Shown in pieces: positions 1-64,000 of a stretch of 64,000 nucleotides of DNA. Position 1 is the stretch's first letter; each line of letters begins with the position of its first letter. A model generated the notes under the pieces. The model saw only the letters and a list, made by a program, of their open reading frames with translations. It searched no databases and was not told the DNA's origin. This DNA comes from Nitzschia sp. DOCU1. Lineage: Eukaryota > Bacillariophyta > Bacillariophyceae > Bacillariales > Bacillariaceae. The stretch spans positions 1,612,001 through 1,676,000 of the forward strand of contig OX595985.1 of assembly GCA_951394045.1 (NCBI GenBank), read 5' to 3'. A program made the position numbers and the translations under genes.

Positions 1-126
1 CGACAATCAAGAGGACGAAGAAAGTTATTGGGGGGCTCATGGCTACATGGCTTAGACTCCGCATATATAATCACGATAAATGAAAAATGAAAGAACGGAG
101 GCTAATCAATAGGAAGGCATTTGCTA

Positions 127-945
127 CTATCTGCGTAACTTTTTCTTGCCAGTCTTGCCCTTGCCATGTGCTGATCCCGAACCACGTTTCGCCTTTGCCT
201 GGGTCAGAACCTTTTGTGCTAGTTTCAAGTTCGCAGCGCCGCCAATTCCTTTCATGTCCGCTGCCCCATTCTTACCCTTGCGCTTGACAGGATGCCCCGA
301 CGACTTCTTCTTCCCAGGCATGTTGCCTTTTAATTTGGCCATGTACTTTTCGACTTTTCCAGCATATTGTTGCTGGCGATCAATTGATTTTTGCTGTAGC
401 GTAAGTTTTAAAGGTTTCGCCTCCTCCTCCTCTTCATCGCTGCTATCGCCTTCAATATCGACGACCGATGTTGTTACTGTGACACGCCCACCCCAGTGCG
501 TTTCTGTCGCTCGATCATCGTAGGTTTTTGTATCAAGCTCTACTAGCTTTTCCTTTGATGCACCACCTTCCTCGTCCTTGGGGGTCTCTTCGATATCGTC
601 CCCTCCTTCTTCTTCCTCGTCCTCACTCTCGTCCCGGCTCTTTTGTTGCAAAACTTCTTTCATAAAGGCAGCCTTTTGCTGCTCGGCTTCTTCCACTCGC
701 TTGAGTTCATCTTTCTTTATTTGCTTCCGCTCTTCTAATTTGGCCTTTCGATCCTTGACCTTTTGCATCGCCAAACCAAAGGCTCGACGCTGCCGTTTCC
801 GCTCCGAGAAGCCGCGCAAGTACGCCTTTCGAGCCTCGGGATCAAACACAACTTCGCGTTTGGCCTTGGGAGGATGAGCCGCAAAGGAACCTCCATGCTT
901 GCGCTTTTTACCGCTGGAACTCGCTGAAAGAGGACGTTTCGGCAT
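127..945 (-). CDS. NOL12/Rrp17-like nucleolar protein
   Basis: Predicted 272-residue protein. I start at the ATG at 945 (MPKRPLS), because the longer frame up to 981 has no ATG of its own. Residues about 35-90 carry the highly basic helical segment typical of the Nop25/NOL12/Rrp17 family (RKAYLRGFSERKRQRR, followed by a Lys/Glu-rich coiled coil). An acidic stretch follows, then a very basic tail ending in GKKKLRR that looks like a nucleolar localisation signal. Family members act in 60S ribosomal subunit maturation and 5' end trimming of rRNA in the nucleolus. The role here is inferred from the domain and composition. It is divergently placed to the dehydrogenase at 1518. No intron is needed. 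Confidence 0.72.
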   Translation of the reverse strand: MPKRPLSASSSGKKRKHGGSFAAHPPKAKREVVFDPEARKAYLRGFSERKRQRRAFGLAMQKVKDRKAKLEERKQIKKDELKRVEEAEQQKAAFMKEVLQQKSRDESEDEEEEGGDDIEETPKDEEGGASKEKLVELDTKTYDDRATETHWGGRVTVTTSVVDIEGDSSDEEEEEAKPLKLTLQQKSIDRQQQYAGKVEKYMAKLKGNMPGKKKSSGHPVKRKGKNGAADMKGIGGAANLKLAQKVLTQAKAKRGSGSAHGKGKTGKKKLRR

Positions 946-1517
946 ATTGGTAACAACGACGATGGCGTGGATGAAGTTCAAGTCAACACAAAAGCGATGA
1001 TTGTTCTGCCAAAACTCTACAGTATGGGGATGGAAGTGAAAAGCAAAAGTGGAAGGAGCACGTCAAAACGGATGGAGCGCGGGAGTTCGTCTTCTTCTGT
1101 GTCATGTGGTACGTCCTTCGTAAGTAGTCAGTAAGGCGCTAGACTAATTTGAGCCAATCCGCCCAATGCAATGGTTGGGAATTGGAAAGGCGAAGTCGGG
1201 GTGCTCGTATGCCCGAACATAACGAGCCCCCAAACCACGTCACGCTCGAGCACCACGAGCCCCCAAACCTCGGCAAGACGGAGAATGATTGATTCGACTA
1301 CATCATCGCCCAAGCAACTCATCACATCATCATCAGTATTCGATCGAATGCCCGAGCATGACGTAACATCGTCTGTCTGTATATACGTCGTTCTCTCGCC
1401 TCAACATACGCGCGATCTTTTTCTTTCAAAGAAAGATTCCCCGTGGACACATGACACGACTTTCCATTTTACCGTCTCAATAGGCAATATCAACCTCCTA
1501 CATCTTGTTGAGCAACC
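946..1517. other. Divergent intergenic region with CRE-like motifs
   Basis: Shared upstream region of the NOL12-like gene and the dehydrogenase. It holds a 15-bp direct repeat (ACGAGCCCCCAAACC at 1222-1236 and 1255-1269) and two CRE-like hexamers, ACGTCA at 1237-1242 and TGACGT at 1359-1364. I see no convincing gene; the small ORFs here have no family features. Confidence 0.5.
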
Positions 1518-2585
1518 ATGTTTCGAACTACAGCCCGCCGATGGATGTCCACAATTGCTTCAAGCAATAGTGGACTGCCCAAACGTCCCGTGACTGTCTT
1601 TCTAAACGCATCTCGCTTGGACTACGACGGAAAGTTGGATTTTTCGCGCCTCGAGTCGCTCTGTGACTTGCGTCGACACAATGTGGACAAAGTCACAGAT
1701 CGACAAGAAATGTTAGCTCAAGTGCAAGGAGCCGAGATTGTGATTACAAAAGAAATGGCAGTCCCGAAGGATGTCTTTCTGGAGTTTCCCGATACAGTCA
1801 AGCTTCTCTGCGAAGCGGGGACAGGCTACAACAACTTGCCCATTGTCGCAGCACGAGAGCGAGGCGTATTGGTGTGCAATGTTCCGACGTATAGTACCGA
1901 GGCCGTAGCACATATGGCCGTTACGTACTTGATGAACTTTTCGGTCAGCATGTTTGATCAACAACGCATGCTACAAGACGGAGATCGCAGCAACTTTACG
2001 GGACCATTCAAACTGCCTCTGATGGAACTGGGTGGCAAAACTATGGGACTGATTGGTGGTGGTGGAATGATTGGTGGTAAAGTTGCAGATATTTGCCTTG
2101 CACTGGGGATGAATGTAATTATCTCAAGCCGAGCCGGCAAGTTGCCCCCTACTCATCGATTGGCGAACGACGAGCGGGTGACCGTAGTGAAGGATTTGAA
2201 GCCATTGTTACAACAGTCGGACTTTGTCTCGATACACTGCCCATTGAACGATGAGACGCGTAGGAGCTTTGGTTTAGACGAACTAAAGCTGATGAAACGC
2301 ACGGCTTTCCTGATCAATACTAGCCGAGGTGCGATCTGCCGAGAAGACGAATTGATTGAAGGGCTAAAAGCAGGGCTCATTGCTGGAGCGGGACTAGACG
2401 TGACCACAACCGAACCACCACCGATGGATTCGGAGCTCTGGGATCTGCCGAATGCCTGGCTCAGCCCCCACACCGGCTGGCGCCGCATTGAAACGCGGCA
2501 ACGGCTCGTCGACATGACTGCCGATTCTATTGAGGCTTATTGCAAGGCTACGAAGGAGGAAGAAATGATCAATGTAGTGAATTGA
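1518..2585 (+). CDS. D-isomer-specific 2-hydroxyacid dehydrogenase
   Basis: A 355-residue NAD(P)-dependent oxidoreductase of the D-2-hydroxyacid dehydrogenase family (glycerate/hydroxypyruvate and phosphoglycerate dehydrogenase relatives). The Rossmann nucleotide loop is visible around residue 175 (GLIGGGGMIGG). The catalytic Arg lies in NTSRGAI (near 269), the Glu in the DVTTTEPP segment (near 295), and the catalytic His in LSPHTGW (near 317). The N-terminus (MFRTTARRWMSTI) is Arg/Ser-rich without acidic residues, which suggests a mitochondrial presequence. The ATG at 1518 is the first in frame and gives this presequence. The substrate cannot be read from sequence; glycerate, glyoxylate or hydroxypyruvate are likely options. 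Length fits the family. Confidence 0.88.
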   Translation: MFRTTARRWMSTIASSNSGLPKRPVTVFLNASRLDYDGKLDFSRLESLCDLRRHNVDKVTDRQEMLAQVQGAEIVITKEMAVPKDVFLEFPDTVKLLCEAGTGYNNLPIVAARERGVLVCNVPTYSTEAVAHMAVTYLMNFSVSMFDQQRMLQDGDRSNFTGPFKLPLMELGGKTMGLIGGGGMIGGKVADICLALGMNVIISSRAGKLPPTHRLANDERVTVVKDLKPLLQQSDFVSIHCPLNDETRRSFGLDELKLMKRTAFLINTSRGAICREDELIEGLKAGLIAGAGLDVTTTEPPPMDSELWDLPNAWLSPHTGWRRIETRQRLVDMTADSIEAYCKATKEEEMINVVN

Positions 2586-2708
2586 TCAATCAAGCACAAT
2601 TGCTATCTGTTGACAATCTTCACTGAGTATAGAATGCTACTTTCATAGTATGTTGGCTATTTTCAAGGTTTACAAAATAATTTCTCGGTCGCTACTGTAT
2701 TCTTGGAC

Positions 2709-3050
2709 TTAATCTACTGTAGTACGAATTACCAGAGCGGAAATCTTATTTTCCCCGTGAGTATCAGACAGCATGAGCAGTTCTAGCTGATGAGCTAGGG
2801 ACGGAATACTGCTCAATGTCTCTAGAGTAAGTGTTTGAGTGCATCGTGGGTCGCCTGCTTGCTTCTCGCTCGCCATCTTCAAAATCTCATCGATGAAGAC
2901 ACGATGATCACCTGTCCGTCCGTCTGTCATCACACAGTTGACATCTTCGACTGAAAATAGTTGCAGAGCGCCCAGACCAAAAAGAATCTGACCACCTTGC
3001 GAACCAGAAGAAGTATTGTATCATAATAGAAAGGACGGGATCTCACCCAT
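2709..3050 (-). CDS. Small two-exon protein, function unknown
   Basis: The downstream frame (2995-2709) is open but has no good start. A rebuilt model places ATGG at 3050-3047, a 51-bp intron 3046-2996 with GTGAGA donor and GCAAG acceptor, then exon 2 to the stop. The product is 96 residues: MGGQILFGLG, a hydrophobic patch, then a polar helix-rich body (VFIDEILKMASEKQ). An in-frame stop lies inside the intron, so splicing is required if the N-terminal part is coding. I do not recognise the family. The gene is head-to-head with the gene at 3150, 99 bp apart. Only four coding bases sit in exon 1, which makes the model provisional. Confidence 0.42.
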
Positions 3051-3149
3051 TTTGGTCCCTTCGTTCATTGATTACAGTATCATTTCATTTGTTGTTACTT
3101 CTTGTCCAATCGTGAAAGATTTCAGCTGGTCACCACTGCTGTTCCGACG

Positions 3150-3542
3150 ATGAGCGTCCAAGCTATCCAGAGCCTTCGTTTCTGCCCCCGACTTCTCGTG
3201 AGGGAAGCCACCCTGCGGAGTACAAGAATAGGTCCCTCTATTTGTCACTTTTCGGGAAATGCAAATGGTGACAGGGATAGTCCACCGTTACCAACGGCTG
3301 TGGAGTGGAGAAAGAAACAACTGGATAAACTGGAACGAAAATTCTCTGAACCGTCCCAAGTAGTCGACAACGACGACGATTTGCAGCCAATGTGGAGGGA
3401 AATGGAAAGTCGGGTTACGCGTCGCCGACCTCGAACTATCCAAGAATCGGGAGGTAAAACCGGGAGAACAAATGTCAAGAAGACGGACGAAGAAATGTGG
3501 TTGCGAGGAGGGCTGTACGATGACAAAAACAAGCCATCATAG
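3150..3542 (+). CDS. Small basic protein, probable mitochondrial
   Basis: A 130-residue protein starting at the ATG at 3150; the open frame upstream lacks an ATG. The first 40 residues (MSVQAIQSLRFCPRLLVREA and on) are rich in Arg, Ser and hydrophobics and lack acids, so a mitochondrial presequence is likely. The body has a charged helix (EWRKKQLDKLERKF), then a basic region with RRRPRT and a C-terminal EEMWLRGGLYDD motif. I do not recognise the family. It shares a 99-bp promoter with the small gene on the other strand. Confidence 0.5.
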   Translation: MSVQAIQSLRFCPRLLVREATLRSTRIGPSICHFSGNANGDRDSPPLPTAVEWRKKQLDKLERKFSEPSQVVDNDDDLQPMWREMESRVTRRRPRTIQESGGKTGRTNVKKTDEEMWLRGGLYDDKNKPS

Positions 3543-3656
3543 GACGGTGCAATGCAAATCCAGAATCTTCCAACTACATCAGGCGCTGTATTATGACTAT
3601 TTAAAAACAGAAATATCCCCCAGCGTCCTTAATCCAAGACTCGCCCGATCCATGTC

Positions 3657-4808
3657 CTAGTCGCGTTTCTCCGAGGCATACTGACCACGGGAAACGTGCT
3701 GATCCAAGCTTTCCCGTTCTTCTGCAGATTCACCCTTATTTTCACTTTTGCTTTTGTCGTTTCGAATGCGCCACTTCAAGCTTTCGTAGCTCCTACTCGC
3801 TACTTGAAGACTTCGGTTGTCTTCTGGTACGCCTAGCTTTCTGAAAACGTCTCTCGCGGTGGCGTAGGTGTGGCAAGCATTCTTCAGACTACCCTGTCCT
3901 TCCATGACCATGGCTACGTTAATCAGGGCAGTAGCAACGTTTTCATGCACGGCGCCCAAGTGGCGCTGGTGAATCGACAAGGCCTCTGAAAATGCAATCA
4001 TTGCGTTGTCGTAACATCGATTCGACAAGTGGACATATCCAATGAGTTCAAGGGTATCTGCTAGTTGGAGACTCTTCGGACCGAACAGCTCCTCTTCCAC
4101 TTTCTGACACTGAGTTAAGATACTTGAGGCAGCATCCCATTCTTTTCGAATGACATGGAGCCGACCCATGTTGTGGAGCGCGTTGGCAAGATCTTTGTCA
4201 GCAGGAGCCTCACGGCCTCGTAGTTCCCGAAGATTTTGTCGATAGAATTGCATGCTCTGCATAAAATTGCCTTGGAGATAGGCGAGGTTCCCCAGATTGT
4301 TCAGCACATCAGCCACAGAAATTTTTCTCCTTGCGTTCTCGTCATCGCATAGTGCCCTCAGCTGCTCTTTTGTTTCCAACGACTTGTGCAACGCCTCACC
4401 AGCCAAATCAAGTTGTCCCTGTTTCAAATACACCGCCCCGATGTTCGCATATGTATGCGCCACCATAAGGTGGTCTGCGCCATAATGAAGAATCTGTGCT
4501 TTGAGAGCAGCCTGAAATGACTTGATGGCCTCGTCATAATTTCCGTCCATATGCTGCGCCACACCAGCTTTCACCAACTGCCGTGCGCTTATCCTTTGCT
4601 GTTCATTCGAGATTGGCTTTCGTCCCGGCGTACTCGAACGTGTTGGCTCTTGGGGCTGGATTGTCTCAGCTTGAATCATCATCGGATATTCCCCAACATG
4701 AGTGCGTTTCTTGTTGCCACCTTGATGGACACGCCATTGCGGCGTTTGAGCATGCAACTCTTTCGTTGGAGCGTCGACCATGGTGGTCGGGGTCTGGACA
4801 ATCAACAT
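3657..4808 (-). CDS. Tetratricopeptide (kinesin-light-chain-like) repeat protein
   Basis: A 383-residue protein from the ATG at 4808; the frame upstream lacks another ATG. About six TPR units run through residues 85-330, for example AHTYANIGAVYLKQGQLDLA, ADVLNNLGNLAYLQGNF and ALINVAMVMEGQG. Unit length is about 40-43 residues, as in kinesin-light-chain-type TPRs. The N-terminal 75 residues look disordered, and the last 45 are charged (SKSENKGESAEERE). TPR solenoids are protein-protein scaffolds; no catalytic domain is present and the partner is unknown. No membrane segment. Confidence 0.78.
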   Translation of the reverse strand: MLIVQTPTTMVDAPTKELHAQTPQWRVHQGGNKKRTHVGEYPMMIQAETIQPQEPTRSSTPGRKPISNEQQRISARQLVKAGVAQHMDGNYDEAIKSFQAALKAQILHYGADHLMVAHTYANIGAVYLKQGQLDLAGEALHKSLETKEQLRALCDDENARRKISVADVLNNLGNLAYLQGNFMQSMQFYRQNLRELRGREAPADKDLANALHNMGRLHVIRKEWDAASSILTQCQKVEEELFGPKSLQLADTLELIGYVHLSNRCYDNAMIAFSEALSIHQRHLGAVHENVATALINVAMVMEGQGSLKNACHTYATARDVFRKLGVPEDNRSLQVASRSYESLKWRIRNDKSKSENKGESAEERESLDQHVSRGQYASEKRD

Positions 4809-5092
4809 TTTAATATTTTGCAATTGAGGGCTGTTATTACTTGCTCCTTTTCAACGCAATGGTACTCCTACCATTTGATCATTTGCACTTCTCATCTCTC
4901 CCTTCGGTTCAACGGATTGGACCATGGTTTGATGGAAGATGCACAAAGCGACAAAAATGTGAGAGCATCCCAAACATAGGACAAAAATGAGTAGTCAGCG
5001 ATTTTGCGACATTTATAAATGTCGCATAAGCTAAGTAACCATATTTCCTATCATACATTGACGAATATCAGAATATGATATATCCTGGATTC

Positions 5093-5497
5093 TTAGGGGC
5101 AGTAATTATTGGTGAAGCCTCTGTGGATGGCGACGAAACGCACCATGGGAGGAGGAGTGTTGTTGGATGGAATTTCCGAGATTTTTTGGTTATCCCAGTC
5201 AAATGGGCGCCAGCTGGCTCTGATGGGACTTGCACGACGGGGAGGGAGCGGTGGTCCACCCGATGCAATGTCGTCCGGATGGAGGATACAATGAGGCATT
5301 TCCCCCAGATATATTACGGAAATGGAATAGCTAGTTGCATGAGTAAGTCTCCTTTGAGAAGATGGTTCGATAGCTTGAATATGAGCAATACGGAAGAACG
5401 GCTGTTCGGCATAGTCGGGCCTCTGGAGCCATCTACAAAACTGTGTCATGCATGCATCTTGTGAAGCCTCGGCTACACTACACAAAGCGTCTTCCAA
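5093..5497 (-). CDS. Doubtful coding exon, unknown protein
   Basis: Open frame of 134 codons with its first ATG at 5449 (MTQFCRWLQRPDYAEQ). It may continue upstream through an open stretch to 5673, either in another frame through a very short intron (GTAATA donor, GGAAG acceptor, phase 1) or as a separate gene. Amino-acid use looks protein-like but I recognise no domain, and a 129-codon frame is also open on the other strand. Treat as a candidate exon only. Confidence 0.25.
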   Translation of the reverse strand: MEDALCSVAEASQDACMTQFCRWLQRPDYAEQPFFRIAHIQAIEPSSQRRLTHATSYSISVIYLGEMPHCILHPDDIASGGPPLPPRRASPIRASWRPFDWDNQKISEIPSNNTPPPMVRFVAIHRGFTNNYCP

Positions 5498-5714
5498 AAC
5501 AAAAAATACCTTTTTGTATTACCAGATTCGAGTAAGGACATTGCAATCTTGACAGTTACGGGGTAAACATTGTGCAATCGAGTATTACTTTTGCCTTGCA
5601 GCGAACTATTCTTCTGACGTCTTATACGCTGTTTTTGTTTGCAGAAATCGGGGCATCGACAGCTCTTACCCAACCAACACGATCAACAATCATGTTGAAA
5701 TTTGGTGCATGCAA

Positions 5715-6037
5715 TTATCCTTGTCGCCGATGTCTTTGGTTGGCTCCATCCCCTGCCGCTCCGTCCTTATAGATACTTTCGTCCCGTAGACCCAATTTCT
5801 TTTTCCATTGAACTCTCTTAAAAATTAGAAACATAAATGTGAGACATGGCGGTTCACCGGGAAATACGCAGTTTGTCGAGAGAACTGCAGACGAACCTGT
5901 AAATTGTACCATCGTCGAAATTTGACGGCTTGTTGGGATTGGCTAAAGGACGTCCACCAAATGATCGCAATCAATGACACAATTATAAAAGGAGCCCAAG
6001 AGCCCTCGTTTTCCGTAGCACTGGTAGCACTACTCAT
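5715..6037 (-). CDS. Possible small single-pass membrane protein
   Basis: An ATG at 6037 opens a frame with an acidic N-terminus and one clear transmembrane helix (APFIIVSLIAIIWWTSF), followed by a basic juxtamembrane segment. A spliced model that joins the frame near 5890 to a Lys-rich exon near 5820 (QWKKKLGLRDE) would give about 80 residues, using a GTTCGT donor and TTTTTAAG acceptor. The unspliced frame ends at 5825 after 70 residues. Splice signals are weak and no family is recognised. Confidence 0.3.
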
Positions 6038-6329
6038 AGTTCAAAAGAAGAAGCTTGGATTGGTCAATGGATTGATGGAAATGGAAGCCCGAAGGCAAAG
6101 GAAAGGTATAATGTCTTTAGCCGAAATGAGACCGAAAGCAACAACAACATCAACCACAAAACCGCAACGAACACACGGCGTACCCGCTCGCGAGCAAGCG
6201 AGCGAGCGTGCGACGTTAGCACCCTTTTGACCACTTGGATCACGCCTCACGCCTGACAGACAGACGCTTTTTCGTAGTTCTTCGACGGTTTCGAGCTTTC
6301 AAGCTTTTCGACTTTTGACTTTGCGATCG

Positions 6330-7856
6330 ATGAAAGATGATAGTGTCTTTGTTTCAGCAGTTTCGTCATATTATAATATACCACCTTGGCAGCAATTAGC
6401 GAGCATTATCACGACGACATCATGTAAAATGGGGTCCCTTCGAGTGTTTTTTCATTTCCTCGTGGTGATGGTGGTGATAGTGTCGCTGGTTATCAATTGG
6501 AGAAACCTTCACGACACGGGTGTTTCGGATTCCATCCTGCTGGAATTGCCGATGGAAATCATCACCAAACATGTATCCTTCAATTCCACAACCAGTCAAC
6601 GTCCAGAAGGTAGCGTGAGACTTGGAAACTGGGGAAACTCGGCTCCTCAAGCCGCTGGTTCCAATGACAATGCCAGGCTTACATTTTTCTTGGTGGCACC
6701 TTACAACTACACCTCCACTTTCCTTGACCATGACGCCGACCGAGCCTCGACGTACTACCAAAATCATTTGAATGAAGAAAGCGCCGAAATCTGGCTTCAT
6801 CGAGGATTTGCACGCATGACTCGTGACCAGGGACAAGCGCAGGATCCAACAAATGCGCATGTTATTTTGATTGCTGGATATTTTCATCTCAACGCGGCAT
6901 TTCTCAAGCCTAAAGAAAAGGGAGCTTTTGTGGATCACTCGATCATGTATCAGATTTACGAATTAGAACTCGAGAGGATCCATGGCGGTGTCGCTGACGC
7001 AAAGAAACGGCCACATCTCCTCCTCATTCCGAGCTGGAATCCATCCGTGGCCAAAGATATTGGACTTAAAGCTTTTGCGAAACGATTGCAGGCACAAGGA
7101 TACACGAATTTATGGTCGGTAGGATTTGAACGCAATGAGATGTGGCAAGGTACACCCGTGGAGCGAATCCTTCCGATTCCCTACGTTGTACGCCTTGGCG
7201 AGGAATCGCTCGCACCCTCCAATACTCCTGTTGCTACTAGTAATAGGACGCCCAATTTTGTCTTTTATGCCGGAGAGATGCGTCGCAATGCCAAAGGTTG
7301 GGCGGGATGTCATCGCGACGCTATAATTCTTCCTCTACAAAACTCTACTTTTCCTCTGCTGGATGTCCGGCTGGTGACCAAAGGCAATCGCATTCAACAA
7401 ACCGACTACAACCATCGAATGCACACGAGCGACTACTGTTTGATACTGTGCGGCGATACACCTTCCTCAAGAAGTTTGACGTCCGCCATGATATCAGGTT
7501 GTATTCCTCTCCGTGTCGGGTCTCGGTTGAGGGGACTCTGCGAGTCGCCATGCCATAAAGGTTGGGGCTGGCATCCGACGGGTGCAGAAAATCCTCATTT
7601 GCCGTACCCAGATCGAATACCTTGGGACATCTTTCCGGAAGTGGATGAGCAACGCTTTATGGACTCTGGAGAACAAGTGTTGAAGGAGCTTTTTGATTCT
7701 GTAACTGAAAGGCGCAAAGCAGAAATGCGATCCATTTTGGATTCCACCAAGAAAGGATGGATCTATGGGTTCGGGGATCCTGTCAACTCTACCAATTTTG
7801 GAGACGCGGCTAGTTTTATCTGGAATTCATTCCAATCAACACTCCTTGCTAATTAA
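6330..7856 (+). CDS. Exostosin-type glycosyltransferase (GT47-like)
   Basis: A 508-residue type II membrane protein if the ATG at 6330 is used; a second start at 6429 places the membrane anchor (VFFHFLVVMVVIVSLVIN) right at the N-terminus. The lumenal part contains the exostosin-family signature near residues 370-400: SDYCLILCGDTPSSRSLTSA followed by MISGCIPLRV. Family members are Golgi glycosyltransferases that transfer sugars from nucleotide sugars. The acceptor cannot be predicted; cell-wall or frustule-associated polysaccharide is a reasonable inference in a diatom. Several N-glycosylation sequons (NYT, NST, NRT) fit a lumenal domain. Length is normal for the family. Confidence 0.82.
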   Translation: MKDDSVFVSAVSSYYNIPPWQQLASIITTTSCKMGSLRVFFHFLVVMVVIVSLVINWRNLHDTGVSDSILLELPMEIITKHVSFNSTTSQRPEGSVRLGNWGNSAPQAAGSNDNARLTFFLVAPYNYTSTFLDHDADRASTYYQNHLNEESAEIWLHRGFARMTRDQGQAQDPTNAHVILIAGYFHLNAAFLKPKEKGAFVDHSIMYQIYELELERIHGGVADAKKRPHLLLIPSWNPSVAKDIGLKAFAKRLQAQGYTNLWSVGFERNEMWQGTPVERILPIPYVVRLGEESLAPSNTPVATSNRTPNFVFYAGEMRRNAKGWAGCHRDAIILPLQNSTFPLLDVRLVTKGNRIQQTDYNHRMHTSDYCLILCGDTPSSRSLTSAMISGCIPLRVGSRLRGLCESPCHKGWGWHPTGAENPHLPYPDRIPWDIFPEVDEQRFMDSGEQVLKELFDSVTERRKAEMRSILDSTKKGWIYGFGDPVNSTNFGDAASFIWNSFQSTLLAN

Positions 7857-7902
7857 ATTGAAAATAGTCAGAACTGGGTAACAGGCGTTTCGGAACTCTA
7901 TG

Positions 7903-9234
7903 CTATTGGTCGTCCACCTTCCAAAGGCGGCACAACAACTTGTAGGCCCGTGGATCGTGTTCTTTCACCTGAGCGCGATTGAACGGGTACCACTTGTTGT
8001 ATTCTTTTTTCGCGTCGGTTCCTCCCAAAAAGGCAGTCGACAGTTCCGCAAAATACTCCATTTCATTGTTGCAGGCATACGCCTTTGCCTCGGGCCCTTG
8101 CTTCCCATGAACCTTGACTTTGTCATAAAGTCCCTCTTTCATGGCTTGCTTGTAGCAAGCTATAATTTCTTTGTTCTCATAGCCATCTGGGAGCATGCGG
8201 TGGTGATAGGCATGGGAAAGCTCGTGTACCATGACTCCCGCTTGTCCCCAAAGGTCCAGATCCTTCTTGTAGCCAGGGCCGTCGTTGATCTCGATGCACT
8301 TGTGCTTTTGCTCGCTCATCCCATTCTCAATCAGCCATTGCTTGTCTGGATGATAGCAACATGCTCTCCCAATGATGGGGCATGCTCTGGGACCGAATTT
8401 GATCGACGAATTGACCCAAATCGGACAGTTTTGCCGCAAATACTCGACGGCGTGCTTGGGTAGAATCTTGCCGGCCTCCTTTAGATCGTCAGCCAATCGA
8501 CGCTCGAGCCCTTTGTCACCATTGAACCAGTCTGGCTCCGCATAGACAGGCCAGCCTCCCAGGATGCGCAATTCGTATACTTTGGTCGAAGTATCCCAGG
8601 GAGTGGGGTCAATCTTAGCCACTTGAGCAGTGACATACCAGTGCCAATTCTCATTGTCGTCATCCGTCTCTTCATGCACAAATGCCACTTTACGTTTCTT
8701 TCGTCGAAGATTTCCCATTGGTTTACAACAGTCGATATCATCGTCTTTGGGCGTTCCTCTTGAAATTGTGATCAACTGGACTTGGTCTTCATCGCATTCC
8801 TGATACGGTCGATATCCACCGACAATGGAGGACATGTCTTGCAACGACTTGAGACGTTTTGCTTCAACCATTTGATTTTCAGGAACAAACGCAAAACAAA
8901 AGGCATGCCCCCCACACGTATGCTCGATATGGTCTCCTTCCGTCACGGTCGTATCCGAGAATCCAATCAAGCCTGACGATGGCGGCAACTTGTAAAAGTG
9001 ATTCAAGTCACCATTTTCCGAGACCCAACAAAGCAAGAGGGGCACGGATGAAAGATTTCTAAAGGCGATTCGAAGGGGTTTTCCTGCGGTTTGTGAAGCC
9101 AATGTGCCTTCAGTGTATGCTTGAGACGCCTCGGAGCCCTCCCATACTTGTCCCAATCGGGGTTTCGGAAGAATGCCTCGAACGACGGAAACGATCCGAT
9201 CCACAAACGACGTTGATGGCGATGGAGGACCCAT
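7903..9234 (-). CDS. VHL-like beta domain fused to a zinc metallopeptidase
   Basis: A 443-residue single-exon protein. Residues about 52-115 resemble the von Hippel-Lindau beta domain (IAFRNLSSVPLLLCWVS, then KLPPSSG and CFAFVPENQ). The C-terminal third carries a zinc metallopeptidase core: HELSHAYHH near residue 336 supplies two zinc-binding His and the catalytic Glu, and NEMEYFAELS near 389 supplies a downstream Glu, the layout of gluzincins. Cysteines in the middle region (GPRACPIIGRACCYHP) may form disulfides or bind metal. No signal peptide is visible, so it is probably cytosolic or nuclear. The VHL-like domain might bind partners or substrates, as in VHL; this is inference. The peptidase family could not be fixed. 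Confidence 0.68.
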   Translation of the reverse strand: MGPPSPSTSFVDRIVSVVRGILPKPRLGQVWEGSEASQAYTEGTLASQTAGKPLRIAFRNLSSVPLLLCWVSENGDLNHFYKLPPSSGLIGFSDTTVTEGDHIEHTCGGHAFCFAFVPENQMVEAKRLKSLQDMSSIVGGYRPYQECDEDQVQLITISRGTPKDDDIDCCKPMGNLRRKKRKVAFVHEETDDDNENWHWYVTAQVAKIDPTPWDTSTKVYELRILGGWPVYAEPDWFNGDKGLERRLADDLKEAGKILPKHAVEYLRQNCPIWVNSSIKFGPRACPIIGRACCYHPDKQWLIENGMSEQKHKCIEINDGPGYKKDLDLWGQAGVMVHELSHAYHHRMLPDGYENKEIIACYKQAMKEGLYDKVKVHGKQGPEAKAYACNNEMEYFAELSTAFLGGTDAKKEYNKWYPFNRAQVKEHDPRAYKLLCRLWKVDDQ

Positions 9235-9784
9235 GATTCAAAAATCTTTCAGTGTCCACCTTATCTCTTTTCCTTGGGCCGACCTAGCATGCAGGGAAGG
9301 GTTCGAATGGAAACAGGTGAAATGGGAGTAGTACCATCTTCATATTCTCGAGCGAAAGAAGACAGCACGCCGATCGAGACGGTGGGTCATCCGAAGAAAA
9401 CAGATCTCGGGGGAGGCATGATCCCCCACAAAATGCTCTTTTGGGGGAGTTGATAGTGGGGGGATCTGGCGGGATTGGCGAGAACATGCAAACGGTATTT
9501 TACCTGCCCATTGAAATTCCCGGAAAGTCGCAACGCTTCCGCTTGTCGAGTTCGGGTTCAGCATTGATGTGACCATCACAAAGAAGCAAGTTCGACCAAA
9601 GTTTGAGAGTGCATGCAGGCCAGCAACAAAGTTGCGAGAGGTCTTCCGATTGCTCCCGACAAATTTGTATAATAGTCTGTGACCCGACGAAATCCCGGAT
9701 AGGAAGGTTCTGTTGTCAAAGGCAGCCAAAGTTCGCCAGCATCTTGACGAGACCTGCAGGACTTCCTTTTTTCATACCAATACT
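9235..9784. other. Upstream region cut off by a retrotransposon insertion
   Basis: Before the insertion this DNA was contiguous with 16082 onward, so it formed the divergent promoter between the metallopeptidase gene (start 9234) and the TLDc gene (start 16140), about 0.6 kb long. ORFs on both strands are short and lack family features. I see no gene. Confidence 0.6.
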
Positions 9785-9790
9785 CCAGCC
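9785..9790. repeat. Target-site duplication, left copy
   Basis: CCAGCC directly precedes the 5' LTR and is repeated at 16076-16081 directly after the 3' LTR. Copia elements usually make 5-bp duplications. The sixth shared base may be chance or a terminal C of the element. Confidence 0.8.
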
Positions 9791-10102
9791 TGTTCAAATA
9801 CGGTAAATCTGGTGGTCAAGGATCGCTCTTCACGACGTCATCAGCGTGATGACGCAATCGTATAGGGAAGTGCAACGTTCACTCCCGAACAGCCACGTGC
9901 TGACTCCAACGAGGAGAAGGCATGGAGATGGCACTAAGTACGATACAAATCAGAGTACATCAGCTGTCTATCTCGACAGCATACATTTAGTTTACGCACT
10001 GTTAGTGCTCATAAGTTTCAGAATCAACACACTGCAACACAACCACAAGTTATTTGAGCTCTTTTTACGATTAGCCAGTACCGGTCATCGTAGATTTCAA
10101 CA
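9791..10102 (+). repeat. 5' long terminal repeat
   Basis: 312 bp, TG...CA ends. Compared base by base with 15764-16075, I found no difference. It carries an inverted CRE-like palindrome near its 5' end. Confidence 0.95.
9836..9854. promoter_or_regulatory. Palindromic CRE-like element in the LTR
   Basis: CGTCATCA-GCG-TGATGACG is a perfect 8-bp inverted repeat around a 3-bp centre. It overlaps ACGTCA (9835-9840) and TGACGC (9850-9855), hexamers known as CO2/cAMP-responsive elements in P. tricornutum and bound by bZIP factors. The same copy lies at 15809-15827 in the 3' LTR. The regulatory role is inferred. Confidence 0.55.
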
Positions 10103-10116
10103 CGCTTCCTCTGCGC
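10103..10116 (+). other. Probable primer-binding site (internal initiator tRNA)
   Basis: The 14 bases directly after the 5' LTR (CGCTTCCTCTGCGC) do not match a tRNA 3' end. Their complement, GCGCAGAGGAAGCG, matches the D-arm of eukaryotic initiator tRNA-Met (GCGCAGNGGAAGCG). An internal tRNA fragment would then prime minus-strand synthesis, as is known for Drosophila copia at a different internal position. The match relies on recalled general tRNA sequence, not on this organism's tRNA. Confidence 0.5.
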
Positions 10117-10159
10117 ATAAGAGACATACAAGTTCTTCAACAGTTAATCATCAGCTACA

Positions 10160-11518
10160 ATGGCCGCCAACCTTCAGGTTCCTCCAGTGGTTCCACCAAT
10201 GATACCACCGATAGTACCGCCTCCGGTCGTGCCACCAGCGGTCCCCCCAGCGGGGCCGCCAGCTCAGCAAAACATCGCTGCGCCAACGTTTGCACTCACG
10301 CCAGCTCTCGCACATGCGAATGTGCTTGACTACACGACATCCGAGGGAATGAAGATTTGGTCATCCGCAACTTCCTCAATGTACTCATCCGACGAAGAAG
10401 GCTTCGACTGCTCTCCCGAACGAATGAAGGATTTCCTCAACAGGAAAGGCGGACGAGCAGCTATCAACGGATGGGACGACTCCTTCCTAGCAATCCCTGA
10501 AGATCCCAACAATCCAATCGGACCAGCATCCAATTTCCTCAATCACTACGGAGAGTACACCCTCGACTACCTGCATCAGTGTGCACAAGTCTACGTCAAC
10601 GCTCAGAATCGAGCTGCTCAAGACTCCGTGCAAGCGTACAACTGCATCATGAACAGCTTAAATGCATCGGGTCGCAACAAGATAGCAGCATACAAGGACG
10701 AGTACACTGTCAGCAACAAGGGCGTGGGAATTCTCCTACTCAAAGTGGTCATACGGGAATCAAGCATCGACACGAACGCAACAACCGCACACATCAGGAC
10801 TCAACTCTCCTCTCTGGATACCTACCTACCTACCATAGGCAACGACATAGGCAAGCTGAATCTGTACGTAAAAGGACTTGTGGATGCTTTAGCCGCGCGA
10901 GGCGAGATCACAAACGACCTTTTGGTAAATTTGTTCAAAGGCTATCACGCCGCAAGCGACAAACGATTCATTGCCTACATCGAGAAGAAAGAAGAGGAAT
11001 ACGAGGATGGAACCACGGCGATCACTCCAAGCACTCTCATGGCATTGGCCAAAAACAAGTACGAGGTGCTAGTCGAAAAGAACCAGTGGAACGCACCATC
11101 TTCGGAAGAAGAAAAGATTATGGTGCTCGAGGCCACTCTGAAACGACTCCAAGGTCAACAGAGAACTGCCGGCAAGTCTAGAACGACTGAAAGCAATGAC
11201 AACAAAGCCGGCAAGGCCAAAGGCAACAACAAGAAGAAGAAGTCCGACATGCCTGCGTGGGTGTCCGTCAAACCCAAAGCTGGGGAACCCACAAACAAGA
11301 CAGTCGATGGCAAGCAATGGTGGTTCTGCGCCAATCATCAAAAGTGGTGCCGCCATTCGACCGACAAGTGCGAGAAGAAAGGATTGGGAAAGGGAAAGGA
11401 TGGAGGCAACGCGACAACTTCGAAACCAGCAACGCCGACTACAACGACTAAACAAGAGTCGAAGTTTGCAAAAGCAATGACTGCTCTCGCCGATATCGCC
11501 GAAGAAACTGAGGAGTGA
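10160..11518 (+). CDS. gag: Retrotransposon Gag
   Basis: A 452-residue protein. It starts with a Pro/Val-rich tract (residues 5-35), then an alpha-helical capsid-like region, then a Lys-rich linker (KGNNKKKKSD). Near residue 388 it has a Cys/His cluster, WFCANHQKWCRHSTDKC, the zinc-knuckle variant typical of diatom copia elements; it would bind element RNA. It ends at TGA 11516-11518. The frame then stays open straight into pol with no other stop. Confidence 0.92.
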   Translation: MAANLQVPPVVPPMIPPIVPPPVVPPAVPPAGPPAQQNIAAPTFALTPALAHANVLDYTTSEGMKIWSSATSSMYSSDEEGFDCSPERMKDFLNRKGGRAAINGWDDSFLAIPEDPNNPIGPASNFLNHYGEYTLDYLHQCAQVYVNAQNRAAQDSVQAYNCIMNSLNASGRNKIAAYKDEYTVSNKGVGILLLKVVIRESSIDTNATTAHIRTQLSSLDTYLPTIGNDIGKLNLYVKGLVDALAARGEITNDLLVNLFKGYHAASDKRFIAYIEKKEEEYEDGTTAITPSTLMALAKNKYEVLVEKNQWNAPSSEEEKIMVLEATLKRLQGQQRTAGKSRTTESNDNKAGKAKGNNKKKKSDMPAWVSVKPKAGEPTNKTVDGKQWWFCANHQKWCRHSTDKCEKKGLGKGKDGGNATTSKPATPTTTTKQESKFAKAMTALADIAEETEE

Positions 11519-14500
11519 TTCCTCAATCTGCCGACGAGGTTACAAGATACCCTGGCCGTATGGACATACATTGGCCTGGCGTACTTGATAATCTACATAT
11601 GGGTGACGGTCTATGCCGACAGCTGCTACTACTACTATCCTAAGAAGCAACGCTTTCGGGCTAAGTTAACTCGCTATTTAGCATATCTACGAGCCTGGAA
11701 AATCGCGATTTGGACTAGTTTTAGGCTGCGAATGAAGCACAGTCAACAAAACAAGGAAGTGAGGCGACGACGGGACATCGCCAGCAAGTACCGACGCAAC
11801 GACATGCCGCTACAATGTCACGTCTGCGGCAGCATCAACTTTGCAGCGCCGCGAACACTACAAGTCTGGCAAGTCCTATTGGCAATGGAGACGATGACGA
11901 ACAAAGGAGAACGGTTAGCAGTGATCGATACAGACTCGACAACCCTTGGGATCGACAATCGCGCGACGGCTTACCTATCGGGGTTCATCGAGGACTTCCC
12001 CGGTGAACTACAGCCAACAAATCGGATCGTGAACGGGTTCATGGGAGCCAAGGCCACGAATGTGTCAACAGGAACAGCAAAAGTAAGGTTAGAAGCCGAC
12101 GGCGGCGACGTGCACGACTTCACTCTGCACGATTCCTACTACGTACCTGGATGCGGAATACGCCTCTTCAGCCCACAACATTGGGCCCAACAAATGAAAA
12201 GACAACATCGCGGCCCAGCCCAATCGACAACCACACACGACCGCGTCATCCTCAGCTCCAAAGACTTCACCAAAACGATCCCACTCGATCCGGTCACCAA
12301 CGTGGCGACGTGTCGGACCGCCCCCGGATACTCCAAGTTTGCGGCGTTTTGTGCGGAGGCAGGATTCGACGATGACGGCGACGACGTCCTGGCATTCGAT
12401 GCACAGGTTATCTCCGACGATGAAGATGACGATCCTGCGGATTTCTCGAATATAGGCAACGATAATGTTAGCGACGACGTTAACAACAACATACGCGACG
12501 ACACAGAAAACTTACTCGGACCAACGCCTGCTCCACCTGCCAATCCTGCGAGGATAGTGGATGAAACAGAGGTTGAGAGAGAGGAAAGGAAGCTCGAGAC
12601 CGAATTACTGACTTACCATCTGCGCTTCGCCCATGTATCCTTTCGGAAACTACAGATCATGGCGCGATACTCCATCATCCCAAGGCGACTGGCCAAATGT
12701 CGCGTTCCCGTATGTGCAGCCTGCATGTTCGGTAAAGCAACAAAGCGTCAGTGGAGGCAGAAGGCACCAATCAACAAGGACGAAGCTTACTTACCAACAA
12801 AACCGGGTGAAGTGGTCTCGGTCGACCAAATGAAGTCCCCAACACCGGGGTTCATCGCGCAGATGACAGGTATCTTGACGACGAAGCGATACGTGTATGC
12901 AACTGTCTACGTGGACAGCTACTCATCGTTCGGCTACGTCTACCTGCAGAAGACCGCTAGTGCTGACGAGACGATCGAGGGCAAGCATGCATTCGAACGT
13001 CTGTGCCAGCAAAACGGTTTCAGAGTCCAACATTATCATGCCGACAATGGAATTTTCAAGGCCAACAAATGGGTGCTTGACTGCCACAAATGCGAGCAAG
13101 GTCTCTCATTCGCGGGAGTCAACGCGCATCACCAGAACGGACAGGCGGAAGCTCGAATCAGACGACTACAAGAGCTGACGCGCACACAACTGACCTACGC
13201 AAAACGACAATGGCCACAGGAGATCTCGGCGAACCTCTGGCCATACGCCCTCCGAATTGCGAACGATGCAAACAACGCGACACCCAATCTGGCCGACAAA
13301 CCTGACTACCGCTCCCCAGCGGAGCTCTTCTACAGTACGAAGGTCTCCACCAACGCCAAGCGCTGGCAACACTTCGGTTGTCCAGTGTACGTGTTGGACA
13401 GGAACTTGCAACAGAACAAACCGCTCCACAAGTGGGTCAGTAGAGCGAGGGTTGGGGTGTACCTGGGACGATCACCACACCACTCTCGTTCTATTGCGCT
13501 GGTGCTGGACATCAAGACGGGACTTGTGTCTCCACAGTTCCACATCAAGATGGACACAATGTTTGACACCATAGCACAACTCTACCAGTCGGTGGAGAGT
13601 GCTAGCACACAACAATCGCTATGGCAAATCAAGGCGGGGTTTGTTCAGCAGTCACAAGCGAATGTGACAGCACCCAAGCAGGGCAATGCGACAACCACAG
13701 CTTCGAAAAGAAAACAGGTCACTACACAAAACTCTCAGACAAGAGAGGGCACCCAAGTTCCAGAGGGAGCCTACGTGGCACCACCTGAACCACGCACAGT
13801 CGACATGTCCCCGAAGACAGACAGGGACAGCGGTTCTCCCACCGTTACAGAAGGGAACACACCCGGGAATGGCAAACAACAGCCATCTACACAACAACAC
13901 CAGTCTCCACGAATGCAATCAGAATCTGGTACGGCCACCAGGCGATCGCAGAGACGCGTGCAACCTGCGCAACGACTGATAGAAGCAATGACAGCGGAAC
14001 TCACTACGCAAAGTGATGTTCCTGGCGAAGTGTTCTCCTTCCAGGCGATGTTCCCAAGCGACGGCAGGTCCATCAACGAGGACCTGAACCCACTCTATGC
14101 CTACAAAGCCAATGCAGACCCCGACACTCTGTATCTTCACGAGGCTCAGAGGGAGAGCGACTGGGAACAGTTCGGCGAAGCAATGGAACTGGAGATCAAG
14201 CAACAGGTCGACATGGGAGTCTACACCATCATGTTACTCACCGACATACCAACGGGGACTACCGTGCTACCTGCAGTGTGGCAACTGCGCCGCAAGCGCG
14301 ACATAAGGACGGGCGCAATCAAGAAATACAAGGCACGATGCAATATCGACGGTTCTCGAATGCGACACGGCGAGCACTACGATCAGACGTATGCTCCGGT
14401 TGCCGGATGGCCCTCGATAAGGCTACTGCTGGCGCTGGTTCTACTCTTCAATTGGCGAACGGTCCAACTCGACTACGTGCTCGCGTACCCACACGCGCCA

Positions 14501-15733
14501 GCAGACAGGGACCTCTACATGAAGCTACCAAAGGGATTCACCCTCGACGGCGTTGACGACCCAAGCAAGTATTGTCTACGAGTCAACCGCAACCTCTATG
14601 GGGGAAAAAGCGCCTCTCGTATATGGTATCAATATCTGAGGAAACGGCTCATCGACAAGTGCCATTTCGTGGTGTCCAAGCACGACGAGTGTGTATTCTA
14701 CAAGGGCAACATGATCTACGTCCTCTACACCGACGACTCAATCTTAGCCGGTCCTGACCAGGCAGAGATCGAGCGAACGATACAGGAAATGAGAGACGCA
14801 AACCTCAACATTACCATTGAGGGAGATCTCACGGACTTTCTCGGAGTCAACATCGATCGGAAAGAAGACGGAACGATACACCTGACGCAACCCAAGCTAA
14901 TCGAACAGGTGATATCGGACCTACGCATGCAGTATGACAATGTACGAACCAAGGACATCCCCATGGCGTCCAGCAGGCTACTGTCACGTCACCTGAGCTC
15001 CACACCACACGACGACTCGTTCCACTACAGGAGTGTCATCGGCAAGCTCAACTACGTCGAGCGCGGATCAAGGCCAGACATCGCATACGCAGTGCACCAG
15101 TGTGCACGGTTCTCCATCGACCCAAAGAAAGAACACGGCGATGCAATACGCTGGATCACACGTTACCTGCTCGGCACACGAGACAAAGGAATAATCTTCA
15201 AGGCAGATCCTTCGAAGGGATTGGAGGTATTCGTCGACGCCGACTTCGCGGGGAACTGGGACAAGGAACTGGCAGGATTCGACAAGGACACTGCTCGCTC
15301 CAGACACGGCTACATCATCTGCTACGCAGGAGTGCCAGTCACATGGAAATCACAGCTACAGCAAGAGATCGCTCTGTCTAGCTGCGAATCGGAGATCACA
15401 GGACTCTCGTACGCTTTGCGAGAGGCTATACCGATCATTGAGCTTCTGAGGGAGATGCAAGGACTCGGATTCAATGTGCACTTCGACAAGGCACACATCA
15501 CTTGCAACGTCTACGAAGACAACATGGGCGCCATTGAGATCGCCCGTACTCCCAAAGCAAGACCAAGAACAAAGCATATCAACAATCGTCTATTTCACTT
15601 CTACGACTATGTGGAGAGAGGCGACATCGAGATACATCATATCCGATCCGAAGATCAACCTGCCGATATCCTGACCAAAGCATTAAGCGAGGATCTCTTC
15701 GTCAAACACAGACAGGTCATCATGGGATGGTAA
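11519..15733 (+). CDS. pol: Retrotransposon Pol (protease-integrase-RT-RNase H)
   Basis: Open frame in the same phase as gag, separated only by one TGA. The first ATG is not until about 11731, so expression as Gag-Pol by stop readthrough is likely. Positions below count codons from 11585. Protease region near 122 (GIDNRATAYLSG). Integrase zinc binding H-H-C-C near 345-385, then the catalytic triad Asp414, Asp487 and Glu522 with D35E spacing. Reverse transcriptase contains QTYAPVAG, QLDYVLAYPHA and YTDD at 1048-1051. RNase H has VFVDADFAG, SSCESE and the C-terminal KHINNR...ADILTKAL. No frameshift or internal stop was found. A hydrophobic segment follows the TGA (see findings). Confidence 0.93.
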   Translation, partial: FLNLPTRLQDTLAVWTYIGLAYLIIYIWVTVYADSCYYYYPKKQRFRAKLTRYLAYLRAWKIAIWTSFRLRMKHSQQNKEVRRRRDIASKYRRNDMPLQCHVCGSINFAAPRTLQVWQVLLAMETMTNKGERLAVIDTDSTTLGIDNRATAYLSGFIEDFPGELQPTNRIVNGFMGAKATNVSTGTAKVRLEADGGDVHDFTLHDSYYVPGCGIRLFSPQHWAQQMKRQHRGPAQSTTTHDRVILSSKDFTKTIPLDPVTNVATCRTAPGYSKFAAFCAEAGFDDDGDDVLAFDAQVISDDEDDDPADFSNIGNDNVSDDVNNNIRDDTENLLGPTPAPPANPARIVDETEVEREERKLETELLTYHLRFAHVSFRKLQIMARYSIIPRRLAKCRVPVCAACMFGKATKRQWRQKAPINKDEAYLPTKPGEVVSVDQMKSPTPGFIAQMTGILTTKRYVYATVYVDSYSSFGYVYLQKTASADETIEGKHAFERLCQQNGFRVQHYHADNGIFKANKWVLDCHKCEQGLSFAGVNAHHQNGQAEARIRRLQELTRTQLTYAKRQWPQEISANLWPYALRIANDANNATPNLADKPDYRSPAELFYSTKVSTNAKRWQHFGCPVYVLDRNLQQNKPLHKWVSRARVGVYLGRSPHHSRSIALVLDIKTGLVSPQFHIKMDTMFDTIAQLYQSVESASTQQSLWQIKAGFVQQSQANVTAPKQGNATTTASKRKQVTTQNSQTREGTQVPEGAYVAPPEPRTVDMSPKTDRDSGSPTVTEGNTPGNGKQQPSTQQHQSPRMQSESGTATRRSQRRVQPAQRLIEAMTAELTTQSDVPGEVFSFQAMFPSDGRSINEDLNPLYAYKANADPDTLYLHEAQRESDWEQFGEAMELEIKQQVDMGVYTIMLLTDIPTGTTVLPAVWQLRRKRDIRTGAIKKYKARCNIDGSRMRHGEHYDQTYAPVAGWPSIRLLLALVLLFNWRTVQLDYVLAYPHAPADRDLYMKLPKGFTLDGVDDPSKYCLRVNRNLYGGKSASRIWYQYLRKRLIDKCHFVVSKHDECVFYKGNMIYVLYTDDSILAGPDQAEIERTIQEMRDANLNITIEGDLTDFLGVNIDRKEDGTIHLTQPKLIEQVISDLRMQYDNVRTKDIPMASSRLLSRHLSSTPHDDSFHYRSVIGKLNYVERGSRPDIAYAVHQCARFSIDPKKEHGDAIRWITRYLLGTRDKGIIFKADPSKGLEVFVDADFAGNWDKELAGFDKDTARSRHGYIICYAGVPVTWKSQLQQEIALSSCESEITGLSYALREAIPIIELLREMQGLGFNVHFDKAHITCNVYEDNMGAIEIARTPKARPRTKHINNRLFHFYDYVERGDIEIHHIRSEDQPADILTKALSEDLFVKHRQVIMGW

Positions 15734-15754
15734 CACTCGCTCGAGTCAATCCTT

Positions 15755-15763
15755 GAGAGGGAG
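15755..15763 (+). other. Polypurine tract
   Basis: GAGAGGGAG abuts the 3' LTR and would prime plus-strand DNA synthesis. It starts 22 bp after the pol stop. Confidence 0.8.
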
Positions 15764-16075
15764 TGTTCAAATACGGTAAATCTGGTGGTCAAGGATCGCT
15801 CTTCACGACGTCATCAGCGTGATGACGCAATCGTATAGGGAAGTGCAACGTTCACTCCCGAACAGCCACGTGCTGACTCCAACGAGGAGAAGGCATGGAG
15901 ATGGCACTAAGTACGATACAAATCAGAGTACATCAGCTGTCTATCTCGACAGCATACATTTAGTTTACGCACTGTTAGTGCTCATAAGTTTCAGAATCAA
16001 CACACTGCAACACAACCACAAGTTATTTGAGCTCTTTTTACGATTAGCCAGTACCGGTCATCGTAGATTTCAACA
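15764..16075 (+). repeat. 3' long terminal repeat
   Basis: 312 bp and identical to the 5' LTR by eye. An open frame beginning inside it (15819) continues in phase into the TLDc gene downstream. Confidence 0.95.
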
Positions 16076-16081
16076 CCAGCC
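16076..16081. repeat. Target-site duplication, right copy
   Basis: CCAGCC, matching 9785-9790. Confidence 0.8.
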
Positions 16082-16139
16082 ATCGCCAAAGTACCATTTG
16101 CAGTTGCTCATAAAACTTGAGAGAATAAATAGCTATCCC

Positions 16140-17765
16140 ATGACGATGCCGCCAAAAGAAGACCTCCTTGATCCTCCCGACGGGGATGTTGCCTCTACTA
16201 CTGCCGCTAGCCTACCACCCAAGGATAACCAGCAGCAGGAAGGCGACGATGCTGTCAATGCGACTACCGAGGGCCCAGTCTCTTCGTTGCGAGAGTCCAT
16301 GCTAGACATCTTCCCACTTTCAGAAGACGAACTAGATCACTTCTTAAATTGCTACGAACATTTCAAGAAAAACTCCACATTCTACACGCTGGTAAAAGAA
16401 ACATTGGCAGGGGACAGAGATTCCTGCGTGCATCTGGAACGAATTCGATATGCGGAGGCAACGTTTGTTCCGGAAACTGCACAATTGCTACGCCAAGCCT
16501 ACGACGATGCCGTTGTGGTGGCAAGTGGCCATGATGAGGACAGCAAGTTCAAGTTTCTCGAAGCAATGTCCTCGTTGATTGGCAGGCGAAGTTCGAGAAA
16601 TTTGTTGTTGACCATGTATCGTGTGGCAGGGCCGGAGGGAACAATAACACCGAGAAAGCCGGGGGACCTCGTGGGACTTGCGTATCGCTTGATTCTTGGT
16701 GCGCACTTTATTGAGAGCGGTAGACCTCGGTACATGCGTCCGGCTCCAGCCGCTTGGATCGACTCCTTGTCCCAAAAGCTTTCGAACAAAGACGAAGTGT
16801 CCGAGGCAGAATGGATGGGCTGGGTCAATGCTATTGCCCCTCAGGTCCACCAAGCTCTTTCCACCTTTACACATTGTGCCGTCTTTGCTCCTAAACACCC
16901 CTTTCGGCCGACTAGCCCACCGCTGCGTTTTCCACTGACAGACCAAGAATGCGCATTGTGGTCCGATTCGTTTCAAACCGCGCCATCGTCCGTTGCAATT
17001 CTGTCACCACAACTTGGGGGGAAGTGGATTCGACAGTACTCGAGCGACTTTGATGGGTTTTCTTTTTCCACATTCCAACAAGCCTTGCTTGGATACCAAG
17101 GACCCGCTGCTATTTTGATTCAGACGACTGCTGGGGATGCCTTTGGATACTACTCGGGGGAGCCATGGAGGGAATCGCGTCATTGGTTCGGGCAAGAGGC
17201 GGATGCCTTTTTATTTGGAATAAAACCATCCCTCCAATACTACGGTCCTATGGGGAATGCGAAACGGCATTGCATGTATCTTTGCAATCCAGCAGTGAAG
17301 CGACCAGGGCATCTCTACGGACTTTGCGTGGGAGGGGTGGCTGACAGCTCACCCCGCCTTCATATCACCACGACTTTTGAACAATGCAAGGCTCAGTCGA
17401 TCGATGGCGCCTTTGAAATGGGGCCGCTCTTGGCCAACCATGAACTATATTTTGATATTGATGTCATTGAAATATGGGCGGTCAATGTCACCGATCAGGA
17501 TTACATGAAAGCCCTGGCCAAGGGCAAGGTCCAACGAGAACTTCGAGAAGTCTCGAGAGTTCACGCTGCAAAGGTTGATCGTCGACAGTTTCTGGAGGAC
17601 TTTCAAGAAGGTATCTTTGGAACAAGTCTATTTGAGCACCGCCGACAAACCCGTGGCAGACACTCCTTTGTGGCGGACGATGACGAAGGAATGGGTTACT
17701 TTATCGAAGAGAAGCCCCCTACGCCGAGCTTATCCAGTATGCATGCTGCAAAGCACACCAGCTAG
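16140..17765 (+). CDS. TLDc-domain protein
   Basis: 541 residues from the native ATG at 16140 (MTMPPKEDLL). The N-terminal 60 residues are low-complexity. Residues about 75-270 are helical and charged. A TLDc domain spans roughly 290-445: WIRQYSSDFDGFSFSTF, LIQTTAGDAFGYYSGEPW, FLFGIKPSLQYYGP and the closing VIEIWAV. TLDc proteins (OXR1/NCOA7/TBC1D24 relatives) protect against oxidative stress and, in other eukaryotes, bind and regulate the V-ATPase. Whether this one does is inference. A fresh retrotransposon insertion has removed its promoter to 6.3 kb away, so current expression may be driven by the LTR. The open frame extends upstream into the LTR, which could add about 107 foreign residues. 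Confidence 0.8.
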   Translation: MTMPPKEDLLDPPDGDVASTTAASLPPKDNQQQEGDDAVNATTEGPVSSLRESMLDIFPLSEDELDHFLNCYEHFKKNSTFYTLVKETLAGDRDSCVHLERIRYAEATFVPETAQLLRQAYDDAVVVASGHDEDSKFKFLEAMSSLIGRRSSRNLLLTMYRVAGPEGTITPRKPGDLVGLAYRLILGAHFIESGRPRYMRPAPAAWIDSLSQKLSNKDEVSEAEWMGWVNAIAPQVHQALSTFTHCAVFAPKHPFRPTSPPLRFPLTDQECALWSDSFQTAPSSVAILSPQLGGKWIRQYSSDFDGFSFSTFQQALLGYQGPAAILIQTTAGDAFGYYSGEPWRESRHWFGQEADAFLFGIKPSLQYYGPMGNAKRHCMYLCNPAVKRPGHLYGLCVGGVADSSPRLHITTTFEQCKAQSIDGAFEMGPLLANHELYFDIDVIEIWAVNVTDQDYMKALAKGKVQRELREVSRVHAAKVDRRQFLEDFQEGIFGTSLFEHRRQTRGRHSFVADDDEGMGYFIEEKPPTPSLSSMHAAKHTS

Positions 17766-18976
17766 AACGACAGTTCTTAGTACCCGCAAAGGATGGTTTC
17801 CCAACGGTTTTATGGGCGTCCCATTTACTGTTGGACTAGCAACTGGATTGGGACCACATTGTCCAATTGCCGTCCAATCACCACTGTCGATAAAGCAGGA
17901 GATGGAAACGCGAACGATGCGCCTATTATGGCACCATTCGCAAAAACGGCCCATCGTTTCCAGTTGGGTTCCATGATGATGTGCCTTTCCGAATGGATTC
18001 AAGTCTATGCCGCCGTCCTGAGCGAACTATAATAGATTTCACTTATGCTACTATAACCACTCTAGCTAGGCTGGACTTCTGTCATTCGTCTCGAGGCAAT
18101 CTTTCTCAAGCAACAAGCATCCACTGATGCGGTGCTGCGCTGATTCCGGCCGGGGGATGATGATAGCCGCGGTACTACTACTGGCAGTACTAACTGTACT
18201 ACTACCGGTAGACCACCAGCCATTGCAATGCAAATACCCTCGTATTTGACGGCTTGGCTGGGGAGCCGCTGGGAATGCAGCTTCCAGAAGCCATATGCAT
18301 TGTTGTTATTATGTACTATGACCGTAATAGTACTACAGACCCTTCATAGTAGACCAATAGTGTAATAATAGAAGCCAGCGCAGCAGGTCATTCTTGGCGA
18401 TCGAAAATTCATCATTGCGGCGCCATTTGCGTAGTGAATTCGAGCCCACTAATGGAAGCGGATAATAGCATGGCGATGATTGGGGAGCGACTTCTAACTT
18501 GCAGTACGCAAAGGCTGCACAGCAGAAAGGACAAAGGGCCTATTCTCGCCACCGGTAGTCGCTCGCTCGCTCGAGAAGAGGTCGAACTCAGTCTTTGTAC
18601 CATATACATAAGGATGGTGCCTGCGTCGATCAGAGGCATATCACTCTACCGCTACTTCGTTAATTCTGGAAAGTTCTATCAATTCTTGCTGCGTCAACGT
18701 GTGCTTACGTCGGGTGTCAGGTATATTGGTCGGCTTGCAGGCGCATTTGGCTTATTCGCGTTCCGAATGTGTACCTGGTAATCGTTCGTGCACGCTGGCA
18801 GGTGCGTGCTGGAAATGAACAACATCGATGTTCGGAAACAGCACAGCGGGGTTTGACGTGCGATTTCTCCCTTTGCTCTTCGCTCTCATCTCGTTCTCAT
18901 AAATTCGACATTCCAACGCGCTGAAAACTCTGAAAACTCAATATAATAGCGCTCAATCAAACAACTATCCCACACA
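17766..18976. other. Long intergenic region, no gene seen
   Basis: About 1.2 kb between the TLDc and ankyrin genes. It contains short TACTACTA/GTAGTACT-type repeats around 18170-18215 and 18320-18370. ORFs on both strands are at most 115 codons and show no domain features. The 3' part is probably the promoter of the ankyrin gene. Confidence 0.5.
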
Positions 18977-19843
18977 ATGGTTTCTACACGAGTTTCACCA
19001 ACGATGCTACAGGACGCGGTGGCCGAACAACCGACGAGAACAGGGACTTTCTCTCGTCTCTTTGGGTTTCGCGGTGATAGCACAACGAGCAAAAAGGCTC
19101 CATCACTGAAACGGCTATTGCAAAAACGGGACTTTGAAAGGATATGCCATTGCCTTGAAAGTCCAACGATCAACACAGATTTATGGTTCATCGATGATTA
19201 TTCTATGCTTGGAGATAACTGTCTTCACTTACTGTTGGCCCACCGTCCGCCCGCACAAGCTGTGGAGCTTATGATGGAAGAGTTCCGGAAAGCAACCGGA
19301 GTTCAACACCCCGAGCTTTCGGTTGACTTCCTGGGACAAACCCCGCTGCACGTTGCTTCCTTGTATCTTTGTGAACCAGATATTATTGATTTGCTTGTCT
19401 CAACAAGACGAGGCAAGAACGTTATACGATCGACTGATGTGCGAGGCCGTCTTCCACTCCACCTTGTTGCATTGGCGAGCGGCGACTCGACGCACAAGGA
19501 AGCGAACAAGATTGTTGCCAGTATGAGTTCTGAAGAAATTGAATCCATTGCAGCGACAATAGCTCAATTGCTTCTTGACGAGTTTCCCGCAGCGGTTGCT
19601 GTCCGTGACAGAACTGGCAATACCCCGGTTGATTACTCGCCGAAACTTGCGGAGTACCAGCCTAGTAAGCCAGTGCAAGACACGGGTGTCATGGCTGATT
19701 TCGAAGCTGTGCAGTTCATGTTTGATCTGTGCGGGGCAACGATTGAAGTACCCCAAGGATTCGCCCTTGCTAAAGGCGAAAACTATTTCATCTCTGAGCT
19801 CTCAACTCCCTCGGAGATCTATGTGGAGGGCGACGCCTATTAG
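18977..19843 (+). CDS. Ankyrin-repeat protein
   Basis: 288 residues from the ATG at 18977. Three or four degenerate ankyrin units are visible at about residues 70-220: NCLHLLLAHRPP, GQTPLHVASLYL, GRLPLHLVALASGD and GNTPVDY. The N-terminal 45 residues are basic and Ser/Thr-rich (TGTFSRLFGFRGDSTTSKK). No catalytic domain, signal peptide or membrane segment is seen. Ankyrin arrays bind proteins; the partner is unknown. Small ankyrin proteins of this kind are common in diatoms. Confidence 0.75.
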   Translation: MVSTRVSPTMLQDAVAEQPTRTGTFSRLFGFRGDSTTSKKAPSLKRLLQKRDFERICHCLESPTINTDLWFIDDYSMLGDNCLHLLLAHRPPAQAVELMMEEFRKATGVQHPELSVDFLGQTPLHVASLYLCEPDIIDLLVSTRRGKNVIRSTDVRGRLPLHLVALASGDSTHKEANKIVASMSSEEIESIAATIAQLLLDEFPAAVAVRDRTGNTPVDYSPKLAEYQPSKPVQDTGVMADFEAVQFMFDLCGATIEVPQGFALAKGENYFISELSTPSEIYVEGDAY

Positions 19844-19987
19844 TTTTGTTTATAATAAGATAGTCGCCACACAGTACCTCTCTGAATCTCAACTGTACCA
19901 TTGAAGGGTCCACATTTTGTTGTATTGTCTAGCGCAACTGGCAACTAATCAGATGATATGAATAGAGGCTACTGTTTCGCAATATTG

Positions 19988-21532
19988 CTAGTTAACAAGA
20001 GCCATCATCTTTTCATCGATCTCTGTAAAACCCATACTCTCAAAGAGCTCTCGACTATCTGGAGACCTGGGCTGGACTACTAAGCTTGCCGAACGCCCCA
20101 TTTTCCGAGCGTGCTTTCGAACGGAGTCCATCAGCGTTTCCCCAATTCTATCTGATGCGGCTGAGGGTCTGATGGCCACGTCCGTTAATCTTCCGGTCTC
20201 TTCGGAATACGTCGCTACACCCACAACTTGGAGGCCACGCTTCACAACAAACTGCACCTTTTTGCCTGTGTTTTCCTGCTCGCTTTCTACTTCGAGGTCG
20301 CCAGATGGTGTTGCTTGATGGTCTCCAGAAAACAAGTAAAGGGATCTCAAAGCGTTTGCCTGCTCACGGACGTGATCCTCCAGCTCTTCGTCGCAGAAAG
20401 AAACCGAGACTTCTGCGTTCAAAACAAATTTATCCGCAGGCATCAAATAGCTCCAACCGTCCTTCAAGCTTCCCCCACTTCGTAATGTGGCATACTTCGA
20501 AGGTGGAATGTGTGGCGTTTGGTTGGTAGCCATGGCCAGGAAGCGACCATGACCAAAGTACTCAAACTCTGATATTCCAGTATTGAAGTGAGCGAACGCG
20601 GAGCCTAAAATGAAGTGCAATGTGAGGGGCTTGGGAATTTATTTTTGATCAGATTGGGCAAGACCCTGCGCGTAGACTTACGATGCGGTATTCCCTCCGT
20701 TTCTACATAGTGCCCATAGCCAGCAATCAGACGCTTCATCACTAGACTCATGAAATCACCATGCCCAATCAAAAGCGCTGTTCGCCGTCGCCGTATCCGT
20801 TTCGAATGCTTGTCGTTTTCATCTTCTTCTTCCTCTCCTTCGATCGAAACCCCCGCATCAAACAAATCATGGTCCTTGACCGCGAGCTGTCCGTCAAGGT
20901 ATTCATTCAACCACAGGTAGAATTTTGCAGCTCTTTCCTCCGATGCAACTCGAGTCTCCGGACCCGCTCCCAGAACATACCAACCCCGATCTGGATATGG
21001 AAAACCGACAAACTCAATGTCGTTCTCGACATTCTGCACAGCGTCTTTGAGAAGTTCCCGAATCTGATCCGGATTCATTCCTTCTTCAGGCTTATCTTTG
21101 ATGTGACAGCCTTCACTTTCGTGATAGAATGCGCAAACAATGACATGAACTTTCGGGTGCGTATCTCCAGGGGTCACCGTCTTCTGTAGTCCTTCCAGCG
21201 TCGGTCGGATCGTTTCCAAAGTACGGCGCATTGGGCTCGTAATTATCCTAATGGGATGCGACGCCTGATTTTCAATGTGAGGAATCAAGTAGTCAGCAAG
21301 TATCTGTGCTTGCTGATACCCCTTTTCACTTAAAGCGGGGTCTGCTTTGCGATGCGTCTCAACGTAATGAACCCACCCGGCTTCGTCAAACTCGGGAGTG
21401 CCACCTCTTTTTGTTGGCAGGCGTTAAGAAGGAGTCGGCAATGAAAATAAGCAACATAGAAACAAGCACAGAGCACGATCATGCGCATTGACTCTTACCT
21501 GTATATATACCGTGCATTGCGATAAACTTCAT
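19988..21532 (-). CDS. Histidine-phosphatase domain fused to a GNAT acetyltransferase
   Basis: A rebuilt three-exon gene: 21532-21499, 21404-20682 and 20604-19988, with GT-AG introns of 94 and 77 bp; it encodes 457 residues in one frame. Residues 1-300 belong to the histidine phosphatase (phosphoglycerate-mutase-like) superfamily: KFIAMHGIYTG at the start, SEKGYQQAQ, ITSPMRRTLET, LLIGHGDF and HFNTGISEFEYFG, the last spanning intron 2. Residues about 350-457 form a GNAT-type acetyltransferase fold (VVGVATYSEETGRLTDVAIR, then a helix and ELFESMGF). The phosphatase signature RHG reads MHG, keeping the His that is phosphorylated but not the Arg. Substrates are unknown. The intron 2 junction restores the phosphatase core exactly, which supports a true fusion. 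Confidence 0.8.
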
Positions 21533-22395
21533 TGTTTCCACTTTCCGCATGTCGGATCAAATGCAGTGCAATGGACGGTTTTACGTCACTTTCAGTGCCG
21601 GTCGTTTTCTGCTTCTTCTTGTCCTTCGAGCCATCATCATCTTCTGCAGATACCATCTTTTAGAAAGTGAAAGTGCTATGTTATTTGTCGTACAGACACA
21701 ATTCCTCGGTCTCCTCGACGAAGCGTGCAGTGGCGGCAAAGCGGTATGGGTGGTGGGAGAGGCAACAAATGATGAAGGGAGAAATAGATTGCATGCAGTG
21801 GGGACGATGATGATGGTCGTGCGTGGTTTCGTCAGCGAGATGGCTACCAGGTATAATACACGAACTTCAGTAGCATGTCTACGACGGTTTGTCTGTCCAA
21901 CGCTGCGTCGGAGGTGGCGTGAAACTTTTGAACGCGACCACCGGCTCTAGCTAGCTCTAGTAGAGGCCGCCCAGCTCGCAATTTGCATGACCACACCACG
22001 TCACAAAAAGTTCGAAAGTGTACTGGTACTGATAAAGGTATCAAAGTAGAGTATGCTGTACAGTAGCAGATCGAGCCTGCTGGCGCGCTTCCCATCATCA
22101 CACCTCGATCGCATCTCGACCATGACGTGATGACATTTGATGCCGAGGACATAGCACCCACCAAGCAGCATCCAGTTCGACATCGGTTTGGCTGGAGTTG
22201 CAGATCCATGAGGCAGTTTACTCTGTAAGGCTACAAAGTGTTACGGAACGACCGAGTCAGTATCAGTCGACAGCAGCGACAAAAGGCAAGGGTGTCGAAT
22301 AGTTTGTGTCGTTCTTTTTGGGATGTTGCCAAGAGGATCGCGAAGATTGTATAGTACACTTCACTCGTTACTTTTCCACGGGTAAGGGCAACAGG
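21533..22395. other. Divergent intergenic region, no gene seen
   Basis: About 0.86 kb between the phosphatase/GNAT and METTL24-like genes. A 133-codon ORF (21549-21950, +) lacks domain features and starts within the likely leader of the minus-strand gene, so I treat it as chance. A hydrophobic stretch inside it is probably fortuitous. Confidence 0.5.
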
Positions 22396-23373
22396 ATGGT
22401 GGGTCGACCCAGAGGTTCTGGTGTCCCACAGTGGGAAAGAATCGTGCTGGCGCTCCTTCTTGGTCTCTTTGTGGGGATGCAGTTGAAATGTTCTTTATCC
22501 TTTGGAAGCTCCAACAGTCACGCCGACAGGGCGGCGCTCTCCTTGAATTCTTGGCAGATCCCTTCTTCGGATCAGTACCAAATGGCCTACGATCAGTCGT
22601 ACGGATACTTCTTTCAATCCATATCCGATAGCGAATGGAAGCTCCGTCAGCAAGTTGCCCGAAATGCCACCTTTCATCGCTATGTTGGCCACCCGCGGCG
22701 CCAATGGGAGAAGCCGAATTTGTGGTATTACAACAATTATGATCCTCTATTTTCCTGTCCATTTGCCAAACGAGTTCGTGGCCTCGGTGATGGACCCAAG
22801 TGGACCTGTGATCCTCACCAATTAAGGCGCCTTGCTTATTCACGAAAAGAAGCATCACAGGAACCTTGCCTTTTGTACTCTGTGGGATCTAATGGCAATT
22901 ATCAATGGGAGGACGGCATGTATGAAGAAACAGACGGGCTCTGTGAGATACATGTATTTGACTTTAGTCAAAACTATACACGGCAAAAGAATGCGGACCG
23001 AAATATCCACTTTCATCGGTGGGGGTTGTATGGAAGTGGCCAAGCGACACGAGGGGCGGTCTGGAAGACCCTGCCGCAAATCATGCAGGCGTTGGGTCAC
23101 CAAGGGAGGACGATCGACATTTTCAAGGTTGATTGCGAAGGGTGCGAATGGGATTGTTTTCAAGATTGGATTGGTTTGGATATCCGGCAGATTTTGATCG
23201 AGACCCACGCACTACCCGAAAATAAGTCGCTGGGCTTGCAGTTTTTTGACTCTTTTGTTCAGAACAACTTTGTCATGTTTTCAAAGGAAGTGAATCCCTG
23301 GGGTGGTGGGCAGTACGTTGAGTTCTCCTATATCAAGCTACACCCCGACTTTCTTGCTGGAGCCTTTCAATAG
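22396..23373 (+). CDS. Membrane-anchored METTL24/FkbM-like methyltransferase
   Basis: 325 residues from the ATG at 22396; upstream codons to 22306 lack an ATG. An N-terminal transmembrane anchor (IVLALLLGLFVGMQL) makes it a type II membrane protein, probably Golgi. The catalytic part resembles METTL24/FkbM-type methyltransferases. CLLYSVGSNGNYQWEDGM corresponds to the SAM-binding loop, and IDIFKVDCEGCEWDC to the conserved acidic motif. A conserved acidic pair and WGLYGSG are also present. The substrate is unknown; sugar O-methylation is a plausible inference because related enzymes act on glycans. Confidence 0.72.
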   Translation: MVGRPRGSGVPQWERIVLALLLGLFVGMQLKCSLSFGSSNSHADRAALSLNSWQIPSSDQYQMAYDQSYGYFFQSISDSEWKLRQQVARNATFHRYVGHPRRQWEKPNLWYYNNYDPLFSCPFAKRVRGLGDGPKWTCDPHQLRRLAYSRKEASQEPCLLYSVGSNGNYQWEDGMYEETDGLCEIHVFDFSQNYTRQKNADRNIHFHRWGLYGSGQATRGAVWKTLPQIMQALGHQGRTIDIFKVDCEGCEWDCFQDWIGLDIRQILIETHALPENKSLGLQFFDSFVQNNFVMFSKEVNPWGGGQYVEFSYIKLHPDFLAGAFQ

Positions 23374-23816
23374 CAGCAGCGCTCTAAGGAGGCGTCCGTT
23401 TTGCTGAAGTGTAAGCGCCATCCATTTCGAAGCTACCTGGACGATGGAGTGGAGAGATCTCGCCAAACCGCCGCAACGATAGTAGTGTTTAGTAATGGTA
23501 GCCAGCTCTGTACGTACAAGCTACGCTGCTTTCACTATCGTTTCTATTCTAGTAGTACGTATACGCGCCTAGGTCCCTAGTCTAAAATAGCAGCCGAGAA
23601 AGTTGCCTCCACCGAGTTGAACGAACTCTAGCTTCAACGGGAATCGGTGTTACAATGGGAGCGGGCGAAGCGCTCCGCTCTGAGACAATGCCCACTTCAT
23701 TTGTCAGCGGCGCCAGCGCTTCGGTTACGCTTCACGACAGCGAGGAGACGGCAATACCGAACTACCGGTAGTAGGCGATGGAGCGACCAATGGAGCAAAT
23801 GGTTTCAGTCTAAAGT
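23374..23816. other. Convergent 3' intergenic region
   Basis: 443 bp between the ends of two convergent genes. It has short AGTAGTACG-type motifs and no convincing ORF. Nothing further is seen. Confidence 0.5.
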
Positions 23817-26800
23817 CTATTGACCCTCACCTCCTTGATAATTCATGAGGACTTCTCCGATCAGATATCGATCGTCCCTCGCCGCCGCGTGAGCTGCTTC
23901 GAACCAACCTTCGAGCCGTCCGCGATTTGCGGAACACACTTGTACGATGACGTGCAATCCCATGCAAATTCGAAAGACAATTTGCCGAAACAACCCACGC
24001 TCGACACCTCCAAGGATCGGCAGCAGAACCTTGCCGCTCTCGCTCCGAAGAAGCAATGGAACAAGGTTCATAAGAAATATAAAGGATAGTGCAGATCCCA
24101 CAAGAGCACTGAGCAGCTGCCTGCTAATCGGATAGGCAAACTCTTCAAGAAGAGGCACGTGATCCACTTTCTCCCAGTTCCATTCCAGTAGGGATACCCG
24201 CCAGATGTTGAAAAAACGAGCTACGCGGCCTTCCTTGCCTTGCCAGCTCATTCGATCAGCAACATTCTGGCCGTTTACGCCCTGATTATCGCCGTTGTTT
24301 CGTGGAGGAACTGGGTTTCCATTCTCGTCAAGAGGCGGCTCCAGCATTCCATTCCCAACATTGGCCCAAAATTGTTTCGTGAAGACGCTGAAGTAAGCAA
24401 AAAATGCCCAGGCATTCAACATCACGTTTCCCACCATCCAAGAAAGCAAAACGGAGCGAGTGTCGACTATCTTTTCACCGCCAACGAAAAACCTGGACGT
24501 TTTCACTGCGGCTAACTCGTAGGCTGTGCCTAGGACCAAAGGTGTAATACCACACCAAAGAAGAATTGATGCGCCTACGACGACAAGCTTCGGGCCCGGT
24601 GGCATCCTAAATGATTGAATCCATCGACGCAGACGACCTGCGTGGTCCCCTTCTGCGAGCTTGACGCTAGCCAGAATCAGAGAGATGCCGGGGAACACAA
24701 GGCACCCTCCGATGACAAACGCGAGTGGATCATGGATGTAGGAGGCATCAAATCGGAAGAGCATGTAGAGCATGCGGCCAACTGAAAGAGGCAACGAAAT
24801 GAAGCCAAAGACGGCAAATGTGATGGCGAACCAACTGAACACCATGAGGGCCACAACCTTTAGCATAAGCCCTGCTGGGCGTTTCTTGGTTGTCGGATCC
24901 CTGAAATTCGTTCTCTTGGCAACACCACCTTCAATGACTGATTTCCTTTCTTTGCTCCACGCCCATCGTCCCTGGACAAAAGCTCCTCCAGCACCAAGGT
25001 CATCCCAGCCTTCCGGAGGCCGCGGAATTTCATCCCCAGTTACTTCTCTCCAGAACTCGATTGCCAAAGTCTTGCCTCGTTCCTTCCCTTGGCATCTCAA
25101 GCGATATCGGCCGATCTTTGTGGGCAGTAAAGGTCGCTCCGTAGTAATATCGTCGTCAATGTCAATAGCGTCTGGAACCTCGTCTGCGTCCGGCAGTCTG
25201 ATGTAATCAACGGAAGATGATAATACGCGCTCGCCATTTCTCTTGGTTTCGCCTCTGAAATCAGACAGAGAACCCCCCTTCTCAATGTTGGACTCAATGA
25301 AATCAATGAAAAGGTCAACATCACCTTTTCGGTCAGAGAGCTGGTACCAAAATGGGTCTATTTCGTGACCAAGAGCGCCCCCTTCGCCCTTACGAACACG
25401 AAACACCGCCTTCGTACCCACAAGTTCAAACTTTTCAACTGTGAGTGGGAGAATGTATTCAGTAAGTCCCATTTTTCGGCACATCACCTTCATCCAAGTG
25501 TGTTGGAGTAGGCCAATCGTATTCTTGTATCGTTCCAGCAGCGCCAGCATCGACAAGTGGAAGATAATAAGTTCCAAAGGAATCTGCATCTGAGGCATGA
25601 CGATGTGCCAAAAATTGAGCCTGAAGACAGGCAGGTACGCTGGAAGTCCACTCCGTAACAGCAGTTGCACGGGCAACGTAACGTGCAAAAGCAAGATAGG
25701 GGCATAAATTGCCAATGATAAAAGCATCCTTTTCATGTGCGTGGTGACGGTTTCATTCATTAAGTTTCCGAGAAGATCAGGCTGCGGTTCTTGAGGTCTT
25801 ATCAAGCGAGCCAGTAAGTCTGGGTGCGTCACTTCCCTTAGCTGTAGCAGAAACACGGTCACCAGCAACATAAACGTGATTCCAGCTACCCAATGCAGCA
25901 GCACGAACGAGAACAAGTCAGTTCCCGCAAATGTTAAGCGCTCGGCAAGCGTTTGACCAAACAGTGATACGGTAGAAGCGTCCAAGCAAAGGCCGAGTAC
26001 CACCGGTAAAACAAACATCTTCAAAAACAGGAGAATTGCAACCTTGACAATGGCAACGGCTGCGTCGAGAATGACTCCGAATGCTGTGCCTGCCCCAATT
26101 TCCATGTCTCTTTCATCCAGATCATTCATCGCCTCACGACGAATGGCCAACCTGGCATCTTGCCAATCGAAATTGCGAAAGTGATCTGCTCGCTCGTTGC
26201 TCGGGAGACGCGTCCCTTCGACACTAAAATGCTGCCGTAATTTCTGGACAAGAATCCACCAATAGCGAAGGAGGACAATCATCGCTGCAATCGAGAAGTA
26301 GCCCAATGTGATTGTTGCGACATCAGGAAGACGGAAAGTTGTGTTCAAATCTGCACTTGCTTGGTTCAAGAGAGCAATGGACCCATTCACAGACGTGGAT
26401 GTTGCATTCTGATCTTCAGAATATACGTATGGGACAGTCCTCAGCAACTTCTCACACGTTGTTGTGTTCAGAAGTCCAGCGAAAACAGCGGATCCTACAG
26501 TCTTTGGAACAAAGGCGAAAAAGCCAAGATACGTCGCATTGAATGCCAAGAGCCACAAAAGGTTGCGTATTAGGGTGCTTGGAGGGCCCCGCAGTCCTAA
26601 CAACTCGTCCAATGCAACGTTAATTTCCATGTCCTGAAAACAAAGGCAGATGACAACTGTCAGAACATTCAAAGTACACCCAATCTATTCACTAGTTTCG
26701 TGCACGTACCGCCTGATCGTCCTGAAGAATTGGATCCATAGGGTCGAACGGGCGATTGTCGTCGCGACCCCCATTTTGTTGTGGTTCGGCATTTCTTTCA

Positions 26801-28112
26801 TTTTCCTCTCCGGCATCCTCTACCAAATCATCATCAAGTTCATCATCGTCCATATCTTCCTCTTCGTCGTCGTCTTCTGGATTATAGTCGCTATCGCTGT
26901 CAGAGTACAGTTCCTGGTCGACATTGTTGTCCGCAGCCGCCCGTTGTAGCGCCCCTCGAATCGTCGATTCTAGTTGCTGTCGCAAGCCTTCTGGATTTCC
27001 AGTGCCTTGATCATTGTCTGGTTTTACGCTTTCAGCTTCATCTGGTCGATTGACACCGTTCTCTTCGATGAAATCAACGATTGTATCGTCGATTCCACCT
27101 TCATTGGCTTCCTCATCGGCAAAATCGGCTGCGAATTCATTTCCATGACCATTCCGTCGCCGCTGTGCTTCGTTTTCTGGTTCTCCCCAATGTACTCGAA
27201 GGAAGTCCGCGAAACTCATCAAACTCAGAAAACTGATGATAATAATGGCAAGAATAATCGCTCCACTGACAATGTCGGCAGGTATCAGCTGTCGTGACCA
27301 TCGCGCGACGATAGACGACGGTCGATGCATCCAGCCATGATATAAGCACGCCGTGAGGTATGGAGCAACCACAAGCCATAGAGTTGCAGCAATCAATATT
27401 CGTAATGCCAGCGGAAGCCATTTTGCCAGGAAGCGACTGCTCAAGCCCAGGACGACCTCGTACGCTGGTAGACGATCTGGAGCATTCTCTGCATACTGTG
27501 GATCAAATCGAAACTTCGTTTTACATAATTCGCATCGACCTAACAGAGGAGAGACAAGAAAGGACGAACAATTAGCTCCGCCCGAGGTTCATCTTCTGCG
27601 CAGACGGTTCCACCCCGACAAACACTTACCATCCCCTCTAGTGACATCGAGCCATGAGACCAGGCAGTCCTGATGCGTCAATCCAATCGATCCGGAGCAT
27701 TTACAAGGAGCAAAAAGCGGGTGCCTACAGTAGTCAAGATAAGATAGAAGTACCAAGGGTTAGATTGCTGGAAGAAATTACAATGAGATCAACGGTCTCG
27801 ACATCTTTGGATGGATGGATGGATGAATGACCCCTGTGGGGAGACACAATGCCGGTCGAAACGCACGCCCAAAAGCCAGCACTCTGCGCCACCAAGTAAA
27901 CAGTATCCAGCCTCAACTTTCTGACACTATTTCCGAAAAACTTGGCGACAGTGTGGTGGGGCAACTCACCCTTCCTCAGCCGGTCCACGGCACACTCGAC
28001 ATTCATCGTCTTCTTCCTCGGGTTGCGACGAAGAATCGTCTGGGGCGTCTTCCACGGGAACGGAACTATTTTGCGCCTCCTCTAGTGGAGTTTCGTTGAT
28101 AGGGGGCTCCAT
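23817..28112 (-). CDS. Doa10/MARCH6-like RING-CH ubiquitin ligase
   Basis: A rebuilt four-exon gene: 28112-27970, 27724-27630, 27539-26710 and 26633-23817, joined by GT-AG introns of 245, 90 and 76 bp; it encodes 1,294 residues. A RING-CH (C4HC3) finger spans exons 1-3: [12 protein letters not shown], then [20 protein letters not shown], then [19 protein letters not shown]-rich loop and about 12-14 membrane helices follow, with [11 protein letters not shown] matching the conserved Doa10/MARCH6 segment. The family sits in the ER and nuclear envelope and ubiquitinates proteins for ER-associated degradation. Each junction lies inside the zinc finger and restores it, so the model is strong. Length fits animal and yeast homologues. 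Confidence 0.9.
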
Positions 28113-28585
28113 TTCGAATATCTTTACTTTCCACACAACCTTGTGATCTATAGTTGCTATAGATTCGGAATACGAAAGAGATGATGGAGAGAACAGTTGA
28201 GATGAGCTGTGACTTTGGTCGATGACGAAATTGCTCTATTTTCCCTGGTCTGTCATTCGCTAGTAGAGTAGCACTCCTGTGACCCGCTGGCACAAAAGGG
28301 ACTTTCCGAGCTCGTTTCTGTTGTGTTGTATTGTCCGTCCGTCTGTCCCCAGCGCCGCTTCGTCTGAGGAACTCAACGTCCGTCCTTCTCACAATCGCTT
28401 GGATAGTAAGCAGAGAGCGTGTCGTTCAAGTTCAACGACTACCTACTACTAGCTAGGTACATCCCGAGATCCTGCTAAGGCCAAAAAGTAGGGGAGAGAA
28501 AAGTAAAATGTCTGAACCTTCTTCTTTTATGATTGTCTTCTACGAGTTCATTCGATATCTTCAAATCCGAGTCACTGCTTCCGAG
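28113..28585. other. Intergenic region upstream of the ubiquitin ligase
   Basis: 473 bp between the ubiquitin-ligase start and the COG5-like stop. Only short ORFs without features. It probably holds the promoter of the ligase and the 3' end of the COG5-like gene. Confidence 0.5.
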
Positions 28586-31500
28586 CTACGGTCGGCGGCG
28601 TCTCAACAACTCGGGCCCCAAGGTCATGAGAATGTTGGCTACCCGGGCATCGCCGTCTTTGGCACCTTGTTGCGCGCTTTCTCGTTGCTGGTACGAGTCG
28701 CAACATGCCATCGCAGTCATCCAAGACCCCGCTTCGCCTTCTTCGACATCTCCGTCCAGTGTCACCAGCGTACCCACATACTCATCGGCTCGCATGCGCT
28801 TAAAGTGATGGGGCGACGATAGCAGGTTTGGAGCAAAGGCAAATAGGTAATGAAAGACAGTGCTGGGCCGGACATGGCGGACCCAGGTTTCCCGCAACAT
28901 GGATTTGGCAATCGATGCCGCAGGCTTTGAGGTATCCTCTAATCCCGTCCAAAAAAGCATTTGGCGTACCGCACGCAACTCGGCATAAGGCTTGCCATTG
29001 GCAATTTCACTTAACTGCTTGCTTTGTCCACCTTTGACCATAAGTTGTTCAAGGGTTAACTCAAAGTCAGCGAGATCTTGAGTAATATGAAGCCTCGTAG
29101 ATTCTGCCAATGGTCGCATTAACGAGGCGTTCGAAACAAACGTATAAATCGAAAAGGTAGCAACCGTTGCAGCGACGACCGAGGCATATTTTCTTGGCAG
29201 CTTGGACAAGTGAGCATGCCCAAGACTTTCGTACATATCATTAAGATACTTTTGTACAAAGGACGGGCCTTCGGAGTCGAGTTCGCCCCCACCTTCTTTC
29301 AAGTACGAACCGTAGTGCATGCGGGCAATAGTAGATGCCACCCGTTTGTTCAGAGCTCGGCATAGAGGATCCAGAATCGTGCTGTGGACAAATTTGTCAA
29401 TTTCTTGCAACCCTGGTTGCAAGGCGTGGTCGCACATGCTGGCGGCTTCTTCGAGCTTGGCCGTGACAGCGGGACGGTAGGGTTCCAAAAAGACCTTATC
29501 GGGAGCCGATAACAAAGATTCAGCCATCGCGTTCATGATCTTGGCCACCTTCATATCATGTAAGAGTGCTTCAGTCGGCGACCCGTCTCTCTGATCTAAA
29601 TAAGCGTCCTCCCCGGCATTGCTGACAGCATTGTGAGCTTGCTCACAAAATTGCGAAACCATTCCAGTGACATTCTCGGAGATCATTGTCACAGCCGACA
29701 AGTCACCACCACCCTCGCGGGGATCTGCTAGCGACAGCTCTTGGCGAATATTGGCATCGAGCTGTTGAATGTCGTACCGGGACGGAAGTAGTGGAAGATG
29801 CGAAATGGCGTTACCCGCATCATCTACTGTGACGTTTTCTTGGAACATGAATTGCAAGGGAGCACAAAGACGATCTCTCGAAGCTTCCAAAAATGCTCGC
29901 TGAAGTCGGAAAAGCCCCTTGGAAGAAGCATGATTTCCTTGCAACGAGGCCCAGTACGGCGAGTTCAAGACGGCCGACATCGAAACAGTACTTCCGGATG
30001 ATTTGTAGTCTGCCCCGGCAGTGTCGTCGCCAGCTCTCTTGACCACAGTCCAAGTATCGGCACTGGAGATAGCGGGGGCAGCCAACTGTGCACTTTCAGG
30101 TGAGGTGGTCCATTGCAAGAACGGATCGCTCAATGCGGCAGAGCCACCCAAGACACCACCAGCCGACATGGAGGAAGTGTCGTCCAACGTCGCCGAGCTC
30201 AGTCCGGCTTGCATGGCATCATTGATACTGGCCAGCATATTGATACTAGCTGCACGTACCGCTGGATACAGCGCGGATACATCGGAGGCAAATTTGCCAT
30301 TTTCATACTCGAGAATGTGCTTGAGGCGGTCTCCCATCTTGTGGCAGAGTCGTTCCCAATAAAGTTGAAAAATGCTAAATTCTTCCTTGGTCTGACCAGG
30401 GGGGCGATATTGTTCATATTTTTCAGGAATTTGAGATTCCGCCACCACGTCCACAAAGAGCTGGCGGGATACTGGGTCTGACTTGCGGCTCAGAACTTGA
30501 TGCAGATTCCACACCTGCAATGAGGCCTCGGTAATGCCTCGAGCCCAATTACCTGCTGCTTCGGCTCGTAATTCCTTGAGCTTAGCTTTGATAGCACGTT
30601 GAAGGCCGGCATCGGATGCTTTCTTCGCTGATCCACTGGCAAGCTTGGCTTCTGTGGTCGCCGACTCGGTCAAGTTCGAAAGAGTCGTGGGTGACCAGAA
30701 CTCGTTCGAAACTTTCTCGGCGGCCATAACAGCATGGTTGACTGCACTCCAGGCGGCTTGAGGGAGTTCACCCAAGTGAAAATACACTTGCAATGTAGCT
30801 CCTAATTGAATGACAGCCGACGATGAAGACACATTGGCCATTTGGTGCTTCGACAAAAGCTCAGCGGCAGCCTTGCGAACAGCAGAAGCAGTCTTGCGGG
30901 CTTCGGGGCGCACTGCCTCCACGACATCGATCTTGGGTCCGTCTTTTAGTTCGGGCTTGGCAAGCAAGTCTTCAATGACCGCTACTGATGCAGCGGCCCG
31001 AGTCAGATCGCGCAGATCATCCAAATAGAAACCTTCTAGCTTGGACGCTTCAAATTGCAATCGGAGGATCATTTTCAATGTTGCCGAAAGCTGCAAGACT
31101 CGAGACAGGCGCTTCGTTGCCTTTTCCATCCGATTAAGTCCACGATTCAGTGAGGTCTCGACACGGCTGGCCACGCCTTCCAGCACTTCTCCTTGTCGTT
31201 TCAATCGCTCGCAGCGCTCACGAGTTGCCATTAATGTCGTGCTGGCATTGCCCGAGACAGGAGCGCTCCCCTCGCCGTCCTCCCCAGATTCTTCAATCGT
31301 ATAACCATGCAATCGCAGCAGAGGTCCTGCCACAGCCTCGGGACTGGTTCTGGACACGCGCTCTGCCAATGATTCCACCAACGCAAGCTTCCGCTCGACT
31401 TCACCCAGTGCCTCTTCGGCCCGCTGTTGATGGTTCTTGGAATCTTCTGCTTCCAATAAAGCTGCTGCGTAAGCAAAAGCAGGCTCATCCCCACTACCAA

Positions 31501-31723
31501 CATGCATCTCTAACTTTGTCAACAAAGGGTCCTCCCGCATCAGCAGAGACAGAGACGAGGCCGCCTGGGCAGCCGAAGCGGCTGTGCCGACTTGAGTGCT
31601 CGTACTGCCATGGCTGCTTTTGCGTTTCATGTCGCTTGCATTGCTACCGGAACCTACAGAAGAGTTCCTACCCCCAGAAGAAGACTGACGAGATGCCAAA
31701 GGAGACCTTTTAGGGATCTCCAT
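28586..31723 (-). CDS. COG5-like conserved oligomeric Golgi complex subunit
   Basis: 1,045 residues, single exon. The N-terminus (1-60) is Ser-rich and disordered. Residues about 85-230 are long coiled-coil helices (AEEALGEVERKLALVESL, RLKRQGEVLEGVASRVE). A helical CATCHR-type body follows. The COG5-like segment QLGATLQVYFHLGELPQAAW lies near 310, and the closing HYLFAFAPNLLSSPH lies near 985. COG is a Golgi tethering complex for retrograde vesicles and keeps glycosylation enzymes in place. Assignment to COG5 rather than another COG subunit rests on these two segments and the overall size. No domain fusion or truncation was noticed. Confidence 0.65.
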   Translation of the reverse strand: MEIPKRSPLASRQSSSGGRNSSVGSGSNASDMKRKSSHGSTSTQVGTAASAAQAASSLSLLMREDPLLTKLEMHVGSGDEPAFAYAAALLEAEDSKNHQQRAEEALGEVERKLALVESLAERVSRTSPEAVAGPLLRLHGYTIEESGEDGEGSAPVSGNASTTLMATRERCERLKRQGEVLEGVASRVETSLNRGLNRMEKATKRLSRVLQLSATLKMILRLQFEASKLEGFYLDDLRDLTRAAASVAVIEDLLAKPELKDGPKIDVVEAVRPEARKTASAVRKAAAELLSKHQMANVSSSSAVIQLGATLQVYFHLGELPQAAWSAVNHAVMAAEKVSNEFWSPTTLSNLTESATTEAKLASGSAKKASDAGLQRAIKAKLKELRAEAAGNWARGITEASLQVWNLHQVLSRKSDPVSRQLFVDVVAESQIPEKYEQYRPPGQTKEEFSIFQLYWERLCHKMGDRLKHILEYENGKFASDVSALYPAVRAASINMLASINDAMQAGLSSATLDDTSSMSAGGVLGGSAALSDPFLQWTTSPESAQLAAPAISSADTWTVVKRAGDDTAGADYKSSGSTVSMSAVLNSPYWASLQGNHASSKGLFRLQRAFLEASRDRLCAPLQFMFQENVTVDDAGNAISHLPLLPSRYDIQQLDANIRQELSLADPREGGGDLSAVTMISENVTGMVSQFCEQAHNAVSNAGEDAYLDQRDGSPTEALLHDMKVAKIMNAMAESLLSAPDKVFLEPYRPAVTAKLEEAASMCDHALQPGLQEIDKFVHSTILDPLCRALNKRVASTIARMHYGSYLKEGGGELDSEGPSFVQKYLNDMYESLGHAHLSKLPRKYASVVAATVATFSIYTFVSNASLMRPLAESTRLHITQDLADFELTLEQLMVKGGQSKQLSEIANGKPYAELRAVRQMLFWTGLEDTSKPAASIAKSMLRETWVRHVRPSTVFHYLFAFAPNLLSSPHHFKRMRADEYVGTLVTLDGDVEEGEAGSWMTAMACCDSYQQRESAQQGAKDGDARVANILMTLGPELLRRRRP

Positions 31724-32057
31724 GGCGGGGTTATTGTTACTACCGTTTAGGTTGTGCTGTTATGATGATTGGCATTGCACATCTCGCGGTCATGGTCGTT
31801 GACAAAAGAGGGCACGCCGCCGAGCCCCGCCCCGTTTCGACTGTCCGCAATGCGCGACGCGCGCGAAATTGCGATCTTCGACTTATCGGAGTCGTGGAAC
31901 GGGATCCACGTGAAACCTTTCTCTGTTTTTGCGAAAGATCTTTTTGTTTCCATATCATCAAACGATCGGATGATGACACTCAACTCCACAACCTATTACC
32001 GGCAGACGTGTTGTAGCTTTGAATTCTTATCGATTTGGACACCAAACCAACGAAGTA
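31724..32057. other. Divergent promoter region
   Basis: 334 bp between the starts of the COG5-like gene and the plastid ChuX/HutX-like gene. No gene is seen; ORFs crossing it have no features. Confidence 0.5.
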
Positions 32058-32606
32058 ATGATGAACAAAGGATCGCCGATTCTCATTTGTTTATGGACAT
32101 TCCTTCTGGCCACGAGCCGACTCACTGATGCCTTTACTGTTGCCCCGTCCATTGGGGCGACTCCTCCATCGACCACGAAGCTTGCGGCCTCCACCAAACC
32201 CGAGCCAACGTTGACTGCATCCGAGGAAAAAGTCTTTGAATTCCTACAGGAACTTCATCAGTCCAAATTGGCATTTCGAATTGTGGTGATTGGCAATGGG
32301 GCCATTCTGGAATCGACGAATCCACTGGGACCCAACATGTCGTTGAACCAGTCTCCCAAGTCGGGGGCCAATCTAGTGACGTTTGCATCGGAAGACAAGT
32401 CGTATGAGCTACATTTGCAAACTAATGCCATTTCCAAGGTCAGCCTGGTGGAAAAGGAAACTCCGGGTCGGACCATGCGCATTCTCCGGCTTGTCAATTC
32501 CGAAGGGCAATCCATTTGTTCGTTGATTCTGTCAGAGGATTCGGATGCCACGGCGAAATGGTTTCAATCTATGACTAGCAAATACGGGAATGAATGGCAA
32601 GTCTAG
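32058..32606 (+). CDS. Plastid-targeted ChuX/HutX-like protein
   Basis: 182 residues from the ATG at 32058 (a second ATG follows at once). The N-terminus is a signal peptide (ILICLWTFLLATSRLTDA) ending before FTVAP, close to the diatom plastid bipartite presequence (cleavage before Phe). The body resembles the haem-utilisation ChuX/HutX/HemS fold. A beta-rich domain carries HLQTNAISKVSLVEKE near 125, aligning with the HIKAEN...ALIERK stretch of bacterial ChuX, and RILRLVNSEGQS follows. Bacterial relatives bind or hand over haem. The known haem-ligand His residues are not clearly conserved, so function may differ. A bacterial or endosymbiotic origin is possible. The stop is at 32604-32606. Confidence 0.5.
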   Translation: MMNKGSPILICLWTFLLATSRLTDAFTVAPSIGATPPSTTKLAASTKPEPTLTASEEKVFEFLQELHQSKLAFRIVVIGNGAILESTNPLGPNMSLNQSPKSGANLVTFASEDKSYELHLQTNAISKVSLVEKETPGRTMRILRLVNSEGQSICSLILSEDSDATAKWFQSMTSKYGNEWQV

Positions 32607-33164
32607 AGAAAATATCTTGTATTGCCAATCGTCCCTGGCCCACCCACTTGCACTTGGCACTTGGGGCATTAGGAGTTACCGTCGTGGTTGGCATGTGGTG
32701 GGCCTCGCACCATAAACAACTTGGCCTTTTGCGGAATGTACGTCCTGCTGCTACGAGCGGCCAACTGTTGCAATAAATTTCCACGGACCTACTACTACAC
32801 TTTGTATAGTTCTAATGCAGTTTTACTTTGTGATGTCCATTATTTGATGGGAAGAAATAGCAGGTGATATCGTTGCTGCTACTAGTCATTCTCAAAACAG
32901 CACGCTCATTAGTTTGCCTAATTCACGAGTAGGCGTGGCACAGACAAATGGACGACCAAAACATTGGTTTTCTATCCAGGAGTTACCAACTACTAAAGGA
33001 CTCGCAGAAATTTCTTTGTAACGAAAGATCGTCAAGAAAGTTACCCCCCTCGCACATGCTCTTCATTCTGATCTCAAAAAGACAACTAGGCGGTGTAACC
33101 AAAGGGCGGGGCTCTGCCACTACAACTCGACGGCGACAACCGAAATCGTTGTAGCACCTAATGG
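32607..33164. other. Convergent 3' intergenic region
   Basis: 558 bp between two convergent plastid-protein genes. A 60-codon ORF (32594-32776) overlaps the previous stop and encodes one hydrophobic helix; see findings. Otherwise no gene is seen. Confidence 0.5.
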
Positions 33165-35171
33165 TTATTGACCCAAGAGGGCGGCACCAAGGTTGACTCG
33201 TTGGGCCAAGCTGGGTCCTCCAACTCCACCGTCTGCTCGAAGTCCATGGTCTGCGGCTTCAATTTCCGGAGTGACTCTGATAGTGGGTGCCGAGGCGCTG
33301 CTGGAAGGCAATGATGCTGCAACAGATTGAGCCTTTTGAATTTCCATTTCACCCCAACGTGATTTTCCTGCCAGTCCGGCAGCTGCAACTCGGGCATTTC
33401 TCTTATCAAAATACGACGACGGTGCCGTAGCGCCTCCGACGGGAGCAGGAAGAGGGGCGGCTACTGGTGCTTGAACAAGTTGTGCGCCAAAGTTGATGCG
33501 TTGGGCCAAGCTGGGTCCTCCAACTCCACCGTCTGCTCGAAGTCCATGGTCTGCGGCTTCAATTTCCGGAGTGACTCTGATAGTGGGTGCCGAGGCGCTG
33601 CTGGAAGGCAATGATGCTGCAACAGATTGAGCCTTTTGAATTTCCATTTCACCCCAACGTGATTTTCCTGCCAGTCCGGCAGCTGCAACTCGGGCATTTC
33701 TCTTATCAAAATACGACGACGGTGCCGTAGCGCCTCCGACGGGAGCAGGAAGAGGGGCGGCTACTGGTGCTTGAACAAGTTGTGCGCCAAAGTTGATGCG
33801 TTGGGCCAAGCTGGGTCCTCCAACTCCACCGTCTGCTCGAAGTCCATGGTCTGCGGCTTCAATTTCCGGAGTGACTCTGATAGTGGGTGCCGAGGCGCTG
33901 CTGGAAGGCAATGATGCTGAAACAGATTGTGCCTTTTGAATTTCCATTTCACCCCAGCGTGATTTTCCTGCCAATCCGGCAGCTACAACTCGGGCATTTC
34001 TCTTATCAAAATAAGACGACGGTGCCGTAGCGCCTCCGACGGGAGCAGGAAGAGAGGCGGCTACTGGTGCTTGAACAAGTTGTGCGCCAAGGTTGATGCG
34101 TTCTGCTAGGCTCGGCCCGCCGACACCGCCATCGGCTCTAAGACCATGATCCGCTGCTACAACTTCGGGTGGGACTGGAACGGCAGCGACTGGAGCTGGG
34201 GCAGGTACGGATGGCGGTGCCGACGACCCTGGCAGAGATGTTGCTGCTTGTGCTGCTTTGGTAACTTCCGGTTCACCCCAACGAGACTTTCCGGCCTTCC
34301 CTGCAGCTGCTACCCTAGCATTTCGCTTTTCAAACAAAATCGTACTTTCTGACGACCGGAGAGCAGCCAAAGATGGAGGAGCGGCAGCACCGTTCACCTG
34401 GACTGCTCCATTAACAACTCCAGCTGCCATGGCCTTTTCATTCTCCATATCTCCCCAGCGCGACTTCCCTGCTGCTGCTGCAGCTGACACCTTGGCACTT
34501 CGTTGCTGAAATGCCGGACTTGCAGCCGTCGCACCAGGGACAGCCATTTCGGCACTGCCAGACAGCAATTTAAGCTTTTCTTCGTATTGTTGCCTGATTT
34601 TGTTCTCTGCAGCCGCAACCGCTTGGATCTTTTGTTGCTGAGCATCGACAATATATTTCGCCATGAACTGTTGGTATGACGATAGCTTTACTACCAATTG
34701 CTCCTTGGTCATTTGCGAGATATCTAAACCGGTTGGTGGAGGAACTGACGAGGTTGTTGCCAATGCCCCTGGTGCACTTTTCAGTGCCAGTAGCTCCTTC
34801 TTCAAATTCTATGGGGTCAGCAATCACCAAAGACACAGACAGCGGCAAAAGTACCAACGTGCACAAGTAGAAAGATGCAAAGTGAGCGACAAGAATTCAG
34901 AAAAGCCTCTCATTTTCTCGTTAAAACAGTTTGCCATTCAAATTCACCAAATTCAACAAGCCACACATACCTCGATCTCTGCATTCTTCTTCTCTTCGGC
35001 TTGCTTGACAGCCTTCAGCTTATCCTCATGAGCCTTGGCCATATATTCAGTCAATTCCGATGGATCTACAAACAGTTGGGTTGCGTGTCGTTGGACCGCA
35101 CTCGGGTAGATAAAGGCTGACGTTGGAACAGCCATCAAAGCAGCAGAAACGGTAGCGGCCCAAAACTTCAT
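33165..35171 (-). CDS. Plastid-targeted tandem-repeat protein with KSRWG motifs
   Basis: Two exons, 35171-34971 and 34808-33165, joined by a 162-bp GT-AG intron; the frame is kept and the product has 614 residues. The start MKFWAATVSAALMAVPTSAF is a signal peptide with the classic diatom plastid 'SAF' cleavage motif. Residues about 35-135 are Lys/Glu/Gln-rich coiled coil running across the intron (EYMAKAHEDKLKAVKQAEE, then NLKKELLALK). The rest is Ala/Pro/Ser/Val-rich, probably disordered. It holds five copies of a basic element ending in KSRWG(D/E) and four copies of DHGLRADGGVGGPSLA. The last three units are 100-residue repeats. No enzyme domain is present. The layout is that of a multivalent scaffold; function is unknown. 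It is not the described linker PYCO1, which I recall as carrying KWSP motifs not seen here. Confidence 0.8.
33201..34100 (-). repeat. Three-unit 300-bp tandem repeat inside the coding region
   Basis: Period is exactly 300 bp (100 codons). Units starting at 33201 and 33501 are identical over their length as far as I can read. The third unit, from 33801, has about seven substitutions, all near its distal part. A more diverged unit lies at 34100-34300. Phase 0 length means that unit gain or loss keeps the frame. Confidence 0.9.
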
Positions 35172-35852
35172 GTTTGATGGTTTGTTGAAATAAGACGCTT
35201 CCAATTGGGGTTGGAGACAACCTCTTGAACAACAACGAAGGTATCCAAACCTGGTCAGGTGATAGCGATCTTTGCCGTTAGTTGCCGCCAAAAAGTGGCG
35301 ATGAAAGGCTGTCGATGATTCTCGGTTTGTAATGCGTGCGTCAATTGCATCGCATGGCGGACAGACCACAGAAACTGTGCGACAAACAATAGCCAATCAA
35401 GTGGATTGGTTAGTATCAAAATTGCCTCCGGTTTCAAAGGCTTATTTTTACATGTTTGTGATAATTAATAAACTTCAATGATCCACTGGCAGACCAATCG
35501 TTCCATTAATTACCAAAAACATGCCAGCGCGCAGGCGAAACATTGCCAGTTCCTTACCGCGCGCGCGGATCAAAAAGTACTTATTTCTGGTCCGTTCGTC
35601 GAAGGCAACAGAAAAGACGCTGCTCGCCACCATCATCTCCACATCATCGCACGATCAGGCCCACTGGCATTGGTGTGCAAAACGTCCTCTTCTTTCACAC
35701 CAATCAAGGCACAACTACAATCTCTTCCCCGAAGAAGTATCTATCAAGCGATCGGCAAGGCTCGTGGTCCGTTTATTGCATCAAAAGTGGTTGTTTTCTA
35801 GCTACCTTGACTTTAGTTTCAGACGAAGGTTCTGAGTCGCCCCAACTGAGTG
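35172..35852. other. Divergent promoter region
   Basis: 681 bp between the repeat-protein start and the acidic protein start. ORFs on both strands up to about 107 codons show no family features. No gene is called. Confidence 0.5.
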
Positions 35853-37277
35853 ATGAATGACACGAGTGCGGAAACCCATGTACCGAACCCACTTGATTCC
35901 AAGGATATTGCCAAGGTGTTATCTTCCGATGGTCCTGTAGTAAAGTGCGTATTGTTAAAGGCTCCTCGGCCTCCTGGGAACGGAGATACGAAGCCCCCTG
36001 CCAACTCCACCGATGGTGAGTCCTCTCCGCCTTCCGACAATGACAAGGACGGAGAAACCCCCACCCCACCGACTCCTCGGGTGATATTAAAAGATCTAAT
36101 GGAAGAAATCGAGGTCGATACTACTCCCTCCAAAAGCATGGTTTCCCAAGTACTGGGCGGCCCATTTACCTTCTTGGGTCAATATGAAGACGAGGGCATT
36201 GTTTTGATGATTCGAAAGCTTCCGATCGACTTGGATGCAGAAGAATTGGCTGATCTCAAACCTTCTCTGCTCCGAGACCTTTGCAAAGACCGAGATATCT
36301 CAATGGATAATATGCTGGAAAAGTCAGATCTTATCAAAGCCCTGACAGACTGGTCGAAACGAGCCGACCCCCCGTTCAATCCACATCAGTTACAGCCGCC
36401 GCTCCACAACGAACGAGTCCGTGGCGACATCCTAGTGCTCAAGGTAGCCGAGACCAAGGAAGAGCTTGACTCCGAGGACGCCCCCACGCACATGGAGATA
36501 CCGTCGAATGATGAATTCTTTTTGAACTATAGACTGGACGAGTACATTCAGTTCGCATCTCGTACAGACATTCCAGAGTTCGAGGTGAAATCAGACGAGG
36601 ATGGGGAAGGATCAGCTGACGAAGACGAGGAAGGTGACGAAGCACCAGAGGCGGCCGCCGGCGAAGATGACGATGACGAAGAAGGTCTTCCGATCCGACC
36701 TGGGGACGAGGAAGAACTGGACGACGAAGACAAGGCAGCAATGTTCAACCTGGTGATGAACGAAGTCCTTCGGCAATATCGAGAAGAGCATGGTCGAGGA
36801 CCGGATACGAAAGAACTGCTAGAAATGCGGGCTACCATTGCCAAGGAGTTGGATGTCAAAGTGGCAGAAATCGATGCCGAGCAAGCCGATTGGAACAAAC
36901 ACGCCAAACTCGGAACGCCCGCCAAGGAAACGCCCAAAACTATCGGCTTCTCTGAAGAGGATAAAATCTTGGAATACGAACCAGACCCTAACGAGCACAA
37001 TCATCACGAGGAGTACGATGTGGACGACGAGAACGGCTATGAAGGCGAGTCGGCATCTGACGAAGATGACAACGAGCCGCCGACGAAGAGACTGAAAACG
37101 GGAGACGTCTCGTCAGAAGAAATAGAACAAGAGGACTCGAAACCTGCTGCGGTTACCAAAGCCCCCGCAACAGAGGCTGGGCCTGCAAGCCCACTACTGG
37201 GGGAAACATCAAACAAGGGAGCCGACGAGGATCCCGGGGGTAACGTCGCCTCCAGCAATGAGGGTGAAAAAGAGTAG
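35853..37277 (+). CDS. Acidic DUF5880-like protein with SAP-like helix pair
   Basis: 474 residues from the ATG at 35853. Residues about 80-125 contain VSQVLGGPFTFLGQYEDEG followed by IVLMIRKLP, which resembles a domain of unknown function shared by stramenopiles and giant viruses (DUF5880-like, from memory). Next is a SAP-like helix pair (LKPSLLRDLCKDRDIS, then DLIKALTDW). The middle and C-terminal parts are highly acidic (runs of D and E) with a basic patch PPTKRLKTG that may be a nuclear signal. This suggests a nuclear protein, perhaps chromatin-associated. Function is unknown. Confidence 0.6.
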   Translation: MNDTSAETHVPNPLDSKDIAKVLSSDGPVVKCVLLKAPRPPGNGDTKPPANSTDGESSPPSDNDKDGETPTPPTPRVILKDLMEEIEVDTTPSKSMVSQVLGGPFTFLGQYEDEGIVLMIRKLPIDLDAEELADLKPSLLRDLCKDRDISMDNMLEKSDLIKALTDWSKRADPPFNPHQLQPPLHNERVRGDILVLKVAETKEELDSEDAPTHMEIPSNDEFFLNYRLDEYIQFASRTDIPEFEVKSDEDGEGSADEDEEGDEAPEAAAGEDDDDEEGLPIRPGDEEELDDEDKAAMFNLVMNEVLRQYREEHGRGPDTKELLEMRATIAKELDVKVAEIDAEQADWNKHAKLGTPAKETPKTIGFSEEDKILEYEPDPNEHNHHEEYDVDDENGYEGESASDEDDNEPPTKRLKTGDVSSEEIEQEDSKPAAVTKAPATEAGPASPLLGETSNKGADEDPGGNVASSNEGEKE

Positions 37278-37501
37278 GACAGATCCCTTCTTGCTCCCTC
37301 TACTTTTTGTTTCCCCCGCTATCTCTTCTACCGCTTTTTGCAACTGCTAGGATTTTGGGTGGTTTTCACTGCTCAGTGCGCACCGGATGCCGATTTGCTG
37401 GTGTAGTTTAGTCGGACTTGGATCGGACACTTAACATAGAGTACAAGCTCGTCCTAAAGATGTCAATACAATGGTCATAACCTCCGTTGCCTTACTAAAT
37501 C

Positions 37502-38507
37502 CTACAAGGCTCCAAGCGTGGCAGCAACGATTGATATAAATGTTCCAATACTTCCGGCCTGCTTTTGCTCCGTCTCGATCATTTCACCCATTTCCCCAGC
37601 CAGCATGGCTTGCGATACCATGAGCGCGCCCACTTGGTACCACAAGACAATCTTTTGCTGGTCGGCGTCCAAGAAACGAATGGAAGCAGCCAACAAACCG
37701 GCCACGATCATCATGTCACATTGGGCCATGCATGAAATGTTCTTGTAAATCGAGCTAGAATCGCAGACAACAGTGATAGGGAATTTGTGAGTCTTCAAGC
37801 CCGCTACTTGCTTCTAGCACTGCTAGTCGACTCACCTGCTCTGATCGCCCAAATACCCGTTCTGACCACCAGCCAGCACCATTTCAATAACGCGAAACAT
37901 GGATGATAGGAATTGAAAGCCGAGAGCAACGGTGGTAATCGACAACTTTCCTCTTCGATTGAAGCTGCTAGTCGAAAGTTTACGCGGAAGTGGGATGAGC
38001 GGCTGATTTCCTTCTGCCTCGGCCGTGAAAAACGCAATGGCAATCAAAAGTAGCACAAAAATGACCACTTGGACGTTGGCGAGGTGGGTATTCAAGACAT
38101 TTATCGAAAAGATCCCTTCTGCCATGTAAATAAAGACGATTCCAGTAACAATGTAACACAAAGTCATCTCCAGCTTGGCAGTACCGCGTGAAACATGTAC
38201 CATGCCTGCCAGCAGGGTGGCGACGTGGATGTGCGAAAAGCAAAACCAGTTGGCAATCCAAGCTTCGTCTTTGGAGCAACTTTCCTTGTCCCTACGATGA
38301 AAGATCTTTGAGTGATTCGATTCTGGGTAAAGTGAAAAGCTGCAATTCACATTCAATCGTTCCGTCTTACCAGAACAGACACCGAACATCGGCCCCGAGC
38401 GGAGACAGAAAAAAGGCATTGGTGACCGTGTGAACCAAGAACATCAGAGTTGTCATGAGGACCGGTGACACCTCCCCGTCCGTTTTTGTAGCCAAGGGTT
38501 TACTCAT
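37502..38507 (-). CDS. Polytopic membrane protein, function unknown
   Basis: Rebuilt as three exons, 38507-38371, 38291-37836 and 37754-37502, encoding 281 residues. About six transmembrane helices are visible, including VLMTTLMFLVHTVTNAFFL, HIHVATLLAGMV, LCYIVTGIVFIYMAE, VQVVIFVLLLIAIAFF, DMMIVAGLLAASI and a C-terminal SIVAATLGAL. Exon 1 to 2 splicing with the CGTAG acceptor reads LFWDKESC smoothly; a 31-bp alternative intron is less likely. The second junction uses GTGAGT and TTCTAG. I recognise no family. Histidine pairs in helix 2 might bind metal, but this is speculation. Confidence 0.55.
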
Positions 38508-38877
38508 GCTTCGATTTCTCTGTAGCAGAAAGAACAAGGACTACTCAATGAAGTAATAACGAGAAGAAATGGACATGGACAACAGCGTTGGGTGTCAACA
38601 ACGCCGCACCCCCATCACGGCTGCCATCCATCACATCATGTGATGTGTGTGGGTGTCGCGGGCGAAGGGAAGTAGAGGAATCCTTTCATTCCCCCTTTTA
38701 AATTAGCCATCCCCTTCTCACCGGGATTTCCCCCACTTTTTCGCTTTGTGGTCGTCGCTTTTTTGGTGGTCGGGTGTGCGCTCGCTGGGATAGAGTGGAA
38801 CAAAGTGCTGCAACAACCCACAACTCGAAGAAAGGCGCCTCATTGTATGTCAAAAAGCATTTACCTGTAGCTAAACC
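38508..38877. other. Divergent promoter region
   Basis: 370 bp between the membrane-protein and PHPT1-like starts. It contains a near-palindrome CATCACATCATGTGATGTG around 38629-38647. No gene is seen. Confidence 0.5.
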
Positions 38878-39339
38878 ATGTTCACTACCAACGAAGAAGA
38901 TCAAAGAGAAGCCGCCAAGCTTCAACGGAGACTCCAGGATGCAGCCGACGACGATTCCGACGACTATACGCCCGGTACATCCTCCAGCTATCGGATCCCG
39001 AATGTTTCCATCGATGCCGGTGCCCACAAATATGTCTTGATGAGTGCGATTATTCCGGGAGGCGGTGAACGACAACACTTTGTCGTTAGTCGACGCGGCG
39101 CCGAATACCATCGCAATGTGGCCGAACCGTTTGTGGAAGCATTGGAGAGAAGTGGCTACAAGAGCATTCAAGTTCTGGGAGGGGGGCGCATTGCGCTGAA
39201 CCAAGAAAAGAAAACAATATCCATATATGGATATTCCTACGGGTTTGGACTGGCCGATCATGCGCTGAGTCAATCGGTGGTGGAGAAGGATCCGCGATAT
39301 CAGGATTTCCAAATTAGCTGGAGCAATGATGGATATTAA
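38878..39339 (+). CDS. PHPT1: Protein histidine phosphatase (PHPT1/Janus family)
   Basis: 153 residues, single exon. It closely follows the Janus/Ocnus family. IPNVSIDAGAHKYVL opens the domain (near 40). AEYHRNVAEP (near 78-87) contains the catalytic His, equivalent to His53 of human PHPT1. GGGRI and IYGYSYGFGLADH follow, and the C-terminal WSNDGY is the family's typical end. The enzyme removes phosphate from phosphohistidine in proteins and is cytosolic. The 35-residue acidic N-terminal extension is disordered. Length is slightly above the usual 125 residues because of it. Confidence 0.92.
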   Translation: MFTTNEEDQREAAKLQRRLQDAADDDSDDYTPGTSSSYRIPNVSIDAGAHKYVLMSAIIPGGGERQHFVVSRRGAEYHRNVAEPFVEALERSGYKSIQVLGGGRIALNQEKKTISIYGYSYGFGLADHALSQSVVEKDPRYQDFQISWSNDGY

Positions 39340-39496
39340 TGCTTGAACTATGATAATGCAGCTAGAGAACAGAAGTCTGTGCACGCTCAAAAGTCAGAAA
39401 CTAGCAAAATGAAGTCTATGCTGGCTGTATGGTTAGCGATCAGTAGTAAAGAAACAGCTGCCGCCGTCGGCTAGGACGAAAAAATGCCACTCCATC

Positions 39497-41847
39497 TTAG
39501 GTGAATTCAGTCACAGCGCTTGCCTGAGGACTAGTATTGTTGGAAGGCTCCTGGTGATTCTCATGGACATGCATTCGTTTAAAGTCAATGCATCGCGCGG
39601 ACACGGGGGTCAAATCCTTGGTAGACACGTCCTTAACATGCCTGGGTGTTTCCACGACCATTGGACTCGCTTGTGCCATCTCCAAAATGCGTCCGGGTTT
39701 GCGTACCGAGCCAATCCGACTCTTCTTCGTCTTCTGCTGGACACTAGGCGTCAGATCCGTCATTTCAGAAAGTTCCCGTTTCGGAGAATCGTCATTGTCG
39801 TCCGCAGTTCCGCTGGGCGACGAAGATTCCGAGCTACTCTCCCCGCAGGATGTCGCACGAACAGCCGCCGCCCCATTGCTAAGGTCGACTGGACTTTCTT
39901 CTGTTTCCGCTTTCTTTCGTTTGGGTGACTGGAATTGTTTCAAAAGATTCTTTTGTGGCGTCTTGTAATCCCCTTCTTCCATGGATTGATTGCGGCTATC
40001 CGGTGGCGTCGTGGAATTACTAGCAGGAGGTGTACTTTCCTGTTTTTCCGCCGCTATTGTCGATGAATGCCCCGACATTTCCGTCATTGCGACTGCTGCC
40101 ATTAGCAATGCGTTCACGGCGGTCTTTTCCGCCGTGGTAGGATCAAACATGATCGATCGCGTTTCGTCCACCTTGGCAGCTTGTTCCCCTGATGGTGGTG
40201 ATTCTTCCGACGCCAAGGACGGCATAGACGACTCGCCATCCTGCGACGGCGTTCGTCGGGGAGCATTGACCGACTTATCCGCCGCTGGTGACGCGTGTTT
40301 CAAGAACGCCTGTATAACATCATGGACGAAGAGGGAAACATCAGTAAGACATACAATGGATGTCATACAACAGCTGCGACCTCCAAAAACAACAACAAAC
40401 TTACCAGATTTTGTGCTGCATTCATCATGTACGGTTCTCGTTTGCGCGGTTCTTCCCCTGCCGCAATAGCTGCCACCAAAAGTCCAGGTCCACGCTGCAT
40501 CGTCATCATGGGTGGCGGCGGTGGTGGGAAAGGCCCCGGCTGTCCCATGACATTTTTGCATCCAACACATCGACAATTGTCACTGCACTTGACACTGCCA
40601 GCATAGCATTCACAATATTTTTTCATGCACGCACTCTTGCGGCATTTACACCCCAATTTGTGCGCCAATTCTGGTGCCAAAGTATCCGGCACCGACTTTT
40701 TGAACTTGGTATCAAATGCTTGTGGATTCCGCGATAAAATGTTCCGAATGGCTTCTTGTCGTTCCCGTTCATACGTCATGGTATTTTGGCAGACCATGCA
40801 ACGACAATTTGGACCACAGTAAATTCTGACTGCGAAACATTGACAATACAGTTTAAGACATTTGGTCTTTTTGCAAGTGCATCCCATGGTCGTGACTTCT
40901 TCGCGATGGGACGATTCAATTTGACTCGGACTGGTTGCTCCATCGCGTGCATCCGCTTCGGAGGGAGTTTCGGTACTGGACGAGGCGCTAATCGTCGTCT
41001 GCTGGGCACGTTTGGCACGTAAATGAGATAGCGCCTCGCGTCGTAAGGTAGTATCCGAGAACCGATAGGGCCCCAAAGGTCCAGCATCATTGGGGAGTGG
41101 GGGGCCCTCCCCTCGATAGTGAGCTGGAAGAGGGGGAGGAGGCGGGTAAGGATGCGGCCCTCCTTCATAATAGTGTCCATATTCACCCCAAGCCCGATGG
41201 TGAGGCGGGGGCGGCCCCATGTGATGCTCATCTCCTCTGAATGGCGGCGGGTATGGTGGATGGTGGAGGTGGGGGTGATGAGGATGAGGCGGTGGCGGTC
41301 CATGCTCGCCCGCAGGAGGAACACCCGGATGATGGTAGGGATGCGGCGGGGGCGGGGGATCTCTACTAGGGGTTGGTCCAGTGGGGCTTTCCGTCGCATT
41401 TTTGCGTGGAGATGTGCTTGGCTGAGATCCCGCCGGTGAGCTTTTATTGGTGTTATTGGCTGCAGCAGGGGCTGCTGGAGGCGCCGCTGGCCCAGGGTAA
41501 TGCGGCAGGGGAAGGGAGGAACCCTGCTGCTTTCTCATTTCATATTGCGCTGCTGTGTAAGGTCCAGGGGGAGGAATGCCTCTGGCGGGACCTTCTGCCC
41601 CGTTGGTTTGTGGGAGTGAGTGATCGTATCCAGGTGGTGGGGGCGGATAGGGATGATAATAATGAACAGCAGGATGATGAACTGGCGGTGGTGGATACGG
41701 CGGTACAACAGATCCACTGACAGGGCTAGGACCCGTGCGAGGAGAGCCGTCTACTTTGCCCTTGTCGCCCTTGCTTGTGGAAGAGGAAGGAGACCCTTCT
41801 TCCTGCTCGTTCTTGACGGACACTTCCTGCTGGTCGGATGCCACCAT
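39497..41847 (-). CDS. CXC-domain (TSO1/LIN54-like) DNA-binding protein
   Basis: Two exons, 41847-40405 and 40309-39497, separated by a 95-bp intron with GTAAGT donor; 751 residues. The N-terminal 280 residues are Pro/His/Gly-rich and low complexity. Two CXC domains follow near residues 345-385 and 420-460: CKKTKCLKLYCQCFAV and CKCRKSACMKKYCECYAG, each ending in a CRC..C..N motif. This pair defines CPP proteins (plant TSO1, animal LIN54/tesmin), which bind CHR-type promoter elements and act in cell-cycle gene control. The C-terminal third is Ser/Thr-rich, with KRKKAETEE and KKSRIGSVRKPGR patches that may be nuclear signals. It is convergent with PHPT1. Confidence 0.9.
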
Positions 41848-42617
41848 ATTAACAGATTCTCAAAAATACCGATAAGAACAACACTGAGAGTGAGACGGAT
41901 GCTCGCGAAACAATAATGCCGTTGCTTGCCTTGCTGCGATTGGTTTCAATGGCAAGGACAACAACAGTGAAACTTGGAAACCGACTCCACTTTTGGGCGG
42001 GTGCACCATTTTGGCTGCCGCTAGAGTAGATGGTGGCTGAACAAAAAGAGCTCCAGCGAGCCTCCTGCAATGCACACCACATGGTAGGATCTCCCGCCAC
42101 GTGCGACTTTTTTAATCTATCAAAAGTAGACGACGATCTTGTGGAGGGGAGGCCTCAACGCTGGCGCAATAAGTCGGGCATGAAATCTAAATCCTCATTA
42201 CTGGAGTCTGAATAATCCTTGGCATGTCGTAGCGACAATCCATCCCATCTTTTCCCGCCTTTTTCCGTTGCGCAGCATTTCGAATTTCAAATTTGACGCA
42301 TGATTCCCGATAGGGACTCAATCGAGTGAGTGGATGGCGAAGGCATTCCAACAAAGCGGTCTGGCTTTGACCGCATTTGGTGCTCCTTTGAGTGGCAATG
42401 ACGCTAAAGACGCACTGACGTACAGATATAAAAGGACACATTTCGATGAAAATCAGGACTACCATCACTACTACTTTCACCATCTTCTCTCTCTTCATTC
42501 TTTCTGTCCGATTTTATTGCACCTCAGTGGAACAACCGTCATAACCTTGAAACTGCTGTTTACTGTATGGAGTGATTGACTATTCGGGGGTTGTAACGAT
42601 TCATATAGTTTGTTGCC
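41848..42617. other. Divergent promoter region, no gene seen
   Basis: 770 bp between the CXC gene and the large solenoid gene. ORFs are short and lack features. A TATA-like ATATAAAAGG occurs at about 42425, roughly 190 bp upstream of the next start codon. Confidence 0.45.
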
Positions 42618-45600
42618 ATGGTGTCTCGAATTACTAGGCTGCCCTTGCCGGCGGATCTGGACAATCAGATGCCCGGGTGGGACGCAACGATTGAAGCGGA
42701 TGATGACAATGCTGCCCATACTTCGCTCTCGACATCCAGTACGTCCCGGGGCTTGGCGGCGATTGCAGCCGGTCGGAGTTTGAGAAGGTGCATTTCTACC
42801 CACGCTCTGGCCCATGAACACGTCGTCTGTGGCATTGATTCTTCTTCAACTGAGCAATGGATACGTTGGACGACTTCGTTGGCGCCCCATCGCGTCTGTC
42901 AAGTGGCGAGCAACGCGACGGGGACGTTGATTGCGGCTTCCTTAGATAACGGGACGCTATCCATTTTACGGGGATCCGATGGTACCGTCTTGGCGACACG
43001 ACGAGTGGCACCGGAAGGAACGCGATTGCCCGCGTCTGTAGAGTTTGTCATGCCGTCGTCGACGACGACTCAAAGCACCAGTCATGCCGACACGTTGATG
43101 ATTTTGCCGCCCGAAGAAGGGCCGCCGATTTTAGTGTCAAACATGCAGGGCGATCGTCTCAATTCCGTCGACAATCCAGGTGTTGTGGCAGAAGCTGCAA
43201 GAAGCATGGGCTTGCATGCATTGCGATTGGAAGGGTGCGAGGATATTCGGGCCATGCAGGGACTGGCATTGCCTGGTAGCGGCAGTAGTGACGAAGAAAC
43301 AATGCGGCTGTCCATTGTGGACGGTGATGGGAAGCTGGCAGTCTACGATTATCATTTGAAGGGAAAAGAAGCGACTCTGGTAGACCGAGATGTTCGACTG
43401 GGGGAGGAGGAAGAGGCTGACGACAGCACTTGGGAAATTGATTTAGAGGTGGGGCTTCGGGTGCATGCTGTGCCGATTTCCAACGACACAGTGGCGTCCT
43501 ATCTTGTTTTGAGCCTTTATTCGGGCTGTCACACAAAAATTTGCTGGTTGCGTCTGGAGGACTTGACTGTCGCCTGCGAATACCACATTCCGTCGCCTAC
43601 TCTGGGCGTGGCTCTTCCGAAACGGACTCGTATCCTGGCAATGGAACCAGTTGCAAGTTGTTCCCCGCATGGTGCTCTAGCCTTGGTACTTACTATTAAA
43701 GTTCCAGGTGACAAGCCTCATTTTGAAACTCGCATTATTCAAGCAACTGTTGGCGATGCACTGGAGGAACGAGCGGTCAAGCATCCACATTTAGTGTATA
43801 CCATTCCAGTGCCCTCCTCGGTCGAGTCAATGTCCATTGCGGCTACCAATAACTCACCGTACTCGTTCCTGTGCAAGACATGGTCTGGCCAGAACCAGTA
43901 TGATTGTCATCATTTCACTACACCAAGTAGCGACACGACCGTGGGGACGATTCGACTCCTCTGTGCCAATGAAAAGTTCTTGGAAGCACAGAATGCCCTC
44001 ATCCAAAGTCAAGACGAAAGCTTTGTCAAAGATCCATTTGCTCGATTTCATTCCTCTGAAATCACGGTCAAGCGCCTGGACTGTGTCCTCGACGCGGGAA
44101 GTATCTCGAGCCCTCAAGCCATGGCCGATTCTCAAGAATGCCTGGAGCAGCTAGTCAAGGGCTCCCTCTCTGGAAATTCCTTGGGCCAAAAGGCGTTCAT
44201 GGTCGTTGTGGATCGTATCTTGAACTGGCCCGACGACATGGCTCTTCGAAATCCGCCGTTTCTACAAGAAGTTGCTGCAGTCCTGGACGCTATGATAATG
44301 GCCATGACCAGTGTATCTTCAGTCTTTTCGGGCTCGGACGAGCACTCTACCAAGCTTGTGGCTCTCCAAGAGCGGCGACAAGTAGTACATTATGTTCAGG
44401 ACTTGCTACAGACAAACGAGGCAGCCCCAGTCAAAATGACAAAGGCCTTTTCTCGTGTGCAGACTTTCAAGGACCTATTCGCAACCTTGGTCGAACACAA
44501 CTACTTTGAAGCAGCCGAATCATTGGCTCGTTCTAATCTGCGTTCCAAATTGACCGCCGAGTCCATGGCTTCTGCGGTCTTGCTCATTTCGCCAAAGGTG
44601 CATCCGCGACTCTATGCCAATCTTTTGATGGAAACCATTTTCCCCAACTTGAGCATTAGTCATGAGCTGTTGCCGTCGATTCTGGCCTGGGCTTGCAAGA
44701 CCGCGGACGCTTTTGATGCAGATGTCACGAATGAGAATGGTCTGGACGACGCGATTGCACTATTAGAGTCTGCGGAACGAGCCACGAAAGACCTTCGCCT
44801 GCGCGTCCACTCTTCCTTCGCCTCTTTTACTCCGTTTGTCGAAAAATTAGGCACCAAACGCCGCAAGGTTGACTTGTCCAAGAGTGCAATCAGTGGCGTT
44901 GACGCTAGCTTTGATAGTTTAGCATCGGGAAAATCCTCGTTGGAGGAGTCTGAGAAGACACCCAAAACGGAGTCAGAGATGGACTTTCAACGGCCTAATC
45001 CTACGATTTTGGAGATGGGACGTCTTCAAGGCGGCGCCAAAAAGACGCGGTTGAACGCACAGGACTATCAAATAGATGCCGTGGATGAAACTGAAGAGAC
45101 GGTGGAATTTAAATTATCTTCGGCTAGATGCTTGAAATATGCTCGCTCATTGGGTTTGAACGAGAGTCTCGTGACATTGGGGACTTTTGCCAAGTGTGGT
45201 GGGGCGCAGAATATTGCCAAGGAACTGGTGCGGCTCTTCTCTTCCACTGCTCCAACTCATGAAACGAGATACGACGGCCTATGCCACAAAGTAGAGCCCT
45301 TTTGCGCCAGTGCCAGGGCAAACTTTGATGATGCTTTGATTTCTTATGTCCATGACTTGTGCTCTGGAAAGAATACCCGCAAGACTTCCATTGAAGAAGC
45401 CGCGTCAGTGGCTAGATGCGGAACGACCGCAGGGACGAAATGCCAAGTGACGTTGATTGCTCTCCGGGCTGCCTTGTTCTGCCGGTTCTCCCCTCCCTGG
45501 TTGACGGAACTGTCGCGAGAAGCAATTGAGTGGGCGGCGGGTGACTCGTCCCTTCGTTCGGAGTTGGAAGAAGCCTCTAGGTTGCTTTTGATTGACGGTA

Positions 45601-48600
45601 TCGTCGGGCGATATTGTGGAGAAGGGGCCAAGGAGTTATTCCATGTCGATGATCCGCGGCACGCTATTCGATTGCTACAATTTGTCGCCCGACATTTCCA
45701 GCACGAGGCTGTATTGAAGGACTCGTTGGATCTCTGTGATGCCTATGCACACCTCTCGCGGGAGGAGGCGTGTAGTCGTATCCTCGAGAACGCTATTCTT
45801 CAGGCTGATGAAATCACGGCAGCTAAACTTTTGACAGCTCTCTACGAGCGCAATGGTTTGTTGGCCAAATCCACTTTTTCCAGGGTGATAGCCATTTGCA
45901 TCGAGTTGGTGGACGAGGCTGCAACGGAGTACGCCGCAGCGCATGAAGTAGAAAGAGGTGTCAAGTTTAACAAGGCCGTCTCTTGTGCAATGACTCTGAC
46001 AAGTATTGCCCTTTCCCAAATCCATTCTCATGCCAGTATCAATGAAGACGGATTCTCCACTGTTCACTTTGACGAGTCTGCGTTGGACGAGCTTCTTTGC
46101 AACCTGAAGCGGATCGACACGCTCATGAAAGATCATTCTGTGTGCCTACCCCTCTCCGCGTTACAGTCTCCAAAGACCCTGGTGAAGACAATCTCAGATA
46201 TGCTTGTCCCTGTTGTGGAAGCCTACCTTTCCGACGACTCCGCAGCAGCTGGTACGATGGTGACTCGGACCAAACGGGCTTGCTCCCTCTTATCAAACTC
46301 AATAGGGCTGGAAAGTTCTGATCTCTGGTTTGCCGCAGTTGGGTCCTCGGCATGTCGTATGGCAATGAAATCAAAGAATCAAGAATGCCTAGATTTCATG
46401 ACAGATTTGGGGCTTTTTGAGGCTGCGCACAACAGCCTATCGGCCAGAAGCTGTCTGGCGGTTGCACTCGCCTATTGCTTGAAGGCGTCGAAGCTCTCGT
46501 CCAGCCAAGAACACATCCGCCCGGCAATGAAGCATATCATAATGGCATTGTCCTTGCTTCAAGATCGTGCTCTTTTGAAATGCCCCGAGCATTTTCTTGA
46601 TACGACGTTGTCGATTGCAGAGCTTTGCGATGTCGTCACTCAAGTTCTTGTGCGAGCAGATGAAGGACTTGGAGAAGAGCTCGATGCTTTCCGCAAAAAG
46701 TTGCAGGGGAAGACAGATACCAAGAATTGCGCAAAGGATACAGTGTTGGTGCGTCGTTCGGTGTTACAACCGACCTGGTATGTTGGCGACGGTCTTTTGC
46801 TGCCGCCGTCGGAAACGTTGAACATGGCCCTGCAATTTTGCAAACAAGCTCTGCAAGATCCTGCTCGAAGTGATTCTATTTTGGGGCTCCATTCATTTGT
46901 TGAGGGTCGTGGTGCGTACAGTCTCGGCTTGCGTCTGTTGTCATTTGCCGTGGCTACTCGTATGGCAACGAATGAAAAAGATCCTTCCTATTTTGGAATC
47001 CAGGAAGCAGGCAGACGGAACATCGTTTCCCTCGCTGAACGCTACGTCGGAGGCACCAGTAATGGGATTACAAGTGGCATTGTAGATTCTCAGATGGCAG
47101 CGGCCGCATTACTATGTCTTCCATTGAAAATGGCTTTTAGTGTTTACAAGTCATCGCTTCCGACTGCCATTTCGACAAGAGATTTTTCAAGGGTAATCAA
47201 GTTGGCCAACGTCGGGATTGCTTCTGGCAGCGGAACACTATTTTGCACGTCGACGGCGCCGCCTCTCGAGCACTGGGCGCGTCAACGTAAGTTTGTTGCA
47301 CAATGTCGGGAGCTGGCATTGCGAGCTACTTGGTGGAAGATCCTTCAAGATTATGGTGTACAGTTTGATACAAACCGCTTCCAAGATTCTACCCAGTCAT
47401 CCAAGGAGAAGACGAAGGCATCATCCAAGTATGTCACTGCATTGCTGCAGCCTTTTATCTCAAGCCTTTCAAAGAGGCACTCAGATCCCGTTGTTGTCTT
47501 TAAATATTTGGTAGAATTTGCGGAAGCTTTTGGTCTAGGGCGTGATGTGCCTGTTCAGCAGTATGTGACGTATTTGCTGTCTCCCCCGGAGCCTCATACT
47601 GCAGCGGCGGACGACGATATTCGCCTTAAGCTCGCGCGTCTTGAGTCGATTGTCAAGTCACTCCTTCGTCGATTGGAATCACAAGCCGAGCGTACGTCAG
47701 TCCTTCGGGAATGTGTCCGTCGTCTCGAGGAACCCGAGAAGTCATGTGACTATGAGCGTCTCTCTGTCGTGCTCAACCTTTATCAGGCAGAGCTGAATGC
47801 GTTGTTGATCAAGAATCCGAAGGAAGCGGTGCTTAAGGGTCAAATTATCGAGTTGGAATTGATCGACAGGCGTCGAGATGCACTGGCAATTCTTTCGTGG
47901 TACTTCCAAGGCGACATGATAAGCGAGCGACCATCTTTTTCGAAACTCTTCCTTCCACTTCCTGGCTCGTGGGAAGACGACTACACCCAGAACACCCATC
48001 GGATTTCACGTCGCATACTTGGTCCTGAATCATCGGAGGAATTCGATCCGCTAGAGCCTTTTTGCAAGGTCTTGGGATCCTCTAAAGGAAATGCCGCCGC
48101 TTCTGCGCTCGCACCACTCTGTCTTTCTCTCGGTGTCCCCCGGGGGTACATTCACGCGTGTGCTCTTCTTGCTAAATTCAAACAATCCAAAGAAGCTGGT
48201 GCTGCTTTGCCATCGTTCGCGGACGATGTTCTACCAGTCTTGAACCGACTTCAGTTCTCCGAGGATGTGACGGAGCTCGCGGAATGGTGCGCGACCCAAT
48301 ATCGCTTCGAGGACGAAGACAAGTTGCAATGCCTGGATCACGCGCTGAACTTTGCCATGAAAGCGTCCAACGAAACCGAGGCGAAATACTTTCGAAGTGC
48401 TGGGAACGAAGAGGTCGAGGGTATCGTTTCCAAGGCTCTGGATCGGGTCAAGCGAATCACCACTACCAAAGATCTGCTTGCCGATAGGCTGGCTATCAAT
48501 GCAATCCTGAAGTCAGCCGGCCTCGGCGAGGATGACCAGTCGAGTTCTCTAAATGATATTGTCCGCGCGTTGATGGTGAAACTGGACGAAACGATTTGGC

Positions 48601-50279
48601 GGAAGGAAGAGTTTTCTCCAGAGCACTTTGTTGAGACGTTTGTCGGTGAAGCATCTCTAATTGCATCGGAGGCGTGCCTTTGCCCCAAGAAAGCAATGTC
48701 AGTGGGACAACTCCGCCTATTTTCGAGTCTGATCCATCGTGCATCAACTGCTTTAGCTGACAAGTACTCACATGTGCAACTGAGTTCCATCGCCAGACGA
48801 TTGGTGCGACGATGGCTTTTCTACGGAGACCAGCTGGGTCGAGCTGAAGACTCTCTTCCTTCTTTTGAGTCTGAAGGTGCTTCGACTAAAGTTGAGGAAA
48901 ATCTTCTGCCTGGCATCGACGAAGATGACACGATGAATTTTGTCATGGATCTGAATGCTTTGCAACAAGGCAACAACACATGGGCTAGCAACTATGCGCC
49001 GGAAGAGAGCCATCTGCAATCTAGCCGACTGACGTCAGAAGAAGAACCCAAGATGCTCGCCTCAAGCGGATCCGCAAGAGAAGTATCTGAGCGATTAAGT
49101 CGAAGGGCATCCTTGCGCGTTGCGTTTGTAATGGCGTTCACATGTGACTCCCACTCCACGAGTGTCGCCGATCTTTCAACGAATGACGAGAACCACGAGC
49201 CGCTTCAGAATACTAAAATCAAACCAAGCAGACTTCGTCAAAAGCTTTCTGCAGTCGGAAGCAAACAGCGCGTCCACGATGTTTTGGAACATAGCCGAGA
49301 GCTTCTACGCATTGTCTTTGCTAAGTCAATTTCGTCTGGGTGGATTGTTCGCGACTCGGATCTCTCCTTCGATTCCAGATCATCTGCCATGGAGCCCTCA
49401 AACGGCAAGCAAACCATTACCTTTGCGATGCGGCATCGTGCCCTTCGGGTTGCTGCGATTCTCTGTCCCCAGGATGCACTCCAGGACGTGGTTGATCAAG
49501 AAGAGCACATGCCGGGGAACAATTCATCTCTACGAAAGGTGGCTTTTGCCGCCTTTGTAGCAAAGGAAATCGAAGAAATGGGCTTGCCACTCCCGCATTC
49601 CGACCTATCACAGCTTTCAACAATTCATTTTCCATCGTATGCTCGCACCCTGTGGAGGCACCATCGAGACGACAAGCGCTCGAAGGGGCGATTGCTACTT
49701 TTGATTCTTGAAATGTATTTGAAGGAGCGAATATCGGATCATGATTTCCTTTTGTCAGTCGTTGCCGAGATGGAGAAGCTTGACCTTCCCAGGACGCTGC
49801 TCTTGGCCTTTGACCGCATTGGAGAATACCTCACCAGAATCGGACCGGATCTTGCTTTGGCCTTCATTGAAAAGGTAGGGTCAAGACTAGCCGTTGTGGC
49901 GCGATCTCTTTCTGAAAGAATCGTTAGGGAGTTGGCTTCTATCGACGATGACCCGACCTCCTGGTCAGGAGATGAAAACAATATCATTGTCATTACGCTT
50001 CATAGGCTTTCGGTCGTTCTAGAATGTTTTGCGAAGACGGCCGAAGGGCAGACTGTCTTAATTGGCTTCGTTGACAGTGTACTCACTTTGGTCGAACGAT
50101 CGAACATTTTGCAACATGATATCGCGGGGATCCTTCAAAAGCTAGTTCGGCATATCACGGATAGGGGAGAGAAGGCCAGTCGAGAGGAGCTAGTGAAAGC
50201 CTTCGATTATGAAGGGGCGAGTGCAGCTACTATTGTGCAGCGGAATGAGGGTCTTTCAGCGGAGCCAGAGCTCTGCTAG
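42618..50279 (+). CDS. Giant single-exon propeller-solenoid protein
   Basis: 2,553 residues without an intron or stop. The first 450 residues are beta-rich and may be a WD-like propeller (VASNATGTLIAASLDNGTLS, then LSIVDGDGKLAVYDYHLKG). The remaining 2,000 residues are alpha-helical and look like a long solenoid. This build resembles Rod/KNTC1 (RZZ kinetochore complex) and NBAS/Sec39 (Golgi-ER tether), which share it. Similar builds also occur in nucleoporins. I could not find a diagnostic motif, so the family call is weak. No signal peptide or membrane segment is seen. It faces CPSF1 with only 134 bp between stops. Confidence 0.55.
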   Translation: MVSRITRLPLPADLDNQMPGWDATIEADDDNAAHTSLSTSSTSRGLAAIAAGRSLRRCISTHALAHEHVVCGIDSSSTEQWIRWTTSLAPHRVCQVASNATGTLIAASLDNGTLSILRGSDGTVLATRRVAPEGTRLPASVEFVMPSSTTTQSTSHADTLMILPPEEGPPILVSNMQGDRLNSVDNPGVVAEAARSMGLHALRLEGCEDIRAMQGLALPGSGSSDEETMRLSIVDGDGKLAVYDYHLKGKEATLVDRDVRLGEEEEADDSTWEIDLEVGLRVHAVPISNDTVASYLVLSLYSGCHTKICWLRLEDLTVACEYHIPSPTLGVALPKRTRILAMEPVASCSPHGALALVLTIKVPGDKPHFETRIIQATVGDALEERAVKHPHLVYTIPVPSSVESMSIAATNNSPYSFLCKTWSGQNQYDCHHFTTPSSDTTVGTIRLLCANEKFLEAQNALIQSQDESFVKDPFARFHSSEITVKRLDCVLDAGSISSPQAMADSQECLEQLVKGSLSGNSLGQKAFMVVVDRILNWPDDMALRNPPFLQEVAAVLDAMIMAMTSVSSVFSGSDEHSTKLVALQERRQVVHYVQDLLQTNEAAPVKMTKAFSRVQTFKDLFATLVEHNYFEAAESLARSNLRSKLTAESMASAVLLISPKVHPRLYANLLMETIFPNLSISHELLPSILAWACKTADAFDADVTNENGLDDAIALLESAERATKDLRLRVHSSFASFTPFVEKLGTKRRKVDLSKSAISGVDASFDSLASGKSSLEESEKTPKTESEMDFQRPNPTILEMGRLQGGAKKTRLNAQDYQIDAVDETEETVEFKLSSARCLKYARSLGLNESLVTLGTFAKCGGAQNIAKELVRLFSSTAPTHETRYDGLCHKVEPFCASARANFDDALISYVHDLCSGKNTRKTSIEEAASVARCGTTAGTKCQVTLIALRAALFCRFSPPWLTELSREAIEWAAGDSSLRSELEEASRLLLIDGIVGRYCGEGAKELFHVDDPRHAIRLLQFVARHFQHEAVLKDSLDLCDAYAHLSREEACSRILENAILQADEITAAKLLTALYERNGLLAKSTFSRVIAICIELVDEAATEYAAAHEVERGVKFNKAVSCAMTLTSIALSQIHSHASINEDGFSTVHFDESALDELLCNLKRIDTLMKDHSVCLPLSALQSPKTLVKTISDMLVPVVEAYLSDDSAAAGTMVTRTKRACSLLSNSIGLESSDLWFAAVGSSACRMAMKSKNQECLDFMTDLGLFEAAHNSLSARSCLAVALAYCLKASKLSSSQEHIRPAMKHIIMALSLLQDRALLKCPEHFLDTTLSIAELCDVVTQVLVRADEGLGEELDAFRKKLQGKTDTKNCAKDTVLVRRSVLQPTWYVGDGLLLPPSETLNMALQFCKQALQDPARSDSILGLHSFVEGRGAYSLGLRLLSFAVATRMATNEKDPSYFGIQEAGRRNIVSLAERYVGGTSNGITSGIVDSQMAAAALLCLPLKMAFSVYKSSLPTAISTRDFSRVIKLANVGIASGSGTLFCTSTAPPLEHWARQRKFVAQCRELALRATWWKILQDYGVQFDTNRFQDSTQSSKEKTKASSKYVTALLQPFISSLSKRHSDPVVVFKYLVEFAEAFGLGRDVPVQQYVTYLLSPPEPHTAAADDDIRLKLARLESIVKSLLRRLESQAERTSVLRECVRRLEEPEKSCDYERLSVVLNLYQAELNALLIKNPKEAVLKGQIIELELIDRRRDALAILSWYFQGDMISERPSFSKLFLPLPGSWEDDYTQNTHRISRRILGPESSEEFDPLEPFCKVLGSSKGNAAASALAPLCLSLGVPRGYIHACALLAKFKQSKEAGAALPSFADDVLPVLNRLQFSEDVTELAEWCATQYRFEDEDKLQCLDHALNFAMKASNETEAKYFRSAGNEEVEGIVSKALDRVKRITTTKDLLADRLAINAILKSAGLGEDDQSSSLNDIVRALMVKLDETIWRKEEFSPEHFVETFVGEASLIASEACLCPKKAMSVGQLRLFSSLIHRASTALADKYSHVQLSSIARRLVRRWLFYGDQLGRAEDSLPSFESEGASTKVEENLLPGIDEDDTMNFVMDLNALQQGNNTWASNYAPEESHLQSSRLTSEEEPKMLASSGSAREVSERLSRRASLRVAFVMAFTCDSHSTSVADLSTNDENHEPLQNTKIKPSRLRQKLSAVGSKQRVHDVLEHSRELLRIVFAKSISSGWIVRDSDLSFDSRSSAMEPSNGKQTITFAMRHRALRVAAILCPQDALQDVVDQEEHMPGNNSSLRKVAFAAFVAKEIEEMGLPLPHSDLSQLSTIHFPSYARTLWRHHRDDKRSKGRLLLLILEMYLKERISDHDFLLSVVAEMEKLDLPRTLLLAFDRIGEYLTRIGPDLALAFIEKVGSRLAVVARSLSERIVRELASIDDDPTSWSGDENNIIVITLHRLSVVLECFAKTAEGQTVLIGFVDSVLTLVERSNILQHDIAGILQKLVRHITDRGEKASREELVKAFDYEGASAATIVQRNEGLSAEPELC

Positions 50280-50413
50280 CGAGCAGGACGAACGAATACT
50301 CTGTACTAGCAACTAGACTGCAGTAGCAATAGCTTCTACGGCACTCCTTCCAAAATGTAACCACTAGAATTCTATGACAGTACCAGACTATAGACTGTGT
50401 ATTACTATTTTTG

Positions 50414-53400
50414 CTATATCACCATGACGGAGCAGCGCAGCTCGAGAAGATTGTCCAAAATCAGGTCGACAGTAGACCCGATTGCACTGGCCAGGTCTTC
50501 TTGGTCAGCAACAGCGAGATCGGCATATTGGATGACAAGATTTCCATCAATAACACCCTTCTTCCGTTCATTGCTGCGGCAGCCACCGCGTCGCGCGGAT
50601 CTGCGGTATAAACGCCATGCACGTTGACTCAAGGCGCAATCGCTTTCCAAGGCATTGGTCATGACACTTTGAAGAGCCGTAAGGCGCCAGTACACAGGTT
50701 CACTCAAAGGAATGATCGCTCCATACTCGCCATCGGTCGTCCCGAAATGCACACCGAGTCGTTGATCATCGTCGGTTCGCCCAAAAAAGGCATCCTGTTG
50801 TTGGAGAGCAGCAATCGTACTTGCCGGTGTAGCACTTGCAACCAGAAGGCTATTCCGACAAAAATGGCTTTGTAAGTCGACGGTTTGGGATCCCAAATGA
50901 AAGTCGGCCCGGCACACGAGCTTGTTCCCGCCTCTAGCCGCCGCGTCTCCCGGTGCATACTGAAAGAATTGAAGATTTTGCCTGTCGTCGTGACAGACCA
51001 TATCCAACGACCCACCACGGCTCAAGAGACCTGCGGCATAAACCGGAATCGGGTCGTAGTCTTTTGCTAGTAGCGTCAAGGACTTGTCCGACTCTCGCCA
51101 GACTAAAAAGTACAATGAGTCGTATGCGTCGGATAGCAAGAAAAAGTTCTTGAATAGTTTGATATCCAAAACGTGCATCGTCGCCCGGAAGAAGCCGACC
51201 TGAGTCAACTTGTCGTTACCCCACTGCTCGACGTTGACGTCGGCGCCCGCACCGATGATCAGACGGTACTTGCCTTCGGACGACAAGCAACTCAAAGAGT
51301 TGACGGGCCCGTGGAAAATTTTCTTTTCGTATACAAAATTGAGTTCAATTGCAGACGACAGCGACGGTTTGTTCAGTTCCAAGAGTACAATTCGTCCCTT
51401 TGAGCAAACATCCTCGCCGTCCTTGTCTACAATTCCTGTACCGACCGTGATAAACATCCTGGTTTCTAGATCTTCTTCTGGGGTGTCCATCGTGCTGCTT
51501 CCAGGCTCCGCCATGAACTTGAATCCACAGGTGAGACAGCTAATGGCCCAAGATCGGTCTAGTTATGTCACGCATGTACTTACCTCGCTCAGTGGCATCA
51601 CTTGCATCGTGAGTCCATGCTCAAACTCGTCAAATTCGTACGAGTCCACTACTACCCAGCCGCTTGCAGCATCAACAATCCAAAGCGAGTACGCGGATCT
51701 AGAAATGGGAGGAGCGCCACCAAGATCCGTATCAACCTTGAAACAGTCCTCCCGTTCAATCTCCTCGACCCATTCCTGTTCGATATCGAAGCCGCCTAGG
51801 TCTGCCTCAACCTGACGCTTGATTTTGGCGTTTTCTTTCTCTTCAGACAACCGCTCCCGTTCTTCCGGCGTCAACCCGTCATCATTCAAAGCGCTCATGT
51901 CTTCATCGATCTCTCGCGAGACGAGGACCGCGTACAACGGCCTTGATGCACACACGGCAGGATTATCAATGAACTGAATTTGTCGCACCGTCACTCCCAT
52001 TGGGAGCTTCTCAATGAAATAGCCTCCACCCGGAATCACACCATGAGCGCTGGTCAAATTTAAGATTCTAGGGAAAATCACACCAAAAAGGTTAGTGAAA
52101 GTGAACGGGGAGCTAGCTGCAAACCTGGAGAAATGGTCGTGTACCTACCCAGTAAATACAGTGAGCCGCTGGCTTCCCACCCTTCCAACTCGTTCATGCA
52201 AGGTCATAAAGCCTGGTTCTCCCCCGTCAGACTTCTAGTTTCCAAGGAAAAGAGATTTGAGTTTTGTGCCACCAACAGTGAACGAAACAACGATGGCACC
52301 AAACTTACCAGAATACCTGCACAAAAACCAGCAACTGGCCTCGTTTTTGCACCGGAAGGTGCCATGTGTCGGCAGCGATGGTACAGCATTGATGGGCGTC
52401 CTCTCTCAGCAATGAACCACATCGGTCGTGCCGTTGCAGCAAACAGACCATCTTGGCGGGACAAATTTTGAAATCGAAAGAGACTATTGTGTCGAAAGCC
52501 ACCCACCACATCATCTCCGGAATTCTTGACGATGCCCTTTCGTCGCAACTTTGTAAAGTGCTTGTCTTGTTCCTTACTCGGTCGGGCTGGGGCCTTGAGG
52601 GCAATGCGACGAAAAGCCTCGATCGCAGGTCGCCGAGGATCCAGCTCCGCGCGATAGAGCATGACATCACCATCGGACGTTTCCAACGCTAGACAAAACG
52701 ATTGTGGTCCAAGCGAAATATTATCGCCTTGAGATTTCGAAGGACCACAAGAGAAGAATCGAATTTCGCTAGTCTGCACCTGATGTTGTTGCGGAGTCCG
52801 ATAAGCAGACCCCGACGGTGGACTCCGTGTTAACAAGGGCGCACCGTGGCTGCAGCCGGGGCTCGACCATGATGCCGTCACTTCTCGCCCGGGCGTCAAG
52901 TCCTCCAATCTGTATATTTCCAGCATTCCAGACTGCCGTACGATTGCCACGAACCAATCTTCCTCGTCCAAGTTGACCTGTGGCACAGTCTCATCAACGG
53001 AAGGGTCCTCGCCGGACTTGTCCGAACTTGCAGTCTCAGTATAGAGAGCTTTGTCCTCGTCGTCAAAATCATACCCCTCCTGTGGATCAGTAGGTCCGGC
53101 TTTGGACTTATCCTCGCCGACTTTCTCAGTAGTCAAAGCAGAATCTTGAGAGAAGAATGCCTTTGGCGCCTTGAAAATATCTGTCGCGGCCACAGTACCC
53201 CATGCGTAAAACTTTTCTTCAGCTGTCACACCCTTGTCGTCGTCCATATCCATCGGAACCAGGGCTTCAAAGGAAAAGCCTTGAACTCCACCATTAGCTT
53301 CAAGGGTGACAATTTTTGCCTCGCCAGTTGACATGGTATATCCAAATGTAACCGACGACCCCTGCCGAATCATGGGTGCGACCGACCGGATGGCTTCGCC

Positions 53401-55635
53401 CTCTGGTACCGGCAACGGAATGTTGGTTTCCACCGTCAAGTTGCCATTTTTATCATCAATCACCAGCAACGCATAGGTTATGGACTTTTCGTCGACTTTC
53501 ATGCCCATTAATAGACAAAAGCTCGAGTCGCTACGCTCGCAGGCAGCCAACAATTCACACGTCTTGAATAAGCTGCGCAACTCCTTCGACGTCCATTCCG
53601 TCATATCGACTTCTACCAACGTCTGTTGCGGCCCAACGCCCTCAAGTTTCATGAATCGGATACAATCGCTCATGCTAAGCAGTACTAGACCTCGAGTCGG
53701 CAAATTGAATAAGGCTTTCGCATTGATACAATCTTCTTCGGCCATAATAGTCCGATCATCTCGCCCTGGGACTGTCAACAATGCCAGTCCTCCACTCGAT
53801 CCAAAGCCACACGGGTAAATGTAACCCGTGGCACCCAGAGCGGGTGCTGCCTTGCCGGTTGTTTCCGAAACCTCCGATTGTCCTTGTGACAAGGGACCAA
53901 TACATCCAGGTCCCAAAGGACCCAAGGCTGTGATTGAATCCAATACAGTCAACGTTTGAACGACCGTCAGTTGGGTCAAACGAGCCCGTTTACGACGCGA
54001 AGCGGACTGCGCACCATGCATCGCAGCTACGTCTTCGTCATCGTCACTTGGAGGGACAACGTCGGGGCCGTGTGTGGTTTCCTCGCCCGTCGGAGCGTAC
54101 AAGGCCTCTTCTTCCATTCGCAGTATACGATCGTACTCTTCATCGACCACTCTTCTGGTGGTTTCGCCACCCAAGATGGTCTCATTCCCTTCCATCTTAG
54201 TCTTGGATAGTCCTGGCTCTTGCTTCATTGCCTCGGCGACAGATGTTTTTGCAAGTCCATAGCCCAGCAAAGACGAGTCTCCAAGTCGACTGCCCACAAA
54301 CAACATACCCAATTCTACTGGATCTCCCTTTGATCCCGTGTACAGCTTGGACTTTTCCAGAAATTTGGCGTTCGTCACGGCTGATAAGGAAATAGAACCC
54401 AGAGACAAGGATGAAATGTTGGCAACTTGCCCCAACGCGCCCACAGTTGCAAAGAGAGGTAACAAGGACCACGCATTCGTGTATTGAAGCAAGTATACCT
54501 GCCCCGTCCGTAGTACCACAAACGCGGTCGTATCGTTGACGTAGGAGAATTCTGCACCATCCAAAGCTATGGACAAGGAAGGAAAGGGCCATGGATTGGC
54601 ACTCACCAGTGACATCAACGAAAATGGCATTGTCGTTCGGGCCCATCCATTGGTGGCCAGTACTTGTTGGATTTGACCAGTGTTGGATATGGCTACAATT
54701 GCATTTACGCAGTGAACGAGACAGCCCCCACCCCCACTCCCTTGTTCTTTGCTGGGGGTGGCACAATACACATGTCGCGCATCGGAAGGTACTTCCGTCG
54801 ACCACAGAACAGCGGATCTTTCATGAGCGACAGTGACAGTTATGGCCGTCACGACAAGACCATTGCGAGTGCCTCCTTCGGTTCTACCTAGTCGTCCTGA
54901 CCATGTTTGACCAGAAAGACTACTGTGCAATAGAACCAGTGTCGGCTCGGAATATCCGGGCAAAAACGCAACGCTTAAAATGTCTCCAAATCCAGTGGCA
55001 ATCGAAGACGACTGCGTCGCACCACCGGCAGTACTCGCAGCGATAGCCGTACTCTCGTGGATAGCCGAGCTCAACGTAGGCAACGGCAGAAGATAGGGCT
55101 CGGAACTCGACCATCCGCCGCGACTGTGCGTTAGTTCTAGGCAGGCCACTGCAATGCCGCCACCCAAAATTACGGATAAAGTAGCTCTGCTGTTGTCATT
55201 TGATGTCTGAAAGAGTGACGCTTGCAAATCTTGTTCGAAAGGTGACGTAGCTCCATAACACGCTTCTTGTAACGCGACAGTCAAATCCAACAAGGAAGTC
55301 GCTAACAAAAGATCTGGTGTCACTGTCACCACCGACAGCCTTGGATATCCGGCGAATCCAATCAGCAATGAATCGGCACCTTTGCTGGTTTTCAAGGTTG
55401 CCAAAAAGCAGACAGTGCCTGCCAAATTTGTAAATTTGTGCTGAATGAGCAGTTTCCCCGTCGCATCATCCAAGGAATACACGGTCAGTGTCGATCCTTG
55501 GGCGGTCACCAAGTGGGCAACGCTATCCTTCGAGGAACTCAAATGAGCCCACGTTGAGTACTCGGCACCGCCGGGATTTCCCTCCCAGACGCTCAAGACA
55601 CAGGGATGGACGGGTCGAGAAGTTGTACTAGACAT
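50414..55635 (-). CDS. CPSF1: Cleavage and polyadenylation specificity factor 1 (CPSF160)
   Basis: A rebuilt four-exon gene: 55635-52309, 52234-52149, 52067-51584 and 51517-50414, with canonical GT-AG introns of 74, 81 and 66 bp; 1,666 residues. It carries three beta-propellers (MMS1-like N-terminal domain, CPSF_A C-terminal domain). Recognisable CPSF1 segments are PMWFIAERGRPSML, GVTVRQIQFIDNP, SYSLWIVDAASGW, KGRIVLLELNKP, KNFFLLSDAYDSLYFL and CRADFHLGSQTVD. The protein is the scaffold of the nuclear mRNA 3' processing complex that recognises the AAUAAA signal. Length is slightly above human CPSF1 (1,443) because of acidic insertions. A nearby GTATTC donor would also keep the frame but is less canonical. 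Confidence 0.9.
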
Positions 55636-56052
55636 GGTTAGTAGCTCAATGCGACCCGTGCAATGAATGAACTCGCATCAAGAGATGGATAGGGTGTTGT
55701 TGCGAGGATGCAAATGGTAGCGGCAGATCCAGGTGGTGGTTTTTTGCCCGCCCCCCACAAAGTCGAGTCGAAACAGTCAAAGATCGAACGTCTGAGACCG
55801 ACGACGTACGGTTGCGCGCTTCAGACCAATGGCGTTACCATCCACCCAGTGGCCCGACAAGTGCACCGAGCCCAAGTTCGTTGTTTTACCCAATGAACAA
55901 AGTGACACACTCTCTCTAGGATAAAGTAGTACCTGTACTACGCGCAGTACTAGCTTGTCACCAATGTTTTCTGTTCCATTCCATGAAATGATTTGCCTGA
56001 CAACAAATTATATACGCTTTATGAATACAAACAGTTTCTGCATCATCAGTCA
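55636..56052. other. CPSF1 upstream region, no gene seen
   Basis: 417 bp between CPSF1 and the tRNA gene. ORFs are short. Contains a CTAGTACT-type repeat around 55925-55950. Confidence 0.5.
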
Positions 56053-56124
56053 TCCGATATGATGTAGGTGGTTAGCATACTTGCCTTTCACGCAGGATAC
56101 CGGGGTTCGAGTCCCCGTATCGGA
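56053..56124 (+). tRNA. tRNA-Glu (UUC)
   Basis: 72 bases without an intron. The acceptor stem TCCGATA pairs with TATCGGA at the 3' end. The anticodon loop CTTTCAC gives anticodon TTC. The T-arm holds the B box GGTTCGAGTCC. The 5' part has an A-box-like TGATGTAGGTGG. CCA is not encoded, as expected for a eukaryotic nuclear tRNA. Confidence 0.95.
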
Positions 56125-56128
56125 ATGA

Positions 56129-56135
56129 TTTTTTT
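56129..56135 (+). terminator. RNA polymerase III terminator
   Basis: A run of seven T starts four bases after the tRNA 3' end, the usual Pol III stop. Confidence 0.85.
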
Positions 56136-56626
56136 CACTTTTTGGCTCTTTTTGGTCGTCTTGGTCGGTCGCTAATACGCTGCTGTCCGCGGAAACATGT
56201 GTGCTCCAAAACAAAGGCCAGAGAACATACCAACTACTAGAAATGGCCTCTCTCTCTGTCCACCTTCCTACCTCCTAGTGGGAAGATTCTTGATGGATGA
56301 TGTCGACCCTAATAGTAGATTTGAATAATTGCCCCTTGCCGCTTAGTATGATACTGTTTTGAGTATTATCTTGGCCTCTGATTGCTCAGTGCTTGAACGT
56401 CATCAAAGCGGGGGCACAAAAATGTAGCAATGACCCGTCAAAGGGTTTGTTCTTGTGGAGTAAAGTGAATACCCGTGTGCATCAAATATTTTCAAAACGA
56501 AGAAATATGGCATTTCAAGTCGGATGGAGCCGGTGCCAGCCAGCTCTCAAATTGCAACCTTCAGCGATATCTTACGGCAGTACGAGTAACTAGCGTCCTT
56601 GCTGCCTGCTTTCTCTCGCTCAAGTA
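56136..56626. other. Intergenic region, no gene seen
   Basis: About 490 bp between the tRNA and the following minus-strand gene's stop. ORFs do not exceed 66 codons. Nothing recognised. Confidence 0.5.
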
Positions 56627-57673
56627 CTAGAATACATCGCTTCTGGATTTGCGCATCCCTGTCTTTGGCGTCGAGGAAATCTGATTGCGTTTGCCCGGAA
56701 GAGGCAACTCCTTCATAACGTCTTTCTTACGATGTGATGACGATGGGGGGATCGGAGACGTGTCGCGATTCGAATTTGATCCCAGAAGCTTGGAAAAGCC
56801 ATTACTCAGTGTTCTTCGAGGTCCAGATCCATCACCTGGTTTTGGTGACTTACTTCTCGAGCCACGGTTCGGCCCCGAGTCGCGCTTTGGTGACATGGAA
56901 CGAAGCTTCAAAGCATCGCCAAGCTTCTTCATTTTGCTTGGCTTCTTTCTTGATGCCTTTTCTCCATTTCGCTCTTCGTATACCTCTGTGGGCGTCTGTA
57001 CACCAGACATGCGCCATTCAAATCTGTCCATGTCGTCGTGAAGATCTAAATCCTGTAACTCTTTCAGATCAAAATCATCAAAAGCCATGGACGATCTTCG
57101 TCGGTCCACCCTATCCTGTTCTTCTAATCGAGCCTCTGTCTCGTCGCTTACTCCTCGTTCTTGAGCTTTCTTCAAGCAGGAAAATGTGTGCTCCCTGTAG
57201 AGGTGTGCAATCTTCTGCTCATCTTTGGTAGCGGACTTGCGCTGCTTGGACTGTTCCTTCAGCACCGCGTATATCGAGTTAACTTTGATATCCTTTACAC
57301 GTTCCGATTCCCCATGAAGCTTGTGCTCTAATCCCCGTATACAGTGCTCTGACTCATCGTCCACAGTGCCGAATTCCCTCATCATTTTCACAGTACCTCG
57401 ATTGAGCGAAGATATTCTGGAAAAGTCGCTGGCTTGGTACCAAATTGACCGGCTTTCAGTAGATGTAATCATAGATCTCGATTTAACTTCGAAATAAGTG
57501 ATAGCATTCAAATTGAAACGAATTTTGGAGTGCGGCCAGGATTCTTCTGCCGTGTCATCGTTGGCATTCGTGGGGGTCTCTGCTTCTTGTTGGGTCTTGG
57601 CTTCCTCTTGCTTCTTTTGCTCTTCCAACTGTTCCAGGATATAGTCGTGGTACATGGTTGAGAGCTCAACCAA
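56627..57673 (-). CDS. Unknown protein of a likely diatom-specific family
   Basis: 348 residues from the ATG at 57673, single exon. The core (about 55-200) contains VKSRSMITSTESRSIWYQASD, an acidic CIRGLEHKLHGESE segment and a conserved helix EQSKQRKSATKDEQKIAHLY. This pattern (short phosphosite-rich stretch, then RGLE) recurs in diatom unknown proteins as I remember them. The C-terminal 120 residues are Ser/Lys/Arg-rich with SPKRD/SKSPK repeats, probably disordered and phosphorylated. No domain of known function is seen. Confidence 0.6.
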   Translation of the reverse strand: MVELSTMYHDYILEQLEEQKKQEEAKTQQEAETPTNANDDTAEESWPHSKIRFNLNAITYFEVKSRSMITSTESRSIWYQASDFSRISSLNRGTVKMMREFGTVDDESEHCIRGLEHKLHGESERVKDIKVNSIYAVLKEQSKQRKSATKDEQKIAHLYREHTFSCLKKAQERGVSDETEARLEEQDRVDRRRSSMAFDDFDLKELQDLDLHDDMDRFEWRMSGVQTPTEVYEERNGEKASRKKPSKMKKLGDALKLRSMSPKRDSGPNRGSRSKSPKPGDGSGPRRTLSNGFSKLLGSNSNRDTSPIPPSSSHRKKDVMKELPLPGKRNQISSTPKTGMRKSRSDVF

Positions 57674-58354
57674 TAGCTAGCACTTCTTCTTTGTCTCAGA
57701 GCTATGTAAGCGGGTCAGCGAGCAAACAAGATGAGGCAAAGACAACGATGTTGGTGCAACAAAGGAACATAAATGAAGTTCTTTGGCTTGACACTGGAGC
57801 TTTTCTATGAATGCCAAAGGATCAGCGAGCGGAAAAGTCCAACCCCTCCTCGCGGTTGCGTTTGGGTCAGCCCGCCGCCGCGCGCGCCGGACTCGAGTAC
57901 ACCCATGACCTATTGCTCCTTGTCCAACGATCTCGCCATTGGGCGAAATTCCAAAAATGGATGATGGAGCTGAGTGATGAGAGCGCTGCCGGCGCCCAAA
58001 AATGGCGCGAACGTCTGGACGGCGTCGGGATTCTCGGTACTGTGAAGCCGCGCTGGCTACAGAAGCGTTGGTGCGGACGACCGGCTCTCTCTGTGTCAGT
58101 CAACACCACGAAAACAGAAGTGCCGATTGTTTTAGCATCCTACCGCACATCATGGCAAGAGCTTGACTTGAAAGCCTATCATCCGCATCACATCATAACC
58201 ACACATACCTCTTGCTTTCCATTTAAATATTCCAGCCCTTTTGTCTGGTACGGAAAGGCGATAAAGCGGATAATCTAACGCTTACACCGAGGGCGAGCCG
58301 ATCATCGCCATTTTTTGAGCAGGGAGTTCTGATCCGACAAGATCCAAAATCACC
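57674..58354. other. Divergent promoter region
   Basis: 681 bp between the unknown gene and the R2 gene. A 155-codon ORF at 57811-58278 has even composition but no domain and would overlap the R2 promoter; I do not call it. Confidence 0.45.
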
Positions 58355-59750
58355 ATGGCCTTACCAGCTCTACGTCGCTTTGTATTCCTGCAGCTGGTGC
58401 TTATCTTCACAATTTCCGAATCTTCCGCAATAACATTTGGTCGATCTCCGCCTCCAAGATTCGGTATATGGAGACGGAAATGGGATGTTTTAAAGAGGGA
58501 ACATGGGAATCGTCGGGCGATATCGGAATTGAATCGGTGCAGAGGCGGAGATCAAAGCTCAAACACAACAGACGAACTGTTACAATCACCGACTATTCGG
58601 GGAGGCGGACCCTCTCTCCGAACAGAAAAACAACCCGCACAAGCGTTTAAGTGGTCAAGGCATTCACTTGCGGATGCGGACGGCTTTATTGAGCCGATAT
58701 GTAGAGAGGACGACTCGGGTTCTCGGTTCTCGCTGTTCCCTATTGAACATCCCGATCTCTGGAACATGTACAAGCAGCACGTAGCATCCTTCTGGACAGC
58801 AGACGAGATTGACCTCTCAGCAGATCTGACCGATTGGCATGAAAACCTCACGGACAACGAGCGACACTTCATTTCAATGGTCTTGGCCTTCTTCGCCGGG
58901 GCCGACGGAATCGTCGTAGAAAACCTGGCAGAGCGGTTTTGTCGTGAGGTAACAGTACCCGAGGCTCGCTGCTTTTACGGTTTCCAGATGGCAATGGAAA
59001 GCATTCATCAGGAGACATATTGTCTTTTGATTGATACCTACATCGCGAAACCAAAGGACCGAGAGGTACTGTTCTCGGCACACACTAGCGTCCCGAGCGT
59101 TGAGAAGAAGGCCAAGTGGGCAACACGTTACATAGGATCGGAGGCTTCATTTGCCGAGCGTTTGGTTGCTTTTGCTGCTGTTGAGGGCATTTTCTTCTCC
59201 GGTGCTTTCTGCGCAATCTTCTGGCTCAAGAAAAGAGGCCTCATGCCTGGGCTCACTTTCTCCAACGAGCTCATTAGTCGTGATGAAGGTCTACACTGCT
59301 CATTTGCTTGTCATCTGTACTCCAAACTGGAACGAAAGTTATCGGAGGAAAAGATCCATAAACTCATTGGGGAGGCGGTCCAAGTGGAAAAGGGCTTTGT
59401 GTGCGACGCGTTGCCTGTCAGTCTGATAGGAATGAACAAGTCACTCATGTCACAGTATATTGAATTCGTTGCCGACCGGCTGCTGAAAGATCTTGGATAT
59501 CGACCGCTGTTTGGAAGCAAGAACCCCTTTGATTGTAAGTTTACTTCTTCGTACGAAACGATTGTCCGCCCGCTAGCTGTGCCCTCAACTTTTGCTTTGT
59601 TGTTATGCAGGGATGGACATGATAAGTCTGGAAGGAAAAACAAACTTTTTTGAAAAGAGAGTCGCAGAATATCAGAAGAGTGGAGTTATGGCGTCCTTGG
59701 ACCAGCATTCTTCGAAAAACGGTACATTGAACTTTGACGTGGATTTCTAG
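58355..59750 (+). CDS. Ribonucleotide reductase small subunit R2 with signal peptide
   Basis: Two exons, 58355-59534 and 59611-59750, joined by a 76-bp GTAAGT...CAG intron; 439 residues. Class I R2 features: DIron-ligand segments ENLAERF and [13 protein letters not shown] (the latter with radical Tyr at 222), [18 protein letters not shown], and exon 2 with [18 protein letters not shown] and C-terminal FDVDF. The FYGFQM segment is present. The enzyme makes deoxyribonucleotides together with R1. Unusually, the N-terminus ([23 protein letters not shown]) is a signal peptide followed by SAITFGRS, which hints at plastid or secretory delivery. The mature R2 starts near residue 120. Confidence 0.9.
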
Positions 59751-60236
59751 CTGACGATCCCCGCACTGAAAACGCTACAGCACCTAGAATAGTATTATTT
59801 GTCGATGAAGTGAGTAGGACATCAACAGTCTTCGCTACTTTTGACTAGCTAGATAATCGACTGCAGATTCAAATCTCTTCGAGATGGCTGCGGCTGGTTG
59901 CGAATATTCTCTACTAGTCCGAACGCTCGCTTGCCGACCTTGAATGTTCAGTTGAAACTGATCGTCGACATCGCAGCCTTATTTTAACACCACACCAATA
60001 ATCAACAAGTAGAGCACAATATACTCCTCCCTTGTCCCACAACCACAAGCCTCAGCGGAGCCAGGGAGGGTACTATAGCTCGCCCGTCTGCTGCGAACCA
60101 TAGTACAACATACCACCCTACTAATAGGAACTGATCTTCCACCTTTTAGTTCCTAGATGTTTCAAGAGTCCTCTACTATTCTAAAGTGCTCTGATTTTCA
60201 CTCGCAATCGCAATTTCCTATTCTTACTAAAAGTCC
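59751..60236. other. Convergent 3' intergenic region
   Basis: 486 bp between R2 and RPS16 stops. Contains short TACTAATA-like motifs and no convincing gene. Confidence 0.5.
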
Positions 60237-60909
60237 CTAACGGTACGATTTTTGGAATCGGGCACGGGCACTGCGACCACCATACTTCTTAGGTTCACAG
60301 CGACGGGGATCACTGACAAGAAGGGTTCTGTCGTATTCTAGCAACGTCTTTCGCAATTGGTTCTTGGATTCTTCGTCAACATACTTGGCATGGTAGGCAA
60401 CAATCGACTTGGCAATGGCCGCACGGATGGCGTAAATCTGTGCTGTGATACCGCCACCCTTGACTCGGATGCGGATATCCAAACTGGAGAACTTATCTTG
60501 TCCAACAATCAATACAGGCTCGAAAACCTTCAGACGAAGCACTTCGGGCTCGATGTTCTCAATTGGTTGCCCATTGACCTTGATCAACCCCCGACCTTGC
60601 TTGGCAAAGGCCACAGCGGTGGCTGTCTTTTTCCTAGAAAGAGAAACAAAAGAAGTCAACAAGTCAGCAAATCAGATTGAAAAAAATAGACGAGGGGTTC
60701 ATTCTCCATACGAAACAGAGACGATATCCGCCGTAGTATTGGTGACCCAAAGTGCAGGCTGCTCCGCTTCCATTGTCGCCCATCGCTCCACTCCAGAAAG
60801 ATGGAAAATCCAATCACGCGAATGCTGCCACTACACCTGAAGCCCCGGCACTACTACTACAAAGTTCCACTCACTTTCCGAACACTTGAACAGAGTTAGC
60901 TGGCGCCAT
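60237..60909 (-). CDS. RPS16: 40S ribosomal protein S16 (uS9)
   Basis: Two exons, 60909-60875 and 60633-60237, separated by a 241-bp intron (GTGAGT donor, TTCTAG acceptor); 143 residues, normal for uS9. Exon 1 encodes [12 protein letters not shown]; exon 2 continues [39 protein letters not shown] and the universal C-terminus ([15 protein letters not shown]), whose basic tail reaches the ribosomal P-site. It belongs to the small ribosomal subunit head. A first intron right after the start region is typical for eukaryotic ribosomal protein genes. Confidence 0.97.
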
Positions 60910-61280
60910 GGTTGCTGTGGATCTATTTGGGGTATTGCAACAAGGGCACGGTTGCTGGTGATAGCTGCTACCGATCGGCCACCCAGGGAGCCACCAGCAG
61001 TGAGGAAGCGGGATGAGGAGGAGGGATGGGATTTTGTCGATTTTCTTGCGGTGCGTGCTACGGTATGGTCCGTCTGCCCACCCGTTCTAGTAAGGAGATA
61101 AGCACTAAACACTACGAACACGAGATGTCGGATTTTTCATCACCATGTGTGGCAGGGATTCCAGATTCCTTCGTCATTCGAACGGGTCAAAGACAAGCAA
61201 ATTCGCGTAGCCGATTACAATGGCGTCCGCGTCTCATTCATCATCGTCTTTAAAAGTTGGAAGGATGCAAGGGACCCTCA
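60910..61280. other. Divergent promoter with an overlapping upstream ORF
   Basis: 371 bp between RPS16 and the tRNA deaminase gene. A 24-codon ORF (61220-61294, plus strand) starts upstream of the deaminase start and overlaps it out of frame. Otherwise no gene is seen. Confidence 0.5.
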
Positions 61281-62816
61281 ATGGCCAGCTATGACAACGA
61301 AAAACTCCCTCCCATAGAGACGAAAAGGAATGTTCGCTACGCGGAGAAGCGGAGGACATCTACTTGCCGTTTTGCTGATCGAGTCGCCGAGGTTTCTATT
61401 GACCTTTACCGACAACTTATCCCTGAAGACGAGCGGTTGCCCCAGACATGTTTGGCAACGATCGTCGCTCATGACTCGAGTGATGATGGGAATTTGATCG
61501 TTGTGGGCATGGGGGTAGGAACTAAGTTCCTTTCCGAGTCCGTTCTTCGAGACGAATCCTCGTCTTCCCACTATGGTCGAAGAGTACGGGATTGCCACGC
61601 AGAAGTGCTCGCTCGTAGGGCGTTTCGACGGCAGTTGACACTGGAAATTCTGCAAGATCTACAACAAACATCCCAGATGTCACGTAATTTCACTGGGATC
61701 TTGGAACGAAGCCCGGCCTCAGACTCTTCCATCCGATTCTGCCTTCGCCCTGGAGTAACGTTACACTTTTACTCGAGCTCAGCTCCTTGCGGTAATGCTA
61801 CACTGAAAAAGTTCGCCAAAATGTCAAAGGAGCGCTTCCGTGCTGAGCTTAGTTCAGATGAGTGGCCGCAGGAGCCTCATCAGCCTATTCATGGCTCCTC
61901 GATACATTTGGGGCAGTTTGCTCTGTTGATAAAGAAGGACAGCGACGCTGTAGGCGATCCAACTGACAACGAGGCCGATGGTCCGAAAGCCAACAACAAA
62001 TCTTTGTTGGCAACTACTTCTGACGACTGGACGCCTCCTGGAACAACTACGGTATCGATGCGATACAAGGGATCTATCCATACATGTTCAGATAAGATTT
62101 GCCGGTGGAACTATTTGGGCCTGCAGGGATCGCTGTTATCTAGCTTGTTGACCGCTCCAATATACATTTCCACAATGACGGTGGGACGCAAATTCACTGA
62201 ATGTATTTGTCGGCGTGCTATTTGTTGTCGCGTACCGAAAGAACAAAAGAACAAGCGGTTGAGAAGATCATCCAACGACAGTGCAAGAAACAGCGTGCAA
62301 TTGATGACTCCACCCGTGGTGTACAGACATAACCACCCAGCTGTCATGGGCACTGCTGTATACATGGACGAGTCGGGGGTTGTGGAAACAAGCTCGGACA
62401 TTCGTGGGCAAGATGTTCGATTTCACTCCTCACGGTCATGGTGTTGGTGGCCCTTGCTTGACCATGAAGTGTCTCCTGGGTACGTCGAATGCATTGATGG
62501 ATCTTCTGGATTTCTCTGGCAGAATGAATTGAATGATGATGATGATGATGATGCGCCCACTGCTCACGTAAAGAGCGTACCACCAAGGGTATCCACTGAA
62601 TCCTTGACGAGGCTTTATTTTCAAGCCTTTGGCCTTTCTCAAAAGACCTGCAGGGAAGAGTCGTTGCAAGGCTACTCTACTTTCACACTTACAAGCCTGC
62701 AACATCTCAAGTCAGAACTCTCTTCAGATTATGAACTTTCCAAGGACGAGCTGCTGTCGCAGAGTAGGATCTTTCGGCAATGGAGGCGTCGATTCAAGTC
62801 AAATGGAGAGGCATGA
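61281..62816 (+). CDS. ADAT1-like tRNA adenosine deaminase
   Basis: 511 residues from the ATG at 61281; the frame upstream has no ATG. It has the adenosine-deaminase (A_deamin) domain. DCHAEVLARRAF near 105 has the zinc His and proton-shuttling Glu; SSAPCGNA near 170 has a zinc Cys; the third zinc Cys lies in CSDKICRWNYLGLQGSLLS near 270. Tad1/ADAT1 converts A37 to inosine in tRNA-Ala. The closest alternative, ADAR, needs double-stranded RNA-binding domains, which are absent. Insertions rich in charged residues are seen around 210-240 and 430. Location is probably nucleus/cytosol. Confidence 0.85.
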   Translation: MASYDNEKLPPIETKRNVRYAEKRRTSTCRFADRVAEVSIDLYRQLIPEDERLPQTCLATIVAHDSSDDGNLIVVGMGVGTKFLSESVLRDESSSSHYGRRVRDCHAEVLARRAFRRQLTLEILQDLQQTSQMSRNFTGILERSPASDSSIRFCLRPGVTLHFYSSSAPCGNATLKKFAKMSKERFRAELSSDEWPQEPHQPIHGSSIHLGQFALLIKKDSDAVGDPTDNEADGPKANNKSLLATTSDDWTPPGTTTVSMRYKGSIHTCSDKICRWNYLGLQGSLLSSLLTAPIYISTMTVGRKFTECICRRAICCRVPKEQKNKRLRRSSNDSARNSVQLMTPPVVYRHNHPAVMGTAVYMDESGVVETSSDIRGQDVRFHSSRSWCWWPLLDHEVSPGYVECIDGSSGFLWQNELNDDDDDDAPTAHVKSVPPRVSTESLTRLYFQAFGLSQKTCREESLQGYSTFTLTSLQHLKSELSSDYELSKDELLSQSRIFRQWRRRFKSNGEA

Positions 62817-63305
62817 CAGCCAATACAGGGTAGAGTGATCAACTTGCTAGGATTTCGTCTTAGCTACTTGCGGCGACATGGTGAAATAGGATCGGAGCTA
62901 GTAAGTTTGGGACTAGGTGGTTGTTTGGCGATGGCTTCCCAATAAACCTACTACATTATGAATCAGAGCTATGAGCTACAGGTCGTTTCTCGGCCACTAA
63001 TTGTAGTCGTGAAAGTCAAACAACATCGCGATACTTTTCTTCATATCTACGCGCGTGGGCTAAAGAAGCACACGGCATAATTCGACTGGCTCACTCATCT
63101 CCTTTCGTCGTCACGAGGCTCCACGAAGTTCGAAAAGGCAGACATTTCGCTGCCCTCGATCTCCGCATTATCCTCTTCCATATCTTCCAAGCAAGTCTCT
63201 CTCGTTCCTGTCCATCACCAGGTCGAGCTTCGACGAGAGGAGGATTTAAATAGCAGACCCGCTTAGTCTCAGTTCTCTGGGAAGCTATTACTGTATTCGG
63301 TAACC
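62817..63305. other. Intergenic region, probable PP5 promoter
   Basis: 489 bp with no gene seen. The small ORF on the minus strand (63091-63324) overlaps the PP5 start and has no features. Confidence 0.5.
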
Positions 63306-64000
63306 ATGTCGACGGACGAGTCATCTGAAGCGTCTAGCAGCATGCCCTCTGCGGCTGACACATCTGTGGAAGATAGCATGACTCCAATGGACGAAGATTC
63401 TTTTCCGATGGAAGAGATAGTTGATAGGTCTTCGGAGCCTGGAGCTGAGGAGAAAGCCATGGAACTCAAGGACAAAGGCAATGAGCAGCTACTGAAAGGT
63501 CACTACCTCGAAGCCATTGGATTTTACTCGGATGCGTTGGAGTATGCTCCCACCAACGCCATTATCTTGTCCAATCGTGCACAAGCCTACATAAAGGTGG
63601 AAAATTATGGTTTGGCCATGAACGATGCGACGGCTGCTATGGAATCGGATCCCACATACGCCAAGGCATACTATCGTCGTGGATCCGCACAGTATGCGTT
63701 GACGCACTACAAGGAAGCGCGAAAAGATTTCCGGAAAGTTTGTCAACTTAAACCTAAAGATCGCGATGCTCGAGCCAAGCTGCAAGCTTGTGAAAAGGCC
63801 GTTAAGGAGGCAGCTTTTTTGAAAGCGATCGAGTCGGAGAAAACGGCGCCGTTGAGCGAGACCTACGATCCCAACGCAATCGTGCTGGCGCCTGCTAGTT
63901 ATGATGGACCCAATCCTCTCCCAGAGGGTCCCACATCGGACTTGGATATGGAGGCATCCATGTTTGAGCCCGGTAATCTTCCTCGAGACTTTGTGCTGGT
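63306..64000 (+). CDS. Serine/threonine protein phosphatase 5, N-terminal part
   Basis: Open frame from the ATG at 63306 (MSTDESSEASSS) to the window edge, 231 complete codons, then cut off. After an acidic N-terminus, three TPR units span residues about 50-155 (AMELKDKGNEQLLKGHYLEA, ILSNRAQAYIKVENYGLA, YAKAYYRRGSAQYALTHYKE). A C-terminal linker helix (CEKAVKEAAFLKAIESE) matches PP5, whose TPRs bind Hsp90. The metallophosphatase domain would lie beyond position 64000 and cannot be checked here. Other TPR-helix proteins remain possible. Confidence 0.75.
   Translation, partial: MSTDESSEASSSMPSAADTSVEDSMTPMDEDSFPMEEIVDRSSEPGAEEKAMELKDKGNEQLLKGHYLEAIGFYSDALEYAPTNAIILSNRAQAYIKVENYGLAMNDATAAMESDPTYAKAYYRRGSAQYALTHYKEARKDFRKVCQLKPKDRDARAKLQACEKAVKEAAFLKAIESEKTAPLSETYDPNAIVLAPASYDGPNPLPEGPTSDLDMEASMFEPGNLPRDFVL

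Follow-up and report, generated by a model that had tools for sequence, protein, structure and literature searches.

The gene at positions 33165..35171 of a 64,000-nucleotide stretch of Nitzschia sp. DOCU1 DNA (the window) encodes repeated short elements strung along a chain predicted to be disordered. Is its product a Rubisco linker of the pyrenoid, as the original prediction had suggested by analogy, or a plastid scaffold of a different kind?

Gene structure and organisation of the protein

The gene lies on the minus strand, which the original prediction left unstated while placing its limits correctly, and contains one intron. Its ATG is at 35171-35169, its stop codon at 33165-33167, and the spliced product has 614 aa. 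Exon 1 (34971..35171, minus strand, 67 codons) encodes the signal peptide, the plastid presequence and the start of a first helix; exon 2 (33165..34808, minus strand) provides 547 codons and the stop. The 162-bp intron between them (34809..34970, minus strand, GTATGT...CATAG) falls inside helix 1. Several GT..AG pairs in the gene keep the frame open, and this one was chosen because it restores a helix common to the homologues (e.g. P0001). The host genome searched (52 Mb, 63 contigs) contains 63 matches to PF00504 (chlorophyll a/b-binding), counted by exon, and is therefore that of a photosynthetic alga. Two other features of the window may be mentioned: a retrotransposon reading frame at 11585-15733 (plus strand) matching RVT_2 and gag_pre-integrs, which we take to be of Copia type, and a small ORF adjoining the gene at 32019-32606 (plus strand), with below-threshold similarity to ChuX/HutX haem-utilisation proteins.

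The signal peptide (residues 1-19; 35115..35171, minus strand) starts with Met and ends in a VPTSAF↓IYPS-like sequence, Phe 20 following SA (SA↓F), as had been predicted for the SAF motif of diatom plastid proteins. A small residue followed by Phe after the hydrophobic core is present in 87 of the 91 N-termini that passed our filter, out of 209 sequences of the family; shuffled sequences gave a mean of 45.75 and a maximum of 58. This plastid-type presequence supports the proposed plastid targeting, as far as sequence can indicate it.

Two long helices are predicted downstream. Helix 1 (about residues 41-82; 34764..35051, minus strand, intron included) was placed from an AlphaFold2 model of homologue P0015, and helix 2 (residues 100-149; 34563..34712, minus strand) has a block pLDDT of 93-97 in the window protein's own model. 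The coiled coil named in the original prediction depends, as a label, on these two modelled helices. By eye, helices 1 and 2 (window 35051-34563, minus strand) resemble an internal repeat, with YMAKAHEEKLKA-like and YIVDAQQQKIQA-like stretches. The genome also encodes a 168-aa paralogue at C2:1599092-1599595 (locus L006, 3090-3596, minus strand) whose start resembles a signal peptide and which shares both N-terminal helices; devoid of the repeat-bearing tail, it constitutes a stand-alone N-terminal module.

The tail carries two kinds of element, called here S for KSRWG(D/E) and D for DHGLRADGGVGGPSLA. All five KSRWG[DE] and all four DHGLRADGGVGGPSLA sites announced by the original prediction were found, in the order S-S-D-S-D-S-D-S-D. 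On the minus strand, these are S1 (34428..34511, Trp 185), S2 (34251..34334, Trp 244), D1 (34074..34166, Asp 287), S3 (33927..34010, Trp 352), D2 (33774..33866, Asp 387), S4 (33627..33710, Trp 452), D3 (33474..33566, Asp 487), S5 (33327..33410, Trp 552) and D4 (33174..33266, Asp 587). Successive S are separated by 59, 108, 100 and 100 residues. The six Trp of the protein are residue 4 and one per S element; Cys is absent. Ala, Pro, Ser, Gly and Thr together account for 0.55 of residues 160-614, and the pI is 9.93 for the tail and 9.52 for the mature protein. The S elements are basic (pI 9.7-10.4, net charge +2 to +4) and the D elements acidic (pI 4.8-5.5, net charge -1 to -2). A genome scan with the stringent pattern GKSRWGxxE gave five matches, every one inside this gene, and none in the reversed control; an S-D consensus protein likewise matched only the gene at 33165..35171 among the best candidates, which were those scored.

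Part of this repetition is recent. A tandem array of 3.1 copies of 300 bp (33187..34102), an expansion of the S-D unit, includes S3-S5 and D2-D4, which are recent duplicates since the copies are 96-99% identical to the reference copy. Over 297 in-frame bases, units 1 and 2 differ by 4 codons with synonymous changes and 3 with an amino-acid replacement, and units 2 and 3 by 2 of each type. The array being young, repeat number within the gene is weak evidence of selection, and the evidential weight rests on conservation between species.

Predicted fold and searches for known relatives

AlphaFold2 models were obtained for P0015 (55 sequences) and for exon 2 of the window gene (46 sequences). Overall confidence is low (mean pLDDT 65.7 and 64.1, pTM 0.28 and 0.26, respectively), and the two models agree in showing confident long N-terminal helices and low confidence outside the elements. 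In the exon 2 model, 298 of 547 residues have a pLDDT <70, 177 of them <50, in keeping with the disordered tail originally proposed, whose linkers are the low-confidence regions of both models. Each S element is modelled as a helix-turn-helix with KSRWG and its Trp at the turn; the block pLDDT is about 79-90 for S2, S3 and S5 of the window protein and S2 and S3 of P0015, and 49-73 for S1 in both models and S4 of the window protein. The D element appears as two short helices around HGLRADGGVGG, with moderate confidence only. Because S is predicted to be a hairpin, the Trp conserved in it may belong to a small fold instead of acting as an exposed sticker. Conservation of the R, W, G and E residues of S may likewise reflect folding of the hairpin itself and not docking.

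The protein resembles no described family in the resources consulted. It has no match above cut-off in Pfam, in agreement with the enzyme domain's predicted absence, and NCBIfam yielded no score near a cut-off. A profile of D had no match in the PDB, and Foldseek recovered no structural relative of the P0015 model in the PDB (best E 3.8). Literature searches with the motif strings, largely excluding subscription papers, returned 13 articles, mostly on N-acetyltransferases and none with a diatom in the title. The description of the protein as new thus holds within the family libraries, the PDB and the literature searched for these strings.

Several isolated matches were discarded. Two of the five homologues searched against Pfam exceeded a cut-off: P0121 matched DUF7007 (37.2 versus 27 bits) over 41 residues within the repeat, a match absent from the other four, and P0030 matched ThsB_TIR (24 versus 21.2 bits) in its repeats, with no single significant stretch and no counterpart in the others. 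A profile of S retrieved the Ala-rich N-terminus of inositol-trisphosphate 3-kinase A from the PDB (E 0.019), attributed to composition, and aligned GKAGKSRW with ribosomal protein L2 (E 3.5), attributed to chance. One of the 55 members of alignment A4 matched any family, through a weak tail similarity to the low-complexity family TDP-43_C.

Distribution and conservation across diatoms

Protein searches yielded 240, 103 and 349 matches at E <= 1e-3. The matches listed (the best 120 of 240 and the best 120 of 349) include 208 distinct homologues, making 209 sequences with the window protein. Most of these entries are nameless, and all those with a readable organism are diatoms: Cylindrotheca closterium, C. 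fusiformis, Nitzschia inconspicua, Nitzschia sp. Nitz4, Pseudo-nitzschia multistriata, Seminavis robusta, Fistulifera solaris, Mayamaea pseudoterrestris and Trieres chinensis, together with the shortened names Odonte-, Chaeto-, Fragi-, Helicot- and Dact-. Both pennate and centric forms are among them; with most entries nameless and two listings limited to the best 120, members outside the diatoms are possible. Homologues also occur among MMETSP transcriptome entries. Phaeodactylum and Thalassiosira pseudonana are missing from the matches listed; as the listings cover the best 120 of the 240 and the best 120 of the 349, this is no proof of their absence from the family.

The alternation of elements extends across the family. 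The most frequent order is SSDSD (87 of 209 sequences, counting the window protein), followed by SDSD (29/209) and SDSDS (22/209). The number of S elements ranges from 1 to 9 and is exactly three in 127 of the 209. Median spacings over the 209 sequences are 61 residues for S-S, 41 for S-D, 65 for D-S and 110 for S-D-S. The pair of motifs, whose occurrence in other diatoms had been put forward as a check, is carried by a family spread over many diatom genera. Valency varies widely between species, and strict alternation is seen in the environmental homologues P0093 (970 aa, 7 S and 6 D) and P0010 (579 aa, 5 S and 4 D).

Conservation is concentrated in the elements. Among 55 chosen proteins, mean pairwise identity is 0.85 for D, 0.72 for S, 0.61 and 0.65 for the two helices and 0.32 for the linkers. 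Alignments A4 and A6 comprise 55 and 45 chosen homologues of the 208, mostly of SSDSD type, and the peptide sets A2 and A3 19 and 18, respectively, of 24 picked peptides each. In 528 distinct S segments, picked by the letters RWG, which are consequently at 1.00 by construction, conservation reaches 1.00 (rounded) for E(+4), 0.95 for R(-15) and S(-2), 0.93 for G(-4) and 0.87 for K(-3). The consensus is about [YF]xxRNAxVxAAAxAGKSRWGxxEVx[KR]A for S and about PPEVxAADHGLRADGGVGGPSLAERVNLGAQLL for D. With a loose pattern D is missing from 20 of the 209 sequences, some of them incomplete at one end (a first pattern gave 21, before a variant D was found in P0173); among these are Nitz4, several environmental sequences and P0141, which comes from the transcriptome of a cultured alga in MMETSP.

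The Nitz4 homologue deserves particular attention. Nitzschia sp. Nitz4 is termed apochlorotic in the accessible part of PMC11960938. Its protein, P0030, is an open frame of 666 aa with an ADAF↓V presequence and, by sequence, both N-terminal helical stretches. All eight S elements keep R, N, SRWG, E and K, with Lys -3 replaced by Met in four; their net charge of 0 to +2 is close to neutral, those of the window being more basic. Some near-identical Nitz4 copies may be young duplicates, and the divergent first and last S keep the same residues. D is missing even by the loose pattern, three FVNFGA(S/Q)LV remnants being left. A careful tree built on the N-terminal region (31 of the 32 rows chosen, without P0004; a quick N-domain tree covered 84 of 209) makes Nitz4 the sister of the window protein, P0001 and P0002 (support 97/92), all three of which carry D; D loss requires three changes on the careful tree. 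The idea that D loss exactly tracks loss of photosynthesis was abandoned because D is missing from 20 of 209 sequences including one from MMETSP.

Comparison with pyrenoid linkers and possible roles

In the available text of PMC11570498, helical elements 20-120 residues apart serve as a criterion for finding Rubisco linkers. The window protein is likewise predicted to be a disordered chain with structured elements at such intervals (S at 59, 108, 100 and 100 residues). EPYC1 of Chlamydomonas and CsLinker of Chlorella share the repeated helical elements, the disordered chain and this spacing (same part of PMC11570498). Both serve green-lineage Rubisco, the likeness noted here is one of design, and the window family differs in that two kinds of element alternate along the chain and the N-terminal region is helical. 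PYCO1 of Phaeodactylum tricornutum (Phatr3_J49957), the only diatom Rubisco linker in the literature searched, is also plastid-targeted, mostly disordered and basic, with several Trp-bearing repeats, but its stickers are KWSP motifs, it contains prion-like domains, and its W476 is required for small-subunit binding (PMC10288592, accessible part). The window protein is set apart by its KSRWG hairpins, by its D elements and N-terminal helices, and by a family that extends over many diatom genera. As predicted, its sticker is unlike that of PYCO1: the repeated small-subunit motif KWSP(R/Q) is found neither in the 614-aa protein nor in its homologues (KWSP in 0 of 208).

The reading that we favour, to which we give an even chance on the basis of sequences and models, is that the gene encodes a nucleus-encoded, diatom-wide, stromal multivalent scaffold. 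In this view the chain would oligomerise through its N-terminal helices, and every S and D would dock to a plastid protein at a surface that is conserved; with many weak sites on each chain, the partners would be drawn together in a network or condensate. D would possibly serve a photosynthesis-linked partner. Conservation throughout diatoms is as expected for a scaffold with conserved partners.

A Rubisco-linker role for such a scaffold is possible, though not favoured. S, D or both might act in the pyrenoids of many diatoms as KWSP does in PYCO1, the Nitz4 gene being a remnant or repurposed. The design, charge (mature pI 9.52) and spacing of helical elements within 20-120 residues fit the linker-like scaffold originally envisaged, as do the single Trp per motif, reminiscent of W476, and the homologues in MMETSP transcriptomes. 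The lack of KWSP does not, nor does the breadth of the family: the linkers known so far show little conservation between species (PMC11570498, in the text available), and the BLAST search of the PYCO1 authors is described in the accessible part of PMC10288592 as finding no homologue in other sequenced algae. The Nitz4 protein is a further difficulty. The apochlorotic N. putrida has lost rbcL, rbcS and prk and retained ATP-generating ATPase subunits, as given in the available portion of PMC9054022. In Nitz4, also apochlorotic, the gene retains a frame of 666 aa that contains eight S. Because that frame is open and its S elements are intact, S has probably a partner other than Rubisco, one persisting in plastids without Rubisco; this argument draws on the sequence of a single species, and the Rubisco loss is that of N. 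putrida. We regard the linker explanation as holding about one chance in four.

It is rather unlikely that the network is homotypic, with basic S binding acidic D of other chains and clients recruited to the self-condensing protein by other contacts. In the window protein, S and D carry opposite net charges (+2 to +4 and -1 to -2, respectively) and alternate strictly after S1, which would suit this model. S nevertheless occurs without D in 20 of 209 sequences (some end-incomplete), the net charge of S in Nitz4 is close to zero (0 to +2), and the conservation of D, as in DHGLR and GGVGG, far exceeds that of charge. Least probable is a role in organising plastid nucleoids, the S hairpins providing many contacts with plastid DNA or rRNA: the basic S of the window, the plastid genomes retained in apochlorotic diatoms (PMC10547550, accessible text) and the chance-level L2 match (E 3.5) are offset by the near-invariant Glu at +4, the low charge of Nitz4 S (0 to +2), the lack of any nucleic-acid-binding domain in the window protein according to Pfam and, in the family, a single weak TDP-43_C tail match among 55 members, to a low-complexity family.

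The stromal scaffold might, more tentatively, be a general one of diatom plastids, distinct from the species-specific linkers, in which S organises a housekeeping complex kept in colourless diatoms and D adds a photosynthetic client. If so, a single chain would couple two stromal machineries, one arm of which could be lost with photosynthesis. In contrast to PYCO1, for which the available text of PMC10288592 reports no homologue elsewhere, this multivalent, predicted plastid protein is strongly conserved in many diatom genera and kept in one colourless diatom. It is thus a testable candidate for the organisation of the stroma, with S and D usable as separate baits.
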